Assembly: GCA_902782445.1 (NCBI GenBank)
Contig: CACZNC010000015.1
Location: 1 to 64,000 of the forward strand
DNA length: 64,000 bases
Origin: an uncultured Ruminococcus sp.
GTDB lineage: Bacteria; Bacillota; Clostridia; Oscillospirales; CAG-272
Direction of reading: 5' to 3'
Shown: piece by piece, positions 1 through 64,000 of the stretch
Layout: every line of letters begins with the position of its first letter
How positions within the stretch are numbered: position 1 is the stretch's first letter
Made by a program: the position numbers and the translations under genes
Notes under the pieces: model-generated
The model's input: only the letters and a program-made list of their open reading frames with translations
What the model was told of the DNA's origin: nothing
Databases searched by the model: none

Positions 1-100
1 GGGCTCTGCCCCTTGACTGGGGAGCTGCGCATCCCCGGCAACCTTTTTGAAAAAAGGTTGATCAAAAACTTTTGACATGGTTTAGAGTGAAATCAGTATC
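1..100 (+). repeat. Interspersed repeat family A, copy A1 (cut by the window start)
   Basis: The segment holds the right half of a repeat also found at about 8783-8940 and 21050-21222. It shows the GGGC/GCCC element at 1-13 and a strong hairpin with arms CAACCTTTTT (39-48) and AAAAAGGTTG (51-60) around a GA loop. A tail with TCAAAA/TTTTGA and TTGACATGGTTTAGAGTG follows and is nearly identical to the tail of the 21 kb copy. No coding potential is seen. It lies downstream of ogt, which is read leftward. Confidence 0.8.
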
Positions 101-105
101 AGTTT

Positions 106-597
106 TCAGTTCAGCCTTATCCCATGCCTTTCCAGATCGAGAAGGGCTTTTTTTCTTTCGATCCCCCCGGCGTATCCGGTGAGCGAGCCGTCCGCTCCGA
201 CGACCCGGTGACAGGGGACGATCAGGGAGACGGGATTGCGCCCCACCGCGCCTCCGACCGCCCTTGCCGAACGGATCCCGCAGCGCGCGGCGAGTTCCCC
301 GTAAGAGACCGTCTCTCCGTACGGGATCTTCAAAAGCTCTTTCCAGACGGTCAGCTGGAACGGGGTGCCGGCGGGAGCGGAGGGAGGGGTGAAATCCGGT
401 TCCCTGCCGTCAAAATAGATCCCGAGCCAGCGGAGGGCGGAGGCGAAGACGGGCAGATCCGGGCGGGAGAAGTCCCCGGGAAGGGACCCTCCGTCATACC
501 GCTGTCCGGCGAACCAGAGCCCCGTGAGCGCTTCTCCGTCGGAGGCCAGGCTGACTTCCCCGAGGGGAGTGGGCGCCCGGAGCAGGTACCGCGTCAT
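106..597 (-). CDS. ogt: Methylated-DNA--protein-cysteine S-methyltransferase
   Basis: This 163-residue protein repairs O6-alkylguanine (and O4-alkylthymine) in DNA by irreversible transfer of the alkyl group to its own cysteine. The active-site motif PCHRVV is intact near residues 128-133. It is preceded by the helix-turn-helix region ([11 protein letters not shown], then [11 protein letters not shown]) that inserts into the DNA minor groove. The length is normal for the short single-domain Ogt type with a degenerate N-terminal half. Its start codon overlaps the icd stop codon (ATGA), so it should be translationally coupled and is the last gene of the acn-icd-ogt transcript. A repair gene in that position is unusual; coupling to metabolism is only inferred. 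Confidence 0.93.
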
Positions 598-1796
598 CCC
601 ATCCGGGAGGCGACGACTTCGAGGAACTGCCTTGTATTGACCTTCTTTTTATTCGGCAGTTTCGAGAGCAGCCAGAGGTCCCCCGTCATGACGCCGGATT
701 CGATGGTCTCGCGGCAGGCCTTTTCCAGCCGGTCGGCGAAGGCAGGCAGTTCCGGGATCCCGTCGAGCTCGCCCCTCTTGCGCAGAGCTCCCGTCCAGGC
801 GTAGATGGTGGCCACGGAGTTGGTGGAGGTCTCCTCGCCTTTCAGATATTTGTAATAATGCCGCTGGACTGTTCCGTGGGCCGCCTCGTATTCGTAAGCT
901 CCGGTGGGGGAGACGAGGACGGAGGTCATCATGGCGAGGGATCCGTAGGCGGTGGCCAGCATGTCGCTCATGACGTCGCCGTCGTAGTTCTTGCAGGCCC
1001 AGATAAACCCGCCCTCGCTGCGGACCACCCGCGCCACGGCGTCGTCGATGAGGGTGTAGAAGTATTCGATCCCGAGCCGCTCGAAGTCCGCCTTGAATTC
1101 GGATTCGTAGATCTCCGCCCAGATATCCTTGAAGCGGTGGTCGTAGATCTTCGAAATGGTGTCCTTCGCGGCGAACCACAGGCTCTGCTTCGTGTCGATG
1201 GCATAGCGGAAAGCGCAGCGGGCGAAGGAGGAGATCGAGGCGTCGAGGTTGTGGATCCCCTGCACGATCCCGGCGGAATTCGAAAAGTCGTGGATCAGCT
1301 TCCGGGTCTCGTTCCCCTCCGCGTCCGTGACGACGAGCTCCGCGCGGCCTCCCTTCGGCACGAGGGCTTCGGTGTTCTTGTAGACGTCCCCGTAGGCGTG
1401 GCGGGCGATGGTGATGGGGGCCTTCCAGGTGGGGATGTAGGGCTCGATCCCGTCGACGAGGATGGGCGCGCGGAAGACGGTGCCGTCCATGATGGCGCGG
1501 ATGGTCCCGTTCGGGGATTTCCACATCTCTTTCAAGCCGTATTCCTTCACCCGGGCGGCGTTCGGCGTGATGGTCGCGCATTTCACGGCGACACCGTACC
1601 GGAGCGCAGCCTCGGCGGATTCGACGGTCACCCGGTCGTCGGTGGCGTTCCGGTTTTCGAGGCCCAGATCGTAGTATTCGGTTTTGAGGTCGATATAGGG
1701 TTCGAGGAGGATTTCGCGGATCCACTTCCAGATCACTCTGGTCATTTCATCCCCGTCCATTTCGACGAGGGGCGTTTTCATTCTGATGCGTTCCAT
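594..1796 (-). CDS. icd: Isocitrate dehydrogenase, NADP-dependent, homodimeric (type II) class
   Basis: The 400-residue enzyme oxidises and decarboxylates isocitrate to 2-oxoglutarate, making NADPH in the cytoplasm. The sequence matches the family that includes mitochondrial/cytosolic eukaryotic IDH rather than the E. coli type. Signs are the start [18 protein letters not shown], the substrate loop KSPNGTIR, and [15 protein letters not shown] near the cofactor site, typical of NADP specificity. The start at 1796 is preceded by AAGGAG, which overlaps the aconitase stop; a second in-frame ATG six codons later is also possible. It lies 9 bp after acn, so the two consecutive steps are co-transcribed, probably to supply 2-oxoglutarate for glutamate synthesis. 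Confidence 0.96.
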
Positions 1797-1805
1797 GTCC
1801 GCTCC

Positions 1806-3761
1806 TTATTTTCCGAGATTGGCTTTCGTGTAGTCCAGCAGTCCGCCCGAGAGCAGGATCTCCTTCATCCGCGCGCTGAGGGGGCAGTTCGTGACGAAGG
1901 ACTTCCCTTTCGTGAGGTTCTTCACGGTCACGGTGTCCCCCGCCGCGATCTGCTCTCTGAGGTCTTCGACGGCAAGGATGTCCCCTCTTTCGATCTCGTC
2001 GTAGTCCTCGGGCCGGGCGAATTCCAGGGGCAGGATCCCCGCGTTGATGAGGTTCTGCCGGTGGATGCGGGCGAAGGACTTGACGATCACGGCCTTGACG
2101 CCGAGGTAGAGGGGGGCGAGGGCGGCGTGTTCCCGGGAGGATCCCTGCCCGTAGTTCGCGCCTCCCACGACGATGCTCTGTCCGAGGGCGAGAGCGCGGT
2201 CCGGGAAGCTCTCGTCGCAGACGGCGAAGCAGTGCCGGGAGATCGCCGGGATGTTCGAGCGCAGGGGCAGGATCTTCGCGCCGGCGGGCATGATGTGGTC
2301 CGTCGTGATGTTGTCGCCGACTTTCAGGGAGCATTCCGCCCGGAGGTGATCGGCGAGGGGAGCGGTCTTCGGGTATTCCTTGATGTTCGGACCCCGTAGG
2401 ATCTCCACCTTTTCCGCTTCGCTCGCGGGGGCGGGAGGCGTGATCATATTGTCGGAGACCGTGAATTTCTCGGGCAGGAAGAAGACGGGCATGTCCCCGA
2501 GCTCCCGGGGATCCGCGAGATATCCGGCGATCGCCGAAGCTGCGGCCACCTCGGGGGAGACCAGATAGACCTTCGCGTCCCGGGTCCCGCTGCGCCCTTC
2601 GAAATTGCGGTTGAAGGTGCGCAGGGAGATCCCGCCGGAATTCGGGCTCTGACCCATGCCGATGCAGGGACCGCAGGCGGATTCCAGCACCCGGGCCCCG
2701 GCTCCGAGGATGTCGGCGAGGGCTCCGTTTTCGGCCATCATGGTGAGCACCTGCTTCGATCCCGGGGAGACGGACAGGGAGACGTCCGGGTGCACGGTCT
2801 TTCCCCGGAGGATGTGGGCGACCTTCATCATGTCGGCGAGGGAGGAGTTGGTGCAGGAGCCGATGCAGACCTGATCGATCTTCATCTTCCCGCCTTCCGC
2901 TTCCGCGTTGATCTCGGAGAGGGTCTTCACGCTGTCCGGGGAATGGGGGCAGGCGGCCATCGGTTCCAGCGCGGAGAGGTCGATCTCGATCTCCTCGTCG
3001 TAGACGGCGTCCGGGTCGGCGGAAAGGGGAACGTACACGTCTTCCCTTCCCTCGGCCCGGAGAAACGCGAGGGTGTTCTCGTCGGAGGGGAAGATCGAGG
3101 TCGTGGCCCCGAGTTCCGCCCCCATATTGGTGATCGTCGCCCGCTCCGGCACCGTCAGGGTCTTCACGCCCTCCCCGGCGTATTCGATGATCTTGCCGAC
3201 GCCGCCCTTGACGCTCATGATCGAGAGCAGTTTCAGAATCACGTCCTTCGCCGCCACCCAGGGGGAGAGTTTTCCCGTGAGGGTGACCCGGACGATCTTC
3301 GGATAGGTGATATAATACGCGCCGCCGCCCATCGCCACCGCCACGTCGAGCCCGCCCGCTCCGATGGCGATCATGCCGATACCGCCGCCCGTCGGGGTGT
3401 GGCTGTCGGAGCCGATGAGGGTCTTGCCCGGCGCGCCGAACCGTTCGAGGTGGACCTGATGGCAGATCCCGTTGCCGGGGCGGGAATACCAGATCCCGTG
3501 CTTCTTCGCCACGGACGCGATGAACCGGTGGTCGTCCGCGTTCTCGAAGCCGGACTGGAGGGTGTTGTGGTCGATGTACGCCACGCTCCGCTCCGTCTTC
3601 ACCTGCCCGATCCCCATCGCTTCAAATTCGATGTAGGCCATGGTGCCGGTCGCGTCCTGGGTCAGGGTCTGATCGATTTTCAGCCCGATCTCGCGCCCCT
3701 TCTCGAACGCGCCGTCCACCGTATGCGCTTTCAGGATTTTTTCCGCCAGAGTGAGTCCCAT
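1806..3761 (-). CDS. acn: Aconitate hydratase (short, about 650-residue class)
   Basis: Aconitase interconverts citrate and isocitrate through a 4Fe-4S cluster. The protein has 651 residues, shorter than the roughly 890-residue AcnA, and fits the compact class seen in Clostridia and some Deltaproteobacteria. Cluster cysteines are visible in GSCTNSS and SACGPCIGMGQ. NRNFEGRSGT and the C-terminal swivel motif YGQGSSREHAAL with KSFARIHRQNL complete the substrate site. The start is preceded by CGGAGGAAC. It is the first gene of a leftward acn-icd-ogt operon with a consensus promoter about 90 bp upstream. No citrate synthase gene lies in the window. Confidence 0.95.
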   Translation of the reverse strand: MGLTLAEKILKAHTVDGAFEKGREIGLKIDQTLTQDATGTMAYIEFEAMGIGQVKTERSVAYIDHNTLQSGFENADDHRFIASVAKKHGIWYSRPGNGICHQVHLERFGAPGKTLIGSDSHTPTGGGIGMIAIGAGGLDVAVAMGGGAYYITYPKIVRVTLTGKLSPWVAAKDVILKLLSIMSVKGGVGKIIEYAGEGVKTLTVPERATITNMGAELGATTSIFPSDENTLAFLRAEGREDVYVPLSADPDAVYDEEIEIDLSALEPMAACPHSPDSVKTLSEINAEAEGGKMKIDQVCIGSCTNSSLADMMKVAHILRGKTVHPDVSLSVSPGSKQVLTMMAENGALADILGAGARVLESACGPCIGMGQSPNSGGISLRTFNRNFEGRSGTRDAKVYLVSPEVAAASAIAGYLADPRELGDMPVFFLPEKFTVSDNMITPPAPASEAEKVEILRGPNIKEYPKTAPLADHLRAECSLKVGDNITTDHIMPAGAKILPLRSNIPAISRHCFAVCDESFPDRALALGQSIVVGGANYGQGSSREHAALAPLYLGVKAVIVKSFARIHRQNLINAGILPLEFARPEDYDEIERGDILAVEDLREQIAAGDTVTVKNLTKGKSFVTNCPLSARMKEILLSGGLLDYTKANLGK

Positions 3762-3849
3762 GTGCCGCTGTTCCTCCGATGTGATGTATAAATATCTGCG
3801 AATTGTGAATAATTGCCGTATAATCAGTATAATTATAACGCGTCATATC

Positions 3850-3878
3850 ATTATACCACAGTTCGGCCCTCCTGTCAA
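3850..3878 (-). promoter_or_regulatory. Sigma-A promoter of acn-icd-ogt
   Basis: Read leftward, TTGACA (3873-3878) is followed after exactly 17 bp by TATAAT (3850-3855), a perfect consensus preceded by TGTGG. The leader of about 85 nt to the acn start is AT-rich and repeats short ATAAT/TTAT blocks, which might hold an operator, though no clear dyad is evident. The gap of 3762-4285 holds only this promoter, the divergent pyr promoter and the pyr leader. Confidence 0.85.
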
Positions 3879-4102
3879 GAGTTTCCCGGGAAGTCGGTCC
3901 GGACGGGGGGCTTCGTTTCCCGGGTGAGCGGACGGCGGAGGGCGGAAGACGGATATTTACCCGTTTTTTGCGGATAGAGAGCGCATATTGGCTGAGAATC
4001 CTGCATAAATATCGGTTTCGGTCCTTCCGGGCGGGCGGAGTTCATGTCAAATCCCCTTAAAAATATTCCGGGCGGGCGGTTCACATCCGTGCAAATCTCC
4101 CA

Positions 4103-4131
4103 TTGACACGGGGGCGGAACCATGTTATAAT
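4103..4131 (+). promoter_or_regulatory. Sigma-A promoter of the pyr operon
   Basis: TTGACA (4103-4108) and TATAAT (4126-4131) are separated by 17 bp. Transcription should start near 4138 and leave a leader of about 148 nt before the pyrC ATG at 4286. It diverges from the acn promoter. Confidence 0.85.
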
Positions 4132-4191
4132 GAAGAGCGAACGAAAACACGATCTTTAATTCGATCCCGTGCGGTCGGCAAGGTTGTCAGA

Positions 4192-4253
4192 GGAAGGCGG
4201 AACCCCGCTTTCTTTGCGTATGCCTTCCCCCGCAAAAAGGACGAAGGCTTTTC
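4192..4253 (+). promoter_or_regulatory. Possible transcription attenuator in the pyr leader
   Basis: GCCTTC (4222-4227) can pair with GAAGGC (4243-4248), followed by TTTTC, forming a weak terminator-like hairpin. The same GCCTTCC can instead pair with GGAAGGC (4192-4198), and TTTGCG (4213-4218) can pair with CGCAAA (4231-4236). The three stems are mutually exclusive, the layout expected of an attenuator. The purine-rich GTCAGAGGAAGGC stretch recalls PyrR-binding loops, but no pyrR is in the window. The terminator stem is only 6 bp with a 15-nt loop, so the call is tentative. Confidence 0.4.
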
Positions 4254-4285
4254 TCATCATCGACCCGGTCAGGAAGGAGCGGCTT

Positions 4286-5506
4286 ATGGCAAACGGAACG
4301 AAATTCACCCGCGATCAGCTCGAAATGGAATTCTCCTCCCTGTGCCGGAACGCCGAAGTCGGGACGCTCTCCCCTCTTCCCTCCGGTTTCGCCGTTTTTC
4401 CCGGTTTCTGCGACGTGCATGTGCATTTCCGCGAACCGGGATTTTCTTATAAGGAGACGGTGGAGACGGGCTCCCTCGCGGCGGCGCACGGCGGATATAC
4501 CGCGGTCTGCTCCATGCCGAATCTGAAACCGGTGCCCGACTCCCGGGAGCACCTCGGCGAAGTCCTCGCCCCGATCCGCGCCCGCTCCCTCATCGACGTG
4601 CGGCCCTACGGCAGTCTGACGGTGAACGAGGCGGGGGAGGAACTCTCGGATCTGGAAGCGATGGCCCCGGACGTCATCGCCTTTTCGGACGACGGGCGGG
4701 GGGTGCAGAGCGAAAGCCTCATGCGCTCGGCGATGGAGCGGTGCGCGAAGCTCGGGAAGATCGCCGCGGCCCACTGCGAGGACAATTCCCTGCTCCGGGG
4801 CGGGTATATCCACGACGGGGACTACGCCCGCGCCCACGGCCACCGGGGGATCTGCTCCGAGAGCGAATGGGGCCCCATCGCACGGGACGTGAAGCTCGCC
4901 CGGGAGACCGGATGCTCCTACCACGTCTGCCATGTCTCGACGAAGGAAAGCGTGGAGATCATCCGCCGTGCGAAGGCCGAGGGGACCGACGTCACCTGCG
5001 AGACCGCGCCCCACTATCTGACGATGGACGACTCCGACCTCGGCGAAGACGGGCGGTTCAAGATGAATCCCCCCCTGCGTTCCCCCGCCGACCGGGAAGC
5101 CCTGATCGAAGGCCTGCTCGACGGCACGGTCGACATGATCGCCACGGACCACGCCCCCCATTCGGCGGAGGAGAAATCCCGGGGACTCGAAAAAAGCGCC
5201 TTCGGGATCGTGGGGCTCGAAACGGCCTTCCCGGTGCTCTACACGAAGCTCGTGCTGCCGGGGATCCTCTCCCTCGAAAAACTGATAGATCTCTTGGCAT
5301 ACAGTCCCCGCGCCCGGTTCGGGATCCCCCTCGGCGGAGGCTATTCCGTCTGGGATCTCGGGGCGGAATACAGGATCGATCCCCGGGACTTCCTCTCGAA
5401 GGGCCGCGCGACGCCGTTTGAGGGATGGGAAGTCCGCGGAAAATGCCTTAAGACCGTATACCGCGGAAAGACCGTGTGGAGCGATGAGGAAAACCGCGGC
5501 GGATAA
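4286..5506 (+). CDS. pyrC: Dihydroorotase
   Basis: Dihydroorotase cyclises carbamoyl-aspartate to dihydroorotate, the third step of de novo UMP synthesis. The zinc-binding FCDVHVHFREPG, plus SMPN, AAHCED, CETAPHYL and ATDHAPHS, are all in place, as in class I (about 400-430 residue) enzymes. The ATG at 4286 follows AGGAAGGAG with good spacing and gives 406 residues. An in-frame GTG at 4169 would add 39 residues with no family match that overlap the leader hairpins, so I reject it. It is the first gene of the pyr operon, 70 bp before carB. Confidence 0.93.
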   Translation: MANGTKFTRDQLEMEFSSLCRNAEVGTLSPLPSGFAVFPGFCDVHVHFREPGFSYKETVETGSLAAAHGGYTAVCSMPNLKPVPDSREHLGEVLAPIRARSLIDVRPYGSLTVNEAGEELSDLEAMAPDVIAFSDDGRGVQSESLMRSAMERCAKLGKIAAAHCEDNSLLRGGYIHDGDYARAHGHRGICSESEWGPIARDVKLARETGCSYHVCHVSTKESVEIIRRAKAEGTDVTCETAPHYLTMDDSDLGEDGRFKMNPPLRSPADREALIEGLLDGTVDMIATDHAPHSAEEKSRGLEKSAFGIVGLETAFPVLYTKLVLPGILSLEKLIDLLAYSPRARFGIPLGGGYSVWDLGAEYRIDPRDFLSKGRATPFEGWEVRGKCLKTVYRGKTVWSDEENRGG

Positions 5507-5576
5507 ACGGCCGGAGACCGGTGCATAAAAAAACGGAAACAAACAGACTTATATACAGCGTACAGGAGGCTCGCAA

Positions 5577-8500
5577 ATGGCAAAACGGAAGGATATCAAA
5601 AAAGTACTCATCATCGGATCCGGCCCCATCGTCATCGGTCAGGCCGCGGAATTCGACTATGCGGGGACCCAGGCATGTCTCGCCCTCAAGGAAGAGGGAT
5701 ACGAGGTCGTGCTCGTCAACTCCAACCCCGCCACCATCATGACGGACACGCAGATCGCCGACAAAGTCTACATGGAGCCTCTGACCCTCGAGTACGTCGC
5801 CAAGATCCTGCGCTATGAGCGTCCCGACGCCATCGTCCCCGGCATCGGCGGGCAGACCGGGCTGAATCTGGCCGTCCAGCTGGAAAAGAAGGGCGTGCTG
5901 CGGGAATGCGGGGTGGAGCTCCTCGGGACTCCCTCCTCCAGCATCGAACGGGCCGAGGACCGGGAGCTCTTCAAGGAGATGTGCGAATCCATCGGCGAGC
6001 CGGTCATCCCCTCCGAGATCACCTACGACCTCGAAGCGGCGAAGGCGGCGGCGGAACGGATCGGCTATCCCGTGGTCCTGCGTCCGGCCTTCACCCTCGG
6101 CGGCACGGGCGGCGCCTTCGTCAACACCCCGGAGGAGATGGAAGAGGCGGGGGCCTCCGCGTTCCGTCTCTCCCCCGTCCACGAGGTGCTGGTCGAGAAG
6201 AGCGTGAAGGGCTACAAGGAGATCGAATTCGAGGTCATGCGCGACTCGAACGACCACGCCATCACCATCTGCGGCATGGAGAACGTGGATCCCGTCGGCG
6301 TCCATACCGGGGACTCCATCGTGGTCGCGCCGATCCTCTCCCTGAATGACCACGACCTCAAGATGCTCAACGACTCCGCGATCCGCATCATCCGCGAGCT
6401 CGGGATCGAGGGCGGGTGCAACGTCCAGTTCGCTCTGAACCCCACTTCCTCGGAATACTTCCTCATCGAGGTCAACCCCCGCGTGTCCCGGTCCTCCGCG
6501 CTGGCGTCGAAGGCTTCCGGCTATCCCATCGCCCGGGTGACGGCGAAGATCGCCCTCGGCATGGCCCTCGAAGAGATCCCCGTAGCCGGCGGAACCGCGG
6601 CCATCGAGCCCTCCCTCGACTATATCGTGGCGAAGTTCCCGCGCTTCCCCTTTGACAAATTCTCCGACGCCCCGAACACCCTCGGCACGCAGATGAAGGC
6701 CACCGGCGAGGTCATGGGCATCGGATCGAACCTCGAAGAGTGCATGCTCAAATCCGTCCGTTCCCTTGAGACCGGCGTCTGCCACCTCCACATGGCGAAA
6801 TTCGACGCCATGAGCGGGAAAGACATCGTGGAATACCTCTCCGAATTCCGCGCAGACGGCATTTTCGCCGTGACCGAGCTGATCCGCCGCCGCACGCCCC
6901 TCGAAGAGCTCCACCGGCTGACCATGATCACCCCGCTCTTCCTCGAATCCATCCAGAAGATCGTCGACATGGAGAACACCCTCCGCGCCCATCCCTGGGA
7001 CATGGATCTGCTCAGGGAGGCGAAGAAGATGGGCTTCTCCGACAAGTACACGGCGGAGCTCTGGAAGTGCAGGGAGATCGATATCTACAACCGCCGCATC
7101 GCGGAAGGGATCACCCCGATCTTCCGCATGGTGGACACCCTGCACACGGGCAAATACATCGCCTATCTCTACTCCTCCTACACCGGGGAGAATCAGTCCA
7201 TCCTGACGGACAAGAAGAAGATCGTCACCCTCGGCGCGGGCCCCATCCGCATCGGACAGGGCGTGGAGTTCGACTATTCCACGGTCCACGCGGTCCAGAC
7301 CATCAAGCGCAACGGCTACGAGGCCATCATCATCAACAACAACCCGGAGACCGTCTCCACCGACTACACCACGGCGGACAAGCTCTATTTCGAGCCCCTG
7401 ACCCCCGAGGACATCATGGCGATCCTCAATTTCGAGAATCCGGAGGGCGTGATCGCGTCCCTCGGCGGACAGACGGCCGTGAACCTCGCGGAACCCCTGA
7501 TGGAGCGCGGCGTGAAGATCATCGGCACGGACTGCGCAGCCATCGAAAAGGCGGAAAACCGGGATTCCTTCGAACATCTGCTTCTGAAACTCGCCATCCC
7601 CCAGCCGAACGGACGTGCCGTGACCTCCATCGAGGAAGGCGTGAAGGCGGCGACGGAGATCGGATATCCCGTCCTCGTGCGCCCCTCCTTCGTGCTGGGC
7701 GGCCGGGCGATGGAGATCGTCTCGAAGGAAGAGCACCTCCGCCACTACCTGAAAACCGCCGTGGAGATCGACAAGGACAAGCCGGTCCTCGTGGACAAGT
7801 ACATCGTCGGGCGCGAGGTGGAGGTGGACGCGATCTGCGACGGGCGCGACGTGTTCGTCCCCGGCATCATGGAACTGGTGGAGCGGACGGGCGTCCACTC
7901 CGGCGACTCGATCTCGGTCTATCCCACCTATACCGTCTCGAACAAGGTCAAGGGGATCATCCTCCAGTACGCGAAGAAGCTCGGGATCGGCATCGGCATC
8001 GTGGGGCTGTACAACATCCAGTTCATCGTCACCCCGGAGGACGAGGTCTACGTGATCGAGGTCAACCCGCGCTCCTCCCGGACTGTCCCCTTCCTCTCGA
8101 AGTCCACGGGCTACTCCCTCGCGGATATCGCCACGGAAGTGATCCTCGGCAAGAGCCTGAAGGAACAGGGGATCTTCGACCTCTACCCGGAGGAAAAGAA
8201 GCGGTACTACGTCAAGGCTCCCGTCTTCTCCTTCCTGAAGATCAAGGGGCTGGACGCCTACCTCTCCCCGGAAATGAAGTCCACGGGCGAGGCCATCGGC
8301 TACGACGACAAGCTCCACCGGGCGATGTACAAGGCCCTCATCGCGTCCGGCATGAAGCTCCAGAACTACGGCACCGTGATCTTCACGCTGGCCGATGAGG
8401 ACAAGGAAGAAGCCCTGCCCCTCGCCCGCCGGTTCTATGAGATGGGCTTCAACATCGAGGCCACGACGGTGACGGCGAGCTTCCTCAGAGAGCACGGACT

Positions 8501-8753
8501 CCGCACCCGTCTGCTCCGCAAGCCGAGCGAGGGCAGTTCGGAGGTCGTGGACGCCATCCGCGCGGGCTACGTCAGCTACGTCATCAACACCCGGGCGATC
8601 CTCTCCGGCTTCCACACCATCGACGGCGCGGCGATCCGGCGGGCGGCCACCGAATCCGGCGTCACAATGCTGACCTCCCTCGACACGGTGAAGGTGCTCC
8701 TCGACGTGCTGGAAGAGACCACCCTGACGATCTCCACCATCGACGCGAAATGA
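5577..8753 (+). CDS. carB: Carbamoyl-phosphate synthase, large (ammonia) subunit
   Basis: The 1058-residue subunit makes carbamoyl phosphate from bicarbonate, two ATP and ammonia supplied by the CarA glutaminase. Two homologous ATP-grasp halves are clear: the first begins KKVLIIGSGPIVIGQAAEFDYAGTQAC and the second KKIVTLGAGPIRIGQGVEFDYS. Each carries a glycine-rich loop (RPAFTLGGTGG and RPSFVLGGRAM) and an EVNPR motif. The C-terminal MGS-like allosteric domain follows residue 920. The start has a strong AGGAGG at 5564-5569. No carA lies next to it or elsewhere in the window, although the two are usually adjacent, so the glutaminase must be encoded elsewhere. Confidence 0.97.
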   Translation: MAKRKDIKKVLIIGSGPIVIGQAAEFDYAGTQACLALKEEGYEVVLVNSNPATIMTDTQIADKVYMEPLTLEYVAKILRYERPDAIVPGIGGQTGLNLAVQLEKKGVLRECGVELLGTPSSSIERAEDRELFKEMCESIGEPVIPSEITYDLEAAKAAAERIGYPVVLRPAFTLGGTGGAFVNTPEEMEEAGASAFRLSPVHEVLVEKSVKGYKEIEFEVMRDSNDHAITICGMENVDPVGVHTGDSIVVAPILSLNDHDLKMLNDSAIRIIRELGIEGGCNVQFALNPTSSEYFLIEVNPRVSRSSALASKASGYPIARVTAKIALGMALEEIPVAGGTAAIEPSLDYIVAKFPRFPFDKFSDAPNTLGTQMKATGEVMGIGSNLEECMLKSVRSLETGVCHLHMAKFDAMSGKDIVEYLSEFRADGIFAVTELIRRRTPLEELHRLTMITPLFLESIQKIVDMENTLRAHPWDMDLLREAKKMGFSDKYTAELWKCREIDIYNRRIAEGITPIFRMVDTLHTGKYIAYLYSSYTGENQSILTDKKKIVTLGAGPIRIGQGVEFDYSTVHAVQTIKRNGYEAIIINNNPETVSTDYTTADKLYFEPLTPEDIMAILNFENPEGVIASLGGQTAVNLAEPLMERGVKIIGTDCAAIEKAENRDSFEHLLLKLAIPQPNGRAVTSIEEGVKAATEIGYPVLVRPSFVLGGRAMEIVSKEEHLRHYLKTAVEIDKDKPVLVDKYIVGREVEVDAICDGRDVFVPGIMELVERTGVHSGDSISVYPTYTVSNKVKGIILQYAKKLGIGIGIVGLYNIQFIVTPEDEVYVIEVNPRSSRTVPFLSKSTGYSLADIATEVILGKSLKEQGIFDLYPEEKKRYYVKAPVFSFLKIKGLDAYLSPEMKSTGEAIGYDDKLHRAMYKALIASGMKLQNYGTVIFTLADEDKEEALPLARRFYEMGFNIEATTVTASFLREHGLRTRLLRKPSEGSSEVVDAIRAGYVSYVINTRAILSGFHTIDGAAIRRAATESGVTMLTSLDTVKVLLDVLEETTLTISTIDAK

Positions 8754-8782
8754 TCCCATCCTGAATTTTTGTGTTCCGATCT

Positions 8783-8940
8783 TATCCGTTGTTCTTTTCT
8801 CCTTTATCGAGGAGAAAAGAACCAAAAGAGGAACTCCTGTTGAGCAATGAGAATTCCGAGGTCTGCGGACCTCGGGTCAGGGCGTTGCCCCGACACCCTA
8901 CCACCTTTTGAAAAAGGTGGACGAAAACTTTCACACATGC
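8783..8940 (+). repeat. Interspersed repeat family A, copy A2, inside the pyr operon
   Basis: The gap between carB and pyrK (8754-8977) holds a full copy. Hairpin H1 has arms GTTCTTTTCTCC (8791-8802) and GGAGAAAAGAAC (8811-8822). H2 has arms CCGAGGTC and GACCTCGG around TGCG (8856-8875). A short GGGC/GCCC element follows. H4 has arms CCACCTTTT and AAAAGGTGG around GA (8901-8920). It has no ORF with coding signs. Because it sits within the operon, it would be part of the pyr mRNA and could slow, process or partly terminate it. Confidence 0.85.
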
Positions 8941-8977
8941 CAACGTGCAGTTCCCATATCACGAAAGGTTTTCCTGA

Positions 8978-9712
8978 ATGAATCAGCAGAATCTGACCGT
9001 GCTCTCGAACGTCCCACTGACGGACACGGTGTTTGAAATGAAGCTCCGGGGCGACATGAGCGTCTTCACCGCCCCCGGACAGTTTGTCAACCTCCGGCTG
9101 GACGGCTTCTATCTGCGCCGCCCGATCTCGGTTTGCGACATCGAAGGGGACGTCCTCACCCTGGTATACAAGGTCGTGGGACACGGCACCGAAGCGATGA
9201 GCGCTCTCCCCGCCGGATCCGTGCTCGACACCCTCTGCGGGCTCGGGAACGGATACGATCTCTCGAAAAGCGGCTCCCGTCCCCTGCTGGTCGGCGGAGG
9301 CGTCGGGATCCCGCCCCTCTATCTGACGGCTAAACGCCTGATCGCGGAGGGAAAGGAAGTCTCGGCCGTCCTCGGGTTCAACACGGCGAAGGAGATCTTT
9401 TACGAAGACCGCTTCCGCGCGCTGGGCTGTAACGTGACGGTGACGACGGCCGACGGGTCCTCTGGGACGAAAGGCTTCGTGACGGACGCGCTCCCGGCGG
9501 ACCGGACATATTTCTACGCCTGCGGGCCGGAGCCGATGCTCAAAGCCCTGTACCGGGCCACGGAGATCTCCGGCCAGTTCAGCTTCGAGGCGCGGATGGG
9601 ATGCGGGTTCGGCGCGTGCATGGGCTGTTCCTGCAAAACCATCGCGGGGACCAAGCGGATCTGCCGGGAAGGCCCCGTACTCGAAAAGGAGGAGATCCTA
9701 TGGGAAAGCTGA
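8978..9712 (+). CDS. pyrK: Dihydroorotate dehydrogenase B, electron transfer subunit
   Basis: PyrK passes electrons from dihydroorotate, via FMN in PyrD, through its own 2Fe-2S cluster and FAD to NAD+. The 244-residue protein shows the FAD-binding RRPISVCD near residue 48, a nucleotide-binding GGGVGIPPLY near 108, and the cluster motif CGFGACMGCSCKT followed by a fourth cysteine in RICREGP. It overlaps pyrD by 13 bp, which fits assembly as a heterotetramer. GAAAGG lies upstream of the ATG. The repeat A2 separates it from carB. Confidence 0.95.
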   Translation: MNQQNLTVLSNVPLTDTVFEMKLRGDMSVFTAPGQFVNLRLDGFYLRRPISVCDIEGDVLTLVYKVVGHGTEAMSALPAGSVLDTLCGLGNGYDLSKSGSRPLLVGGGVGIPPLYLTAKRLIAEGKEVSAVLGFNTAKEIFYEDRFRALGCNVTVTTADGSSGTKGFVTDALPADRTYFYACGPEPMLKALYRATEISGQFSFEARMGCGFGACMGCSCKTIAGTKRICREGPVLEKEEILWES

Positions 9713-10611
9713 ACGTCACCCTCTGCGGGATCCCGCTGGACAATCCGGTGATCCCCGCCTCCGGCACCTTCGGGTACGGGTATGAATTCGCCGAACTCTA
9801 CGACATCAACCTCCTCGGGACCTTCTCCTTCAAGGGGACCACCCGGGAGCCGAGGTACGGCAATCCCCTGCCCCGGATCGCGGAGTGCACGGCGGGGATC
9901 GTCAACTCCATCGGGCTCCAGAATCCCGGAGTCGACAAGGTGATCGCCGAAGAGCTGCCGAAGCTGAAAAAAGTCTTTCACAAGCCTGTCATGGCCAATG
10001 TCAGCGGGTTTTCCGCCGAGGAATACGTGGAAGTCATCGAAAAGCTCGAAGGCGAGGAGCAGATCGGATGGTATGAGGTCAACATCAGCTGTCCGAACGT
10101 GAAAAAGGGCGGCGCGTCCTTCGGCATGACCCCCGAGGGCGCGGAGACGGTGACGAAGGCCGTGAAAGCCGTGACGAAAAAGCCCTGCATCATGAAGCTC
10201 ACCCCGAACGTCACGGATATCGTCTCCATCGCGAAAGCCTGCGAATGCGCGGGAGCGGACGGGGTCAGCCTCATCAACACGATGTACGGGATGCGGATCG
10301 ACCTCAAGACGAAGAAGCCCGTCATCGCCAACAGAATGGGCGGGTATTCCGGTCCCGCGACCTTCCCCGTGGCCCTGCGCATGGTCTATCAGGTCTACGA
10401 GGCCGTGAAGATCCCGATCGTCGGAATCGGCGGGGTCTCGTCGGCGGAGGACGCGGTCGAAATGATGCTCGCCGGGGCGACCGCCGTCGGAGTCGGGGCC
10501 GCGAACTGCGTCGATCCCTGGGCCTCGAAAAAAATCGTCGAAGACCTGCCCCGGGTCATGGAGAAATACGGGATCGGATCCCTCGGGGACATCGTCGGAG
10601 GTGCGCACTAA
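9700..10611 (+). CDS. pyrD: Dihydroorotate dehydrogenase B, catalytic subunit
   Basis: The enzyme oxidises dihydroorotate to orotate in the cytoplasm using FMN. The ATG at 9700 follows AAAGGAGGAG and gives 303 residues starting MGKLNVTLCGIPLDNPV. A longer frame from 9601 overlaps pyrK entirely and is not supported. The class 1B signature NISCPNVKKGG contains the catalytic cysteine, and GIGGVSSAEDAVEMMLAGATAVGVGAA is the FMN-phosphate site. It overlaps pyrF by one base (TAATG). Confidence 0.95.
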   Translation: MGKLNVTLCGIPLDNPVIPASGTFGYGYEFAELYDINLLGTFSFKGTTREPRYGNPLPRIAECTAGIVNSIGLQNPGVDKVIAEELPKLKKVFHKPVMANVSGFSAEEYVEVIEKLEGEEQIGWYEVNISCPNVKKGGASFGMTPEGAETVTKAVKAVTKKPCIMKLTPNVTDIVSIAKACECAGADGVSLINTMYGMRIDLKTKKPVIANRMGGYSGPATFPVALRMVYQVYEAVKIPIVGIGGVSSAEDAVEMMLAGATAVGVGAANCVDPWASKKIVEDLPRVMEKYGIGSLGDIVGGAH

Positions 10612-11312
10612 TGGGAAAAGACGTCATCGTCGCCTGTGATTTCGCGTCGGCGGAGAGCACCTACGCTTTCCTCGACCGCTTCGCCGGGCAGAGAAAACCA
10701 TTTGTCAAGATCGGCATGGAGCTCTTTTACGCGGAGGGCCCGTCCATCGTGCGCGGGATCCGGGAAAGGGGACACAAGATCTTTCTCGATCTGAAACTGC
10801 ACGACATTCCGAACACCGTCAAAAAGGCGATGGCGGTGCTCTCGCGGCTCGAATGCGACATCGTGAACCTGCACGCCGCGGGGACGGGAGCCATGATGGA
10901 AGCGGCTCTCGAAGGCCTGACGCGCCCGGACGGGACCCGGCCCCTTCTGATCGCCGTGACTCAGCTCACCTCCACCGACCAGCGGGCGATGGAAAACGAC
11001 CTCTGGATCCGGGAGCCCATCGGGGAGGTCGTGATGCACTACGCCGAAAACGCGAAGCGCGCGGAGCTCGACGGCGTGGTCTGCTCCCCCCTCGAAGCCG
11101 CGAAGGTCCACGAGGTCTGCGGCCCGGAATTTCTGACCGTGACCCCGGGGATCCGGTTCGCGGACGGAGACGTGGGAGACCAGAAGCGCGTCATGACCCC
11201 GGCGGCCGCGAAGGAAGCGGGCTCGGACTACATCGTCGTCGGCAGGCCCGTCACGGCGGCCCCGGATCCGGTCGCGGCCTATCTGCGCTGCGTACACGAT
11301 TTCGTTGACTGA
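10611..11312 (+). CDS. pyrF: Orotidine 5'-phosphate decarboxylase
   Basis: The 233-residue enzyme converts OMP to UMP, the last step of the pathway. The start MGKDVIVACDFASAE and the signature FLDLKLHDIPNTV, with its catalytic Asp-Lys-x-x-Asp network, place it in the short subfamily found in Bacillota and Gammaproteobacteria. TPGIRFADG and DYIVVGRPVTAA bind the phosphate. The start codon overlaps the pyrD stop by one base, so translation is probably coupled. A longer reading frame from 10245 is an artefact of the GC-rich upstream sequence. Confidence 0.95.
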   Translation: MGKDVIVACDFASAESTYAFLDRFAGQRKPFVKIGMELFYAEGPSIVRGIRERGHKIFLDLKLHDIPNTVKKAMAVLSRLECDIVNLHAAGTGAMMEAALEGLTRPDGTRPLLIAVTQLTSTDQRAMENDLWIREPIGEVVMHYAENAKRAELDGVVCSPLEAAKVHEVCGPEFLTVTPGIRFADGDVGDQKRVMTPAAAKEAGSDYIVVGRPVTAAPDPVAAYLRCVHDFVD

Positions 11313-11327
11313 ACAGAGGAGGATTTC

Positions 11328-11972
11328 ATGGAACTTTCGAAACTGATCGCGCGGGACCTGCTCTCCATCGGAGCCGTCTTCTTCCGCCCCGAGGAGCCCT
11401 TCACCTGGGCCTCCGGCATCAAGAGCCCGGTGTACTGCGACAACCGCCTGACCCTCACCGCCCCCGCCGTCCGCCTCGACGTGGAAGAGGGGCTTGCCTC
11501 CGTCGTCCGCGCGGAATACCCGGATGCCGAAGTCCTCATGGGAACCTCCACCGCCGGGATCGCCCATGCCGCCATCACCGCCCACCTCATGGGACTGCCG
11601 ATGGGCTATGTCCGCTCCGGCGCGAAGGACCACGGACGCCAGAACCAGATCGAAGGGAAGCTCGAAGCGGGCCAGAAGGTCGTGGTGATCGAGGATCTGA
11701 TCTCCACGGGCGGCTCGGTGCTGGAAGTGGTGAACGTGTTGCGGGAAGCGGGGGCGGAAGTCCTCGGGATCGCCTCGATCTTCACCTACGGCATGAAGAA
11801 GGGGATCGCGCGGCTGGCTGAGGCGAAGGTGAAGAACGTCTCCCTCACCGATTTCGACACCGTGGCAAAGGTCGCGGCGGAGGAGAACTACATCCGCCCG
11901 GAGGACATCGCCCGGCTGATCGCCTTCCGGGACAACCCCTCCGACGAAAGCTGGATCGGAGGCGGAAAATGA
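11328..11972 (+). CDS. pyrE: Orotate phosphoribosyltransferase
   Basis: PyrE joins orotate to PRPP to make OMP. The 214-residue protein has the PRPP-binding signature [16 protein letters not shown] near residues 120-135 and the mobile loop [17 protein letters not shown]. The ATG is preceded by AGAGGAGG. It lies 15 bp after pyrF and overlaps pyrB by 4 bp (ATGA). Confidence 0.95.
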
Positions 11973-12892
11973 GACGTTCCGTCATTGATATTTCCGATCT
12001 CTCCCCCGCAGAGCTGGAGGCCCTGATGGACACGGCGGAGGATATCATCGCCCATCCCGCCGCCTACGCGGAATCCTGCCGCGGAAAGAAGCTGGCGACC
12101 CTCTTCTTCGAGCCCTCCACCCGCACCCGCATGAGCTTCGAGGCCGCGATGTACGAGCTCGGGGGGAACGTGCTCTCCATGACGGACGCCGCGTCCTCCT
12201 CCGCCGCGAAGGGCGAAAGCGTCGCCGACACCGCGCGGGTCATCAGCTGCTACGCCGATATCATCGCCATGCGGCACCCGAAAGAAGGCGCGGCTCTCGT
12301 GGCGGCGAACAACGCGACGGTCCCCGTCATCAACGCGGGCGACGGCGGACACTGCCACCCCACCCAGACCCTCGCCGACCTGCTCACCATCCGGCGGGAA
12401 AAGGGCGGATTCTCCGGGCTGACCGTGGGGCTCTGCGGGGACCTCAAATTCGGCCGGACGGTCCATTCCCTCGTGAACGCCCTGTCCCGGTACGGGGATA
12501 TCCGGTTCGTGCTGATCTCCCCGGAAGAACTGAAACTGCCGAGCTACGTGAAGGAGGACGCCCTCAAATCGAAGGGGATCCCCTACCGGCAGACAGAACG
12601 GCTCGAAGAGGTCATGCCCGATCTCGACGTGCTCTACATGACCCGGGTCCAGAAGGAGCGCTTCTTCAACGAGGAAGACTACCTCCGGCTGAAAGACAGC
12701 TACATCCTCGATCCCGCGAAGATGGCGGCGGCGAAGGAAGACCTGATCGTCATGCATCCCCTGCCCCGCGTGAACGAGATCTCGGTGGCCGTCGACCGGG
12801 ATCCCCGCGCCTGTTACTTCAAGCAGGTGCTCTACGGCAAATACATGCGCATGGCTCTGATTCTGAAACTGCTCGGGGAGGCCGCATCATGA
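11969..12892 (+). CDS. pyrB: Aspartate carbamoyltransferase, catalytic chain
   Basis: PyrB condenses carbamoyl phosphate with aspartate, the committed step of the pathway. The 307-residue chain carries the carbamoyl-phosphate loop [13 protein letters not shown] near residue 50, the [15 protein letters not shown] motif and the aspartate-side HPLPRVNEI. It overlaps both pyrE upstream and pyrI downstream by 4 bp. The partner PyrI implies the E. coli-like dodecameric, nucleotide-regulated holoenzyme rather than the trimeric B. subtilis form. Confidence 0.96.
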
Positions 12893-13305
12893 ACATAGAT
12901 TCCATTCAGACCGGCATTGTGATCGACCACATCACGGCGGGGAGGGCCATGCGGCTCTACGAACTGCTGGACCTCGGCTCCCTCGAATGCTCCGTGGCGA
13001 TCATCCAGCACGCCGTCAGCCGCAAGATGGGGCGCAAGGACATCATCAAGATCGACGCGGATATTCCGGTGAACTTCGACGTGATCGGCTACGTGGACCC
13101 CTCGGCGACGGTGAACATCATCCGGGAGGGAAAGCTCGTGGAGAAGCGGGAGATCGGGATGCCCGGGACCCTCGTCAACGTCATAAAATGCAAGAATCCG
13201 CGGTGCATCACCTCGACGGAGCAGGAGCTGGACCACGTGTTCCGCCTCGCCGACCGGAACCGCGCGCTGTACCGGTGCGCCTACTGCGATACGGCGGCGA
13301 AATGA
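12889..13305 (+). CDS. pyrI: Aspartate carbamoyltransferase, regulatory chain
   Basis: PyrI binds CTP/ATP and adjusts PyrB activity. The 138-residue chain has the allosteric domain with [17 protein letters not shown] and RKDIIKI, then a zinc domain with CKNPRC and a second Cys-x2-Cys pair (YRCAYC) that joins it to PyrB. The length is slightly below the 150 residues usual in E. coli. It is the last gene of the operon and is followed at once by a terminator. Confidence 0.94.
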
Positions 13306-13321
13306 TCGAAATCATGGATAT

Positions 13322-13356
13322 GGGACCTCCGGTTTTTCGGGAGTCCCGTTTTTTGT
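13322..13356 (+). terminator. Rho-independent terminator of the pyr operon
   Basis: A GC-rich hairpin with arms beginning GGGAC and ending GTCCC, with one internal mismatch, encloses a TTTTT loop and is followed by GTTTTTTG. It lies 17 bp after the pyrI stop. Confidence 0.85.
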
Positions 13357-13358
13357 AC

Positions 13359-13387
13359 TTGACAGACGGCGCGGGATCGGGTATAAT
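13359..13387 (+). promoter_or_regulatory. Sigma-A promoter of the moxR operon
   Basis: TTGACA (13359-13364) and TATAAT (13382-13387) are separated by 17 bp, ending GGG. It directly follows the pyr terminator and is about 37 bp before the moxR start. Confidence 0.85.
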
Positions 13388-13423
13388 AGGGTATACTACA
13401 ATTTTCATCCGGGACGGGAAGGC

Positions 13424-14344
<921 letters not shown>

Positions 14345-14345
14345 G

Positions 14346-15326
14346 ATGGCGTCCCGCCGCATCGTATACGCGCTGATCCTCATCGGGCTTTCGGCGTTCT
14401 GGCTCTTCTACGACGGGCGCGTTTCGGTCTTCCTCTTCGTCCCGGCTCTCGCGCTTCCCTTCGTGTCCCTCCTCGTCTCCCTGCCGTTTCTGAAAAAGCC
14501 CGCGGTCTATGCGGAAGTCCCTTCGTCCGTCGCGCGCGGAGGGGAGGTCACCCTCGCGTTTTCGATCCGGTCCCGGCGCAATCAGGGACTTCCCTGTCCG
14601 CTTCCGGGTTCCCTCCGGGTGGCGGTGCGGGATCTGATGGACGGGACGACGGCAAAATACGTCTTCCCCACCCCGGGAGACGCGCGGATCCTGTTCAAGG
14701 CCTCCCATTCGGGGGTCTGGCAGATCGAGACGGTCCGGGCGTCGGTCACCGATTTCCTCGGCCTGTGGAGCTTCCGCGCGGCCCTGCCCTCCCCCTCCCG
14801 GCTGACGGTGAATCCGATCCCGGCGGAGCCCTCCCCCTCCCCCGAAATCGACAATCTGCTCGCCGCTTCCTACCGGCCGAAACCCGGGGGCGGCTTTTCC
14901 GAATTTCACGAACTGCGCGAATACCGCCCCGGCGATCCCGTCCGCACCCTCCACTGGAAGGCCTCCGCCAAGACGGACAAGCCGGTGGTCCGGGAAGCCG
15001 AAGAGGCAGTCCGGAGCCGGGCCCTCATCGTCTTCGCCCCCTCCTTCGACCGGGCCGACGCGGACGCCGCCCTCGACGCCGCCGTGTGGGTGAGCGGGGA
15101 ACTTCTGCGCCGGGAGATCCCCCACGAGATCTTCGCGCAGAAGACGGGGGCCCTCGTCCCGATCCGGGTGGAAGAGGATCTCGCCGCCTTCGTCGGGTCC
15201 TTCCTCTCCTCGCCCCTCGCCGGACCGGAGGCGGAGGACTTTCCCGAACCCGGGGCCGAGTGGGTCTTCCGGGCGGGTTCCGACGCGCGTCCCGCGGAGA
15301 TCGGGCGAAAGGGGGCGGGATCATGA
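14346..15326 (+). CDS. DUF58 domain-containing membrane protein
   Basis: The 326-residue protein has two hydrophobic segments within the first 50 residues. A DUF58 core in the second half carries FHELREYRPGDPVRTLHWKASAK, the family hallmark. DUF58 proteins resemble VWA domains and usually pair with MoxR ATPases, as here. The start is 1 bp after the moxR stop, and its own stop overlaps the next start (ATGA), so the three genes are likely translated together. The biochemical role is unknown. Confidence 0.88.
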   Translation: MASRRIVYALILIGLSAFWLFYDGRVSVFLFVPALALPFVSLLVSLPFLKKPAVYAEVPSSVARGGEVTLAFSIRSRRNQGLPCPLPGSLRVAVRDLMDGTTAKYVFPTPGDARILFKASHSGVWQIETVRASVTDFLGLWSFRAALPSPSRLTVNPIPAEPSPSPEIDNLLAASYRPKPGGGFSEFHELREYRPGDPVRTLHWKASAKTDKPVVREAEEAVRSRALIVFAPSFDRADADAALDAAVWVSGELLRREIPHEIFAQKTGALVPIRVEEDLAAFVGSFLSSPLAGPEAEDFPEPGAEWVFRAGSDARPAEIGRKGAGS

Positions 15327-17464
15327 AATTCCGGGACCGGCTCAGCTATGCCCTCTCCGGCGGGATCCTCGTCTTCGCCGCCGTCTTCTCGAACGCCGCC
15401 GTGGCCGGGGACCTTCTGGAACTCCCCTTTCCGACGGGCAAGATCCTCCTTGTCTCCGCTTTTCTCGCCCTCGTTTCGGCCCTGCTCCTTCTGACGCCCC
15501 ATCCGGCGTTGTTTCTGACGATCCCCGCCCTTCTCGCCCCTGCCGTATTCTTCCTCTTCCGGGAGTCGTGGTGGGGCGCTCCGGCAATGCTGTACAACCG
15601 TCTGACGTGGTCCTCCCCGATCCGCGCCCTCTTTACGCTCCTTTCGGTCCGGCGTCCCCAGAGCAGCTCGTTTTTCAACGCCGAAGCGGTCTCGGTCTGG
15701 ATCCTCGCGGCGGTCGGGCTCTTCTGGGGGTTCGTCCTCGCGTTCCTGTTGGCGCGGCGGGCCGGCACCTTCTGGTATACGGCCTTCGGCGTGCTCTTCT
15801 TCGCCTCCTTCGCGGTCCTCTTGGGAGAGATGCCCTCCTTCTCCTCCTCGGTGGTCTTCGCCGCCCTGCACCTGACGCTCCTTCTGTCCTCCCTGCTTCT
15901 GACGCGGGGCAGTCCCCGGGCCGGGATCGCGGTGTTCGCACTGATCCTGCCCGCCGTTCTGATCTCCTTTGGATCCTACGCCCTGCTCTCGGTGTACGAG
16001 CGTCCCGCCTTCGCTGACCGTACCGTGAAGCTGGCGCAGACCGCCTGGAACGAATTCACCCGCGCGCGCCGGACCGGCTCCTCCTCCGAAAAGAGCGGGC
16101 AGGGGGCGGCGGCCTTTGCGAGCGATCTGATCGGCGCGTTCCCGTGGAACACCCGGACCGGGATGGTGTATCTGCACATGGGTCCGAGGCCGGATATGCC
16201 GACGCCGGTGATGGAGGTCTACTCCGACCGGAGCCGCACCCTGTATCTGCGCGGAGCGTCCTACGGGCGGTACACGGGTCTGACCTGGCAGCAGCTGAGT
16301 GCCGAAGGGGAGCCGGAATCCCTCTTCCCCTCCTCCCTCTTCACGACGGATTCCCAGCCCCGGGAAGAACTCCGCCTGCGCACGGAAACCGTCCTGCCCC
16401 TGCTCTATCTGCCCTACACGCCCACGGAACTGCCGACAGGCGCTGTGAGCTCGAAGGACTCCTTCGTCCGCAACAAAAAGCTGACGGAGTACCGCATCCT
16501 TCTGAACGCGAACGCCGCCTACGCCCCAGTGTCCTGGGAGTACCGGAATTACGTCTTCTCCCGCTATACCGAGGTCCCGGACACGACGCGGGAGGAACTC
16601 GGCCCCCTGATCGCGCAGTTCGACCCGGAAGACCCGAATCTCGTCTACAAGGCGGCGGACTACGTGCGCAATCACGCCCGCTACGACCGGGACACCCCGG
16701 CGGTCCCCGCGACCCGGGATTTCGTCGGATGGTTCCTCATGGAGTACGACCGGGGGTACTGCGTTCATTTCGCCTCCGCCGCGGCCATCCTGCTCCGCTG
16801 TCTCGGGATCCCGGCCCGGTATGTGACCGGCTATCTCGTGGAGGCGGAGGGGGGAGCATGGACGACGGTGACGGAAAACGACGCCCACGCCTGGGTGGAG
16901 TATTTCGACGACTCCCTCGCCTCGTGGCGGATGCTGGAGGTCACCTCCTCCCTGGATGCGGAAGGCGCGGAGGAAGAAGAGGAGACGAGATCCGATACGC
17001 CCGCCGCCCCCCTGCCGAATCTCTATGAGAATCAGGAGGACGACGAACAGGAAGAGGAGCCGGAGGAAGAAGGGACCGGCGAGAACCCGGAACCCGTCCG
17101 CCGATCCTCCCCCCTGCGGATCGTCCTGCCCGCCGTTCTGATCCCGCTTGCCGCCGTCGTTCTCTGGCCTGTCTCCCGCCGCGGATACAGACGCCGGATG
17201 CTGGAACGCGCATCCCCGAATGAACGGGCCGTGACGCTCTACCGGCTGACTGCGAAGCTGGACCGCGCGTCGGGGAGGCCCGTATCCGCAAAGGAGGCCG
17301 AGATTCTGCGCTTCCTCGCGGAAAAAGCCCGGTTCAGCCGCCACCTTTCGACGGACGCGGAACTCAAATTCCTCGAAAAAGCCCTCGCCGCCGCCGAAAA
17401 AGCGGTCCGGGAGAGAGGAAAGCTCCCCGTCCGGCTGTGGAACCGGTGGTTTTACGGGGTGTAA
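15323..17464 (+). CDS. Membrane protein with extracytoplasmic transglutaminase-like domain (TgpA type)
   Basis: The 713-residue protein begins with about six or seven membrane helices (residues 10-235). A transglutaminase-like domain follows with catalytic Cys480 (DRGYCVHFASAAA) and His522 (DAHAWVEYF). The usual third-residue position reads LEVT rather than D-P/A-T. An acidic Glu-rich linker (about 550-590), one more membrane helix and a cytoplasmic DUF4129-like tail complete it. The ATG at 15323 overlaps the DUF58 stop. The layout matches TgpA-like proteins, which may crosslink or hydrolyse cell-surface peptides. A longer frame from 14765 is rejected because it lies inside the DUF58 gene. 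Confidence 0.88.
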   Translation: MKFRDRLSYALSGGILVFAAVFSNAAVAGDLLELPFPTGKILLVSAFLALVSALLLLTPHPALFLTIPALLAPAVFFLFRESWWGAPAMLYNRLTWSSPIRALFTLLSVRRPQSSSFFNAEAVSVWILAAVGLFWGFVLAFLLARRAGTFWYTAFGVLFFASFAVLLGEMPSFSSSVVFAALHLTLLLSSLLLTRGSPRAGIAVFALILPAVLISFGSYALLSVYERPAFADRTVKLAQTAWNEFTRARRTGSSSEKSGQGAAAFASDLIGAFPWNTRTGMVYLHMGPRPDMPTPVMEVYSDRSRTLYLRGASYGRYTGLTWQQLSAEGEPESLFPSSLFTTDSQPREELRLRTETVLPLLYLPYTPTELPTGAVSSKDSFVRNKKLTEYRILLNANAAYAPVSWEYRNYVFSRYTEVPDTTREELGPLIAQFDPEDPNLVYKAADYVRNHARYDRDTPAVPATRDFVGWFLMEYDRGYCVHFASAAAILLRCLGIPARYVTGYLVEAEGGAWTTVTENDAHAWVEYFDDSLASWRMLEVTSSLDAEGAEEEEETRSDTPAAPLPNLYENQEDDEQEEEPEEEGTGENPEPVRRSSPLRIVLPAVLIPLAAVVLWPVSRRGYRRRMLERASPNERAVTLYRLTAKLDRASGRPVSAKEAEILRFLAEKARFSRHLSTDAELKFLEKALAAAEKAVRERGKLPVRLWNRWFYGV

Positions 17465-17479
17465 ATTCCCGCGCAATTG

Positions 17480-17522
17480 AAAAACAGGAGTCGGTCCTTG
17501 GGATGCGGCTCCTGTTTGTTTT
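17480..17522. terminator. Bidirectional terminator between the transglutaminase and XRE genes
   Basis: Arms AAACAGGAG and CTCCTGTTT pair around a 17-nt loop. T-rich runs follow on both strands (GTTTTG to the right; GTTTTTC reading left). It lies in the 68-bp gap between convergent genes. Confidence 0.8.
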
Positions 17523-17532
17523 GCCTGTTTCG

Positions 17533-18666
17533 TTATTTCAGAATCGCTTCGGTCTTTTCCCGGGCGGCGAGGAATTCTTCCCGTTCCCGGACCGGATCGA
17601 AAACCGGATCGGCCATCAGATCGAGAAGCGCCTGCGCGTCCCTCCTGCCTCCGCCGCCGACCGCAGCGTCCTGCCCTCCGCGGAACAGCAGGCAGGTAAA
17701 CCGCTCCACCTCCTCCCCGTTCATGACGGTATGCCGGTCGATCACCAAAGGGGAGAGATATTCGTGCAGCGCTTCGGCGTGATCCGCGGCCTTTATGAGA
17801 TGATCGAGGCCCTTTTCCGCCTCACCCCGGGAAGCATGGTATTCTGCAAGATGGCTGTGCGCGGTGCACATGGTCCCGTTTGTGAGCAGATAGTCCCCGT
17901 CGTAGAGGATCTCGCAGACCGCGATCTGCTTCTCGTAGAGCCGCGCGGTCTCCTCCTCCGAATAAACCGGCATCCCGTTTTCGCCGCGGCAGAGGAACGG
18001 GATCTTTTCGATGGCCCGGCTGAGGAAGAACTGCTTGTGATGCTGAAACATTCCGAAATCGCGCATCTTCCAGTATATCTGAAATTCCAGCTCTTCCCGC
18101 GCCGAGTAGCAGGTGTCGAAGGTCCCCGCCAGCTCGAGCGCGCGGTCGAAACTGCCGCGGTCGGCATAGTAATAGACAAGGGACTGCCTCGCCGTGCCCC
18201 GGAGGTTTTCGTCGTCGGAGCGGGCGAGAATCTTTTCGTGCATCGAAGCCGCGCGGTCCGCGAAAGCTCGTCGGTCGTCGGGACTTTCCTCTCCGCTGTG
18301 CGAAAGGACTCCGAGGACGTATGCGGTCTGGCCGACGAGCTTCATGCTGTCGGGGTACTGCGTCAGGGCTTCTTCCAGAAGAGCGAGGACGGCGCGGGGG
18401 GATTCCTCCCTGTCCTCCATGCGCTCCGCTTCGGCGAGGATCTCTTCGATTTTTTCCTCCTTCGATGCGGGGTCCGTGCCGAAGAGTTCGTCGGCGGACA
18501 GCTTCAGGGCGGAGCAGATCCCGGGGACAAGGGAAATGTCCGGCAGGGTCCTGTTCTGCTCCCACTGGCTGACTGCGGAGACCGTGACGCCGAGAAGTTC
18601 CGCAAGCTCCTCCTGCGTATAGTCGTTCGCTCTCCGCGCTTTCCGGATGACGGTTCCGAGATTCAT
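17533..18666 (-). CDS. XRE-family transcriptional regulator with helical-repeat sensor domain
   Basis: The 377-residue protein starts with a helix-turn-helix DNA-binding domain (residues 4-60; TQEELAELLGVTVSAVSQWEQNRTLP). About 300 helical residues follow that look like TPR-type repeats, a layout used by Gram-positive regulators that sense peptides or partner proteins. The ATG at 18666 follows AAAAGGAG. An upstream extension to 18801 has no family match. No target operon is evident, since its neighbour is an unrelated membrane protein on the same strand. Confidence 0.85.
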   Translation of the reverse strand: MNLGTVIRKARRANDYTQEELAELLGVTVSAVSQWEQNRTLPDISLVPGICSALKLSADELFGTDPASKEEKIEEILAEAERMEDREESPRAVLALLEEALTQYPDSMKLVGQTAYVLGVLSHSGEESPDDRRAFADRAASMHEKILARSDDENLRGTARQSLVYYYADRGSFDRALELAGTFDTCYSAREELEFQIYWKMRDFGMFQHHKQFFLSRAIEKIPFLCRGENGMPVYSEEETARLYEKQIAVCEILYDGDYLLTNGTMCTAHSHLAEYHASRGEAEKGLDHLIKAADHAEALHEYLSPLVIDRHTVMNGEEVERFTCLLFRGGQDAAVGGGGRRDAQALLDLMADPVFDPVREREEFLAAREKTEAILK

Positions 18667-18715
18667 GGGATACTCCTTTTGGGTGTGAGGTTCAGACGTG
18701 CGGTCTGCTGAGAAC

Positions 18716-18744
18716 AGGATACCATATTCCCGGCCGGAAAACAA
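18716..18744 (-). promoter_or_regulatory. Probable sigma-A promoter of the XRE regulator gene
   Basis: Read leftward, TTGTTT (18739-18744) and TATCCT (18716-18721) are 17 bp apart, with GG before the -10 box. Both boxes are weak matches. Confidence 0.45.
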
Positions 18745-18794
18745 GAGAGCCGTGCTGCATGCGGAATTACAGCGCGGCTGTAGTTTTGCGGTCC

Positions 18795-18836
18795 AAAACA
18801 AAAGCCCGGCGGGAGGATCCGAAGTCCCGTCGGGTT
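18795..18836 (-). terminator. Terminator of the leftward membrane-protein gene
   Basis: Read leftward, arms CCCGACGGGA and TCCCGCCGGG pair with one mismatch, followed by CTTTTGTTTT. It lies 24 bp after the stop of the gene at 18860-19471. Confidence 0.8.
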
Positions 18837-18859
18837 CAGTCTGTTCTTTTGTTCCCGTC

Positions 18860-19471
18860 TCACCGTTTCCCGGAGTTGGTCTCCTTCGCGGCGGGCTGTT
18901 TGAGCTCGAAGGGCTGGAGGAGACGGCGGTTGCAGAGGCCGAGGTAGTAGGCGAGAGTCCCGACGAAAAGCGCGGGGATTACGATGAAAAGCCTCGTGAG
19001 GGAAAGCAGGTACGGGTGGTTCGGCGCCACCGTGTGGGCGTAGCTGACGAATCCGGCGTACATCCCTTCCCAGAGCAGGCAGAGGGCCCGGACGACGGAG
19101 TTGATCTTCCCCGGCAGCCGGTCCGGGTTCGCGGGATCCATCATCAGCCGGGTCCCGATGTCGAGCAGGCCGATGACGATGTTCGGGATATTGGCGGCGA
19201 GGGTGATCCAGAATCCCGTGAGAGGCTTTCTCTGCGCCCGTCCGGCGTCGACCCGGATCCGGTCCTGTCCCCCCTTTTCCCAGAGCACGGTGTAGATCAG
19301 GAAAAGGTAGAACGCCGTGGCGAACGCGCTGGCAAAGAGGGTCAGCCACGTCCTCTGGCTCTGGGCCGCGGAAGCCGCGAGCACCAGCATCACGCCGAAA
19401 AACGTGGCGCCGAACTGATTCAGCGTCATTTTGCCGATGTATTTACCGTTTTCGTTCCAGAATTCCTTCAT
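18860..19471 (-). CDS. Four-helix membrane protein of unknown function
   Basis: The 203-residue protein has four hydrophobic segments (about residues 16-34, 38-58, 82-102 and 158-182) separated by short charged loops. I recognise no family. The ATG at 19471 with CTGGAGCG upstream is preferred over an extension to 19594, whose added residues are hydrophilic and overlap the promoter. It has its own promoter and terminator, so it is monocistronic. The abundance of Asn, Arg and Gly between helices gives no functional clue. Confidence 0.75.
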   Translation of the reverse strand: MKEFWNENGKYIGKMTLNQFGATFFGVMLVLAASAAQSQRTWLTLFASAFATAFYLFLIYTVLWEKGGQDRIRVDAGRAQRKPLTGFWITLAANIPNIVIGLLDIGTRLMMDPANPDRLPGKINSVVRALCLLWEGMYAGFVSYAHTVAPNHPYLLSLTRLFIVIPALFVGTLAYYLGLCNRRLLQPFELKQPAAKETNSGKR

Positions 19472-19565
19472 TATTCCGCTCCAGAAAAAATGAAACGCCC
19501 GAGCCGCGCCTCCGTGATCTCCCGATCCGCCGCGGGCCTTCGGGTGCTGTTGTTCCGCTGAGGAT

Positions 19566-19594
19566 ATTGTATCTGTTTTACCGGCGAAATACAA
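19566..19594 (-). promoter_or_regulatory. Probable sigma-A promoter of the membrane-protein gene
   Basis: Read leftward, TTGTAT (19589-19594) and TACAAT (19566-19571) are 17 bp apart. Transcription would start near 19559 and leave a leader of about 88 nt. Confidence 0.6.
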
Positions 19595-19632
19595 GCGGGT
19601 CCCGTGAAAATTTACAATCAGTCCATCGAAAA

Positions 19633-19646
19633 GTAAACGCTTTTAC
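19633..19646. promoter_or_regulatory. Imperfect palindrome resembling a LacI/CcpA-type operator
   Basis: GTAAACGCTTTTAC is an imperfect dyad resembling the core of LacI-family and catabolite-control operators. It lies about 40 bp upstream of the leftward -35 box, a plausible regulatory position. The rest of 19595-19787 shows nothing else that I can interpret. Confidence 0.25.
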
Positions 19647-19787
19647 ACAGAATCGTCAAAGTCGTTCCGGGCACAATTGAACGGGGAATCGGGGATCCTC
19701 CGCCCTCTCTGGCAGGGGGTCCCGCCCTCCGTTTTCCGCGCTTTTTCCCGCCGATCCGCCCTTTCTCAGCTTTCACGGGCGAACGGG

Positions 19788-19816
19788 TTGACTTGAAAAA
19801 ACTCTTGTGGTATAAT
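19788..19816 (+). promoter_or_regulatory. Sigma-A promoter of the Xer-type recombinase gene
   Basis: TTGACT (19788-19793) and TATAAT (19811-19816) are 17 bp apart, with TGTGG before the -10 box. The leader to the ATG at 19964 is about 140 nt, is GC-rich and contains no clear ORF. Confidence 0.8.
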
Positions 19817-19963
19817 CATTCCATCCAAACCGGCCTTAGCGGGCGGGATCGTCATGACGCGGTTTCACGGCCCGCCGGGGTCGCGGTTTCTCCCGGACTG
19901 CCGATCGCGTCCGGTCCCGGATTTTTACAGCTGCCGCAAAGACAAATCTGACAAGAGGCTCCC

Positions 19964-21010
19964 ATGACTGATCTCGAATTCCGCGCGTCCTTTCCTCCCC
20001 TGATCCGGGATTTTGCCCGCTACAAAGACGTGGTGCAGGGCTGTTCCGCGAAGACCGTCAACGAATACCTGCTCGATCTCCGCACCTTCTGCCGCTGGCT
20101 GACCGCTTCCCGGGCAGGGCTTCCGACGGAGGGGGAGGAATTCGAGGCGGCGGATCTCACCGGGCTCGACACGGCCTTTTTCGAAGGGGTCGGGACGGGG
20201 GAGATCTACGATTTTCTCGCCTATGTCAAGGAAGGGCGGGACAACGAAAACCGCACCGTCGCCCGCAAGCTCTCCGCCATCAAACAGTTTTACAAGTTCT
20301 GCGTCTCCCGCCAGCACCTCTTCGAGAACAACCCCGCCGGGGACATCGAGACGCCGAAGCTGAAGAAGACCCTGCCGAAATATCTCAGCGTGGAGGAGAG
20401 CGTTTCCCTCCTCGACGCGGTCTCCGCCGACGCGGAATCGAAGACCCGGGAGCGGGACTACTGCATCCTGACCCTCTTTCTCAACTGCGGCATCCGGCTC
20501 TCGGAGCTCGCGGGGATCTCCCTGCCCGACCTCGACCGGGAACTGCGCTCCATGCGGGTGATCGGGAAGGGCTCGAAGGAACGCATCGTCTACCTCAACG
20601 ACGCCTGCCGGGCCGCGATCTCCGCCTATCTGCCGGTCCGGATGCAGACCCCGGCGAAGCAGAAGGGCGAGAGCGCGCTCTTCCTCTCCGGGCAGGGACG
20701 CCGGATCTCCGTCAAGACCGTCCAGTGGATGGTGAAGAAATACCTCGGGGAGGCCGGGCTCGAATACAAGAACTACTCCACCCACAAGCTCCGTCACACC
20801 GCCGCCACCCTGATGTACCAGTCCGGCGAGGTGGATATCCGGGTGCTCAAGGACATCCTCGGCCACGAACAGCTCAACACCACCCAGATCTATACCCACG
20901 TCTCCAACGAACACATGGAGGAGGCCATGCAGAACAATCCCCTCTCCTCCCTCCGCCCGAAAAAGCGTCCCGCCGCCGAAAAGCCGGAGGACGAAGAGGA
21001 GGGGGAATAA
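19964..21010 (+). CDS. Tyrosine recombinase, Xer type
   Basis: The 348-residue protein has an N-terminal SAM-like core-binding domain (residues 10-140) and a C-terminal catalytic domain. The catalytic residues are visible as Arg in CGIRLSEL, Lys in KGSKERIVYLN, HKLRH, LGHEQL and the Tyr nucleophile in TTQIYTHV. It is about 50 residues longer than XerC/XerD and closer in length to the single-recombinase XerS type. It stands alone with its own promoter and has no phage or integrative-element genes around it, so chromosome-dimer resolution is more likely than element mobility. I did not find a convincing dif site. Confidence 0.88.
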   Translation: MTDLEFRASFPPLIRDFARYKDVVQGCSAKTVNEYLLDLRTFCRWLTASRAGLPTEGEEFEAADLTGLDTAFFEGVGTGEIYDFLAYVKEGRDNENRTVARKLSAIKQFYKFCVSRQHLFENNPAGDIETPKLKKTLPKYLSVEESVSLLDAVSADAESKTRERDYCILTLFLNCGIRLSELAGISLPDLDRELRSMRVIGKGSKERIVYLNDACRAAISAYLPVRMQTPAKQKGESALFLSGQGRRISVKTVQWMVKKYLGEAGLEYKNYSTHKLRHTAATLMYQSGEVDIRVLKDILGHEQLNTTQIYTHVSNEHMEEAMQNNPLSSLRPKKRPAAEKPEDEEEGE

Positions 21011-21049
21011 CACTATCTCTGTTCTAAATGATGTCATCCAGATATATCG

Positions 21050-21222
21050 CTGTTCTTTTCTCCTTTATCGAGGAGAAAAGAACCAAAAGAGGAACTCTCA
21101 GGAAGTCATGGGTGTTCCGACGTCTGCGGACGTCGGCAAGGGCTCTGCCCCTTGACCCCGCGACCTTTTTGAAAAAAGGTCGATCAAAAACTTTTGACAT
21201 GATTTAGAGTGAAACCGCTATG
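21050..21222 (+). repeat. Interspersed repeat family A, copy A3
   Basis: The copy fills most of the gap 21011-21293. H1 has arms GTTCTTTTCTCC (21052-21063) and GGAGAAAAGAAC (21072-21083), identical to copy A2. H2 is CCGACGTC/GACGTCGG around TGCG (21117-21136), a compensated change from A2. CAAGGG/CCCTTG follows, then H4 CGACCTTTTT/AAAAAGGTCG around GA (21161-21182). The tail TCAAAAACTTTTGACATG supplies a TTGACA that might act as a -35 box for the GH95 gene, although no good -10 box follows. Confidence 0.85.
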
Positions 21223-21293
21223 AACCGACCATCCGAACCGAAGGCCCGGGGAAACCCTGTGCGCCGACCAGAATCTCAGGAGGTACCGAGAAC

Positions 21294-23489
21294 ATGAAGC
21301 ACTATGTCCTGCATCTTGACAACGCCGCGCCGAACTGGGAGAACACCTCCCCCGTGGGCTGCGGATCCGCCGGACTTTCCGTCTGGGGCGGCGTCGCGGA
21401 AGACCGGCTCTCCTTCAACGAGGAGTCGATCTGGGACGGCGGTCCGATGGATACCCGCGTCGACGGCTTCCCCGAGAAGATCGCCCATATCCGCTCCCTC
21501 TTCCTCGAAGGGAAGGAATACGAGGCGGACATGTGGGCGTCCGAGCACATGAAGGATTGCTTCAACCGCATCAAGGCCTACGAATACGCGGGCGAGCTGC
21601 TCGTGAAGATCCATGAAGACGACGGGGCGGAGAATTACCGCCGGGATCTCGATCTGACGGACGGCGTGTGCCGGGTCGCCTACGAGAAGGACGGCGTCCG
21701 GTACGAGCGGTCCTACTTCGCCTCCTATCCCGCCCGGCTCATCGCGGCGAAATACGCGGCCTCCGCCCCCTTCACGGCTTCGATCCGCTACCGCCGGGAA
21801 AACGTGAGCCGCCTTGTGGTCACCTCCGATTCGATCTCCGCGGAGGCCGTCACCCAGTTCAGCGAAAACCGGTTCCTCATGAAGACCCGGATCGTGACCG
21901 ACGGCCGCGCCTCCGTATCCGACGCGGGGATCTCAGTGAAGGGCGCGACGAAGATCAAACTTTACACGGTAATCGTCACCTCCTTCAAGTCCTACGATCT
22001 CGTGGACGCGGCGGAGGACCGGCTCGAAAAAGTGTCCGACGGCTGGGACGCCCTCCTCTCCGAGCACGCCGCAGATCACAGCGCGCTGATGGACCGCTCC
22101 GACGTCGCCTTTGAAGAGGATCCCGTCCTCGCCGCCCTGCCCGTCTCGAAACGGCTGGCCCGGCTGAAAGAGGATCCCGAAGCCCGGGACGACGGCCTGC
22201 TCTCGCTGTACTACGCCTTCGGCAAATACCTCCTCGTGGGATCCTCCCGTCCGGGCACGCTCCCCGCGAACCTCCAGGGCGTCTGGGCCCACGGGCTCAC
22301 CCCTCCCTGGAACAGCGACTACCACACGAACATCAATCTCCAGATGAACTACTGGCAGGCGGAAGAGGCGAACCTCGGCGAATGTACCTCCGCCCTCTTC
22401 GACTACATGAACCGCTATCTGCTCCCGGGCGGCGAAAAGGTGGCGCGGGAGAACTACGGCGTCCGCGGGACCGTCGTGCATCACCTCTCCGATATCTACG
22501 GATTCGCGGCGGCGGCGGACGGGCTCTGGGGGCTCTGGCCTCTCGGCGGCGCGTGGCTGGCCTACCACATGTGGGAGCACTGGCTCTACACCGGGGACCG
22601 GGATTTCCTTCTGAACACCGCCTACCGCTACATCCGCAAATGCGCGGAGTTCTTCATCGACACGCTGTTCGAAGGCCCGGACGGCTATCTCCACACGGGT
22701 CCCTCGACCTCCCCCGAAAACTGCTATCTCGATTCGGAGGGCCGCCGGGTGTCCCTTGCGATCTCCCCCACGATGGACCTCGAGATCATCGGCGGACTGC
22801 TGGACTTCTACGCGGAGTGCGAAGACATTCTCGTGCTGGATCCCGTGGGCGGCAGGCGCGCGCGTGAAGTCCGGGCGAAAATGCCCCCGCTCCGGATCGG
22901 CCGCCATGGTCAGCTGATGGAGTGGATCCATGACTACGACGAGGCGGAGCCCGGACACCGGCACATCTCCCACGCCTTCGGCCTCTATCCGGCGGCGCAG
23001 ATCAACCGGAACACCCCCGAGCTCTTCCGGGCCATCGAAGTGACGATGGAACGCCGTCTCGCTTCCGGGGGCGGACACACCGGCTGGTCCCGCGCCTGGC
23101 TCGTCAATCTGTTCGCGCGGCTCGGCAAATCGAAGGAGACCTATGACAATCTCCGCCTGCTTCTGACGCGGTCCACCCTGCCGAACCTCTTCGACACGCA
23201 TCCGCCGTTCCAGATCGACGGGAATTTCGGCGGCGCGGCGGGCATCGGGGAAATGGTGATGCAGAGCCACGACGGCTCCGTCACCCTGATCCCCGCGGTC
23301 CCCGGCTGGCTGAACGGCTCCTTCCGCGGGCTGAGAGCGAGAGGCGGGTATACGGTGGACGCCGCCTGGAAGGATGGGGAGGTCACGTCCCTCTCCGTCG
23401 CCGCGGACCGTCCCGGCACCGTTCTCATCCGGGTGCCCGGAAAGGAATTCACGGCGGAAGTCGGAACGGCCGCCAAAAAGCTGATCTGA
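21294..23489 (+). CDS. Glycoside hydrolase family 95 (alpha-L-fucosidase / alpha-L-galactosidase)
   Basis: The 731-residue enzyme belongs to GH95, inverting enzymes that remove terminal alpha-1,2-L-fucose or L-galactose. The N-terminal beta-sandwich begins [20 protein letters not shown]. The (alpha/alpha)6 catalytic barrel carries [12 protein letters not shown], the Asn pair in [12 protein letters not shown], the probable general acid Glu in GPSTSPEN, and the Asp of FQIDGNFGG. There is no signal peptide, so it acts in the cytoplasm on imported oligosaccharides. AGGAGG precedes the ATG. The helicase gene follows 52 bp later in the same direction. Confidence 0.94.
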
Positions 23490-23541
23490 ACGGAGCCCGT
23501 CCGACTGCGGTCCGAAATCGAATGAAAGGGGGAAATGCCGG

Positions 23542-26500
23542 ATGGACGAAAAGAACAGCCTCGCCGCTTCCTTCGCTTCTCTGAACGAAGACCAGCTGAG
23601 GGCCGCCTGCGCCACCGAGGGCTGTATCCGGGTGATCGCCGGGGCAGGGTCCGGGAAGACGCGGGCTCTCATCCACCGCTACGCCTATCTCGTCCGCGCG
23701 GCCGGCATCCCTCCCTCCGACATCCTCTGCGTGACCTTCACGAACAAGGCGGCGGGGGAGATGAAAAAGCGCGTGCGGGCCCTGCTCGGCGACGGATACG
23801 ACACCTCCCTCATCACCACCTATCACGGCTTCTGCGTCCGGGTCCTGCGGGAGGACATCCATCGCCTGATGTGGCCGAAATCCTTCGCCATCCTCGACGA
23901 GGGGGACCAGCGGCGGATCCTCTCCGAGATCTACGGGGAGATGGAGCTGAAAATGGACCGCGCGACCTTCGAGAAGATCCTCGACGCGGTCAGGCGGCTG
24001 AAATCGAACGAGGACTACGTCGCGGCGATGGTCCGGGGGGACGTCTCCTCGCTGACCCCGCCCCCGGCCTCCCCCGCCGAACCCGTCTCCCCCCTCGAAT
24101 GCGAGATCGTCCGCCGGTATCTCTCCCGTCAGCGCAAAATCTTCGGGCTGGATTTCGACGACCTCGTGTCCTTCGCCTTTGCCGTGTTCCGGGATTATCC
24201 CGAAGTGGCGGACAAATGGGCCGAGCGGCTTTACTACATCCAGGTCGACGAGTTTCAGGATTCCTCGAAGCGGGAACTGCGGCTCCTGAGGCTCCTCTCC
24301 TCCCGTCACCGGAATCTCTTCGTCGTGGGGGACCCGGACCAGAACATCTACGAGTGGCGCGGCGCGGACATGTCGATCCTCGTCGACTTTGACAAGCTCT
24401 TTCCCGGGGCGGAGACGATCCTCATGAATCAGAACTACCGCTCCGCCGGGAACATCCTCCGCGCGGCGAACACCCTCATTTCCCATAACCGCAACCGCAT
24501 CCCGAAGGATCTCTGGACCCGGGAGCCGGCGGGGGCGGACGTGATCCACCTCCACGCGAAGACCGAAGAGGAGGAGGGCAAATGGATCGCCTCCGAAATC
24601 CGCCGCCTGACCCGGGAGGAAGGGTTCTCCTTCCGGGACATCGCGGTGCTCTACCGGGCGGGATTCCTCTCCCGGTTCGTGGAGCAGGCCCTGTCCGCGG
24701 CGTCGATCCCCTACGAGCTCTACGGCGGCGTCCGCTTTTATGAACGGATGGAGATCCGGGACACCCTCTCCTATCTGCGCCTGATCGAGCGGGACGACGA
24801 CGAGGCTTTCGAGCGGATCGTCAACACCCCCCGCCGGTCCTTCGGCAAATCGCGGCTGGAAGCCCTCCGGGTCCTCGCTTCGGAAGAGGGCGTCTCCCTT
24901 CTCGCCTCCCTTTCGGCCCACGCGGAAGACCCGCTTTTTTCCCGCACGGGAGGACCGGAGTTCGCCTCCATGATCCTCGAGCTGAGGGCCAAAGCGGAAT
25001 CACTGCCCGTCTCGGAACTGATGCAGGAAGTCCTGACCCGGTCCGGCTACGAGCAGTACATCCGCGAGCTCGGGAGCATGGAACGCCTCGACAATCTGGC
25101 GGAAATGAAGCGGTCCGTCTGGGAGCGGGAACAGAGTCAGGGAGAATTCTATCCCCTCTCGGCCTATCTGCAGGAAGCCGCGCTGGAAAGCGACCGGCAG
25201 GCGGAGGAAGGCGCGGACCGGGTAAAGCTCATGACCATCCACGCCTCGAAGGGACTGGAATTCCCCGTCTGCTTCACCGTCGGGTTCACGGAGGGCGTCT
25301 TCCCCTCGGGCCGGACGCTGGAGGAGCGGAAGGACGCGGGACTGGAGGAGGAACGGCGGCTGTGCTTCGTCGCGATGACGAGGGCGATGAAAAGGCTCTA
25401 TCTCACGGAATCCGAGGGAACGGGCTCCGACCGCGCCGTCAAGCGTCCCTCCCGGTTCCTCGCCGACACGGGGGAGGAGAACTATGTCCGCATCGGCGTG
25501 ATCCCGAAGGAACTGACGGAACCGAGCGGCGCGGCAGGGGTGGTTTCCGCGGGAAAAAGCCGTCAGGTCGGCGAGCGGGTGAACCATCCGATCTTCGGTC
25601 CGGGCGTCATCGAGCAGATCGACCCGGGAAAGGGGACAACCTATATCCGTTTCGACCGCTCGGGAGACCTCCGTCCCGTCAGCGCGGACTACGATTTCGA
25701 CGCCGCGTTCCCCCTCTTCCGCCCGATCCCGCAGACGGAAGAAAAGCCGGATCCCCCGCAGTCCGCCGAGAGACCGGAGGAACCACAAACCCATCCAGAC
25801 CCGCTCCCGGAGGCGGCAGAGGAAGCTCTTCCGGCGATCCCCCCGCCCGATCCCCTTCCCGTCCCGGAGGAGGAGGGAACCGGACCGGCCGAAACCGAAG
25901 CCCCGGCGGACCTTCCCCTCTGGCAGTGCTTCGCGCCTCCTGCGAGAGAAGCCGAAGAGGCGGAAGCGGAACGGACCTCCGACGGATCCGGCGCCGGTCC
26001 TGCGAGCGAAAAGCCAATATCCTATCCCTGGGAGGAGCGGATCGGTAAAGAGCGGGAACAGCGGGAAGACCGTCCGCAGAAAGAAAGGCCGAAGCCGCAG
26101 AAGCGGAAGCCGGAGGACCCCGCCCAGCTCGCCATGATCCCGGAGGAGAAGACCGCCGCCCCCGCGGAAAGCGAACCCGAATGGGCGCGTCCCCCCGTGG
26201 GATCGGAGATCGAAGAAAACCTCTGGAAGCGGGACGACGTTCCCCACAGCGGATGGGTCTGCACGGAGGTGATCGACCTCGGCGAGCCCGTCGGGACCTG
26301 CCGGATGTGCGGGCACCAGATCATCCGCTACGTCCACGTGATGCGGCACGACGCCTGGCCGGTCTCCGTCGGGGCGGGATGCGTCTGCGCCGGCCGGATG
26401 GAGGGGGATCCCGAGCGGGCGAAGAAGCGGGAGGCGGAGTTCAAGAACCGTCAGGCCCGCCGCGAGACCTTCCTGCATACCGAGACGAAGCGGAGCCGGA

Positions 26501-26673
26501 AGGGGAACGAATATCTGAAATACCGCGGCGAGACGGTGACCCTCCTCTCCGACCGCTTCCGCCCCGGATTCTTCAAGACCGTATGCCGCGGGGAGTATTC
26601 CGGATCCTTCCCGACGAAGGAAGAGGCCCTCGCCGCCGCGTTCGACCTGCTCGATCCGTGGGAACTGCAGTAA
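23542..26673 (+). CDS. UvrD/PcrA-type DNA helicase with C-terminal Tudor-like and Cys-rich modules
   Basis: The first 650 residues form a superfamily 1A 3'-5' helicase. Motif I is AGAGSGKTR (near 33-41), Ia is VTFTNKAAGEMKKR, II is VDEFQDS, III is VVGDPDQNIYEWRG, V is LMTIHASKGLEFP, and VI is FVAMTRAMKRLYL. Residues 678-730 resemble the Tudor-like tail of PcrA. A disordered Pro/Glu-rich linker (about 735-890) follows. The last 130 residues hold a module with Cys920-x2-Cys923 and Cys947-x-Cys949 (VGAGCVCAGRM), which looks zinc-binding. At 1043 residues it is 300 longer than PcrA. The helicase core is certain; the role of the added module is unknown. Confidence 0.9.
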   Translation: MDEKNSLAASFASLNEDQLRAACATEGCIRVIAGAGSGKTRALIHRYAYLVRAAGIPPSDILCVTFTNKAAGEMKKRVRALLGDGYDTSLITTYHGFCVRVLREDIHRLMWPKSFAILDEGDQRRILSEIYGEMELKMDRATFEKILDAVRRLKSNEDYVAAMVRGDVSSLTPPPASPAEPVSPLECEIVRRYLSRQRKIFGLDFDDLVSFAFAVFRDYPEVADKWAERLYYIQVDEFQDSSKRELRLLRLLSSRHRNLFVVGDPDQNIYEWRGADMSILVDFDKLFPGAETILMNQNYRSAGNILRAANTLISHNRNRIPKDLWTREPAGADVIHLHAKTEEEEGKWIASEIRRLTREEGFSFRDIAVLYRAGFLSRFVEQALSAASIPYELYGGVRFYERMEIRDTLSYLRLIERDDDEAFERIVNTPRRSFGKSRLEALRVLASEEGVSLLASLSAHAEDPLFSRTGGPEFASMILELRAKAESLPVSELMQEVLTRSGYEQYIRELGSMERLDNLAEMKRSVWEREQSQGEFYPLSAYLQEAALESDRQAEEGADRVKLMTIHASKGLEFPVCFTVGFTEGVFPSGRTLEERKDAGLEEERRLCFVAMTRAMKRLYLTESEGTGSDRAVKRPSRFLADTGEENYVRIGVIPKELTEPSGAAGVVSAGKSRQVGERVNHPIFGPGVIEQIDPGKGTTYIRFDRSGDLRPVSADYDFDAAFPLFRPIPQTEEKPDPPQSAERPEEPQTHPDPLPEAAEEALPAIPPPDPLPVPEEEGTGPAETEAPADLPLWQCFAPPAREAEEAEAERTSDGSGAGPASEKPISYPWEERIGKEREQREDRPQKERPKPQKRKPEDPAQLAMIPEEKTAAPAESEPEWARPPVGSEIEENLWKRDDVPHSGWVCTEVIDLGEPVGTCRMCGHQIIRYVHVMRHDAWPVSVGAGCVCAGRMEGDPERAKKREAEFKNRQARRETFLHTETKRSRKGNEYLKYRGETVTLLSDRFRPGFFKTVCRGEYSGSFPTKEEALAAAFDLLDPWELQ

Positions 26674-26891
26674 AAAGGAGACGCGGCTTCTTGAAAGAAG
26701 CCTGGCAAGAACTTTTGATGTGGATAGGGACAGGTCATACCAATCACGTACAGTCGAAACCCTAGCACACCAATATAGCCATCCAACCTTATCAGTGTTA
26801 TCGCACGCGAGCTCACAATCATAGATTGTTCGCACTCTACGGGGAGCGATCAAAACCCATGTAGTCAGCTTTTTTAGGCTGAAAAGAGTAT
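26674..26891 (-). repeat. Interspersed repeat family B, copy B1 (one end truncated)
   Basis: The copy begins at the helicase stop codon. The inverted-repeat end is missing, and the conserved AAGGAGACGCGGCTTC starts within 3 bp of the stop. It carries the GGCTTCTT/AAGAAGCC hairpin, ATATAGCCATCCAACC, the ACAATC-ATA-GATTGT hairpin next to GAGCTC, and CGATCAAAACCCATG. It ends at the terminal repeat GAGTAT (to 26891). Orientation is opposite to B2, B4 and B5. Confidence 0.85.
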
Positions 26892-26905
26892 AACGAACAA
26901 CAGGA

Positions 26906-26952
26906 CCGCCCGGTGAAAGATCGTTCTGATCCCGCCGGGCGGTTGTTTTTTT
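26906..26952 (+). terminator. Terminator downstream of the helicase and repeat B1
   Basis: Arms CCGCCCGG (26906-26913) and CCGGGCGG (26935-26942) pair perfectly and are followed by TTGTTTTTTT. The remainder of the gap to 27108 shows no feature that I can support. Confidence 0.85.
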
Positions 26953-27108
26953 GTTTTCCCGTACTGCTTCGCTTCCGGACGGTCTGATTCCGGTGGGAAA
27001 ACACGGGCAGGTCTGATGCAAGGACCTCGCAGGGCATGGGATATGCAGTCGGTTTCCGGCTCCGAGACGGGCTGAAAAATCAGGGAATGGGGCGTTTGTC
27101 CATGAGGA

Positions 27109-28086
27109 TCATTCGCCCGGGAAGACGATGCCGTTCTGGGCCCGGATCTCGTCCATGACGGCGAGGGTGAGGGCGGTGTTTTTCTGCCAGGGGGCGGGAT
27201 CCGCTTCCCCCCGGACGGCTTTCACGAAATCTGCTATCTCGTAGACCATATTGTTCTCTTTTCTGTCCGCGAGAAGGACGGTCTTTTCCTTTCCCCGAGG
27301 CGCGAGGGTCACGGATTCGACGGTGGAGAGCTTGCCGAGCAGGACCGCGCCGTCCTCCCCCGTGATCGTCGAAGGGCAGGCGGATTCGGTGATCTTCGAC
27401 CAGACGATCTCCGCCTGACAGCCGGGATAGGTGAGGAACGCAGTCCCCATGCCCTCCATGCCGTTCTGCAGGATCACGGACTTCGCGTACACCGATTCCG
27501 GCTCCCCGAAGAGCATGACGCAGCTGTGGACGGCGTAAACCCCGATATCCATGAGCGCGGCGTTCCCGAGAGCGGGGTTGAAGGCGTTGAGGATCTCCCC
27601 GTTCCGGAAGCGGTCGTAGCGGGAGGAGTACTGGCAGAAGTCGAAGACCGCCCTTCTCACCGTGCCGATCCGCTTCATGGCTTCCCTGGCCGTCTCCATC
27701 GCGGGATCGTGACCCGGCCGCATCGCCTCCATGCAGACAAGGCCCCGTTCCTTTGCGAGATCCGTGAGGGCGGCGAACTGCTTCCCGTTCAGGGCGGCGG
27801 GCTTTTCGACGATCACGTGCTTCCCGTGGCGGAGAGCCGCTTCCGCCTGGGGGAAATGGCAGAAATTCGGCGAGGCAATATAGACGGCGTCGATCTCCGA
27901 GGAGAGGAATTCCTCAAAATCCGTATAGACCTTTGGGATCCCGTGCTTCCCGGCAAATTCCCCGCCCTTCTCCTCCGTCCGCGAATAGACGGCCGCGCAC
28001 CGGATCCCCTCCGATACGGCGGCGCTCTCCGCGAACCAGTCCGAAACGAAATTTGTCCCGACGATCCCGATCCCGATCTCCTTCAT
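27109..28086 (-). CDS. Gfo/Idh/MocA-family NAD(P)-dependent oxidoreductase
   Basis: The 325-residue enzyme has an N-terminal Rossmann domain (GIGIVGTNFVSDWF) and the family hallmark EKP in VIVEKPAALN near residue 96. The C-terminal substrate domain carries a conserved His/Asp region (FNPALGNAALMDIGVYAVH). Members oxidise or epimerise sugars, inositols and sugar derivatives; the substrate cannot be read from sequence. The start follows AGGGAGGAAG. It diverges from the FGGY kinase gene with back-to-back promoters, which suggests joint use in sugar catabolism. Confidence 0.9.
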   Translation of the reverse strand: MKEIGIGIVGTNFVSDWFAESAAVSEGIRCAAVYSRTEEKGGEFAGKHGIPKVYTDFEEFLSSEIDAVYIASPNFCHFPQAEAALRHGKHVIVEKPAALNGKQFAALTDLAKERGLVCMEAMRPGHDPAMETAREAMKRIGTVRRAVFDFCQYSSRYDRFRNGEILNAFNPALGNAALMDIGVYAVHSCVMLFGEPESVYAKSVILQNGMEGMGTAFLTYPGCQAEIVWSKITESACPSTITGEDGAVLLGKLSTVESVTLAPRGKEKTVLLADRKENNMVYEIADFVKAVRGEADPAPWQKNTALTLAVMDEIRAQNGIVFPGE

Positions 28087-28138
28087 GGCTTCCTCCCTGT
28101 GTCCGGCGCGGCGTTTTCCCGGCCTTGTCCTTTTCCGT

Positions 28139-28168
28139 ATTCTACCACAGGGAAAGGGCCGCTGTCAA
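28139..28168 (-). promoter_or_regulatory. Sigma-A promoter of the Gfo/Idh oxidoreductase gene
   Basis: Read leftward, TTGACA (28163-28168) and TAGAAT (28139-28144) are 18 bp apart, with TGTGG before the -10 box. It diverges from the kinase promoter about 55 bp away. Confidence 0.75.
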
Positions 28169-28222
28169 CCGGGTCCGGGGGCGATTTTTCCGGGATCGGC
28201 GGGACTTTTCTCCCGTTCGTTC

Positions 28223-28251
28223 TTGACAAAAGCGCGAAAATACGGCATAAT
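28223..28251 (+). promoter_or_regulatory. Sigma-A promoter of the FGGY kinase gene
   Basis: TTGACA (28223-28228) and CATAAT (28246-28251) are 17 bp apart, with CGG before the -10 box. Confidence 0.75.
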
Positions 28252-28287
28252 GGAGGAAACAGACTGACGATCCGAAAGGAACACATC

Positions 28288-29859
28288 ATGGACTTTACGA
28301 AAACCGCTCTCGGACTGGAACTCGGCTCCACCCGCATCAAGGCAGTCCTCCTGGACGAAGACCGCAAGATCGCCGCCTCCGGCTCCCACGACTGGGAAAA
28401 CAAACTCGAAAACGGGATCTGGACCTACTCCCTCGACGACATTCTGAACGGGGTGAAAAGCTGCTACGCCTCCCTCGCAGCGGATGTGAAGGAGAAGTTC
28501 GGTAAGCCCCTCGAGACCGTCGGAGCCATCGGCATCTCGGGCATGATGCACGGCTATCTCGCCTTCGACCGGGACGGCGCCCTCCTCGTCCCCTTCCGCA
28601 CCTGGCGCAACACGATCACCGGGGAAGCCGCGGAAAAGCTCACCGCCCTCTTCGGCTTCAACATCCCCCAGCGGTGGAGCGTCGCGCATCTGTATCAGGC
28701 CGTGCTGAACGGGGAGGAGCATCTCGCCCGCCTCGACCACATCAACACCGTGGCCGGGTACATCCACGAACTGCTGACCGGACGCCGGGTCCTCGGGATC
28801 GGGGAGGCCTCGGGCATGTTCCCCGTGGACAGCGCGACGAAGACCTACGACGCCGCGATGCTTTCGAAATTCCGGGATCTGCTGGCCCCCTGCGGCTACG
28901 GTTGGACGGCGGACTCCGTGTTCCCCGCGGTGCTCGAAGCCGGGGAAAACGCGGGCGTTCTGACCGAAGCGGGCGCGGCGTTCCTCGATCCCACGGGAAA
29001 TCTCCGGGCCGGGATCCCCTTCTGTCCGCCGGAGGGGGACGCGGGGACGGGCATGGTCGCCACCGATTCCGTCCGGCTTTACACGGGCAACGTCTCCGCC
29101 GGGACCTCGGACTTCGCGATGGTCGTGGTGGATCATCTGCCGGGGACCCACCGGGAGATCGACATGGTGACGACCCCGGACGGCCTGCCTGTGGCGATGG
29201 TGCACTGCAACAACTGCACCTCCGACATCAACGCGTGGATCGGCCTCTTCGGAGAATTCGCGAAGCGCGCGGGGCTCGAGATCTCAAAGCCCGCCCTCTA
29301 CGATCTGCTCCTGCTCTCCGCCCTCGAAGGGGACCCGGACTGCGGCGGACTGCTCTCCTACAACTACTTCTCCGGCGAGGGGATCACCGACGTCAACGAG
29401 GGCCGTCCGGTCTTCGCGCGCGCGGAAAACGCACGGTTCAATCTGCCGAACTTCATGCGGACCCATCTGCTCTCCGCTCTGGCGACGCTGAAAATCGGCC
29501 TCGACATCCTCACGAACGAGGAAAAGCTCCGCATCGACCGGTTGTTCGGCCACGGCGGCTACTTCAAGACCGAGGAAGCCGGACAGAGGATGCTCTCCGC
29601 GGCGGCAGGGGTCCCGGTATCCGTCATGAAGACTGCCGAAAGCGGAGGTCCCTACGGCATGGCGCTTCTGGCGTCCTATATGCTCAACCGGGCCGAGGGA
29701 GAAAGCCTGCCGGATTACCTCGACACCAAGGTCTTCGCCGACGCCGAATCCACCACCCTCATGGCGACGGAGGAGGAGATCGAAGGGTTCAACCGCTTCC
29801 TCGCCCGCTACCGTTCCGCCTTCCCCGTCGAGACCGCGGCCATCGCGCATCTGAACTGA
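28288..29859 (+). CDS. FGGY-family carbohydrate kinase
   Basis: The 523-residue protein phosphorylates a sugar or sugar alcohol with ATP. The phosphate-1 loop GLELGSTRIKAVLLDE is at the N-terminus, GISGMMHGYLAFD is the substrate-site strand, and the second actin-like half has YTGNVSAGTSDFAMVV and GHGGYFKTEEAGQ. I cannot name the substrate (xylulose, ribulose, rhamnulose and fuculose are all phosphorylated by this family). The ATG at 28288 follows AAAGGA. The downstream isomerase lies 13 bp on, so they form an operon. Confidence 0.88.
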   Translation: MDFTKTALGLELGSTRIKAVLLDEDRKIAASGSHDWENKLENGIWTYSLDDILNGVKSCYASLAADVKEKFGKPLETVGAIGISGMMHGYLAFDRDGALLVPFRTWRNTITGEAAEKLTALFGFNIPQRWSVAHLYQAVLNGEEHLARLDHINTVAGYIHELLTGRRVLGIGEASGMFPVDSATKTYDAAMLSKFRDLLAPCGYGWTADSVFPAVLEAGENAGVLTEAGAAFLDPTGNLRAGIPFCPPEGDAGTGMVATDSVRLYTGNVSAGTSDFAMVVVDHLPGTHREIDMVTTPDGLPVAMVHCNNCTSDINAWIGLFGEFAKRAGLEISKPALYDLLLLSALEGDPDCGGLLSYNYFSGEGITDVNEGRPVFARAENARFNLPNFMRTHLLSALATLKIGLDILTNEEKLRIDRLFGHGGYFKTEEAGQRMLSAAAGVPVSVMKTAESGGPYGMALLASYMLNRAEGESLPDYLDTKVFADAESTTLMATEEEIEGFNRFLARYRSAFPVETAAIAHLN

Positions 29860-29872
29860 ACCGGAGGATCCC

Positions 29873-30745
29873 ATGAAAACGGGCGTCTGCACCACCGATT
29901 TTGAAAAAAGCCCCCTGCTCCCCGCCGCCGCGCTGTTCGAAAAGATCCTCGCCCTCGGATTCGAATGCGTTCAGTTCGCCTTCTCCTCGGTGACGGAGTC
30001 GGATTTCGTCCCGTCGGGTCAGCTGGAACTTCCGGGGGAGATCACCGCGGCCACCCTCTCCGCCGTCGCCGCCGCGTCCGAAAAGACCGGTCTTCCCATC
30101 GGCGTCGTCAACGCGACCTTCAATATGGCGCACCCGGATCCCGAGATCCGCGCGGAAGGGCTGAGACGTCTGAGGGTCCACGCAGAGGCGGCGAAGGCCC
30201 TCGGATGCCCCGTCCTCTCCCTCTGCACCGGCACCCGGAACGCCGCCCATCTCTGGACCCCCCACCCGGACAACGGCAGCGAGGCCGCCTGGGACGCCAT
30301 GCTCTCGACGGTCTCCCGGGCCGTGGAGATCGCGGAGGAGGAAGACGTGATCCTGGCCGTGGAATCGGAGGCATCGAACGTGATCGACCGGCCCTCGAGA
30401 GTGAAGAGGCTCCTCGAAGCCGTCGGTTCGGACAAACTCCGCATGATCCTCGACCCCGCGAATCTCTTCCGCGCCGGGGAGGCCCACCCTTCGAACGCCC
30501 GCCGCACGCTGGACGAGGCGTTCGCGGCCTTCGGGGACAAAATCGCCGCCGCCCACGGGAAGGACATCCGGGAGGGAGACGGAATCTCCTTCTGCGGGAC
30601 CGGCCTCGGCATCGTGGATTTTCCGTATATGGCCTCCCTGCTCCGGAAGTACGGTTTCCGGGGGGACATGTTCTTACACGGGATCTACGATGAGGAGGAC
30701 ATGCCCCGGGCCCTCCGGTACTGGCTCGACGCCGCGGGAGAATGA
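29873..30745 (+). CDS. Sugar-phosphate isomerase/epimerase (xylose-isomerase-like TIM barrel)
   Basis: The 290-residue protein belongs to the AP-endonuclease-2 fold. It carries a likely metal-binding set with Glu in LAVESEA, Asp in MILDPANL, His in AAAHGKDI and a final acidic residue near FLHGIYDEED. Such enzymes isomerise or epimerise sugars or hydroxypyruvate. It follows the FGGY kinase by 13 bp (RBS CGGAGG), which suggests that it handles the same sugar. No signal peptide is present. Confidence 0.85.
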   Translation: MKTGVCTTDFEKSPLLPAAALFEKILALGFECVQFAFSSVTESDFVPSGQLELPGEITAATLSAVAAASEKTGLPIGVVNATFNMAHPDPEIRAEGLRRLRVHAEAAKALGCPVLSLCTGTRNAAHLWTPHPDNGSEAAWDAMLSTVSRAVEIAEEEDVILAVESEASNVIDRPSRVKRLLEAVGSDKLRMILDPANLFRAGEAHPSNARRTLDEAFAAFGDKIAAAHGKDIREGDGISFCGTGLGIVDFPYMASLLRKYGFRGDMFLHGIYDEEDMPRALRYWLDAAGE

Positions 30746-30878
30746 CCCGCGTCCCAAAAAATTTACAAAACAGCTACAACCGACAATATAGACAAATTGG
30801 CGGGCGGATTTTGTATCTCCCGGATCCTGGAAAACCGCGCGATGTTCACAAAATAGCCAACAATTGACACCGGTTCCG

Positions 30879-30887
30879 TGCTATAAT
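30879..30887 (+). promoter_or_regulatory. Extended -10 promoter of the FtsX/ABC operon
   Basis: TGCTATAAT is a consensus extended -10 element. A TTGACA occurs upstream at 30864-30869, but only 12 bp away, which is too close for a standard sigma-A promoter. The upstream gap 30746-30860 is relatively AT-rich and shows no other feature. Confidence 0.6.
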
Positions 30888-30954
30888 TTCGGAAGGGTCC
30901 CGGTGCCCTTTGACCCGCCGCGCCGGGAAATCGAAAACAGGAGTGAGTTCGGCT

Positions 30955-33225
30955 TTGGAAAAAGTATTCGAGTACCTGAAACGAAGCATCACCATCGCCT
31001 GGAAGACGGTGTTCTTCAATTTCAGGCAGTACCTGCCCTTCTTCATCGCGATCATCATCGTTCAGATCCTCTACGGCATGATGACGGTGTCCAACGACAA
31101 CAACAACCACGTGGAATACCAGCATGTCATGGATCAGTACGACTACCACATGGTCCTGAAAGGGCTGAACGACGACCAGGCGCGCTACCTCATCAACGAC
31201 GAGGGGGCGGTCTTCAAAAGCGATATCGTGTTCAACGTGGTCCATTCCGAGGAATATGTCAACCACTTCAACGGAGAGAAGAGATACGACATCTACCTCT
31301 TCTTCATCAACGACCTCAAGGCCTCGCTGAAACGCTTCACCACCAGCTATGAAAAGGAACTTGCCGCGCTGGGATCGGAGGGCACTTCCTTCACCAAGGC
31401 GACGACCCCGCTCCTCACCTTCGAGGACAACGAAAGGGCGAACGCCGTCACCTTCGTGTTCATCACCCTGCTGCTTCTGGCGGTCTGTATCTTCCTCCTG
31501 ACCTCGCTCTACAACATCCGCATCAATCAGTACAAATTCCAGTACGGCATTTACCTGACCTTCGGCGCGGACTTCAAGATGCTGTTCTCCACCTGTTTCT
31601 GGGAGCTGTTCATCATCTTCGTCGTCACCTTCCTGCCGTCGCTCGGCGTCTCGACCCTCATCTCCTGGCTGATCTACCGCTCCAACGGATACGGCTTCCT
31701 CTTCAACGGGCTCTCGATCTTAAAGACCTTCATCTTCACCCTCATCGTCATCCTCGCCTCCTGCTGGACGCCGATGAAGATCATGTCGGTGAAGGACCCG
31801 ATGGGGCTCATCATCACCGAGGACAACTCCAACCTCGTCACCTCCCCGATGCGCTCCTTCAACATCTTCGGCGAGAAGTTCCCGACGAAATACGAGCTCT
31901 ATTCCCTCTGGCGGTTCCGCAAGTACAATCTGCAGGTGCTGACGACCGCGATCGTGTTCTGCGCCCTCTTCATCATGGGCCTCTACATGGCGAACATCTA
32001 CACCACCGACCTCTACTACCCCCGCCCCCAGTTCGAGGTCAACCTGAAAGAATCCGGCTTCGAGTACGACGAGATCATGAGCCGCGAACTCTACGCGATG
32101 GATCACGTCCGGGCGGTGGAAATCAACGACAACGCCACCGAAGCGATGGATATCGCCTCCCACATCCTGATCCCGACGAAGAACGTCCGGCCGTTCAAGA
32201 ACCTCGTCCGGTACGACGGCACGATGTTCGACACCGGCGGAAAGAGCTACCGGGCGGCAAACCAGGTCCTCTACACCGCCATGTCCGAGGAACAGCTCCA
32301 GATCCTCGAGGACTACGACTATGTCGGCGACCTGAAGACCGTTCTCGAGCCCGGCTACGTGGTGGTGGGCGACGCGGTGTCGAACGTCCCGACCTTCAGG
32401 TTCAAGGTGGGCGACCAGATCCAGATCGCCGTGAAGACCGGCCAGATCCATTCGGTGGACTCCAACGTCACCGGGCGCGTGCTGCTGAAAGACCAGATCT
32501 CGTTCTTCGAATTCGAATACCTCACCTTCACGGTGGGCGCGATCATCAAGGACATTCCCAGCGGCTCGACCCCGATCTTCATGAACCTGGACAACTACAA
32601 GCGCATCACCGGAAAGACCCCGAAGGCCTCCTCCTTCAACATCTACCTCGAACATGAGGCCACCCCGGACGAGGTCAACGAGCTCTACGCCCGGATCCGC
32701 CTCTGGAGCCACGATTACGGCGACGTGAAGATCTCGAACAAGGACGTCGCGCTCACGAACTTCGTGGCCCACGACAAGCACTACAACGAGCTCTATGTGG
32801 CGATCTCCCTCATGATCCTCGTGATCTCACCGCTCGTGTGGTTCTTCTCCCAGGCCCTCTACTACGGCAAGCGCGAGAAGGAGTTCAACATCCTCCAGTC
32901 CCTCGGCGCGGTCGCGAAGGAGATCCGGCAGATCTACCTGCAGGGCGGACTCAGCATGGCGATCCTCTCGCTCATATTCTCCATTATTCTGAGCTACGCG
33001 GGCAGCTACATCCTCTTCTATATCTACAACGTCATCATGCCCTACTTCACCCGCGAGAATGTGCGCTACGTCTTCTACATGCCCTGGTACGCGATCCTCA
33101 CGAGCATCGTGATGTCCGTCTTCTGCGGCTTCTTCTCCACCTATCTGCCCTACCGCAATTACTACAAGAACCGTTACTCCCTCGAAAACGGCGGCGCCGG
33201 CCGGGAATTCGGTGCGGACGAATAA
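30955..33225 (+). CDS. FtsX-type ABC transporter permease
   Basis: The 756-residue membrane protein has one N-terminal helix (IAIIIVQILYG), an extracytoplasmic loop, a three-helix FtsX block (about 155-290), another helix near 330 and a large external domain. A last three-helix block lies at about 620-740. This is the layout of MacB/LolC-like mechanotransmission permeases for peptides or lipoproteins. I choose the TTG at 30955, which has AGGAG 11 nt upstream, over the TTG at 30910. It is followed 32 bp later by its ATPase. Its composition is richer in Tyr, Asn, Phe and Lys than its neighbours, as expected for a membrane protein. Confidence 0.85.
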   Translation: MEKVFEYLKRSITIAWKTVFFNFRQYLPFFIAIIIVQILYGMMTVSNDNNNHVEYQHVMDQYDYHMVLKGLNDDQARYLINDEGAVFKSDIVFNVVHSEEYVNHFNGEKRYDIYLFFINDLKASLKRFTTSYEKELAALGSEGTSFTKATTPLLTFEDNERANAVTFVFITLLLLAVCIFLLTSLYNIRINQYKFQYGIYLTFGADFKMLFSTCFWELFIIFVVTFLPSLGVSTLISWLIYRSNGYGFLFNGLSILKTFIFTLIVILASCWTPMKIMSVKDPMGLIITEDNSNLVTSPMRSFNIFGEKFPTKYELYSLWRFRKYNLQVLTTAIVFCALFIMGLYMANIYTTDLYYPRPQFEVNLKESGFEYDEIMSRELYAMDHVRAVEINDNATEAMDIASHILIPTKNVRPFKNLVRYDGTMFDTGGKSYRAANQVLYTAMSEEQLQILEDYDYVGDLKTVLEPGYVVVGDAVSNVPTFRFKVGDQIQIAVKTGQIHSVDSNVTGRVLLKDQISFFEFEYLTFTVGAIIKDIPSGSTPIFMNLDNYKRITGKTPKASSFNIYLEHEATPDEVNELYARIRLWSHDYGDVKISNKDVALTNFVAHDKHYNELYVAISLMILVISPLVWFFSQALYYGKREKEFNILQSLGAVAKEIRQIYLQGGLSMAILSLIFSIILSYAGSYILFYIYNVIMPYFTRENVRYVFYMPWYAILTSIVMSVFCGFFSTYLPYRNYYKNRYSLENGGAGREFGADE

Positions 33226-33257
33226 GAATCTGAACGATCGGAAAGGAACAGAACGAA

Positions 33258-33995
33258 ATGGCAAACACCGCGCCCGAATATATGCTCCAGACGGAGTCCG
33301 TCATCAAGCAGTACAAACAGTACGATACCGTTATCACCGCCGTCAACCGCGCCTCCATCAAGGTGGAGCACGGGGAATTCGTCGCCATCATCGGCACGTC
33401 CGGTTCCGGCAAATCCACCTTCCTGCACATCTGCGCGGGGCTGGATTCCTGCGACGCCGGCCGCGTGCTCATCCGCGGGCAGGACATCACGAAAATGTCC
33501 TCGGACGAACTGAGCCGGTTCCGCGGCATCAACATGGGATTTGTCTTCCAGCGGCACAACCTGATTCCCCAATTCACCGCCCTCGAAAACATCCTGATCC
33601 CCACCATGATGTGCAACAAGCCGGAGCTCTCCTATCAGGAAACCCTCCGCCGCCTTGTGGAGACCCTGCAGCTCACCGAGCGTCTCAACCACCTGCCCTC
33701 CGAGCTCTCCGGCGGCCAGCAGCAGAGAGTCGCCATCGCCCGCGCCATGATCAACATGCCCGACATTCTGTTCGCGGACGAACCGACGGGCAACCTCGAC
33801 CGGGCGAACGCGGACGAAGTGCTGAAACTGCTTCTGAAAACCCGTGAAGATATGGGCCAGACCCTCATCATGGTCACCCACGACCTGGCCATCGCCGACC
33901 ACGCCGACCGCATTTTCCGCATGGAAAACGGCCACCTCTCCCTCGAACGGGACTACATCGGCGGCACCAAAAAAACCTCGCAGTACGGCTTCTGA
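33258..33995 (+). CDS. ABC transporter ATP-binding protein (MacB/LolD type)
   Basis: The 245-residue ATPase has Walker A GTSGSGKSTFLH near residue 43, Q-loop FVFQRHNLIP, signature ELSGGQQQRVAIARAM, Walker B ILFADEPTGNLD and the switch His in VTHDLAIAD. The best fit is the LolD/MacB/FtsE group, in keeping with the FtsX-type permease encoded upstream. It lacks adjacent two-component sensor genes of the BceRS type, so a bacitracin-resistance role is not suggested. RBS GGAAAGGA is present. Confidence 0.93.
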   Translation: MANTAPEYMLQTESVIKQYKQYDTVITAVNRASIKVEHGEFVAIIGTSGSGKSTFLHICAGLDSCDAGRVLIRGQDITKMSSDELSRFRGINMGFVFQRHNLIPQFTALENILIPTMMCNKPELSYQETLRRLVETLQLTERLNHLPSELSGGQQQRVAIARAMINMPDILFADEPTGNLDRANADEVLKLLLKTREDMGQTLIMVTHDLAIADHADRIFRMENGHLSLERDYIGGTKKTSQYGF

Positions 33996-34054
33996 TCCAG
34001 GCTCCCGCAAAGCCCGGACGCGGCATTTTCCGCGAACCGGACAAACCGGATATC

Positions 34055-34094
34055 AGCCCTTTCCCCGCTCTCTTCACGGACGGGGGGCTTTTTT
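34055..34094 (+). terminator. Terminator of the ABC exporter operon
   Basis: Arms AGCCC..CCCCG and CGGGG..GGCT pair with a small bulge and are followed by TTTTTT (34089-34094). It lies between the ATPase stop and repeat B2. Confidence 0.75.
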
Positions 34095-34124
34095 CTGCGC
34101 CGGATGGACGGGATCCGATATTTT

Positions 34125-34300
34125 ATACTATTCTCGCTCTAAAAAGCTAACTATATGGGTTTTGATCGCTCTCCGTAGAGTGCGAACAATCTATGATTGT
34201 GAGCTCACGAACGATAACGCCTGTCCTTTTCCCATTTCAGAAGTTCTTGCCAGGCTTCTTTCAAGAAGCCGCGTTTTCCCTTTTAGTTTGAGATTAGTAT
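34125..34300 (+). repeat. Interspersed repeat family B, copy B2 (complete, 176 bp)
   Basis: The ends ATACTATTCTC and GAGATTAGTAT are inverted repeats of each other. The interior has GGGTTTTGATCGCTCTCC, the hairpin ACAATC-TAT-GATTGT (34186-34200), GAGCTCACGA and TTCTTGCCA, then the GGCTTCTT/AAGAAGCC hairpin. It takes up most of the gap 33996-34396, together with a terminator before and a promoter after. Confidence 0.85.
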
Positions 34301-34316
34301 TACCTCCGGAACGGGC

Positions 34317-34345
34317 TTGCAGAACGGGGCGGGGTGTGGTATAAT
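34317..34345 (+). promoter_or_regulatory. Sigma-A promoter of the propeller glycosidase gene
   Basis: TTGCAG (34317-34322) and TATAAT (34340-34345) are 17 bp apart, with TGTGG before the -10 box. It begins 17 bp after repeat B2 ends. Confidence 0.75.
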
Positions 34346-34396
34346 GGAACGGGGCGATCCCCCGGAAAGTACGACATCGGAAAGGAAGCGGACAGC

Positions 34397-35428
34397 ATGG
34401 AAGAGTTCAACTATCAGAATCAGTACGCGGACAGGACGGTGACGCCGGAGCGCATGAGGGAAGTGAGGGCGATGCTCGACACCCCCGTTCTGCGCGGTCC
34501 GGTCATGGAGTTTGACGACCGGTTTACGGACTGCCCGAGCGTATTCCGGTACCGGGGCGGATGGTACATGATCTTCATCGCTATCTCCAAGGACACGCGC
34601 GTCTCCGGCTACGAGACCCATCTTGCCGTCTCCGACGATCTGCTCCGCTGGCGGTATGCCGGGCCCCTCCTCTGCCGGGATCCCGGACGGGAATGGGATT
34701 CCAAGCAGATCGCGGGATATGCCGCGCTGTACGATCCGGCCGTCGGAGGAGGATGCGCTCTCTCGACCTACGGCGGCCGGTACTGGATGACGTATCTGGC
34801 CGGGGCAAGCGACGGATATGAGCCCGACCCGCTGCTCATGGGGATCGCCTCCGCCCGGGACCCGCTGGATCCGCAGTCCTACATCCGGGAAGACAAGCCG
34901 ATTTTGACCCCCGCCGACCCGGACGCCCGTTTCTTCGAGACAAGGACCCTCTACAAGAGCACGGTGATCCGGGACGAAGAGCGGCTGACCGGCCATGATT
35001 TCGTGATGTGCTACAACGCGAAGGCATACGACGGCCACGAGCGGATCTACACGGCGGTCTCCGACGACATGGTCCGCTGGACCCGGTACGGCCGATACCC
35101 GATCGTCGACGACATCACCGGGGACCCGGACTGCTACATCACCGCCGATCCGATGATCCTGAGAGAACGGGACGGGCTGTACATCATGAATATCATGAAG
35201 TTCAACCGCTCCCGCTCGGCCTTCGACACCTTCGCCTGCTCCTACGACCTGATCCACTGGACGGAATGGCTCGGGACCCCGACGATGGCTCCCTCCGCCG
35301 ACGATCCGAATCAGGACGTATACGCCCACAAGCCCTGGATCGTGACGTGGGAGGGGCATGTCTATCATTTCTACTGCGCGTGCACAAAGGACAACCGGCG
35401 GTATATCGCGCTGGCCACGGATTTTTGA
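34397..35428 (+). CDS. Five-bladed beta-propeller glycosidase-like protein (GH43/GH32/GH130 fold)
   Basis: The 343-residue cytoplasmic protein shows repeated blades of the type CPSVFRYRGGWYMIFIAIS..HLAVSDDLLRW, YDPAV..YGGRYWMTYLA, and ITADPMILRERDGLYIMNIMKF..SYDLIHW. Conserved Asp/Glu residues at blade starts are the likely catalytic positions in this fold. I cannot assign a family or substrate with confidence. The ATG at 34397 follows GGAAGCGGACAG; an extension to 34334 overlaps the promoter and is rejected. It precedes a Gfo/Idh dehydrogenase by 60 bp and is probably co-transcribed with it. Confidence 0.7.
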   Translation: MEEFNYQNQYADRTVTPERMREVRAMLDTPVLRGPVMEFDDRFTDCPSVFRYRGGWYMIFIAISKDTRVSGYETHLAVSDDLLRWRYAGPLLCRDPGREWDSKQIAGYAALYDPAVGGGCALSTYGGRYWMTYLAGASDGYEPDPLLMGIASARDPLDPQSYIREDKPILTPADPDARFFETRTLYKSTVIRDEERLTGHDFVMCYNAKAYDGHERIYTAVSDDMVRWTRYGRYPIVDDITGDPDCYITADPMILRERDGLYIMNIMKFNRSRSAFDTFACSYDLIHWTEWLGTPTMAPSADDPNQDVYAHKPWIVTWEGHVYHFYCACTKDNRRYIALATDF

Positions 35429-35488
35429 CGGTCCGATTTCCCATCCCGGGCAGCCGGACCTGCCTGTCAGACTGAAAGGAGCGGAGTC

Positions 35489-36670
35489 ATGAAACAATTC
35501 AGAATCGGCATTTACGGACTTTGGCGGGGATCGAGTTTCCTCTCCATCCTCGAAGGATTCGACGACGCGGTGATCGCCGCCCTCTGCGACCGGCAGGAGG
35601 ACAAGCTGAAAGCCGCGGGAAAACGCTGTCCCCGGGCGAAGCTCTTCACCGACTATGAGGAAATGCTCGGGGAGGGTCTCGACGCCGTGTTCCTCTGCAA
35701 CTACTTCCACGAGCACGCGAAATGCGCGGTCCGGGCGATGGAAAAGGGGATCGCGGTCTTCTCCGAATGCACCTCCGCCCCGACCCTCGCGGAATGCGTC
35801 GGACTCGTCGAAACGGCGGAGCGCACCGGGGCGAAGTACATGATCGCCGAGAACTACCCCTTCTCCGCCGCTCTGCTGGAGATGAAGCGGATCGCGGATA
35901 CGGGGAAGCTCGGGCGGATCCTCTACGCGGAGGGCGAATACAACCACACCTGCCCGAAGGAGGAGCTTGCCGCCCTGACCCCCGGGAAATACCACTGGCG
36001 CGCGTGGCTCCCCCGGACGTATTACGTCACCCACACCCTCGGGCCCCTCATGCACGTCACGGGACAGATGCCGGTCAAGGTCAACGCCTTCGCGGTCCAC
36101 TCCGACGTGCTCGAAGCATACGACGATTTCCGCCACAACTACGACGCCTTCGCCATGATGAACTGCATCACGGACGGCGGCGCCCTCTTCCGTTTCACCG
36201 GATGCGCGGCGATGGGATCCCCCTCGGGCTACCGCTTTGTCGGGGAGAACGGAAGCTGCGAGACCGGGCGGACCCTCGGCGGGAATGTGAATCTCGTCTA
36301 CCACCACTGGCTCGTTCCGGAGGGAGAGGAGCAGTCCCGGACCTATGCCCCCTCCTGGCCTGCGAACGGGGATCTGGCGGAGAGAGCGGGACACGGCGGC
36401 GGGGATTTCTGGACCGTGTACAACTTCATGGAGTACCTGAGAAACGGGACGGAGCCCTTCTTCAACGTCTACCGCGGCGCGGCCATGTCGGCGGTGGGCA
36501 TCCTCGCGTGGCGGTCCTGCATGGAAGACGGGAAGACCTATTATATCCCCGATTTCAGGAAGCCCGAGGAGCGGGACAAAGTCCGATTCGACGATCTCAC
36601 GCCCTTCCCGGACGAGAACGGGAACGTCACCCTGCCCTGCGCGACGGGAAAACGGGTGAACGGGAGATAA
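35489..36670 (+). CDS. Gfo/Idh/MocA-family oxidoreductase
   Basis: The 393-residue protein has the Rossmann start FRIGIYGLWRGSSF, less canonical than GxGxxG, then the middle region VFLCNYFHEHAKCAVRAMEKGIAVFSECTSA, where the usual EKP motif reads SEC. A C-terminal substrate domain with YHWRAWLPRTYYVTHTLGPL follows. Loss of the EKP lysine may change catalysis or mark an altered cofactor arrangement. It follows the propeller glycosidase with a strong AAAGGAG, and the two probably act on one glycan product. The cwlD-like gene downstream is likely reached by read-through. Confidence 0.8.
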   Translation: MKQFRIGIYGLWRGSSFLSILEGFDDAVIAALCDRQEDKLKAAGKRCPRAKLFTDYEEMLGEGLDAVFLCNYFHEHAKCAVRAMEKGIAVFSECTSAPTLAECVGLVETAERTGAKYMIAENYPFSAALLEMKRIADTGKLGRILYAEGEYNHTCPKEELAALTPGKYHWRAWLPRTYYVTHTLGPLMHVTGQMPVKVNAFAVHSDVLEAYDDFRHNYDAFAMMNCITDGGALFRFTGCAAMGSPSGYRFVGENGSCETGRTLGGNVNLVYHHWLVPEGEEQSRTYAPSWPANGDLAERAGHGGGDFWTVYNFMEYLRNGTEPFFNVYRGAAMSAVGILAWRSCMEDGKTYYIPDFRKPEERDKVRFDDLTPFPDENGNVTLPCATGKRVNGR

Positions 36671-36709
36671 GGGAGCCGGAACTTCCTCCCCGTGATCCAG
36701 TCCCCGGAC

Positions 36710-36738
36710 GAATACGAAAAGACGCCTCCGCATAGGAT
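36710..36738 (+). promoter_or_regulatory. Candidate sporulation (sigma-E-like) promoter of the cwlD-like gene
   Basis: GAATA (36710-36714), 15 bp, then GCATAGGAT (36730-36738) resembles the mother-cell sigma-E pattern (xxATA, then CATAxxxT). The 14-mer CCGCATAGGATGGA recurs at 48102-48115 with the same 15-bp spacing from an upstream GCATA. No sigma-A promoter is seen close to this gene. The assignment is inferred. Confidence 0.4.
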
Positions 36739-36760
36739 GGACCAAAATCCCGTGCGGAGG
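36725..36760 (+). promoter_or_regulatory. Hairpin that would mask the cwlD ribosome-binding site
   Basis: CCTCCGCA (36725-36732) and TGCGGAGG (36753-36760) form a perfect 8-bp stem that contains the Shine-Dalgarno GGAGG, 6 nt before the ATG at 36767. A transcript starting from the candidate promoter (about 36745) would lack the left arm, while read-through from upstream would contain both arms. Confidence 0.6.
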
Positions 36761-36766
36761 TATTTT

Positions 36767-37537
36767 ATGCGGCGGAAAATCCTCTCCTTTCTCTCGATGG
36801 CGGGCTTCGCCCTGCTGCTCGCGGGATCCTGCTTCATCCTCGGGCGGGGGGCCTTCGAGCTGGCGGAGACCGCGGCGGTCTCGCAGACGGGGGATCCCGG
36901 ACCGGCAGAGGAGTCCCCCGTCCCATCCGCGCCCGTTCCCCTCGCCGTCATAGATCCGGGGCACGGAGGGGAGGACGGCGGAGCTTCGGTGGCGGGGATC
37001 GTCGAGAAGGACGTGAATCTCGCGGTATCGGAGCGGCTCGGGGATCTCTGCACCCTCTTCGGCCTTCCCGCCCTCCTCACCCGGACGGAGGACGAAATGC
37101 TCTACGACCGCTACGGGGATCTTTCGGACTACGCCGGCAAGCAGAAGACCTACGATCTGCGGAACCGGCTCCGGCTGGCGGAGGAATCGGGGGCGAAGGT
37201 GTTCCTGTCCGTCCATCAGAACCAGTTCCCCCAGACGAAATACAGCGGGATGCAGGTCTGGTACTCCCCGAACGACCCGAAAAGCCGGGAGCTTGCGGAG
37301 CGGATCCGGATCTCCGGGCGGATGCTGCTGGATCCCTACAACACCCGGGAGACCAAAGCGGCGACGAACGCGATCTATCTGCTCCACCGGATGCGGATCC
37401 CGGCGGTCCTCGCGGAATGCGGGTTCCTCTCGAATCCCGAAGAGCGGGAGCTTCTCGCCTCGCCGGAATACGAGGGACGGGTCGCCGCCGCGCTGTTCAT
37501 CCCGCTCATGGAGTTTCTCGTCCGGGAGACGAGATGA
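36767..37537 (+). CDS. cwlD: N-acetylmuramoyl-L-alanine amidase, CwlD-like
   Basis: The 256-residue protein has an N-terminal membrane or signal segment (residues 4-25), then an Amidase_3 domain. Zinc ligands and catalytic residues are visible in VIDPGHGGEDGG, Glu in GIVEKDVNLAV, SVHQNQFPQ and AECGFLSNPEE. CwlD of spore formers removes the peptide from cortex muramic acid, a step toward muramic-delta-lactam. Size, single amidase domain and N-terminal anchor match. Other single-domain amidases share these features, so the symbol is probable rather than certain. The start at 36767 is set by GGAGG at 36756-36760. Confidence 0.75.
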   Translation: MRRKILSFLSMAGFALLLAGSCFILGRGAFELAETAAVSQTGDPGPAEESPVPSAPVPLAVIDPGHGGEDGGASVAGIVEKDVNLAVSERLGDLCTLFGLPALLTRTEDEMLYDRYGDLSDYAGKQKTYDLRNRLRLAEESGAKVFLSVHQNQFPQTKYSGMQVWYSPNDPKSRELAERIRISGRMLLDPYNTRETKAATNAIYLLHRMRIPAVLAECGFLSNPEERELLASPEYEGRVAAALFIPLMEFLVRETR

Positions 37538-37577
37538 CAAAACCGTCCGGGGCTTGGAGCTTTCCGGGCGGTTTCTT
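37538..37577. terminator. Bidirectional terminator between cwlD and the CotF-like gene
   Basis: Arms AAACCGTCCGG and CCGGGCGGTTT pair with one mismatch around a 13-nt loop in the 49-bp gap between the convergent genes. Short T runs follow on each strand. Confidence 0.7.
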
Positions 37578-37586
37578 GATGGGTGC

Positions 37587-38057
37587 TTACTGCGCTTCGA
37601 CCATGTTGTTGGCCTTCATATAGTCGTAGAGCAGCTTGCCGTGGGTCTGTTCTTCCTTCTGGATGTGGTTGAGGGTCTGGCGGACGTTTTCGTCGCGGAA
37701 TTCGAAGATGCAGGTGTCGTAGAGGTGGGAGGCGTGCTTCTCGGTGGAGAGCAGATCGGAGCAGAGGAAGCGGTCCTTTTCGCAGTCGGCGGAAGCGGGG
37801 GCTTTCGTGAAGGACTGGGGCAGGGAGGATCCGCTCCCGGAGTTCGAGCCGGAGCCGGATGGGGAGGGATTCTGCCCCTTTTCGATGGAGTTCAGGGTGG
37901 AGAGGTGCTGACGCTCGACGGACGCGATGCCGCGGAAGAGTTCTTTCAGCTGGCTGTCCCCGGCCTCCTCGGCGTACTTCGAATACTTCTCGATGCAGAT
38001 CTCCTCCTGGCCTTTGAGATCGGAAACAAGCCCGGTTTCCTTCTGATTGAGATTCAT
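37587..38057 (-). CDS. Spore coat protein CotF-like, ferritin-like fold
   Basis: The 156-residue protein has two helical halves, each ending in a ferritin-like Glu-x-x-His motif: IASVERQHLSTL near residues 44-55 and IQKEEQTHGKLL near 132-143. They are joined by a Ser/Gly-rich linker (about 61-78). This layout matches the CotF family of spore coat or spore-associated proteins in Bacillota. The start follows AAAGGAG. A hairpin CCCCC-GGAAAA-GGGGG lies just upstream of the ribosome-binding site. It sits convergent to cwlD, which strengthens a sporulation theme. Metal binding is possible but not shown. Confidence 0.75.
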   Translation of the reverse strand: MNLNQKETGLVSDLKGQEEICIEKYSKYAEEAGDSQLKELFRGIASVERQHLSTLNSIEKGQNPSPSGSGSNSGSGSSLPQSFTKAPASADCEKDRFLCSDLLSTEKHASHLYDTCIFEFRDENVRQTLNHIQKEEQTHGKLLYDYMKANNMVEAQ

Positions 38058-38152
38058 GGAGATTCTCCTTTCCGTTTCCCCCTTTTCCGGGGGAGTACGA
38101 CCGAAGGATTGCCCTCCCCTCCCCCTCTTATGCAGAGCCCCGAAAAAAAGAC

Positions 38153-38181
38153 TTGCAATTTTCCCCCGCGTCGGCTATAAT
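38153..38181 (+). promoter_or_regulatory. Sigma-A promoter of the GH27 gene
   Basis: TTGCAA (38153-38158) and TATAAT (38176-38181) are 17 bp apart, 32 bp before the ATG. Confidence 0.75.
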
Positions 38182-38213
38182 GGAGAGGAAAACACAGACA
38201 ACAAAAAGGAGAC

Positions 38214-39479
38214 ATGGCAATGACGGCAAAGACTTCTCCGATGGGCTGGAACAGCTGGGACTGCTGGGGCGCGGCGGTAAACGAGGAGACCGTGCGGGCA
38301 AACGCGGACTACATGGCGGCGAACCTCAGAGAATTCGGCTGGGAATACGTCGTCGTGGACATTCAGTGGTACGAGCCCTCGGCGTCGAGCCACATGTACC
38401 ACCCCTTCACCGATCTCGACATGGACGAATACTCCCGTCTGCTTCCGGCGGTGAACCGGTTCCCCTCGGCTGCGGGCGGCGCGGGATTCGCTCCTCTGGC
38501 GGAGTACGTCCACTCCCTCGGGCTCAAATTCGGCATCCACATCATGCGCGGGATCCCGCGGCAGGCGGCACACCGGAACACGAAGATCCTCGGGACGGAC
38601 AAAACCGCCCGTGAGATCGCCGATCCCTCCTCGATCTGCGTCTGGAACTCCGACATGTACGGGGTCGACGCCTCGAAGCCGGGAGCCCGGGAATACTACG
38701 AGAGCCTCTTCGCGCTCTACGCTTCCTGGGGCGTGGATTTCGTCAAGTGCGACGACATCGCCCGCGAAATGCCCCGGTGCGAGCGGGAACTGAAACTGAT
38801 CTCCGACGCCGTGAAGAACTGCAGGCGCGAGATCGTGCTGTCCCTCTCCCCCGGACCCGCCCTGCCGGAGAAAGCGGAGCTCTACAAGGAGACCGCGAAC
38901 ATGTGGCGGATCACCGACGATTTCTGGGACGACTGGCGTCTGCTCTACGATATGTTCGACCGCGCGAAGACCTGGTGCATCCACGCGGGACCGGGGCACT
39001 GGCCGGACGCCGACATGCTCCCCGTGGGTCCGATCCGTCAGGTCTACGGCCGGGAGAACCGCACCCGCTTCACGGAGGACGAGCAGAAGACGATGATGAC
39101 CCTTTGGTCTATCATGCGCTCCCCCCTGATGATCGGCGGCGACATGCCCGGATTCGACGTCTTCACCCTCGGGCTCCTGACCAACCGCAGGATCCTCTCG
39201 ATGCACAAAAACGCCCGTCACGCCCATCCGGTCTGGCGGCGGAAAAACGGGGAGGGCGAATCGATCCTCTGGGTCGCCGAGAACGCGGAGGGCGGGCATT
39301 TCCTCGCGCTCTTCAACGCGGGCGAGGATGATGTGGAATTCGACGTTCCCCTTTCCGACGCGGAGATCGGGGGTCCCTGCCGCCTGACGGAGTTCTGGAC
39401 GGGACGTGTGGAAGAGGCGGCGGATTCGATCAAAATCGCGCTTCCGGCTCACGGGGCTGCGGGATTTCTGGCAGTCTGA
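38214..39479 (+). CDS. Glycoside hydrolase family 27 (alpha-galactosidase type)
   Basis: The 421-residue enzyme is a clan GH-D TIM barrel plus a C-terminal beta domain. It starts with the family signature SPMGWNSWDCWG. The nucleophile Asp180 lies in VDFVKCDDI, and the acid/base is Asp235 or Asp236 in WRITDDFWDDW. HAGPGHWPDADML and MRSPLMIGGDM are further hallmarks. GH27 enzymes release alpha-galactose, and some act on beta-L-arabinopyranose. There is no signal peptide, so it is cytoplasmic. AAAAGGAG precedes the ATG. The M6-type peptidase gene starts 15 bp after its stop. Confidence 0.92.
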   Translation: MAMTAKTSPMGWNSWDCWGAAVNEETVRANADYMAANLREFGWEYVVVDIQWYEPSASSHMYHPFTDLDMDEYSRLLPAVNRFPSAAGGAGFAPLAEYVHSLGLKFGIHIMRGIPRQAAHRNTKILGTDKTAREIADPSSICVWNSDMYGVDASKPGAREYYESLFALYASWGVDFVKCDDIAREMPRCERELKLISDAVKNCRREIVLSLSPGPALPEKAELYKETANMWRITDDFWDDWRLLYDMFDRAKTWCIHAGPGHWPDADMLPVGPIRQVYGRENRTRFTEDEQKTMMTLWSIMRSPLMIGGDMPGFDVFTLGLLTNRRILSMHKNARHAHPVWRRKNGEGESILWVAENAEGGHFLALFNAGEDDVEFDVPLSDAEIGGPCRLTEFWTGRVEEAADSIKIALPAHGAAGFLAV

Positions 39480-39494
39480 GCGGGGGGAGAGTCC

Positions 39495-40559
39495 ATGACG
39501 AAATACACCTCTCCGCTGCACGGCCTGAACGCGGGATTCGCCATCGACACGAAAACGGCGGCCGACGCGCGCAGACCCCTCCGGGCTCTGTTCCTCTGCG
39601 TCGATTTTCCGAACAGGCCGGCGGCATCCTGTCCCCATCCCGACCCGCAGTTTTATTACGATCTTCTCGCGGGGGACGGACTGCGGATCTACCGCGCGGT
39701 CTCCTACGGGAGGCTGGATCTTACGATCGAGCTCTTTCCCGGCTGGGTCCGTATGCCGAAGGAGGACGCGGACTACCGGATGGAGCGGGTCATCACATGG
39801 GAGACCCACCGGACCTACATCAAGGACGCCATGAACGCGGCGGAGGGGATCGACTTTGACGCCTGCGACATCCTCTACATCGTCCCGGCGGAGGGAAGCG
39901 CCGTCCCCTATTCCCCCACGATGACGGCGAAGGAATGGCCTGTGCGGGCGAAGAACGGGACGGGCTGCGGGCTCGTCGTCACCTTCGGCGCGGATATGTT
40001 CTCCCGCCGGGGGAAACTGTTCTGCCACGAGAACGGCCATATCCTCGGACTGCCGGATCTCTATCTCTACGAGGTGCCGGAGGGGATCCGCGACTGCTTC
40101 GCCCACTGCGGGCCGTTCGATCTCATGGGCCTGATCGAGGGGACCGCGCCGGACTATATCGGCTGGCACAAATGGAGGCTCGGGTGGATCGATGACGAAC
40201 AGGTCCTCGAAGTCCTCCCGGGGGAGAAGGCGGAGATTGTGCTGACGCCCCTCGGGAAAGCGGGCGGGCTGAAACTCCTGAACCTTCCGCTGGACGGGGA
40301 GAACGGATGTATCGTCGAATACCGTACAGCGGAGGGGCTGGACGCGGAGCTCGAAACGGACGGCGCGGTGTTCTGGAGGATCCGGGGCGGGGTGCCGAAC
40401 GGAGCGGGCTGCGTGACGCTGATCCCGCCGGAGCCCGGGAAATATCTTTGTCCCGATCCCCGCTCCTCAGACGGTCTGATCCGTGCGGGCATGACGGCGG
40501 AGCGGTACGGGATCCGCGTGTTCCACCTCGGCGGGGGGAGGATCCTCGTCGAGAGGTGA
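39495..40559 (+). CDS. M6-family-like metallopeptidase without signal peptide
   Basis: The 354-residue protein has the zinc motif FCHENGHILGLPDLY (HExxH, with a following Asp) near residues 177-191. The met-turn-like FDLMG follows about 24 residues on. Both are typical of immune-inhibitor-A/M6 peptidases. Those enzymes are normally secreted, but this one starts MTKYTSPLHGLNAGF with no signal peptide or propeptide. It follows the GH27 gene by 15 bp with RBS GGGGGGAG and probably shares its transcript. A sugar-linked or intracellular role is only inferred. Confidence 0.75.
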   Translation: MTKYTSPLHGLNAGFAIDTKTAADARRPLRALFLCVDFPNRPAASCPHPDPQFYYDLLAGDGLRIYRAVSYGRLDLTIELFPGWVRMPKEDADYRMERVITWETHRTYIKDAMNAAEGIDFDACDILYIVPAEGSAVPYSPTMTAKEWPVRAKNGTGCGLVVTFGADMFSRRGKLFCHENGHILGLPDLYLYEVPEGIRDCFAHCGPFDLMGLIEGTAPDYIGWHKWRLGWIDDEQVLEVLPGEKAEIVLTPLGKAGGLKLLNLPLDGENGCIVEYRTAEGLDAELETDGAVFWRIRGGVPNGAGCVTLIPPEPGKYLCPDPRSSDGLIRAGMTAERYGIRVFHLGGGRILVER

Positions 40560-40574
40560 TCCTCCGGGCATCAA

Positions 40575-40613
40575 AAAAGACTTCCGGTTTCTGTCCGTGA
40601 AGTCTTCTTTCTT
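40575..40613 (+). terminator. Terminator of the GH27-peptidase operon
   Basis: Arms AAGACTTC and GAAGTCTT pair perfectly around a 12-nt loop and are followed by CTTTCTTTTC, 18 bp after the peptidase stop. Confidence 0.75.
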
Positions 40614-40616
40614 TTC

Positions 40617-40913
40617 ATACTATATCCCTTCTAAGGAGATACGCGGCTTCTTTGAAAAGAAGCCTGGCAAGAAACTTCAATTGGGGCAGAACAAGGCTGA
40701 CTCCATTTCGTCATATAGCCATCCAACCATATCAGAGTTATTGTTCGTGGGCTCAATGTTACGGCTGACATAAGCGAGAATTCCCAAAGGGGATTCTCGG
40801 GGGTGGGACGGCCCGTGTCATGTTTGGATATATGACATTCCCACCCCGTCGTTCGCACTCTACGGAGAGCGATCAAAACCCATGAAGATAGCTCCATAGA
40901 AGGAAAACAGTAT
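40617..40913 (-). repeat. Interspersed repeat family B, copy B3 (longest, with an extra hairpin module)
   Basis: The ends ATACTATATCCCTTCTA and TAGAAGGAAAACAGTAT are inverted repeats (14 of 17 matches). Between the conserved blocks, where other copies have a short hairpin, this copy carries about 95 bp with nested palindromes. These are CGAGAAT/ATTCTCG around a CCC/GGG core, and GGGGTGGGA/TCCCACCCC enclosing TGTCAT/ATGACA. Its last base is the outer base of the radA stop codon. It takes up the gap 40560-40912 together with the terminator. The left boundary is good to 1-2 bp. Confidence 0.85.
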
Positions 40914-42322
40914 CAGGATTCTTTTTCCGGGGCGGGGTCCGGCTTTTTGTCCCGGAACAGCCGCAGCGCGTCGTAGATCCCGGTCATGGGGATGAGTTCC
41001 GCGCCGTCGGGGAGGTCCGGGAGAGTCCCGGCGCAGCGTTTCGGCAGGGCGAGCTTTGTGAATCCGAGACGGAAGGCCTCGTTCGCGCGCTGGGGGGCGG
41101 AGGCGACCGAACGGAATTCCCCCGACAGCCCGAGTTCCCCGAAGACGATCACGTCGTCCGGGACCGGGATGTCGCGCAGGGAGGAGATCAGGGCGAAGCA
41201 GACCGCCGCGTCCGCCGCAGGTTCGTCCAGACGCAGGCCCCCGATCACGTTGAGATACACGTCGCAGGCGGAGAATTTCAGTCCCAGCCGCTTTTCGAGG
41301 ACGGCGAGGAGCAGGCACATCCGGTTGTAGTCCACGCCGTTCGCAGTGCGCCGGGGCGAGGGGAAGACCGTCGGGGTGACGAGAGCCTGGATCTCGGCGA
41401 TCAGGGGGCGGCTCCCCTCCATCACGCAGACGGCGCAGCTCCCGCTCACCCCCGTCGGACGGCCTTCGAGGAGCATGGCGGAGGGATTCGCGACTTCCTC
41501 GAGTCCATGCTCCTCCATCGAGAAGACCCCGATCTCGTTCGTCGACCCGAAGCGGTTCTTGACGGCCCGGACGATCCGGTGGGGCATCCGGCGGTCGCCC
41601 TCGAAGGTCAGAACGGCGTCAACCATGTGTTCGAGCACCTTCGGGCCCGCGATCCCGCCCTCCTTGTTCACGTGCCCCACGATCACCACGGAGGCCCCGT
41701 CCGTCTTTGCCCTCTCGATCATCCGGGAGGCGCATTCCCGCACCTGGGTCACGCTGCCCGCGGAGGAGGCCGCATCCTCGCAGACCATCGTCTGGATGGA
41801 GTCCACGATCATGAGATCCGGCTTCAGCTTGTCGTATTCCGAGAGGATCGCTTCGATGACCGTCTCCGTGAGCACGTAGAGCTGGGAAGCGTTCACCCCC
41901 AGACGGTCCGCCCGCATTTTGAGCTGGGAGCGCGATTCCTCCCCCGAGACGTAGAGCACCTTGCAGGAGTCGCCGATCTGTCCGCAGAGCTGCATGAGGA
42001 GCGTGGATTTTCCGATCCCCGGTTCCCCGGCCAGAAGAACGACGGAGCCCTCCACGAGCCCGCCGCCGAGCACCCGGTCGAGCTCCCCGATCCCGGTGGA
42101 ATGGCGCAGATATGCGGGCGCTTCGAAATCCCCGAACCGGACGGCGTGGTCCCGCTCCCGTCCTCCCGTCAGCCGTCCTCCTTTTGCGGCGGATTTCGGG
42201 GGAGCGGAGTATGTCTCCTCCTCGAAGGTGTTCCACTCTCCGCACTGGGGACAGCGGCCGAGCCATTTCGCGCTCTGGTAATCGCAGTTTTTGCAGGTAT
42301 AGACGGTCTTCGTGTTTTTCAT
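40913..42322 (-). CDS. radA: DNA repair protein RadA
   Basis: RadA (Sms) is a RecA-like branch-migration ATPase in recombination repair. The 469-residue protein starts with a zinc finger (CKNCDYQSAKWLGRCPQC). Walker A AGEPGIGKSTLL follows near residue 93, then the RadA-specific VKNRFGSTNEIGVF, and a C-terminal Lon-like domain (VGGLRLDEPAADAAVCFAL). The ATG at 42322 is preceded by GGGAG; an upstream extension to 42385 runs through the promoter and is rejected. The stop codon coincides with the end of repeat B3, so the last residues (PEKES) may have been set by that insertion. Confidence 0.96.
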   Translation of the reverse strand: MKNTKTVYTCKNCDYQSAKWLGRCPQCGEWNTFEEETYSAPPKSAAKGGRLTGGRERDHAVRFGDFEAPAYLRHSTGIGELDRVLGGGLVEGSVVLLAGEPGIGKSTLLMQLCGQIGDSCKVLYVSGEESRSQLKMRADRLGVNASQLYVLTETVIEAILSEYDKLKPDLMIVDSIQTMVCEDAASSAGSVTQVRECASRMIERAKTDGASVVIVGHVNKEGGIAGPKVLEHMVDAVLTFEGDRRMPHRIVRAVKNRFGSTNEIGVFSMEEHGLEEVANPSAMLLEGRPTGVSGSCAVCVMEGSRPLIAEIQALVTPTVFPSPRRTANGVDYNRMCLLLAVLEKRLGLKFSACDVYLNVIGGLRLDEPAADAAVCFALISSLRDIPVPDDVIVFGELGLSGEFRSVASAPQRANEAFRLGFTKLALPKRCAGTLPDLPDGAELIPMTGIYDALRLFRDKKPDPAPEKES

Positions 42323-42356
42323 CGCGGGCTCCCGGCTGTTTTTTCTTTCTTCCCGT

Positions 42357-42385
42357 ATTATACCGCATCCCGGCGGATTTCGCAA
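42357..42385 (-). promoter_or_regulatory. Sigma-A promoter of radA
   Basis: Read leftward, TTGCGA (42380-42385) and TATAAT (42357-42362) are 17 bp apart, with TGCGG before the -10 box. Confidence 0.75.
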
Positions 42386-42489
42386 GAGCGGCTTTGCAAT
42401 TCCTCCCCGCGGAAAAGGCCCGGGAAAGCCCCGACAGGCCGTTTTTTGCTTAAAATTCTGAAAATTACGTTAAAAAAACGCCGGGCATC

Positions 42490-42518
42490 TTGTAAAGTGG
42501 ACGCGGTTCAAGTATAAT
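42490..42518 (+). promoter_or_regulatory. Sigma-A promoter of the AI-2E-type permease gene
   Basis: TTGTAA (42490-42495) and TATAAT (42513-42518) are 17 bp apart, 34 bp before the ATG. Confidence 0.7.
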
Positions 42519-42552
42519 AATCGGAGAAGAACGGCGGGAAGGAGAACGGACG

Positions 42553-43890
42553 ATGAAATTTGAGTGGACTCCCGAGGATACGAAGGGCATGAAGAAATGG
42601 ATCCCCGCGGTCGTTGCGATCCTGGCGGTCCCCGTGCTCCTCTTCCTCTGGCATCAGGGAATGATCGGCGCTTTCTTCAAAAACTGCATCCGGGTGATGA
42701 AGCCCCTGTTCTACGCCATCGTGATCGCCTATATCCTCTGGCCGATGATGCGGTTTTTCGAGCAGAAGGTCTTCGCGCCGCTCCGTAAGGAAAAGCCCCG
42801 GACGCGCCTGATCCGCCTGCTCTCCCTCCTCTGCACCTACGTCATTTTCCTTCTGATCCTCGCGCTGTTCTTCTCGACGGTGATCCCGCAGATCGTCGAC
42901 AGCCTGACGTCCCTTCTCGAAAGGACCAAGAACTTTATCGGCACCGTGCAGGAATGGTTCCTGAACCTCTCGCCGGAGACGCCGGTCGTCGGTCCGATCA
43001 TCGCCTCCTCCCTCTTCGGGGAACTGCGGAGCAAGCTCTCCGACCTCATCATCCGCGCGGGCGAGTGGCTCTACACCAATATGTACTCCATCATGTCCAA
43101 CGCGGGCACCTATGTCACCACCTTCGCGACGGAAACCAAAAACGTCGTCCTCGGCATCGTCTTCGGCGTGTACTTCCTGCTCTTCAAGGAGAATCTCTTC
43201 GCGCAGCTGCGAAAGCTGAACCACTCCTTCCTGCCGGACAAGGCCTACGACCGCATCCTGCACTACGTCACCCTCACGGACCACACCTTCGGCGGATTCA
43301 TCAACGGAAAGCTGCTCGACTCCCTCATCATCGGCCTGCTCTGCTTCATCCTGATGAAGATCTTCCGTATGCCCTACGCCCCCCTCATCAGCATGATCGT
43401 CGGCATCACCAACGTGATCCCGTTCTTCGGTCCCCTGATCGGCGCGATCCCCTCGGCGTTCTTCATCCTGATCGCCGAGCCGAAAATGACCCTGTGGTTC
43501 ATTCTTCTGATCGTCCTGCTCCAGCAGCTCGACGGCAACGTGATCGGCCCGAAGATCCTCGGCGACTTCGTCGGGCTCAATCCCCTCTGGATCATCGTCT
43601 CCATCACGATCATGGGCGGGTTCTTCGGCGTGTTCGGCATGTTCTTCGGCGTTCCCACATTCGCCGTGATCTACGCGGTCATCAAGGAACTGACGGAAAA
43701 GCGTCTGGTCAAAATCGGGAAGCCCCCCGAGACGGAGAACTACTATCAGGATCCCGCCTACGAGGAGATCGTCAATCCGAAACGCCACGAGCTGAAACTC
43801 CCCTCCCTTCCCGTCCCGAAGCAGGTCGCCGACCGCCTCGACCGGTTCTTTGCGAAATTGAAAGAACGGATTGGGAGAAAAAAGAAATAA
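42553..43890 (+). CDS. AI-2E family transporter (TqsA/YdiK-like membrane protein)
   Basis: The 445-residue protein has about eight membrane helices. The C-terminal half contains the family pattern GGFINGKLLDSLIIGLLCF, ISMIVGITNVIPFFGPLIGAIPSA and LQQLDGNVIGPKILGD. Members export autoinducer-2 or act as sodium/proton antiporters; the name is a family name and the substrate here is unknown. A basic C-terminal tail of about 70 residues (ending RIGRKKK) is cytoplasmic. RBS is GGAAGGAG. Its stop codon lies 3 bp before repeat B4. Confidence 0.88.
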   Translation: MKFEWTPEDTKGMKKWIPAVVAILAVPVLLFLWHQGMIGAFFKNCIRVMKPLFYAIVIAYILWPMMRFFEQKVFAPLRKEKPRTRLIRLLSLLCTYVIFLLILALFFSTVIPQIVDSLTSLLERTKNFIGTVQEWFLNLSPETPVVGPIIASSLFGELRSKLSDLIIRAGEWLYTNMYSIMSNAGTYVTTFATETKNVVLGIVFGVYFLLFKENLFAQLRKLNHSFLPDKAYDRILHYVTLTDHTFGGFINGKLLDSLIIGLLCFILMKIFRMPYAPLISMIVGITNVIPFFGPLIGAIPSAFFILIAEPKMTLWFILLIVLLQQLDGNVIGPKILGDFVGLNPLWIIVSITIMGGFFGVFGMFFGVPTFAVIYAVIKELTEKRLVKIGKPPETENYYQDPAYEEIVNPKRHELKLPSLPVPKQVADRLDRFFAKLKERIGRKKK

Positions 43891-43893
43891 ATG

Positions 43894-43989
43894 ATACTAT
43901 ATTCCTTCTATAAAGCTGTCTTCATGGGTTTTGATCGCTCTCCGTAGAATGCGAACGGCCTTGCCGTGAGCTCGCGAAGGATAACCCTG
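43894..43989 (+). repeat. Interspersed repeat family B, copy B4 (left part only, 96 bp)
   Basis: The 96 bp are identical base for base to 54534-54629 of copy B5, from ATACTATATTCCTTC through the ACGGC-CTT-GCCGT hairpin to GATAACCCTG. The right part and terminal repeat are missing, and the sequence changes abruptly to GC-rich unique DNA. Confidence 0.9.
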
Positions 43990-44037
43990 ATGTGCGGCGG
44001 AGGGCTTTCTGTATCGTTCGGAAGGATAGCGGGGGAA

Positions 44038-44361
44038 TCAGAACAATCCCCCGTTGTACTTCTTCTGGGCGCGGATCAGCAGGACGACGGAAACGGCGAT
44101 CCCGACAAACAGCACCGCCAGCGAAGCCGAGGAAAGGAACCTGTTTTCCCCGAACAGCGCAAAGATCCCGCTGAGATCGAAGGATCCGGCGAGGACGAAA
44201 AGTCCCGCTGCCATCGCTCTGCCGTAAGCCGGGAGGTCTTCTTCCTTTACGTTCATCTGGTGGTAATCGTGGATCAGGCCGGTCCTGCCCCGGTAAATCA
44301 GCGCGCCGACTGCCCACAGCAGGGCCGAGGTCAGAAACATGAGCGCGGCATACAGAATCAT
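44038..44361 (-). CDS. DUF3784-like small membrane protein
   Basis: The 107-residue protein has three hydrophobic helices (about residues 2-22, 47-68 and 77-97). A conserved-looking cytoplasmic segment, GRTGLIHDYHQMNVKEEDLPAYGRAMA, lies between the first two, the pattern of DUF3784 proteins common in Clostridia. Their function is unknown. The start follows AGGAGGG. It lies 14 bp after the lipoprotein gene on the same strand and probably shares its transcript. Confidence 0.78.
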   Translation of the reverse strand: MILYAALMFLTSALLWAVGALIYRGRTGLIHDYHQMNVKEEDLPAYGRAMAAGLFVLAGSFDLSGIFALFGENRFLSSASLAVLFVGIAVSVVLLIRAQKKYNGGLF

Positions 44362-44375
44362 TCTGTTCCCTCCTT

Positions 44376-45932
44376 TTACTCTCCCTCTTTCGAGATCATG
44401 GCGGCCATCGTTTTAAGATCCGCCGAGCCGAGGATGCCGTCGTCGAGGATCAGTTCCGCCAGATCGTCTTCCACGGTTCGCCAGAGAAGCATCTGCTGAC
44501 CGACCGCGTACCCGTCGTGGGAATAGGTGAGGATCTGCGCGTACCACGCTTCCCCGGCGAAGGCGATCTCCTCCCCCTCGTCGGCCGTGACGGCAAATCC
44601 GCTCGCTTCGCCCTGTTCCCGGAGGGTCTGGACCATGAACCCCGCGTATCGGAGCCAGCCGTCCTCCCCGCCTCCGAGGGCGTCGAGCTTTACGAAATTG
44701 AGGCGGATGGTCGCGCCGTCCGGTCCGTTCAAGGACGCGGCGCAGCGGGAGGAGCGGGCGTCGAAGGCCTCAGCGTCCTCGGGTCCCGTCATGCCGTTGC
44801 GTCCGGCGATCTCTGCCCGGGTCTCGAAGGTCCATCCCTCCGCCGCCGCGATGCAGATCCCTGCGAAGGGATTGCGGTAGACGCCGTTCTCTTCCGAATC
44901 CCCGCCCCAGCGGAAGAACACGGGATCCCGGGCGGGCGGCTTCGGCAGAGCGGGCAGGGGAGCGTCCGGCGCGGTGAAGAGGGAGGAAAGCTGGCGGGCC
45001 GTGATCCAGTCGGCGGGGGATTCGGTCACGGCCACCGTCACGAACCACCCGTCCGCCCTTTTCTGCACGTACCACACGCTGGAGCTCTCCTCGCCCTCCG
45101 GGAAGGTCAGGGGGAACGTGGCGCGGGTCCAGACGCCTCCGGCAAGTCCTGCCCTCGAGAGCGCGGCGCCCACGGCCTTCGTACCGTCGGATCCCCCCGC
45201 GAGCATCCCGTCCGCCAGAGCTCCGGCGTATTCGGATTCCGAGGGTTCCCGCCCTTCGCCGTCGAGTAGGGTGTCCGCCTTCTGGAAGAGCACGAGCACG
45301 TTGGCTCCGCCCTCCGACACCGCCTGCATCCCGACGACGGCTCCGCTCTCCTCCTCCCCGCTTCCGGCAAGGGCTCCGAGGGACTTGGCGTCGGAGAAAT
45401 GCCATCCCTCCCCCGGCAGAAGGAAGCGCAGTCCGGCCCATTCGTTGGTGTACCGATCATCCGTGATCTCCCCCGGGGTGAAGGGGATCGGTTCGGGCTC
45501 CGGCTCTGGCTCTGGTTCTGGCTCGGGCGTCGGCTCCGGTTCGGGCTCCGGCTCTGGCTCTGGTTCTGGCTCGGGCGTCGGCTCCGGTTCGGGTTCCGGT
45601 TCGGGCTCCGGTTCGGGCTCCGGGATCGGTTGCGCTTCCGTTTCGGGTACAGCTTCCGTTTCGAGTGCAGCTTCTGTTTCGGGTTTGGCTTCCGTTTCCG
45701 GTGCTGCTTTCGTCTCCGCAGCCGGTTCCGTTTCAGGCTTCGTCTCGGACTTCGGATCCGTCTCCGGGGCGGGTTCGGTTTCGGGTTTGTCCGCCGTCAT
45801 GCCGGTTTCGGGTTCCGACTCCCGGAGGGTGCACGACGCGAAAAACACCGTGTGAACCGGGATCAGCGCGGCGAGCAGAAGGGCGGTCAGCGCGGCGCGG
45901 GACGGATGGGAGCGGGAGGAGGGACGGATCAC
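44376..45932 (-). CDS. Lipoprotein with Glu-Pro repeat linker and two related C-terminal domains
   Basis: The 518-residue protein starts with GTG (AAGGAG upstream). It has a lipoprotein signal whose lipobox FASC gives lipid-modified Cys34. Residues 40-155 are a Thr/Glu/Pro then Glu-Pro repeat stretch that likely spans the cell wall. Two domains follow with matching openings ([20 protein letters not shown] near 163 and [20 protein letters not shown] near 341), so they look like an internal duplication. I recognise no enzyme motifs; a surface sensor or adhesin is possible. It is the first gene of a two-gene unit with the DUF3784 protein. Confidence 0.78.
45491..45620 (-). repeat. Tandem repeat encoding the Glu-Pro linker
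   Basis: Two 48-bp units (45491-45538 and 45539-45586) are identical base for base and encode 16 residues each. A third, degenerate run continues to about 45620. Perfect identity suggests recent duplication or gene conversion, so length may vary between strains without a frame change. Confidence 0.85.
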
Positions 45933-45985
45933 GGCAGAATCTCCTTCGGGGACTGGACTCAGTCGGAAAACTCTCGTACAGGTCG

Positions 45986-46014
45986 ATTATAGCATTCCGC
46001 GGCGGGGATGTCAA
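45986..46014 (-). promoter_or_regulatory. Sigma-A promoter of the lipoprotein operon
   Basis: Read leftward, TTGACA (46009-46014) and TATAAT (45986-45991) are 17 bp apart. Confidence 0.8.
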
Positions 46015-46038
46015 GTCTTTCGGGGGCGGGAGCGGGAA

Positions 46039-46067
46039 TTGACATTTTCCGCCGTCTCTGGTATAAT
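46039..46067 (+). promoter_or_regulatory. Sigma-A promoter of the metallophosphoesterase gene
   Basis: TTGACA (46039-46044) and TATAAT (46062-46067) are 17 bp apart, with CTGG before the -10 box. It diverges from the lipoprotein promoter 25 bp away. Confidence 0.85.
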
Positions 46068-46108
46068 GGGCGCGGAAAACGGAAACCAAAGAACGGAGGA
46101 CTTCTTTC

Positions 46109-47098
46109 ATGTTCAGGCTCGAAAAGAAACCGGGCGAGGACTTCATCGTGCTCAATCTCTCCGATCCCCAGCTGGGCGACGGGGAATGGGCGGAGGATCA
46201 TCCGAACCGCCTCATCCTCGAAGGAACTGTGCGGGAGCTTGTGAAGCGCGTCCGGCCGGGTCTCATCACCGTATCGGGGGACTTGGCTTGGGCGGGGAAC
46301 GACGCAGCCTACGACGCGCTGGCGGACCTGCTCGACTCCACCGGGATCCCGTGGGCTCCGATGTGGGGGAATCACGACAATCAGGGGGGACCGGAGAAAG
46401 TCGAGGCGGTGGTGAAGCGCTATCTCACCCGTCCCCTCTGCCTCTACGAGCGGGGCCCGGCGGATCTCGGGAACGGGAATTACGTCATCCGCATCGAAGA
46501 AGAGGGGCGTCCCGTCGAAGGGATCCTCGTCATGGACTCCCACGACCGCGCGCCCTACGTCAACGAAAAGGGAGAAAAGAGCGAGGAATGGGCGAAGCTC
46601 TGGCCCGCTCAGCTCGACTGGTACCGGAACGAGATCGCCGCCCTCGAAGCCGACGGATGCCGCGATACCTCCCTCTTCATGCACATCCCGATCTACGCCT
46701 ACCGCGAAGCCCACGCCGCCGCCGAAAAGCCGGGGATCGACCCGAAATCGGTGACGCCGGAGCAGGCCGACGGCCCCGGGGTGTGGAATCCCGGATACGA
46801 GGACTCCTTCGGCGTGCGGCACGAGGGGATATGCAGCTATCCGGCCGACGAGGGGATGTTCGATCTCATCCTCGCCCTCGGTTCCACGAAAACCCTCGTC
46901 GCGGGCCACGACCACGTCAACAACACCGTGATCCGCTATCGGGGCGTGACCTTCGTGTACAGCCTCAAAGCCGGTCCGGGGTGCTACTGGGAGCCCTCCC
47001 TGAACGGGGGCACGGTGTTTGCGGTCTCCTCGGAGGGGGTCCGGGAAATCCGGCACGAATACGTGGACCCCGCTCCCTTCGCCGCCGGCCGGAGCTGA
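46109..47098 (+). CDS. Calcineurin-like metallophosphoesterase
   Basis: The 329-residue cytoplasmic protein has the binuclear-metal motifs of the family: LSDPQLG (first motif, with Gln where DxH is usual), SGDLAWAG, WGNHDN, a lone His in FMHIPIY and AGHDHVNN. The group resembles purple-acid-phosphatase-like proteins, but the natural substrate is unknown. GGAGG precedes the ATG. It has its own promoter and is followed by a 99-bp gap with a candidate sporulation promoter for the next gene. Confidence 0.88.
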   Translation: MFRLEKKPGEDFIVLNLSDPQLGDGEWAEDHPNRLILEGTVRELVKRVRPGLITVSGDLAWAGNDAAYDALADLLDSTGIPWAPMWGNHDNQGGPEKVEAVVKRYLTRPLCLYERGPADLGNGNYVIRIEEEGRPVEGILVMDSHDRAPYVNEKGEKSEEWAKLWPAQLDWYRNEIAALEADGCRDTSLFMHIPIYAYREAHAAAEKPGIDPKSVTPEQADGPGVWNPGYEDSFGVRHEGICSYPADEGMFDLILALGSTKTLVAGHDHVNNTVIRYRGVTFVYSLKAGPGCYWEPSLNGGTVFAVSSEGVREIRHEYVDPAPFAAGRS

Positions 47099-47127
47099 AA
47101 TTTTCGCGCCCGAATCGCCCGGATCCT

Positions 47128-47157
47128 GTATAACCGCGTTCCTTTCCGTGCACAATA
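47128..47157 (+). promoter_or_regulatory. Candidate forespore (sigma-F/sigma-G) promoter of the SpoIIQ-like gene
   Basis: GTATA (47128-47132), 15 bp, then GTGCACAATA (47148-47157) matches the known B. subtilis sigma-F pattern GYATA-N15-GGNNANANTR at all but one fixed position. It also nearly fits sigma-G (CATNHTA). It ends 40 bp before the ATG, and no sigma-A promoter is visible in the gap. Confidence 0.5.
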
Positions 47158-47197
47158 GTGCCGACCGAAAAAGCACTGCGCAAAGGAAGGAACCGAT

Positions 47198-48010
47198 ATG
47201 ACCGCAAGAACCAGAAAACAGAACCGCATCCTGACGGCGATCCTCACCATTCTGTCCGCCGTTCTGATCGCCCTCGCCGCCCTGACCGCCGGAGCGAACC
47301 GGAGAGCGAAGTCCGAAGAGAATCCCGCCCCGCCCGTCGGAAACCGGATCACGGACAAGGCCGCCGAGCCCTCCGTCCCGGACAGGATCCCCGGCAACGG
47401 AAAGAAGACCGGAGAACTGGCCGAGGACGCAGGGTTGAAAGTCCCCGAGACCGAAAAGCTGGACGAGAGGCTGAAACCGGCTCCCGGAAAAGACGCCGGA
47501 GCAGCGGAAGACGCCTCTGCCGCCCCTGCCGCCGTTCCCGTCTCCGCCGATCCCGGAGATTCCCTGCCCGTCTTCGTCCTCCCCCTTGAAAATGCCGCCG
47601 CGGTGAAGTCCTGCTCCCTCTCCGTCCCGGTGTTCTCCGCCACGATGAACGACTACCGGATCCACGCGGGCGTCGATTTTGCCGCCGTACCGGGGACTCC
47701 CGTTCTCGCCGCCGCCTCCGGGGAGATCGTCTCCTGCTTCAAGGACCCGATGATGGGGTATACGGTGGTCCTCGCCCACGACGGGGGAGCCGTGACCCGC
47801 TACAAGGGACTGTCCGAGGAGACCGCCGAGATCGCGAAGATCGGGGATAAGGTCACGGCCGGTCAGATCATCGGCGCGACGGGGGAGACGGCCCTCGTCG
47901 AGAGCGCGGAGGAAAACCACCTCCACTTCGAGCTTGCGGTGGACGGGAAGAACGTGGATCCCGCCGACTATATCGAATTCGCCTCCCTGTCGGACCTGTA
48001 CGAGGACTGA
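47198..48010 (+). CDS. SpoIIQ-like LytM (peptidase M23) membrane protein
   Basis: The 270-residue protein has an N-terminal membrane anchor (residues 10-32), a low-complexity linker (35-125) and a C-terminal LytM domain. The domain keeps the zinc motifs HAGVDFA (HxxxD) and HLHFE (HxH). MMGYTVVLAHDGGAVTRYKGLSEE closely resembles the corresponding part of SpoIIQ, the forespore partner of SpoIIIAH in the engulfment channel. Intact zinc residues would match clostridial rather than B. subtilis SpoIIQ. A general M23 endopeptidase is the alternative. The forespore-type promoter supports the SpoIIQ view. Confidence 0.65.
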   Translation: MTARTRKQNRILTAILTILSAVLIALAALTAGANRRAKSEENPAPPVGNRITDKAAEPSVPDRIPGNGKKTGELAEDAGLKVPETEKLDERLKPAPGKDAGAAEDASAAPAAVPVSADPGDSLPVFVLPLENAAAVKSCSLSVPVFSATMNDYRIHAGVDFAAVPGTPVLAAASGEIVSCFKDPMMGYTVVLAHDGGAVTRYKGLSEETAEIAKIGDKVTAGQIIGATGETALVESAEENHLHFELAVDGKNVDPADYIEFASLSDLYED

Positions 48011-48019
48011 CGGGGGCGC

Positions 48020-48056
48020 GCCGCGATCCTTCTTTCATCGAGGGACGCGGCTTTTT
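48020..48056 (+). terminator. Terminator of the SpoIIQ-like gene
   Basis: Arms GCCGCG..TCCTTC and GAGGGA..CGCGGC pair almost perfectly around a 7-nt loop and are followed by TTTTT. Confidence 0.85.
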
Positions 48057-48083
48057 CCGTTTCCGGGACAGGGAATCTCCCAG

Positions 48084-48112
48084 GCATACTCCCCTCCCCC
48101 GCCGCATAGGAT
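48084..48112 (+). promoter_or_regulatory. Second candidate sporulation promoter, upstream of the GHL10-amidase gene
   Basis: GCATA (48084-48088), 15 bp, then GCATAGGAT (48104-48112) shares the 14-mer CCGCATAGGATGGA and the spacing seen upstream of cwlD. It lies after the terminator and about 110 bp before the ATG. Confidence 0.35.
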
Positions 48113-48149
48113 GGAGCGCGAAAAAAACAGGCTCTTTTTCTCTCTCCCC

Positions 48150-48178
48150 TTGCAAAGGCGGGGGTTTTATGGTACAAT
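48150..48178 (+). promoter_or_regulatory. Probable sigma-A promoter of the GHL10-amidase gene
   Basis: TTGCAA (48150-48155) and TACAAT (48173-48178) are 17 bp apart, with TATGG before the -10 box. Transcription would start about 40 bp before the ATG. Confidence 0.65.
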
Positions 48179-48225
48179 AAATTGAGATAAATGTCGAAAT
48201 CTGTTCGCCGCGAAAGGGATGTCCC

Positions 48226-51200
48226 ATGCCGAAGAACCCCCGCCCGCCGCTTTGGATCCGGACCGCGCTCGCCGCGTCCTGTCTGCTTCTTCTGTCCTTC
48301 CTCCTCCCATCCTGCAGAAAGGTCCCGCCCGCCATGAATATCCCCCCCGAGCCCGCTCCCGCCCCGATGATCGAGGCCGGACACCTGATCGACCCGGATT
48401 CCGAGGTCCGCGGCGTGTGGATCGCCTCCGTCTGGAACCTCGACTATCCCTCCCGGACCGATCTCTCGGCGGAGGAGCTTCAGGCGGAACTGGACGCCAT
48501 TCTCGAAACCTGCGCGGACTGCGGGCTGAACACCGTGTTCTTTCAGGTCCGGCCCGCCGCGGACGCGCTGTACGAGAGCGATCTCTTCCCCGTCTCCTCG
48601 GCCCTTTCCTCCGCGGGGGAGCTGACCTTCGATCCCCTCCGGTATCTGGTGAACACCGCCCGGCCCCGGAACATCCGCGTCTTCGCCTGGGTCAATCCCC
48701 TCCGCGCCACTCTGATCGGGACCGATATCTCCGCTCTCCCGGACGGGCATCCGGCGAAGGCGCATCCCGAATGGACCGTGCCCTACGCCGACGGGAAGCT
48801 CTATTTCAACGCGGGACTGCCCGAGGTGCGGCGGCTCGTGGCGGACGGCGTGCGGGAGATCGTGACGCGGTACGACGTGGACGGCATCGTGTTCGACGAC
48901 TATTTCTACCCCTATCCCGCGAACGGCGAGGACGGAAAGCGGGCGGATTTCGACGACGGCGAGGCGTTCAGGCTCTACGGCGGGGACTTTGACGACGCAG
49001 CGGACTGGAGGCGGGACAACGTCAACCGGATGATCGCGGAGTGCTCCGAGGTGACGCACTTCATCGACCCGGAATGCCTCTTCGGCGTCTCCCCCTACGG
49101 CGTGTGGCAGAACAGCGACGGAAAAAACGGCGGATCGGACACCAATTCCTTCGAGGCTTACAAATTTCTCTACTGCGACGCGACGGCGTGGATCGACGCG
49201 GGGACGGTGGACTTCATTTCCCCGCAGATCTACTGGGATTTCGAATCGGATCAGGCCCCCTTCGACACCCTGCTACGCTGGTGGAACGACCGGCTGGACG
49301 GCTCCGGGGTGAAGCTCTGGGTCTCCCACGCCTGCTACAAGTACGACGAGCCGGACTGGCCGGATCCGACGGGACAGCTGAACGAACAGATCACCTTCGC
49401 CCGCTCCGAACGCTCCTACTACGGCTCGATCCTCTACGGCTACGACGAACTGAAGCGCAATGCCCGCGGCGCGGCGGACGACACGAAACGGGCGTTCTCC
49501 CCGGAGATCATCTATTCCGCCACCCTGTCGAACGGGCTCGGCGTCTCGGTCTCCTCCCCGGAGAGCGGAACGGTGCTCGACAGCCCCGAGACCTACATCA
49601 TGGGCTTCTCCGATCCCTATTACCCCCTCACGATGGACGGGAAAAAGGTCGGGCGGACCAAGAGCGGATATTTCAGCCTCACCGTCACCCTCGAAAACGG
49701 GGAGAACACCTTCGTCTTCGAGCAGAACGGACGGCGGTACACCTATACCCTCTGGTACGGCAGAAAGACGGGCGAGGTCGGGGAGACGGAGATCTCCGAG
49801 GAACCCGCCGACCCGGACGCGGAAAAAGAAGATCTCACCGTTCTCGGGTCGCTGAGCATCCCGTGGACCTATCCGGCCTCCGAAGTCATGACCTCGGAGG
49901 AAACCCTCTGGGTCAGCTGCACCGCCCCCGCGGATTCGGACGTGACGGCGGATCTCGGCGGGATCGTCACAAGGCTCGTCCCCCTCTCGGATCCGAAGAC
50001 CCGCAAGACCGACGACGGCTGGGTCTACGTGGCCTACGGCGCGAGCGTGAAGCTGCCCGAAGCCGGCCGGAACATCCTGCTCGACTGCTTTTCCGTTCGG
50101 TTCACCGCGGTCCATCCCGATTCCCCGGAGCCCATGACGGCCGAGGGGGTCCGGGTGCGGGTCCTCGGGGAAAACGCCGGGGTGCCCGTGACGGTTCTGA
50201 AAGATTCCACGCCCCTCAAGATCTCCCGGAACAGCTCCTATTACAACGACTACACCGTACAGTCCGCCGGGATGACCGATCTTGCGGTCGAACTGAAGGA
50301 CGGGTACTACCGGCTCCGCATGGGTGGGTATGTGGCCTCTGAGGACGTCGAGGAAACGGAGCTCGAACACTGGGACGATCCCATCAGTGAAGACGTCCCC
50401 CCGGAGGAAGACGCGCCGGACGAACCCGCACCGAATCCGGAGGACGAAACGGAAACCGCAGCGCCGGAGGAAGAAAAGGCCCCTCCGGTCAAGGCAGAGG
50501 AAGCGGAGGGAGAGGACAAGTCCGGCGGGGAAAAGACAGAGGAAAACTCCGGGGGAGACGAACCGGAAGAAGAGCCCGCAGAAGAGGAAAAGCCCCTCCC
50601 GGAATCCCGGACCTTCGCAAACAAGTATCTCGCGGGAGAACGCGTCTCCGCTGCCCCCGTGATCTCCGCCGAAGCCGTGAACCGCGGGCGCGTCACCGAG
50701 GCGGTCTTTCATTTCGCCGATCCCGACCGCCCCGCTCCGCTTTACACGAACTTGCTCCCGAAATCCCGGCCCCCCTACAACGCTTCGGTGGAAGACGGGG
50801 CCTTCGTGCTCACCCTCTATTCGGTGGACGGGCAGAACTGCGCCGATCTCGACTTCGGGGACAATCCCCTCTTCGACGGGTGCGAGACCGTCCGGCTCGA
50901 CGACCGGGTGCGCTACGTGTTCCGGCTGTACGACGCGGCGAACTTCTACGGCTTCGATCTCGCCTACCGGGAAGAGGGGGCGGGCATGGCGGCAGTGCTG
51001 ACCCTTAGAAACCCCGTCGCCGTCGATTTCGAATCCGATCGTCCCCTCAAAGGGATCCGGATGGTGCTCGACGCGGGACACGGGGGAAGCGATCCCGGCG
51101 CGTTCGGTCCGGTGCGGGAGGGGGCGTCCCTCGAATCGTCCGACGGGGGCACAGTCCCGGAATTCTCGAACAGCGAGAAGGACGTCAACCTGACCCTGAC

Positions 51201-51669
51201 CCTCGCGGCGGCGGAAAAACTGCGGGCTCTCGGGGCGGAGGTGATCCTGCTCCGGGGAGAGGACGAGACCTTCGATCTGCTCACCCGGGCGGCCGCCCTC
51301 GAATCCCTGGCCCCGGATCTCGCCGTCTCCCTGCATCAGAATTCGATGGGCTATACCGCGGACATCACGAAGATCCGGGGAACCCTCGGGCTCTGGTGTC
51401 AGGCGGGGGGATGGCTTCTCGCCGACAGCGTGGGGCGTTCCGTCGCCTCCTCCCTCGACCGGGCTTACCGCGAGACCCGCTGGCAGGCCCTCGCCATGTG
51501 CCGCTGTCCGAAATTCCCGTCGGCCCTTATCGAGGTCGGGTTCATGACCAACGTGGAGGAATACGAATTCATGACCTCCGCCCGGGGGATCGAGCTCGGA
51601 GCCCAGGGCGTGGCGGACGGGATCCTCGCGTATTTCCGGCGGGCCGCAGGATTCGCGGCGGGGGAGTGA
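48226..51669 (+). CDS. Giant lipoprotein: GHL10/DUF187-type glycosidase domain fused to an N-acetylmuramoyl-L-alanine amidase
   Basis: The 1147-residue protein has a lipoprotein signal (lipobox LPSC, Cys30). A GHL10-type TIM-barrel domain spans about 60-410 (EVRGVWIASVWNLDYPS, TVFFQVRPAADALYES, VDGIVFDDYFYPYP, DFISPQIYWDF), as in B. subtilis YngK. Beta-rich domains and an acidic linker (about 720-800) follow, then a complete Amidase_3 domain (946-1140). Its zinc/catalytic residues are in VLDAGHGGSDPG, SNSEKDVNL, SLHQNS and LIEVGFMTN. Both domains act on, or near, peptidoglycan, so a combined glycan-strand and stem-peptide hydrolase on the outer membrane face is inferred. RBS is AAAGGG. Confidence 0.85.
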   Translation: MPKNPRPPLWIRTALAASCLLLLSFLLPSCRKVPPAMNIPPEPAPAPMIEAGHLIDPDSEVRGVWIASVWNLDYPSRTDLSAEELQAELDAILETCADCGLNTVFFQVRPAADALYESDLFPVSSALSSAGELTFDPLRYLVNTARPRNIRVFAWVNPLRATLIGTDISALPDGHPAKAHPEWTVPYADGKLYFNAGLPEVRRLVADGVREIVTRYDVDGIVFDDYFYPYPANGEDGKRADFDDGEAFRLYGGDFDDAADWRRDNVNRMIAECSEVTHFIDPECLFGVSPYGVWQNSDGKNGGSDTNSFEAYKFLYCDATAWIDAGTVDFISPQIYWDFESDQAPFDTLLRWWNDRLDGSGVKLWVSHACYKYDEPDWPDPTGQLNEQITFARSERSYYGSILYGYDELKRNARGAADDTKRAFSPEIIYSATLSNGLGVSVSSPESGTVLDSPETYIMGFSDPYYPLTMDGKKVGRTKSGYFSLTVTLENGENTFVFEQNGRRYTYTLWYGRKTGEVGETEISEEPADPDAEKEDLTVLGSLSIPWTYPASEVMTSEETLWVSCTAPADSDVTADLGGIVTRLVPLSDPKTRKTDDGWVYVAYGASVKLPEAGRNILLDCFSVRFTAVHPDSPEPMTAEGVRVRVLGENAGVPVTVLKDSTPLKISRNSSYYNDYTVQSAGMTDLAVELKDGYYRLRMGGYVASEDVEETELEHWDDPISEDVPPEEDAPDEPAPNPEDETETAAPEEEKAPPVKAEEAEGEDKSGGEKTEENSGGDEPEEEPAEEEKPLPESRTFANKYLAGERVSAAPVISAEAVNRGRVTEAVFHFADPDRPAPLYTNLLPKSRPPYNASVEDGAFVLTLYSVDGQNCADLDFGDNPLFDGCETVRLDDRVRYVFRLYDAANFYGFDLAYREEGAGMAAVLTLRNPVAVDFESDRPLKGIRMVLDAGHGGSDPGAFGPVREGASLESSDGGTVPEFSNSEKDVNLTLTLAAAEKLRALGAEVILLRGEDETFDLLTRAAALESLAPDLAVSLHQNSMGYTADITKIRGTLGLWCQAGGWLLADSVGRSVASSLDRAYRETRWQALAMCRCPKFPSALIEVGFMTNVEEYEFMTSARGIELGAQGVADGILAYFRRAAGFAAGE

Positions 51670-51686
51670 ACGCCCGCTGTCCGGCC

Positions 51687-51715
51687 TTGACAAGCGCGGT
51701 CCGTTCCGGTATAAT
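51687..51715 (+). promoter_or_regulatory. Sigma-A promoter of the unknown gene at 51.8 kb
   Basis: TTGACA (51687-51692) and TATAAT (51710-51715) are 17 bp apart, with CCGG before the -10 box. Confidence 0.85.
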
Positions 51716-51763
51716 ATCCCTGTACCCCCGGGAAAAAGGGGGACGGACGGGAGGGAGGCGGCC

Positions 51764-52567
51764 ATGAATCCGGAAGAAAAGGGATCCTTCTCCATTTATT
51801 ACAGGGAAGACGGCCTCGTATTCGGGGACTGGGGCGGAAAGCTCTTTCTGATCCTCGATGGGGTCTCCTACGTGCTCACCGGCAATCCCCGGGAACCGGA
51901 CCTGTTTTTCAAGGGCTCGGACCGGACGATGCTCACGCTCAGACAGGCCTTCACGCCGGATGAACTCTGCCGGGCGGTCCGCCGGGCGGTCCGGGAGAAC
52001 GGGACGATCGCCGTGATCTCCGGGAACACCTACGACGTCAAGGGCGTCTTCCGCCTCATCCGGAAAGCGGTCGGCCTCGGAAGGGATTCCGTCGATCTCA
52101 GCTATGCGGAGGCCCGGCTTTTCATGGACTATTTGGAGGAGCAGGGGGCATACTCCCCGGAAACGGCGGTCTCCCCGTCCTCCTTCGGCCTCGCCAACCC
52201 GAGGATCATGAATCCCTTCCTGCACATCAAAAAAGCCGGATGCACGCCGGAGGGAAAATTTTATCTCATCCCGCCGGAGCCCGCGCCTTCCGGGGACGAT
52301 TTTTCCCGGCTGATCTCGAATCAGGTGCGGTTCGGATGCGGATACCGGACCCTCGGCAGACGCCGTCAGTATTACGCCTGGCACGGTGTCCCGAGCCGGA
52401 ACGACGACTATATCACTTATGCCGAGATCACAGCAAGAGAGTTCGACGCGATCATGCGGGAGTACCCCTGCCGGATCGAGGCGGACCGGGAGACGGCGGA
52501 GCGGTTCCGGGAACGGTACGTCGAAGGCCGTCCCATACTCAAAGAGGGATGGAACGTCTCCCTGTAA
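51764..52567 (+). CDS. Unknown cytoplasmic protein
   Basis: I do not recognise this 267-residue protein. It has no signal peptide or membrane helix. An N-terminal part (1-100) looks like a small mixed alpha/beta domain (FSIYYREDGLVFGDWGGKLFLILDG) and a C-terminal part (about 180-267) is rich in Arg and Tyr (RFGCGYRTLGRRRQYYAWHG). No metal or nucleotide motif stands out. A consensus promoter and a strong GGAGGGAGG support its being a real gene. It is followed by the flavodiiron fusion gene 75 bp later. Confidence 0.7.
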   Translation: MNPEEKGSFSIYYREDGLVFGDWGGKLFLILDGVSYVLTGNPREPDLFFKGSDRTMLTLRQAFTPDELCRAVRRAVRENGTIAVISGNTYDVKGVFRLIRKAVGLGRDSVDLSYAEARLFMDYLEEQGAYSPETAVSPSSFGLANPRIMNPFLHIKKAGCTPEGKFYLIPPEPAPSGDDFSRLISNQVRFGCGYRTLGRRRQYYAWHGVPSRNDDYITYAEITAREFDAIMREYPCRIEADRETAERFRERYVEGRPILKEGWNVSL

Positions 52568-52578
52568 AAAAGGAAAGA

Positions 52579-52606
52579 ACGGAAGCGGGAGGATCGTCCC
52601 GTCCGT
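52579..52606. other. Hairpin between the unknown gene and the flavodiiron gene
   Basis: ACGGAAGCGGGA and TCCCGTCCGT pair around GGATCG, with one bulge. There is no T run to the right, but a TTCTTTCCTTTTTT run to the left on the minus strand. It may slow transcription or protect a 3' end rather than terminate. Confidence 0.4.
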
Positions 52607-52642
52607 TCAGTCAAACAGAATCAATTGATCGGAGGATAAACC

Positions 52643-54451
52643 ATGAAGAAAATCACCGACACCGTGTTCTATGCCGGCGTGGACGATCATGCCATCGACC
52701 TGTTCGAAGGGCAGTACGCCGTCCCGGAGGGCATGAGCTACAACTCCTACGTCGTCATGGACGAAAAGGCCGCCGTCTTCGACACGGTGGACGCCCGGTT
52801 CGGCCACGAATGGCTCGACAACCTGGCGGAGATCCTCGGCAGCCGCGCCCCGGATTATCTCGTCGTCCAGCACATGGAGCCCGACCACTCCGCGAACATC
52901 TTCAATTTCGCGAAGAACTATCCCACGGCGAAGATCGTCGGCAACGCGAAGACCTTCAACATGATGAAGCAGTTCTTCGGCACCGATTTCGAAGACCGCC
53001 GCGTCGTCGTGAAGGACGGGGACACCCTCTCCCTCGGCTCCCGGACCCTGACCTTCGTCTTCGCCCCGATGGTCCACTGGCCCGAGGTCATGGTGACCTA
53101 CGATTCCGCCGAAAAGATCCTCTTCTCCGCGGACGGCTTCGGCAAATTCGGAGCGGCCGGCGGCGAGAGCGCGAAACCGGAGGAGGACTGGGAATGCGAG
53201 GCCAGACGGTACTATTTCGGCATCGTCGGCAAGTACGGCGCCCAGGTCCAGGCTCTGCTCAAAAAGGCCGCCGGGCTGGAGATCGAGAAGATCCTGCCCC
53301 TCCACGGTCCCCTGCTCACCGAGAGCCTCGGGAAGTACCTGAATCTCTATAATATCTGGTCCTCCTACGCGGCTGAGACCGAAGGGATCCTCGTGGCCTA
53401 CACCTCCGTCTACGGCAACACGAAGAAGGCCGCGGAACTGATGGCGGACAAGCTGCGGGAGAAGGGATGCCCGAAGGTGGTGCTCACCGACCTTGCCCGC
53501 TCCGACATGGCCGAGAACGTGGAAGACGCCTTCCGCTATCCGAAAATGGTCCTCGCCACCACGACCTACAACGCGGATATCTTCCCCTTCATGCGGGAGT
53601 TCATCGAAGCCCTCACGGAGCGGAACTACCAGAAGCGCACCGTCGCGATCATCGAGAACGGGACCTGGGCTCCGATGGCCGCGAAGACGATCCGGGGACA
53701 CTTCGAGAAGTCGAAGGACGTCTTCATCCCGGAGCCGGTGGTGACGATCAGGTCCGCCCTGACCGACGAGAACAAAACCCAGATCGACGCCCTCGCCTCC
53801 GAGCTCTGCCGCGAGTATGTGGCCCAGTCCTCCGCGACGGCGAACAAGAACGATCTCACCGCCCTCTTCAAGATCGGATACGGCCTCTATGTCGTCACGT
53901 CCAACGACGGCAAGCGGGACAACGGCATGATCGTGAACACCGTCACCCAGGTCACGAACACGCCGAACCGGATCGCGGTCTGCATCAACAAGCAGAACTA
54001 CTCCCACCACGTCATCAAACAGACGGGGATCATGAACGTCAACTGCCTCTCCGTGGACGCGCCGTTCTCGGTCTTCGAGAATTTCGGATTCCGTTCCGGG
54101 CGAAACGCGGACAAGTTTGAGAATCAGGAGTTCTTCCGCTCCGACAACGGCCTCGTCTTCCTGCCGAAGTATATCAACGCCTTCATGTCGCTGAAAGTGG
54201 AGAACTACGTCGATCTCGACACCCACGGCATGTTCATCTGCACCGTGACGGAGGCCCGGGTGGTGTCCGACCGCGAGACCATGACCTACACCTACTACCA
54301 GAACAACGTGAAGCCGAAGCCGCAGCCCACCGGCAAGAAGGGCTGGGTCTGCAAGGTCTGCGGATACGTCTACGAGGGCGAGGAGCTCCCCGAGGACTTT
54401 ATCTGCCCGCTCTGCAAGCACGGCGCGGCGGATTTCGAACCCTTAGAATAA
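52643..54451 (+). CDS. Flavodiiron protein fused to flavin reductase and rubredoxin domains
   Basis: The 602-residue protein reduces oxygen (and possibly NO) to protect an anaerobe. Residues 1-245 are the beta-lactamase-like diiron domain with ligands His77-x-Glu79-x-Asp81-His82, then His in MVHWPEVM, Asp in FSADGFG and His in LPLHGPLL. Residues 250-395 are flavodoxin (ILVAYTSVYGNTKKAAE). Residues 405-555 are a flavin-reductase domain (LFKIGYGLYVVTSNDG). A C-terminal rubredoxin has Cys570-x2-Cys573 and Cys588-x2-Cys591. The chain thus carries most of its own electron path from NAD(P)H. RBS GGAGG. Confidence 0.93.
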   Translation: MKKITDTVFYAGVDDHAIDLFEGQYAVPEGMSYNSYVVMDEKAAVFDTVDARFGHEWLDNLAEILGSRAPDYLVVQHMEPDHSANIFNFAKNYPTAKIVGNAKTFNMMKQFFGTDFEDRRVVVKDGDTLSLGSRTLTFVFAPMVHWPEVMVTYDSAEKILFSADGFGKFGAAGGESAKPEEDWECEARRYYFGIVGKYGAQVQALLKKAAGLEIEKILPLHGPLLTESLGKYLNLYNIWSSYAAETEGILVAYTSVYGNTKKAAELMADKLREKGCPKVVLTDLARSDMAENVEDAFRYPKMVLATTTYNADIFPFMREFIEALTERNYQKRTVAIIENGTWAPMAAKTIRGHFEKSKDVFIPEPVVTIRSALTDENKTQIDALASELCREYVAQSSATANKNDLTALFKIGYGLYVVTSNDGKRDNGMIVNTVTQVTNTPNRIAVCINKQNYSHHVIKQTGIMNVNCLSVDAPFSVFENFGFRSGRNADKFENQEFFRSDNGLVFLPKYINAFMSLKVENYVDLDTHGMFICTVTEARVVSDRETMTYTYYQNNVKPKPQPTGKKGWVCKVCGYVYEGEELPEDFICPLCKHGAADFEPLE

Positions 54452-54485
54452 GCCGAAATCCGGCGAATCCCCTGAAACAAACCGG

Positions 54486-54520
54486 CCCCGGCGGGACAAA
54501 AGATCCTGTCGGGGCTTTTG
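54486..54520 (+). terminator. Terminator of the flavodiiron gene
   Basis: Arms GCCCCG..GGGA and TCCTG..CGGGGC pair with a bulge and are followed by TTTTGG. The T run is short. Confidence 0.65.
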
Positions 54521-54533
54521 GATTCGGGTTTTT

Positions 54534-54702
54534 ATACTATATTCCTTCTATAAAGCTGTCTTCATGGGTTTTGATCGCTCTCCGTAGAATGCGAACGGCC
54601 TTGCCGTGAGCTCGCGAAGGATAACCCTGCCCTATCCATTTCAGAAGTTCTTGCCAGGCTTCTTTCAAGAAGCCGCGTAACCCCTTAGAAGGGATTTAGT
54701 AT
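54534..54702 (+). repeat. Interspersed repeat family B, copy B5 (complete, 169 bp)
   Basis: The ends ATACTATATTCCTTCTA and TAGAAGGGATTTAGTAT are inverted repeats matching at 15 of 17 positions. The interior has the hairpin ACGGC-CTT-GCCGT (54595-54607) where B1 and B2 have ACAATC-TAT-GATTGT, then GAGCTCGCGA, TTCTTGCCA and the GGCTTCTT/AAGAAGCC hairpin. The last base is the outer base of the stop codon of the leftward gene. Confidence 0.9.
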
Positions 54703-57146
54703 TATTCGTGCTCGGAGAGCCAGATCGACACGCGGGACTGGATCTTTCTCGCGCAGTCCTCCGCGGTGCCGACGCCGCCGGTGAACGCCGAGATCTCCTC
54801 CGCGACGATCTCCGCGATATCCGGGGAGAGCTTTTCGGTCATGGGATAGCCCGCTATGTTCATGAGTCTCCGGATGTGTTCGAAATCCTCCGGCTCGTAG
54901 AGCACGATGTAGCCGGGCTTTTTGAGCTTGTCCTGGGTCAGTTCGGGGTCGCGGGGGGATCCGACGGTGGAGCCGTCGAAATAGACGATCGCCTGATGGT
55001 CCAGATAATCCCGTTCCGCGAGGGCTTCGTCGAACTTGCTCTCGAGGACCGGGAGCCCGATGGAGGTTGCGGGAGAAAGCAGGAACATGCGGATCACGTC
55101 CCAGCAGATGTCCGGGTTGGCGCACCATTTCGTCATGACGAGGCAGTTTTGCGCCCGGCAGTCGATGCCGCTGTGCCCCTGTGCGGGATGTCCGAGGAAC
55201 ACCCAGTCCTTCGTGCCGAACAGGCTTTCCGCCCGTTCATTCCTGAAATCGTAGACTCCTATCCACTGGAGGACGATCCTGTCCCGATAGGCGTAGTCGT
55301 AGATCGCCGCATCGTCCCGCGCCGCCCGCAGCTTTCCCGTCGGCGTGCTCTTCATCCAGTCGTCGAAGTCCTTCGGAAGCGAAGCGTAAAACTTCAGCCA
55401 GCGCGTGAAGAGGGGACTGTCGAACTTCGCCTCCCCCTTCTCCCGGTCGATGAACACGGAATACCCGTCCGGGCCGAGAAGCAAGTCGCCTGCATTTTCC
55501 TGCCATAGGGAATGATAGAAGACCGTGTCCTCCGGGAGACTCTCGGCGAGGTCCAGCATCTGCCCGAAGGTCCAGCCGCTCTCCTCCGTCAGCTCCGGCG
55601 CGAACCGATCGAGGACGGACCGGCAGGAGAACGGCCCCCAGAACTGGACGCTCGCCGTCAGCCCCCAGGTCTCCGCTCCGTCCGAAAACATCCGCTCCGC
55701 GCAGTCGAAGAGGTTGCCCCGGTTCACGGTATCGTCCCGCTCGATGAACGGGGATAGGTCCGCGTAAATATGATCCCGCACGAGCACCCGGACGAGATCG
55801 CCGCCGTAGGAACCGACCACGAGATCCGGCTTGTAGATGCCCGTCACGATGTCGGTCGTCAGTTTGCGGATGCCGCCGTCCGGGTTCTCCGCATTGTTGT
55901 AGAGGGTGTAGTCCTTCACCACCAGACGGCAGTCCGGGTGGGTCTTGTTGTATTCGACGATGAGATCGGGCCACTGATACGCCTCCCAGCCCCGTTCCGC
56001 CCCCAGCGCGATCTCGATGACTTTGAGGGTCGAAAGATCGACGTCTCCCGAGGCGGTATAAAGCGTCAGGCCCCCCTGTTCCGTGAAGAGCATACAGTCC
56101 TCCGAGAGCACGGCGAGCAGATAGGACCAGTCGTACCCGCTGCCGTTCACGTTCGTCTTCACGTTCGAATTGCCGAAGTCCATCAGGCATTCGACGGCGG
56201 CAATATCCTTGCTGTCCAGTACCGCCTTCCACACACCAGTGTTCGAGGAGTAGTAGAACGTCCGCCCGTCCCCGTCCCCGGGGAAGGTCACGCGGTCCGG
56301 CAGCTCGGGCAGCTCGATCCTGCGGGTCCCTCCGTCCTTCGAAAGGATCGACGCGCCGATCACCGTGGAATTGAGCTTCACCGCCGCGCCGCCTCCCGCG
56401 CCTGATGGGATCGCCGTCATGGGAGAATTGGTCCGGCTGTCGATCACGGCCTTCCGGACAAGAACCGGCGTGAAAACGACCGTTTTTCCCGACATGCCCC
56501 CGGTGAGGAATCCGGCCCAGACGTCGCCCTCCGCGTCCGCGATGAGATTCAGGATATCGAATTCGTTGTACGCGTCGAAAACGGGGTTGAGATAAAGCCC
56601 CTCCGAAAGCGTCCCCCCGGTCTCCCCCTCCGCGGGCGGATCGAAGCGGTAGAGGTAGTAGTCCCAAAAGGCGCGGAAGCCGTCCTCGCTCTTTTCGCGG
56701 GTCTTCCCTGCGGCGAAAAAGCACCGTCCTTGTGCGTCGAAGGCCCAGCGGGAAACAGTCAGATCGCCGATCCCGGGCAGCGGGACGGTCCGGGTGACGC
56801 CGTGCTCCGCGTCCGTCGTCGCGAGGACGTATTTCGGAAGGTCCTCCCCGTCGTTCTCCCGGATGCACAGGACGGTGACCGATCCCGTCTCCCGGTCGAC
56901 GAGGGGCGTGCAGCTCTGCGTTTCATATCCGGCTATGTACCCCTCGGGCAGGGGCAGTTTCACGGGCGTATAGACCCCGGTGAGCAGTTCTGCCCGGGCG
57001 GGATCCCTGTTCGCTCCCGCGACGACGGGGCCTTTCCCGGCGGTTTTCCCCTCTCCGCTCCCCCCTTCTCTTTTGCAGGACGCGCAGAAAACAAGCGCGG
57101 AGACCGCAAGCGTCCACGCGGCGAGCCGTATGACGGACCGTTTCAT
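54702..57146 (-). CDS. Lipoprotein with N-terminal propeller-like domain and C-terminal extracellular solute-binding domain
   Basis: The 814-residue protein has a lipoprotein signal (lipobox FCASC, Cys24; start at 57146 after GGGGAGGA). Residues 40-380 contain repeated short beta motifs (DLTVSRWAFDAQGRCFFAAGK, LIADAEGDVWAGFL, RTFYYSSNTGVWKAVL) like a beta-propeller. Residues 385-814 resemble family-1 sugar-type solute-binding proteins (VIEIALG..WPDLIVEYNKTHPDCRLVVKDY, KPDLVVGS, YPMTEKLSPD). No permease or ATPase genes are next to it. It may feed a distant ABC importer or act as a sensor. Confidence 0.78.
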   Translation of the reverse strand: MKRSVIRLAAWTLAVSALVFCASCKREGGSGEGKTAGKGPVVAGANRDPARAELLTGVYTPVKLPLPEGYIAGYETQSCTPLVDRETGSVTVLCIRENDGEDLPKYVLATTDAEHGVTRTVPLPGIGDLTVSRWAFDAQGRCFFAAGKTREKSEDGFRAFWDYYLYRFDPPAEGETGGTLSEGLYLNPVFDAYNEFDILNLIADAEGDVWAGFLTGGMSGKTVVFTPVLVRKAVIDSRTNSPMTAIPSGAGGGAAVKLNSTVIGASILSKDGGTRRIELPELPDRVTFPGDGDGRTFYYSSNTGVWKAVLDSKDIAAVECLMDFGNSNVKTNVNGSGYDWSYLLAVLSEDCMLFTEQGGLTLYTASGDVDLSTLKVIEIALGAERGWEAYQWPDLIVEYNKTHPDCRLVVKDYTLYNNAENPDGGIRKLTTDIVTGIYKPDLVVGSYGGDLVRVLVRDHIYADLSPFIERDDTVNRGNLFDCAERMFSDGAETWGLTASVQFWGPFSCRSVLDRFAPELTEESGWTFGQMLDLAESLPEDTVFYHSLWQENAGDLLLGPDGYSVFIDREKGEAKFDSPLFTRWLKFYASLPKDFDDWMKSTPTGKLRAARDDAAIYDYAYRDRIVLQWIGVYDFRNERAESLFGTKDWVFLGHPAQGHSGIDCRAQNCLVMTKWCANPDICWDVIRMFLLSPATSIGLPVLESKFDEALAERDYLDHQAIVYFDGSTVGSPRDPELTQDKLKKPGYIVLYEPEDFEHIRRLMNIAGYPMTEKLSPDIAEIVAEEISAFTGGVGTAEDCARKIQSRVSIWLSEHE

Positions 57147-57213
57147 GAAGTCCTCCCCGCCCGGATCCTCCCGTTCTGCCGGAACCGAGCTTATGAATGT
57201 AAATCGCACTTAT

Positions 57214-57242
57214 ATTATAAACCGCAAATTTATTCCTGTCAA
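57214..57242 (-). promoter_or_regulatory. Sigma-A promoter of the solute-binding lipoprotein gene
   Basis: Read leftward, TTGACA (57237-57242) and TATAAT (57214-57219) are 17 bp apart. Confidence 0.85.
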
Positions 57243-57283
57243 CCCCTTCTGTGAAAAAAACGGAGACTTTTCCCGATCCCGTG

Positions 57284-57312
57284 TTGCGGCGGAGGGCGGT
57301 TTGTGGTATACT
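57284..57312 (+). promoter_or_regulatory. Sigma-A promoter of the beta-helix protein gene
   Basis: TTGCGG (57284-57289) and TATACT (57307-57312) are 17 bp apart, with TGTGG before the -10 box. It diverges from the lipoprotein promoter. Confidence 0.65.
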
Positions 57313-57370
57313 GGGACCGGAGAAATACGGATCCGGGAGACCGGAAAAATCGGAATACAGGAGGCCGGAG

Positions 57371-59368
57371 ATGAATATTTTTGTGGCTAAGACCGGAAAC
57401 GACGCGAACGCCGGGACGAAGGATTTCCCCTTTCTCACCCTCGGACGGGCGCAGGAGGAGGCGCGGAGAAATCCCGGATCCACCGTCACGGTTTCCGCGG
57501 GCGAGTACCGGGAAAATCTCGTTTTCGGAAAGGAAGACAGCGGGACCCGGTGGACGGGGGAGGAAGGCGCGGTCCTCACGGGGGGCGCCGAGCTGACGGA
57601 AAAGGAGCAAATCGCCCTGCCCGGGGAGTTCGCCGCCCGGCTGACTCAGGACGCCGCGGAGAACGTGCGGGCCTACGATCTCAAGCTCCTCGGCCTGACG
57701 AAGGAGGACTGGGGTCCCGTCCTTCCCATCGGGGGATTCCACACGGCCACCCGGTATGACGGCGCGCCCACCGGGACCAATCTCGAATTCTTTTCCGGGG
57801 AGCGGCGCATGACCCTCGCCCGGTATCCGAACGACGGGTTCCTCAAGCTCGAAGCGATCTTCGACGTGGGCGAGGTGAACGAATTCCCGGCGCAGAACTA
57901 CTGGCGGTGCAACAACAGCCTCCGCAATCCCCGGGGCGGATGCTACATCCTCGACCGGGAGACGAACGAGCGCGTGAAGGGCTGGCGGGATCCCTCGACG
58001 GCCTGGGCCTTTGGCTATTTCATGTGGGACTGGGCCGACTCCTCGACCCCGGTCTCCTTCTACACGGACAACCGCGCCATGTACCCGAAATACGTCTCGA
58101 ACTACGGGGCGCGGGCCGGGGCTCTCTACTATCTTTACAATGTCCCGGAAGAGCTCGATACCCCCGGAGAATACTACCTCGACCGGGAGACGGGGATCCT
58201 GCTCGCCTGGCCCATCGGACGGGAAGACGCGATCTCCCTCTCCGTCTCCTCCTCCCCCCTCGTCTCCGGCCGCGCCGACGGGCTGATCTTCGAGGGCTTC
58301 ACGCTGACCTGCGTCCGGGCGAACGGCGTCGATCTCAAGGGGAAGGGGAACGTCCTCCGCCGCCTGCTCGTCAAGAACGCCGCGGATCACGGCATCGTCG
58401 TCGGCGGGCACGACAATCTCGTGGAAGAATGCGAAGTCACCCGGACCGGGCGCGGCGGCATCTATCTTTCGGGAGGCAGCCGGACCACCCTCGAACCCGG
58501 GAACAACCGGGCGGAGCGGTGCTATATCCACGACTATTCCGAAGTCCACGGGACCTATCAGGCGGGCGTAAGCCTTTCCGGCGTCGGGAATATCTGCCGG
58601 CACTGCGAGATCTGCCGCTCCCCCCACATCGCGGTAGCTTACGGCGGAAACGACCATCTGATCGAATACAATGATATCCACGACGAGGTGCTCCACTCCT
58701 CCGACGCCGGGGCGATCTACGCGGGCTTCGACTGGTGCGGGCACGGGACGGTGATCCGGTACAATCTGCTCCGGAACATCGGCTCGGACGAATTCTCCCC
58801 CGACGGCATCTACTGGGACGACGGGCAGAGCGGGCAGACGGCCTACGGGAACATCCTCCTCGACGTGCGGAAAAACGGATTCCTCGCGGGGGGCGGATTC
58901 GAAAACGTGATCCGGGACAACATCATCGCGGGCAACTGCAGGTACCCGATCCAGTACGACCAGCGCAACCGGGACGGGTTCTGCTTCGGCGGATGGGCGA
59001 GGCAGGCCGTCAACACCCCGGAGGCACCCCACTGGCAGAAGCTCCGGGCGACGCCGTATCTCTCGGAGCCCTGGCGGAAGAAGTACCCCACCCTCGCCCG
59101 GCTGAAAACGGATTTTTCGACCGACCCGGACGATCCGGATTTCCCGATCAACCCGACAGGGGCGGTCGTCGAGGGGAATATCGTCATAAACGAAGCGGGG
59201 ACCCTCGGGGTCATCGCGGATTCGGTGCCGGTCTACGGGCGGGTGGAGAACAATCACGTCTTCCGCACGAACGAAGAGGCGGGCTTCGATCCCGTGACGC
59301 TCGAACTCGAAAATCCCCCCGAAGGATTCCCCCCGATCCCGGTCGGAAAGATCGGACGGAACGGGTGA
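57371..59368 (+). CDS. Right-handed parallel beta-helix protein, likely glycosidase (GH141/GH120-like)
   Basis: The 665-residue protein opens with NIFVAKTGNDANAGTKDFPFLTLGRAQ, the usual entry to beta-helix carbohydrate enzymes. GEYYLDRETGILLAWP then marks the inserted beta domain, and repeated helix rungs follow from about 310 to 520 (NLVEECEVTRTGRGGIYLSGGS, IEYNDIHDEVLHSSDAGAIYAGF, DGIYWDDGQSGQTAYGNILLDV). Acidic residues in SSDAGAIY and DGIYWDDG are candidate catalytic positions. There is no signal peptide, so it is cytoplasmic. Family assignment is tentative. The ATG at 57371 follows AGGCCGGAG. Confidence 0.72.
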   Translation: MNIFVAKTGNDANAGTKDFPFLTLGRAQEEARRNPGSTVTVSAGEYRENLVFGKEDSGTRWTGEEGAVLTGGAELTEKEQIALPGEFAARLTQDAAENVRAYDLKLLGLTKEDWGPVLPIGGFHTATRYDGAPTGTNLEFFSGERRMTLARYPNDGFLKLEAIFDVGEVNEFPAQNYWRCNNSLRNPRGGCYILDRETNERVKGWRDPSTAWAFGYFMWDWADSSTPVSFYTDNRAMYPKYVSNYGARAGALYYLYNVPEELDTPGEYYLDRETGILLAWPIGREDAISLSVSSSPLVSGRADGLIFEGFTLTCVRANGVDLKGKGNVLRRLLVKNAADHGIVVGGHDNLVEECEVTRTGRGGIYLSGGSRTTLEPGNNRAERCYIHDYSEVHGTYQAGVSLSGVGNICRHCEICRSPHIAVAYGGNDHLIEYNDIHDEVLHSSDAGAIYAGFDWCGHGTVIRYNLLRNIGSDEFSPDGIYWDDGQSGQTAYGNILLDVRKNGFLAGGGFENVIRDNIIAGNCRYPIQYDQRNRDGFCFGGWARQAVNTPEAPHWQKLRATPYLSEPWRKKYPTLARLKTDFSTDPDDPDFPINPTGAVVEGNIVINEAGTLGVIADSVPVYGRVENNHVFRTNEEAGFDPVTLELENPPEGFPPIPVGKIGRNG

Positions 59369-59422
59369 GTTTCCCTTCTCCGCCGCAATTCTGCATTTTT
59401 CGCGGAAATTCTCACGGGCGTC

Positions 59423-59451
59423 TTGACAATTCCCGGCAGGTGCGGTATAAT
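59423..59451 (+). promoter_or_regulatory. Sigma-A promoter of the secreted BIG2-like protein gene
   Basis: TTGACA (59423-59428) and TATAAT (59446-59451) are 17 bp apart, with TGCGG before the -10 box. With a strong AAGGAG and its own terminator, it suggests high monocistronic expression. Confidence 0.85.
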
Positions 59452-59489
59452 GACTATGTATCAGAATTTCTACACAAGGAGACTTTGTC

Positions 59490-60749
59490 ATGAAGAAATC
59501 CCTGCGGATCGCATCCGCTCTGATCCTCGCGGTCGTCCTCGGCACGATGATCGCCGCTCCGGCATCCGCGAAGACGCTGTTCGTGAGCCAGGAAGTCGCC
59601 ACTCTGGTTCCCAATTCCCCGAAGGCCCTCGAGCCCCGCAATCCTCCGTCCGCTCCCGGCGCCATCGTCTACAAGCTCGAAAAGAACGTCTACACGAGCA
59701 TGATCGAAGTTCCCGACTGCTGGCCGGGCTACACCGCTTCCCGGTGCTATCCCACGGCGGGCGACGTGCTCTACGGCGGCAAATACTATTCTCTGGCCGA
59801 CGGCCGCGCCGCTGTGTCCAGATATTTTGCGAACAACAATCATGAGATCCGCATGGTGGAAGGCGAGCGTCGTTCGATCTGCGACGGCGTGTACTTCTAC
59901 TCCTCCGATCCGAAGGTCGCCTACTACGACTATGACGCCGGCAAGCTCGTGGCCGTGAAGCACGGAACCGCGGAGATCTCCGTCTACACCCGCGGCGGCG
60001 TTCCGGTCTGCCGTCTGACCGTGTACGTGCTCGCCTCGACCTTCCTCAACCCGATCTACGACTCCCTGATCCTCACTCCCGACACCTGGAACCCCTCCAT
60101 CGGCTCCACCGTCAACCTCTCCGTCCGTTCCGCCAGCGGCGCCGTCTACAACGATCTGATCTTCACCGTGGACTATCCCTATGACCGGGCGACTGTCGGC
60201 GAGAAGACCGGCAAAGTCACCGTCAACAAGAACGGTCCCGTGTTCGTCCATGCGAGAAGCGCGTCCGACGACCGGATCTGGGGCGAGACCCTCCTCTACG
60301 CCGGATCGCTGACCGCGGCGATCTGCGACGGCGGCTGGTCCGTCTGCTCCGACGGCATCCGCGTCTCGAACTGGGGCTACGACATTTACGATATCTGGGG
60401 ATCCCAGAACGCCTGCGTGAACGGCTGGATCTGCGCGAGCGGCATGTACCTGCCCGTCATCAAGTCCGTTCCCGCAACGACCTGCGCTCCCGTGACGACC
60501 GTTCCCTGCGCTCCCGTGACGACGATCGCTCCGACGCCCTCCTTCCCCGTTTCGACCATCACTCCCGGCGCGTCCCTCTCCTACCTCGATCTGCTCCGTC
60601 TCTGCTACGGCGACCGCAGCAGCCTCACCAGCCTGATCGGTCAGTACAACATCCAGAGATACGGCGCCTCGGGCATCGTGGTGAACGCCTACGATTACCA
60701 GACCCTCTACACCGCCTATCTGCTCGGCCTGCTCCTCAACAACGACTGA
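59490..60749 (+). CDS. Secreted protein with two bacterial Ig-like (BIG2-type) domains
   Basis: The 419-residue protein has a classical signal peptide cleaved after Ala27 (APASA-KT). Residues 130-182 (YFYSSDPKVAYYDYDAGKL, VAVKHGTAEISVYT) and about 200-265 (STVNLSVRSASGAVYNDLIF..GKVTVNKNGPVFVHARSA) resemble BIG2 domains. A Thr/Pro/Cys linker (about 330-355) and a C-terminal helical segment ending AYLLGLLLNND follow. About ten cysteines are scattered, unusual for a Gram-positive surface protein. There is no sorting signal, so it is probably released or held by the unknown C-terminal domain. Function is unknown. Confidence 0.75.
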   Translation: MKKSLRIASALILAVVLGTMIAAPASAKTLFVSQEVATLVPNSPKALEPRNPPSAPGAIVYKLEKNVYTSMIEVPDCWPGYTASRCYPTAGDVLYGGKYYSLADGRAAVSRYFANNNHEIRMVEGERRSICDGVYFYSSDPKVAYYDYDAGKLVAVKHGTAEISVYTRGGVPVCRLTVYVLASTFLNPIYDSLILTPDTWNPSIGSTVNLSVRSASGAVYNDLIFTVDYPYDRATVGEKTGKVTVNKNGPVFVHARSASDDRIWGETLLYAGSLTAAICDGGWSVCSDGIRVSNWGYDIYDIWGSQNACVNGWICASGMYLPVIKSVPATTCAPVTTVPCAPVTTIAPTPSFPVSTITPGASLSYLDLLRLCYGDRSSLTSLIGQYNIQRYGASGIVVNAYDYQTLYTAYLLGLLLNND

Positions 60750-60782
60750 GAATAGACGGCATCGTCCCGAATTCCTTTCCTT

Positions 60783-60815
60783 GCCGCTGTCCCTCACCCG
60801 GACGGCGGCTTTTTT
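60783..60815 (+). terminator. Terminator of the secreted protein gene
   Basis: Arms GCCGC..GTCC and GGAC..GCGGC pair around CTCACCC and are followed by TTTTTT (60810-60815). Confidence 0.9.
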
Positions 60816-60859
60816 GCGCTTCCCGGGCGGAATTTTCCCGGGTTCGGACGGAATCCCCG

Positions 60860-60888
60860 TTGATTTCCGCGCGGTTTTATGGTATGAT
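60860..60888 (+). promoter_or_regulatory. Probable sigma-A promoter of the FAD oxidoreductase gene
   Basis: TTGATT (60860-60865) and TATGAT (60883-60888) are 17 bp apart, with TATGG before the -10 box. Confidence 0.6.
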
Positions 60889-60950
60889 GGAGGAAAAAGA
60901 AAGCCCGTTCCCCGGATCCTTTTCCTTGGACGGGACGAAGGAGGAGCAAG

Positions 60951-62957
60951 ATGGCGCGCGCGTTTCCCGGGAAGATCCTGACATGCAGAACCGCGGTGGT
61001 GGGCAGCGGGGCGGCGGCGTTCAACGCGGCTCTCTCCCTCGCCCGGTCCTCCCACGGGGCGGAAGGGGTGCTCCTCGTCACCGAGGGGATGAACATGGGC
61101 GCGTCCCGCAACACCGGATCCGACAAGCAGACCTATTACAAGCTCTCGACCGGCGCGAACGTCCCGGATTCCGCGATGGAAATGGCGCGGGACTATTTCG
61201 CCTGCGGGTCGATGCACGGGGATCTCGCCCTCGTCGAATCCCTCGGATCCCTGCGGGGCTTTTTCCGCCTCGTGTCGCTGGGCGTTCCCTTCCCGGCCGA
61301 CGCCTACGGGGAGTACACCGGCTACCGCACGGACCACGATCCCCGGATGCGGGCGACCTCCTGCGGGCCCCTGACCTCGAAGCTCATGACGGAAGCCCTG
61401 GAATCCGCGTGCCGGAGGGAGGGCGTTCCCATGGCGGACGGACTGCGGGTCGTGCGGATCCTCACGGACAACGGACGCGCCGCGGGGATCATCGCCGTGG
61501 GGGAGAAGGAGCGGACCCCGGAGAATCCCGCGGGACTTGTCGCAGTCCTCGCCGGAGCCGTCGTCTGGGCGACCGGGGGGCCTTCCGCCGTCTACGCCTC
61601 CTCCGTCTACCCGGAGAGCCAGACCGGATCCCTCGGCGTTCCCCTCATGGCGGGGGCGGAAGCGTCGAATCTGACGGAATCCCAGTACGGGCTGGCCTCG
61701 GTCGACTTCCGCTGGAATCTCTCGGGCTCCTATCAGCAGGTGCTCCCCCGGTATGTCTCCCGCGGACCGGAGGGGGACGAGCGCGAATTCCTGCCCGCCG
61801 CCCTCGGATCGGAAGAAGAAGCCCTCCGCGCCCAGTTCCTCAAGGGCTACGAATGGCCCTTCAGCCCGGAGAAGACCGACATGGGACGCGCGGCGGCGGG
61901 GGGATCCTCCCGCTCCTCCGAGGTCGATATCGCCGTCTACCGGGAGATCGCGGCGGGGCGGACGGTTTTCCTCGACTTCCGGCGCAATCCGTCCTTCCTC
62001 GACGCCCGGGGGCTGGATCCCGAAACCGTCGGCGAGGAGGCGTACCGCTATCTCGAAGCCTCCCATGCCCTCGGGGAAACGCCCGTCGCCCGTCTGCGGC
62101 AGATGAACGAAAAGGCGTATCAGCTTTATCTCGCCCACGGACTCGATCTCGAAAAGGTCCCCCTCCGCGCGTCCGTCTGCGCCCAGCATCTCAACGGAGG
62201 ACTGAGCGTCACGGCATGGTACGAAAGCCCAAGCCTGCCCGGGCTCTATCCCGTCGGGGAGTGCGCGGGGGTGTTCGGCGTCCGTCGTCCGGGAGGCTCC
62301 GCCCTCAATTCGACCCAGGTGAGCTCGACCCGCGCCGCCGAAAAGATCGCCTTCGAAAACCGCTCCGCCCCCGGCCTCACGCCCTCCGTGACCGCGGAAC
62401 TGGAGGAAGAAACGGATCTCTGGGAAACCGTTCTCGGCGGGGATCCTCCTTCCGGGGACCGGATCGGCGAAGAGGAGGCGCTGTCGCTCCTCAGAGAAGA
62501 GGGAAAACGGCACGACGAATGCGCGGCGTTTCTCAGGGACCGGGAGAAGATCGGGGCGTTCTCGGAATCCACGGCCGAGGCGATCCGCGCGTTCCCTGCC
62601 CTGAGAGCCGAAGATTTCCGCGCGATGCTCGCTCTGGCGATCCGGCGGGACACCCTCTTCGCCCGGTATGCCATGCTCTCCGCCATCGCCGCCTATCTAG
62701 ACGACGGAGGACTCTCCCGGGGATCCTATCTCACCGAGGGGAGGGCGGGGATCGACCGGGAACACGCCGGATCGGTGCTCGAAACCGCCCTGAAATTCGA
62801 AGACGGGACCGTTTCCGCAGAGTCCCGCTTCGTCCCCGTCCGGCCCATCCCCGAAACCGACAACTGGTTCGAGGACGTCTACAACGCATACGGCGGGAGC
62901 GCGCGCTTCCGTGCCGGCTCCGGGGAAAACGCCCCGACGGCGGAAAAGGAGGACTAG
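60951..62957 (+). CDS. FAD-dependent oxidoreductase (fumarate reductase/succinate dehydrogenase flavoprotein-like)
   Basis: The 668-residue cytoplasmic protein binds FAD through a dinucleotide fold (AVVGSGAAAFNAALSLA, residues 15-31) and GLYPVGECAGVFGVRRPGGSALNS near 425-448, the pattern of the fumarate reductase flavoprotein superfamily. The middle portion differs from true FrdA/SdhA. I do not see the usual covalent-flavin His motif, and the substrate is unknown. RBS is GAAGGAGG. The alpha/beta-hydrolase gene starts 4 bp after its stop, so they form a unit. No iron-sulfur or membrane subunit genes are nearby. Confidence 0.82.
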   Translation: MARAFPGKILTCRTAVVGSGAAAFNAALSLARSSHGAEGVLLVTEGMNMGASRNTGSDKQTYYKLSTGANVPDSAMEMARDYFACGSMHGDLALVESLGSLRGFFRLVSLGVPFPADAYGEYTGYRTDHDPRMRATSCGPLTSKLMTEALESACRREGVPMADGLRVVRILTDNGRAAGIIAVGEKERTPENPAGLVAVLAGAVVWATGGPSAVYASSVYPESQTGSLGVPLMAGAEASNLTESQYGLASVDFRWNLSGSYQQVLPRYVSRGPEGDEREFLPAALGSEEEALRAQFLKGYEWPFSPEKTDMGRAAAGGSSRSSEVDIAVYREIAAGRTVFLDFRRNPSFLDARGLDPETVGEEAYRYLEASHALGETPVARLRQMNEKAYQLYLAHGLDLEKVPLRASVCAQHLNGGLSVTAWYESPSLPGLYPVGECAGVFGVRRPGGSALNSTQVSSTRAAEKIAFENRSAPGLTPSVTAELEEETDLWETVLGGDPPSGDRIGEEEALSLLREEGKRHDECAAFLRDREKIGAFSESTAEAIRAFPALRAEDFRAMLALAIRRDTLFARYAMLSAIAAYLDDGGLSRGSYLTEGRAGIDREHAGSVLETALKFEDGTVSAESRFVPVRPIPETDNWFEDVYNAYGGSARFRAGSGENAPTAEKED

Positions 62958-62961
62958 CCCG

Positions 62962-64000
62962 ATGAAAACCGAAATCCTGACCTGCGAACGAATCGAAAAG
63001 GGGGAGAGACCCTGGACCCTGTCGGCCGCCCGGATCCTGCCGGACCGCAGACCCCGGTTCTGTGTCCAGATCCTCTATGATTTTTCCGACCGCAAGGAAC
63101 GCTGGTTCTCCCTGATGCAGTTCATCGCGGCCTGCGGGGGCGTCGCCCTGATCCACGATCTCAGAGGGCGCGGGGCCTCCGCTCCCACCGAAGAGCCGAA
63201 GAATCCCGAGGACGCGGTCCCCTCCCTCGGCTACGACTGCGAGACCCTCTTCGACGACATCGACGAGGTCTACGCCCGCTTCGGGGATCCCTTCGGCGAG
63301 CCGATCCCGGATCCCGCCGAAAACAGGCTCCTCCCCCGCTTCCTCTTTGGCCACGGCCTCGGCGCATTGATGGCGGCCCGGTATGTCTCCCGGCGGTCCA
63401 TCGCGGTCGACGGTCTGATTCTGAGCGGTCTGCCCCACCGGGAAGCCTCCGCCTCCGTCCGGCTCTTCGGACTGGGTTTTCTCGGCCTGTTCGCGGGGGA
63501 TTCCTATGTCCCGAACGGGGTGAACCGGCGGTATCTCACCCGCTTCGACGGGGAATTTGTTCCCGAGGAGACCTCCGACGGCCGGTTCCTCTGGATGACG
63601 AACGATCCCGCCGTCCGCGAGGCCTTCGCCGCCGATCCCGTCTGCTGCCGTCCGTATCCGCTGGCGGACTTCAAAGACCTTCTCCGGCTGACCCGCGACG
63701 TGTGGCGTCCTTCCACCTGGGACCGGGTCCATGACGTGCCGATGCTTCTGATGGCGGGGCAGAACGATCCCATGTCTGGCGGAGACGATGGGATGATCCG
63801 CGCGGGGAAATTCCTCTCCGATATGGGGTTCTCCCAGGTGGATGAAAAGATGTACCGGGGCATGAGGCACGACATTTTCATGGACGAAGGCCGGGCGGCC
63901 CCCTTCGCCGATCTCTGCCGCTTCGCCCTCACCCATCTGCCCGGGAAGACCGCGGTTCAGAAGCAGGATCCCGCGGGCGGGGAAAACGGGGAGGCGGAAT
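62962..64000 (+). CDS. Alpha/beta-hydrolase (lysophospholipase-like) lacking the serine nucleophile; continues past the window
   Basis: At least 346 residues are open from the ATG at 62962 to the window end without a stop. The fold matches monoacylglycerol-lipase/lysophospholipase-type hydrolases: RFCVQILYDFSD.., ALIHDLRGRGAS, the nucleophile elbow FLFGHGLGALMAARYV, MLLMAGQNDPMSGG with Asp269, and MYRGMRHDIFMDEG with His303. The elbow normally reads GHSxG, but here residue 132 is Gly (codon GGC), so the catalytic Ser is absent while Asp and His are kept. It may be a non-catalytic partner of the flavoprotein, use another nucleophile, or carry a mutation. The C-terminus is missing. Confidence 0.75.
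   Translation, partial: MKTEILTCERIEKGERPWTLSAARILPDRRPRFCVQILYDFSDRKERWFSLMQFIAACGGVALIHDLRGRGASAPTEEPKNPEDAVPSLGYDCETLFDDIDEVYARFGDPFGEPIPDPAENRLLPRFLFGHGLGALMAARYVSRRSIAVDGLILSGLPHREASASVRLFGLGFLGLFAGDSYVPNGVNRRYLTRFDGEFVPEETSDGRFLWMTNDPAVREAFAADPVCCRPYPLADFKDLLRLTRDVWRPSTWDRVHDVPMLLMAGQNDPMSGGDDGMIRAGKFLSDMGFSQVDEKMYRGMRHDIFMDEGRAAPFADLCRFALTHLPGKTAVQKQDPAGGENGEAE

Follow-up and report, generated by a model that had tools for sequence, protein, structure and literature searches.

The closest described systems are found in bacteriophages and in Bacillus subtilis. In the passages of PMC3014915 and PMC2988022 that deal with gene e of phage T4, long early transcripts are described as folding so that the ribosome-binding site (RBS) is hidden, and late RNA escapes this, its promoters lying within the fold's 5′ strand. 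The same passages describe this arrangement for the related phage late genes soc, I-TevI and segB and for Aeh1 mobE. For the B. subtilis sporulation gene sigG (spoIIIG), the portion of PMC5942855 on its leader RNA presents a large hairpin that was proposed to block translation of spoIIG read-through RNA, and that cannot form in RNA from sigG's own promoter. That read-through matters for cell-fate control in B. subtilis is stated in part of PMC5540618.

A sequence-only reading of the DNA considered here had proposed a lock of this type on read-through RNA ahead of a cwlD-like gene, and knew of no report for cwlD. Neither a lock at a cwlD-like gene nor repeated use across the sporulation genes of many Clostridia turned up in full-text searches restricted to open-licence papers. 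The arrangement extends beyond cwlD, and its logic has precedents in phage T4 gene e and B. subtilis spoIIIG; what is new is the kind of gene, a cwlD-like one, and the recurrence of the design within a sporulation regulon.

The locus and its hairpin

The window, by which we mean the whole 64 000-nt stretch of DNA analysed, belongs to a genome assembly that totals 4.16 Mb over 144 contigs. SpoIVA was detected in this genome above its cut-off (603.8 bits), and a SigE-like factor was detected at 295 bits, under the cut-off of 348.6. The gene of interest encodes a protein that passed the Amidase_3 model (PF01520; 128.1 bits against a gathering cut-off of 27). Its best NCBIfam match was TIGR02883 (CwlD) at 173.9 bits, and it is named cwlD-like because this score is under the curated cut-off of 221.55. 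Four relatives of the gene in named records were all assigned to 'uncultured Clostridia bacterium'. The stop codon of the co-directional oxidoreductase gene upstream lies 41 nt ahead of the −35 ATA, and no terminator-like sites were among those predicted between the end of this gene (36670) and the hairpin. Just 3′ of the cwlD-like gene is a convergent gene (37587–38057, minus strand) with a Coat F domain and a rubrerythrin-like match. The features of the locus are as follows.

35489–36670, plus strand: co-directional GFO/IDH/MocA-type oxidoreductase (Pfam PF01408), presumed source of read-through
36710–36714, plus strand: −35-like GAATA, of which ATA is 36712–36714; relatives also show an ATA placed 16 nt ahead of a CATA
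36724–36738, plus strand: 5′ (left) arm of the hairpin, including the −10, from folds and an inverted-repeat search
36731–36738, plus strand: −10-like CATAGGAT of a sigma-E-type promoter, kept across the genus
36739–36746, plus strand: apical loop GGACCAAA from the fold, with the predicted +1 at about 36745
36747–36761, plus strand: 3′ (right) arm ATCC-C-GTGCGGAGGT, including the Shine-Dalgarno (SD), from folds and an inverted-repeat search
36756–36760, plus strand: SD GGAGG, 6 nt ahead of the ATG, read from the sequence
36761–36766, plus strand: U-rich spacer TATTTT between stem and start codon, read from the sequence; a possible terminator tract
36767–37537, plus strand: cwlD-like N-acetylmuramoyl-L-alanine amidase, 256 aa (Amidase_3; best NCBIfam match TIGR02883 CwlD)

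The two complementary 8-mers on which the sequence-only reading was built were found where it had placed them, and they extend into a longer inverted repeat with arms at 36725–36738 and 36747–36760 (86 % complementary, gap 8 nt). The fold comprises 14 pairs between 36724 and 36761, arranged as 10 pairs, a 1×1 mismatch and 4 pairs and closed by a G-U pair (36724/36761). Its energy is −24.8 kcal/mol (z −5.4) in one fold run and −24.7 kcal/mol (z −6.3) in another, and 0 of 200 shuffles matched its stability in the run with z −6.3. The SD lies entirely inside the 3′ arm of this stable hairpin and the −10-like box entirely inside the 5′ arm. The predicted cost of opening the SD is 13.5 kcal/mol in read-through RNA, compared to 2.4 kcal/mol in RNA from the predicted +1. 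The element is present as a single copy in the source genome, and 0 Rfam families were matched in a search with it. Positions 36725–36734 of the left arm can pair in another way, at 9 of 10 positions, with the start-codon region TATGCGGCGG at 36766–36775.

The promoter-like string consists of ATA at 36712–36714, a spacer of 16 nt and the −10-like box. ATA-N16-CATAnnnT serves as the sigma-E consensus, and sigma-K boxes resemble sigma-E boxes. Comparison of upstream DNA found this pattern at a conserved place in many relatives, and because of this recurrence the string in the window is not a lone look-alike. Downstream of it is a sporulation gene, and sporulation genes are present elsewhere in the genome too. 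Counting 7 nt past the −10 puts the predicted +1 at 36745, and relatives have an A-run at the predicted +1 position. The sigma-E-like promoter of the sequence-only reading is thus where it was said to be and is conserved, and the start that it had put between the arms at about 36745 is predicted to fall in the apical loop.

Distribution of the hairpin at cwlD

Amidase matches of some kind were present in 115 of the 118 genomes searched, and the DNA upstream of cwlD was fetched for 50 of these 115. A sigma-E-type promoter with 16-base spacing was common among the 50. A strong hairpin was found in the window and in the three relatives nearest to it (G019, G002 and G006), whose proteins are 69–73 % identical (hairpin z −3.5, −5.0 and −5.0, respectively). 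The inner stem sequences differ among the four species of this clade, yet pairing is retained. Within G006, cwlD is inverted behind a divergent gene and has kept the hairpin nonetheless. The hairpin of G017 is weak (z −0.55) and no better than shuffles, and the more distant congeners G003, G012 and G020 have the promoter without the left arm. The sequence-only reading had taken loss of the left arm beside a retained promoter in close relatives as evidence against itself; such loss occurs in these three congeners, while the closest clade keeps the arm.

By eye, G011 has a short CCTCC-AAAAA-GGAGG in the interval from −10 to start codon, and hairpin look-alikes were found at cwlD in other genera, such as those of G038 and G059. 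The full lock at cwlD therefore appears, from the genomes compared, to be the mark of a small clade, with look-alikes in other genera. Hairpins at cwlD were not associated with the lack of a terminator upstream (Fisher P=1.0). A MAFFT alignment of five hairpins from the genus left the inner stems unaligned and so was not used for pair counts.

Co-variation of the two arms

In the swap test, the pairing energy between the stretch before the predicted +1 and the leader was compared between the genomes' own pairs and pairs swapped between genomes. If the +1 is correct, the stretch before it is absent from the gene's own mRNA. The test ignores phylogeny, and kinship makes swaps resemble own pairs, which should weaken a signal and not create one.

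Own pairs were strongly favoured at four genes, with 0 of 10 000 swaps as good in each. For yabP (70 loci fetched, 67 with a start and promoter, 60 tested) the own and swapped values were −17.75 and −11.35 (z −16.0), and for TIGR04086 (74 genomes had a match, of which 70 were fetched and 46 entered the test) they were −20.74 and −11.21 (z −18.7). The z values for cwlD (n=36; swap tests used 40 or 36 of the loci fetched) and spoIVA (29 loci, 28 built, 23 tested) were −5.6 and −4.5. Among class-wide TIGR04086 orthologues, sampled as 30 loci from 151 genomes with a match, z was −8.5 for the 27 tested and −4.9 for the 13 with good promoters. The sequence-only reading had suggested aligning related genomes to see whether both arms covary, and own pairs indeed beat swaps across genera at cwlD, yabP, TIGR04086 and spoIVA.

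Moving the segment 60 nt further upstream gave z values of −1.2 for yabP, +0.5 for TIGR04086, −1.4 for cwlD and −0.7 for spoIVA, and a control with the first coding bases gave +1.1 for yabP and +2.8 for cwlD. Ordinary ORFs at the same kind of loci showed a mild excess of own pairing (n=53, z −2.8, 33 of 10 000 swaps as good), and shared composition or common weak pairing therefore accounts for a little, not most, of the swap signal. Thirty sites picked solely by a GCATAYACT −10 gave z −1.7, and the nested design is therefore not universal.

Perfect stems of at least 7 pairs occurred above swaps at yabP (8/63) and cwlD (6/40), with mismatches in most sites. When the −10 was kept in place and the arm around it was dinucleotide-shuffled, the signal was weaker, with 22 of 67 yabP and 12 of 49 cwlD sites at P≤0.05. 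A binary fold criterion, which required 4 of the 5 SD bases to pair with RNA upstream of the +1, was too loose to tell spore genes from controls and was dropped as evidence: it was passed by 26 of 66 ordinary ORFs and by 46 % of the yabP chimeras. Counting crossing pairs instead hardly improved on it.

Recurrence at other sporulation genes

The pattern CCTCC-N-CATANNNT-N6-30-GGAGG-N4-13-ATG had 42 matches in 36 of the 295 genomes of the family, whereas its reversed form had 1; class-wide it was found in 16 of 391 genomes, with 2 for the reversed form. A CTCCC version, which had been intended as a control, had 23 matches in 20 of the 295 family genomes and caught the same device, paired with GGGAGG. 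The left arm and the SD change together: a CGGAGG SD accompanies 33 of the 42 CCTCC arms and 2 of the 23 CTCCC arms (Fisher P=4e-8), and a GGGAGG SD accompanies 15 of the 23 CTCCC arms and 4 of the 42 CCTCC arms (Fisher P=5e-6).

Twenty downstream proteins were classified, among them SigK-like, YabP, YqfC-like, TIGR04086, YlmC/YmxH and SpoIVA proteins; those at L046, L048, L152, L155 and L156 had no match above the cut-off. Under a stringent score, strong hairpins were present at 37/64 yabP, 44/63 TIGR04086, 14/43 cwlD and 5/27 spoIVA loci. The source genome (G000) has three of them, at the cwlD-like gene, yabP and the TIGR04086 gene. The design is broader than cwlD alone.

The source genome's strong hairpin at the TIGR04086 gene (L306, G000:C13:28827-29487) is directly behind an ORF which we take, by eye, to be YajC-like and which stops 10 bases short of the −35. 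Its yabP locus (L199, G000:C30:24141-24801, minus strand) reads CATATACT-CTCCC-AAACAAAAG-GGGAG, with the left arm between the −10 and the predicted +1 and not ahead of the −10. The nested promoter and hairpin were also seen at sigK-like sigma-factor genes (L053, L054, L055 and L162, of which L053 and L162 were classified), and a late sigma factor gated in this manner would be of note. At L049 (G140:C26, 1489–1553), a perfect 10-bp palindrome has the promoter-SD pattern on both strands; the ORF on the reverse strand is 5 aa long.

Upstream gene context

An association between the hairpin and a co-directional neighbour is a prediction of the read-through lock. Pooled over the genes, strong hairpins were present at 91 of the 149 loci where a co-directional ORF ended no more than 150 nt upstream of the −35, compared to 9 of the 48 loci where none did (CMH P=2e-6). 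Most of this link is carried by TIGR04086 (44/53 with a co-directional ORF and 0/10 without), and in the other three genes taken singly it was not significant (P=0.26, 0.067 and 0.28).

Crowded bacterial genomes expose genes to read-through, and late developmental genes, for example those for cell-wall hydrolases or for sigma factors, can do harm if they are expressed too soon. A small element through which a single promoter escapes a block on all upstream transcription would explain spore genes located directly behind yajC-type genes.

Proposed mechanism and alternative explanations

With this anatomy, a conserved promoter and arms that co-vary, the element upstream of the cwlD-like gene is probably a hairpin that silences read-through and has a promoter nested within it, where the start site, sigma factor, read-through and silencing are all predicted from the DNA. 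RNA reading through from the upstream oxidoreductase would contain both arms and fold, burying the SD, and would perhaps also be terminated at the U-rich spacer, with the result that growing cells would make no amidase. In sporulating cells, RNA polymerase with sigma-E would use the −10 within the left arm and start in the loop at about 36745. The gene's own transcript would then have a 22-nt leader without the left arm, could not fold likewise and would leave the SD free. In favour of the lock as put forward in the sequence-only reading are the conserved promoter, the +1 predicted in the loop, the co-variation of the arms and the co-directional context; the divergent neighbour in G006, the promoters that lack the left arm in G003, G012 and G020, and the lack of a link to upstream terminators count against it.

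The alternative that survives best, although we regard it as unlikely, is that the hairpin is chiefly an intrinsic terminator of the upstream gene, with the SD in the stem merely because space is tight; RNA started in the loop would lack the left arm and could not terminate. T-rich spacers follow the stem in the window (TATTTT), G019 and G002, while the T-run of G006 is several bases off the stem. At cwlD, the 8 nt past the SD had at least 5 T in 7 of the 20 sites called locked and in none of the other 21, but T-richness was not enriched at yabP (8/43 compared to 3/20), and the pooled T count after the helix was flat (11/100 compared to 4/68, P=0.29), with the helix often swallowing the T-run. 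By eye, two TIGR04086 leaders (L261 and L314) have a stem with the −10, then a T-rich run and, further downstream, an SD of their own, and so resemble plain terminators. The compensatory changes of left arm and SD fit occlusion of the SD as well as they fit a stem.

It is very improbable that the hairpin is present in every cwlD mRNA, with the true start upstream of the left arm, and that it dampens translation or acts as a sensor. There is a precedent in the small RBS hairpin which, in the portion of PMC5942855 that describes it, dampens B. subtilis sigG in that way. Against this, a −10-like box is located in the left arm itself, and among the sites called locked under the loose criterion, 35 of 43 at yabP and 14 of 20 at cwlD have the predicted +1 no more than 2 nt from the loop.

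That an SD and a C-rich spacer of the promoter are complementary by mere chance can hardly be the explanation. Chance would account for the control ORFs that pass the loose fold criterion (26/66), for the non-significant hairpin of G017 and for the missing left arm in G003, G012 and G020, but not for the z of −6.3 in the window, the retention of the hairpin in three species or the species-specific co-variation, with its shifted-segment controls. The least probable reading is that the palindrome acts as a DNA operator, overlapping the promoter, at which a regulator would bind. The dyad around the promoter is near-perfect, but its inner arms vary freely between species and genes with pairing kept, as those of a sequence-specific operator should not; this idea and that of a repeat element were both rejected on the freely variable inner arms and the single copy in the genome.

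The read-through lock is well supported as a selected anatomy, as judged from the compared loci. In our reading, the function most likely to have been selected is to keep upstream transcription unexpressed, with SD occlusion as the rule and termination in some cases, and initiation in the loop would escape both. More broadly, we lean towards the view that many Clostridia shield spore genes located behind other genes with one device that has repeatedly re-evolved: a sigma-E promoter in the 5′ arm and the gene's own RBS in the 3′ arm, sometimes also a terminator, so that only RNA started in the loop is translatable. The cwlD-like, yabP and TIGR04086 genes of the source genome would then be three instances of a regulon-wide read-through lock. 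If the lock is true, it cautions against reading protein expression from RNA coverage alone.

Comparison with known systems

Intrinsic terminators share with this element a GC-rich stem followed by a U-rich tract, but the stem here contains a promoter −10 and the SD of the next gene. The small RBS hairpin of sigG, as the relevant portion of PMC5942855 describes it, likewise occludes the SD of a sporulation gene; that hairpin is in the gene's own mRNA and dampens expression 2–4 fold, whereas the own mRNA here is predicted to be without the left arm. The large sigG hairpin as set out there also concerns a sporulation gene that lies behind another transcription unit, with translation of read-through RNA proposed to be blocked. 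It differs in serving a forespore gene with a sigma-F/sigma-G promoter, whereas here the promoters are of sigma-E type, the genes are others and the −10 is inside the arm. The likeness to T4 gene e, as far as the passages on that gene describe it, extends to a promoter within the 5′ strand of the fold that hides the RBS and to the product, which is also a cell-wall hydrolase. The difference is that the phage arrangement concerns late promoters in E. coli and was measured there, whereas here it is predicted, and for many genes of a cellular developmental regulon.

Follow-up and report, generated by a model that had tools for sequence, protein, structure and literature searches.

A MITE-type repeat family from one genus of uncultured gut Oscillospirales and its unusual modular hairpin

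Introduction

The Correia/NEMIS, ERIC and RUP repeats are bacterial MITEs, for which a review is available (PMC2229807). Their transcripts are predicted to fold into long stem-loops, some Correia elements have an internal block and others lack it, and RUP has been reported at TA sites and has IS630-like ends (PMC2229807). For the repeats of B. cereus a common secondary structure has been predicted (PMC2267715). One of these, bcr1, is associated with a TTTAT motif, and site-specific recombination has been proposed for it (PMC6542083). Autonomous elements of the IS1031 group, which belongs to the IS5 family, have TNA targets and an exclusive 3-bp direct repeat (PMC12016507).

Here we describe a repeat family with five copies in a 64,000-nucleotide stretch of DNA, the whole of which is referred to as the window. 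The family resembles Correia/NEMIS, ERIC and RUP in that it is short, non-coding, bounded by terminal inverted repeats (TIRs), target-duplicating, intergenic and present in many copies (PMC2229807). Judged by their descriptions, those repeats are set apart from it by sequence, ends, target (TNA here) and genus, and a further difference is that the sequence of one hairpin, at a position we call slot 1, is wholly exchanged between copies of the present family. The elements called TIMEs are reportedly mosaic, non-autonomous and built by miniature inverted-repeat elements; they have Tn3-derived ends, whereas the swapped unit here is a small palindrome within one element. With bcr1 and other B. cereus repeats the family shares restriction to a genus of Firmicutes, a high copy number (up to ~130 in those repeats) and mobile features, but it has TIRs and a TNA duplication in place of the bcr1 characteristics (PMC6542083). 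It shares the exclusive 3-bp direct repeat at TNA with the IS1031 group, whose members however encode a transposase and measure ~860 bp; the ends of ISLrh (GAACCTGTCTAGTATCT) are unlike the TACTA... ends found here (PMC12016507).

Results

A first-pass annotation of the window had proposed five copies of a MITE-like repeat with an exchanged hairpin. All five are real: a scan of the window with a covariance model built on 25 diverse copies gave exactly five matches (E 6e-36 to 4e-15), and each copy was recovered by blastn as well. Their coordinates and parts are listed in Table 1. The two hairpin sequences that had been read in four of the copies are indeed present, and the TIRs of B2 and B5 are of different types, each complementary to itself. 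This complementarity is accounted for by the fact that a transposase ordinarily must bind both ends. The copy at 54534, like copies elsewhere, is a deleted version of a 232-bp element, the consensus of which was rebuilt from better copies in the same genome; relative to it, B5 has an internal deletion of ~63 bases. The shortness of B4 reflects either truncation or misassembly in the draft genome. Copy B2 and the next ORF (34334-35428, no Pfam match) are absent at the same place in genomes G003, G006 and G019, whose flanking genes are separated by no more than ~50-130 bases; the G002 homologue of this ORF has another location, again ~220 bases from a MITE copy.

Table 1. Copies of the repeat in the window, their parts and adjoining features.
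Feature	Coordinates	Strand	Description
Copy B1	26675..26890	-	left TIR TACTCTTTTCAGCC at 26890, full interior, right TIR lost; edge adjoins stop codon of UvrD-like ORF 23542-26673
B1 slot-1 hairpin	26815..26829	-	ACAATC-TAT-GATTGT
Copy B2	34126..34299	+	complete, TIR-bounded, T2-type ends TACTATTCTCGCTCTAAAA
B2 target duplication	left 34123..34125, right 34300-34302		TTA
B2 slot-1 hairpin	34186..34200	+	ACAATC-TAT-GATTGT
Copy B3	40618..40912	-	complete, TIR-bounded
B3 target duplication	left 40615..40617, right 40913-40915		TCA
B3 slot-1 module	40755..40851	-	97 bases; two long hairpins replacing the short hairpin
Copy B4	43895..43989	+	left part only; 96 bases identical to B5
B4 slot-1 hairpin	43955..43967	+	ACGGC-CTT-GCCGT
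Terminator-like hairpin	54484-54516		resembles an intrinsic terminator; ends 18 bases before B5, at end of flavodiiron-like ORF 52643-54451
Copy B5	54535..54701	+	TIR-bounded, T1-type ends TACTATATTCCTTCTA / TACTAAATCCCTTCTA
B5 target duplication	left 54532..54534, right 54702..54704		TTA
B5 slot-1 hairpin	54595..54607	+	ACGGC-CTT-GCCGT
B5 conserved 3' core hairpin	54657..54674	+	GGCTTCTTTCAAGAAGCC; common to all subtypes in genus

The family is abundant far beyond chance. Genome-wide, the TIR pattern gave 181 matches versus 9 for the reversed control pattern, and the core AAGTTYTTGCC AGGCTTYTTTCAARAAGCC GCGT gave 111 versus 0. The source genome is a draft of 4.16 Mb in 144 contigs, many of which terminate within element copies, as is expected of a high-copy repeat. 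Element length is about 150-305 bp (133-305 among type-A copies). At least partial matches were found in 14 of the 24 congeners examined, whereas the core was absent from ~294 genomes of the order outside the genus except for two with one weak match each. The exact core was also present in public rumen, goat, sheep and other Oscillospirales MAGs labelled Ruminococcus, Clostridia, Oscillospiraceae or Gemmiger. In the nearest carrier species, coding DNA corresponding to the surroundings of the window has 75-83% identity, yet some element copies are 97-98% identical to those here, a difference that suggests spread of the element between species. Phage and plasmid records contained no match to the consensus; one IMG/VR contig holds a relative with the same core, which makes phage carriage of the family conceivable. 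No published description of the family was found in the literature; it is a new family of MITE type, a kind already known, and its modular hairpin is unusual.

The inverted-repeat ends start with TACTA(A/T) and are of two main types, T1 (TACTAWATYCCTTCTA) and T2 (TACTAWTCTCANNCTAAAA), which are alike flanked by identical 3-bp TNA direct repeats (TTA, TCA, TAA, TGA). In all the sequence fetched, 83 distinct intact TIR pairs with core had identical TNA duplications, and the middle base was evenly spread (TGA 24, TCA 23, TTA 20, TAA 16). Two precise empty sites were also recovered. When the flanks of an element of this genome (G000:C50) were joined and one of the two repeats was taken out, the resulting sequence aligned without a break to sister species G019 over ~137 bases, with one TCA at the junction. 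The empty counterpart of an element of G002 is a paralogous repeat that has one TGA. At the B3 locus the corresponding spacing in G019 is 128 versus 409 bases, indicating that the element is absent there; the intergenic DNA at this locus is too diverged to be aligned at the nucleotide level. The precise empty sites show that the element is mobile, and together with the duplications they are the mark of cut-and-insert transposition at a target staggered by 3 bp. The designation as MITE-like was thus well chosen, as TIRs, a target duplication of fixed length, precise empty sites and short length combined with high copy number were all found.

Insertions are biased in position. With genes called by a simple composition-based rule, 65/74 insertions were intergenic, versus 22% of TNA sites drawn at random from the loci concerned. 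Relative to random intergenic TNA sites, the 63 insertions with genes called on both sides were enriched between convergent genes (37/63 versus 26%) and depleted between co-directional genes (24/63 versus 49% expected) and especially between divergent genes (2/63 versus 25%). This orientation bias fits the survival of insertions that spare promoters and operons. Insertion next to terminators, observed in 5/74 versus 25/1480 cases, is too infrequent to explain it, and a preference of the element for terminators is not supported.

In agreement with the first-pass annotation, no transposase domain was detected among the ten window proteins scanned. Moreover, PF01609 and PF13359 had no match anywhere in the assembly of this genome. 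A transposase gene with matching ends was also sought in congeners, by searching all sequence fetched for TIR pairs 0.6-6 kb apart, and no autonomous partner with such ends was found in the ~1.5 Mb examined or among the PF01609/PF13359 hits. One 5.5 kb TIR-pair candidate (L182) proved to be two separate MITE copies, and the PF01609 and PF13359 transposases of congeners were rejected as partners because their ends differ. Even for accepted MITEs an autonomous partner sharing the ends is often missing, and as the assembly is incomplete its absence here is weak evidence. The TNA target and the 3-bp repeat make an IS1031-like enzyme of the IS5 family the natural guess and, by analogy, we infer that they suggest such an enzyme as the mover; ends or a transposase like those of this group were not found. 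Two species that carry the MITEs contain disrupted IS5-like transposase genes, which have inverted repeats AGTGTCTACACGA (L107/L250 in G002:C38 and L109/L251 in G019:C96); their ends do not match those of the MITEs.

Slot 1 is located between GCGAA and GAGC. Its 120 distinct occurrences, a few of which are chance pattern matches, comprise at least six short stems (CGGC, TCGC, CAATC, TGATC, CAGC and CGAC), all but two short forms being perfectly self-complementary, as well as longer modules of 30-31 and 97 bases. In 25 aligned copies the slot-1 helix was 100% paired and had 35 double-change cells versus 11.3 in shuffles (0/500), and no slid version of the helix came near it. For the other 22 predicted interior pairs, 4 double-change cells were counted versus 2.0 expected (50/500), which is no covariation above shuffles. 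The claim that pairing is kept while the sequence changes therefore holds for the slot-1 hairpin only and is not borne out for the remaining interior helices.

When slot 1 was left out, identical 127-column backbones combined with different hairpins were seen in three pairs of copies, the members of each pair lying at different sites (TCGC versus CGGC, TCGC versus a 30-base loop form, and CGGC versus a 30-base loop form), and in many other pairs with different hairpins the backbones were only 1-5 bases apart. On the backbone tree of 79 copies the eight hairpin states require at least 29 changes. A second slot, in the core, holds palindromes of the same style (GCTCAACTTGTTGAGC, GCTGAACTTGTTCAGC, GAGCAGCTTGCTGCTC), a third slot holds another one (TCAGAAGTTCGCGC...), and the states of slots 1 and 2 are found in all four possible combinations. 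The identical backbones with different hairpins, together with the occurrence of all slot combinations, make step-by-step compensation unlikely. Exchange of whole palindromes among copies is the simplest reading of these sequences, with the hairpin apparently swapped as a unit.

Discussion

The family, which inhabits a genus of uncultured gut Oscillospirales, is an unreported MITE family of great abundance and recent activity; it breaks the assemblies of its host genomes and sits at convergent gene ends. We consider it very probable that the copies represent a non-autonomous MITE-type element that is moved in trans and whose slot-1 hairpin is swapped whole. According to this model, a DDE transposase, resembling that of the IS1031 group as judged by its target, would recognise the TACTA... 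inverted repeats and insert the element at TNA, leaving the 3-bp duplication; the duplication and the precision of insertion are directly visible at the loci. The family has spread within the one genus, and apparently between species too, and copies would be tolerated in, or steered to, the spaces between convergent genes, either of which could produce the bias measured. The interior carries the conserved 3' hairpin and the slot-1 hairpin. The latter is exchanged between copies as an intact palindrome, for which recombination or template switching within this large set of copies is the likeliest route. Both the pairing of slot 1 and its swapping are seen in the copies themselves; selection or palindrome-specific repair would keep it paired.

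A tentative but possible extension is that the hairpins of slots 1, 2 and 3 are exchangeable cassettes. Palindrome-specific template switching or hairpin-directed gene conversion would then replace whole arms and leave the flanking bases unchanged, so that pairing would be kept without selection at the RNA level. Stem-preserving sequence change is generally regarded as proving that an RNA is functional, and the family provides about a hundred natural copies in which such change seems to come from wholesale palindrome swapping. If swapping is true, covariation in multicopy repeats would need a control for strand symmetry and backbone identity before being taken to indicate RNA function.

The palindromes could also matter as DNA, forming a cruciform or hairpin that the transposase or a protein of the host recognises, in which case pairing would be under selection at the DNA level and the two strands would be equivalent. 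This reading gains from the perfection of the slot-1 palindromes, from the additional palindromes inserted at several slots and from the equal frequencies of G.T and A.C (45 versus 44) in pairs chosen without wobble. We nevertheless regard it as doubtful, since intact-looking copies with target duplications have very different hairpins, 12 to 97 bases long, which indicates that no particular shape is needed for insertion.

A further alternative, and an unlikely one, is that the element transcript is a functional structured RNA, i.e. a processed stem-loop or a regulatory or stabilising RNA, and that selection on RNA folding keeps the exchanged hairpin. Consistent with this, one hairpin is perfectly paired with six different stem sequences, an interior motif is conserved across subtypes, and shuffled sequences fold less well than the + strand (z -3.9). 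In addition, some relatives have core copies located a few tens of bases upstream of start codons (L035 and L049 in G016, and L038 in G012), and the downstream genes, read by eye, resemble atpA, atpD and metK. RNA structure predicts, however, that G.U pairs are tolerated as intermediates on the transcribed strand. With G.T and A.C equally common no RNA strand is favoured, and in the interior without TIRs G.T was even the rarer of the two (22 versus 33). A fold in which wobble was allowed gave 192 G.T versus 39 A.C, but this excess is circular because the folding program itself chose the wobble pairs, and the reverse strand gives the mirror image (47 versus 132). Moreover, the reverse strand folds almost equally well (z -3.3), the other predicted helices lack covariation, and the hairpins are swapped without intermediate forms among otherwise identical copies. 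Rfam searches at the gathering threshold and at E<=1 gave nothing credible. Thus, nothing here shows the element acting as RNA, and the folded RNA that had been suggested in the first-pass annotation is unsupported.

Short-read assembly of so many similar copies is an improbable source of the modular variation. Contigs do end in copies, some copies contain N runs and internal deletions vary, and as short-read draft MAGs lose and scramble repeats, assembly errors may account for some of the mosaicism and for some of the internal deletions. The same hairpin variants recur, however, across several species, also on long contigs where target duplications are present, and a misjoin is unable to create a self-complementary stem. 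In addition, the slot-1 swap takes place within ~110 bases of the unique left flank, which limits misphasing of distant repeat parts. A single-strand hairpin element of the IS200/IS605, REP or attC type is hardly credible: a conserved subterminal hairpin and palindromes would suit it, but it is contradicted by the long TIRs, the 3-bp target duplications and the precise empty sites, a combination that, to our knowledge, these pathways do not make.

Returning to the MITE-type element moved in trans, its interior may have a role of its own. It is conserved across species, and relatives with different ends have part of it, so a function beyond transposition is possible; a passive filler would not need a conserved interior. 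The 3' core, and partly the interior, recur in elements with other ends, one such type having GTTACCCCGTGC inside and T2 ends. Other types occur in species without T1/T2 ends, where a single match to the model, weak but in the right place, was obtained (L065, E 0.008). Conversely, three loci of G003 (L154, L159 and L164) have T2-type TIRs and TNA duplications around an unrelated interior (CACCTCATCAGTCAGCC...GGATGAGGTG), indicating that the same ends move different cargo. Together, the core shared with other ends and the T2 ends shared with another interior indicate that ends and interiors have been reshuffled by recombination as the genus evolved. The same 3' core also accompanies a second interior type (GCGCTGTACGTTACCCCGTGCTGCAC...CTGCACCAG), which was observed at L140, L150, L160 and L165 (G006), at L156 and L166 (G019) and at L252 (IMG/VR contig), and one copy of this interior and core sits in a 90-kb viral contig.
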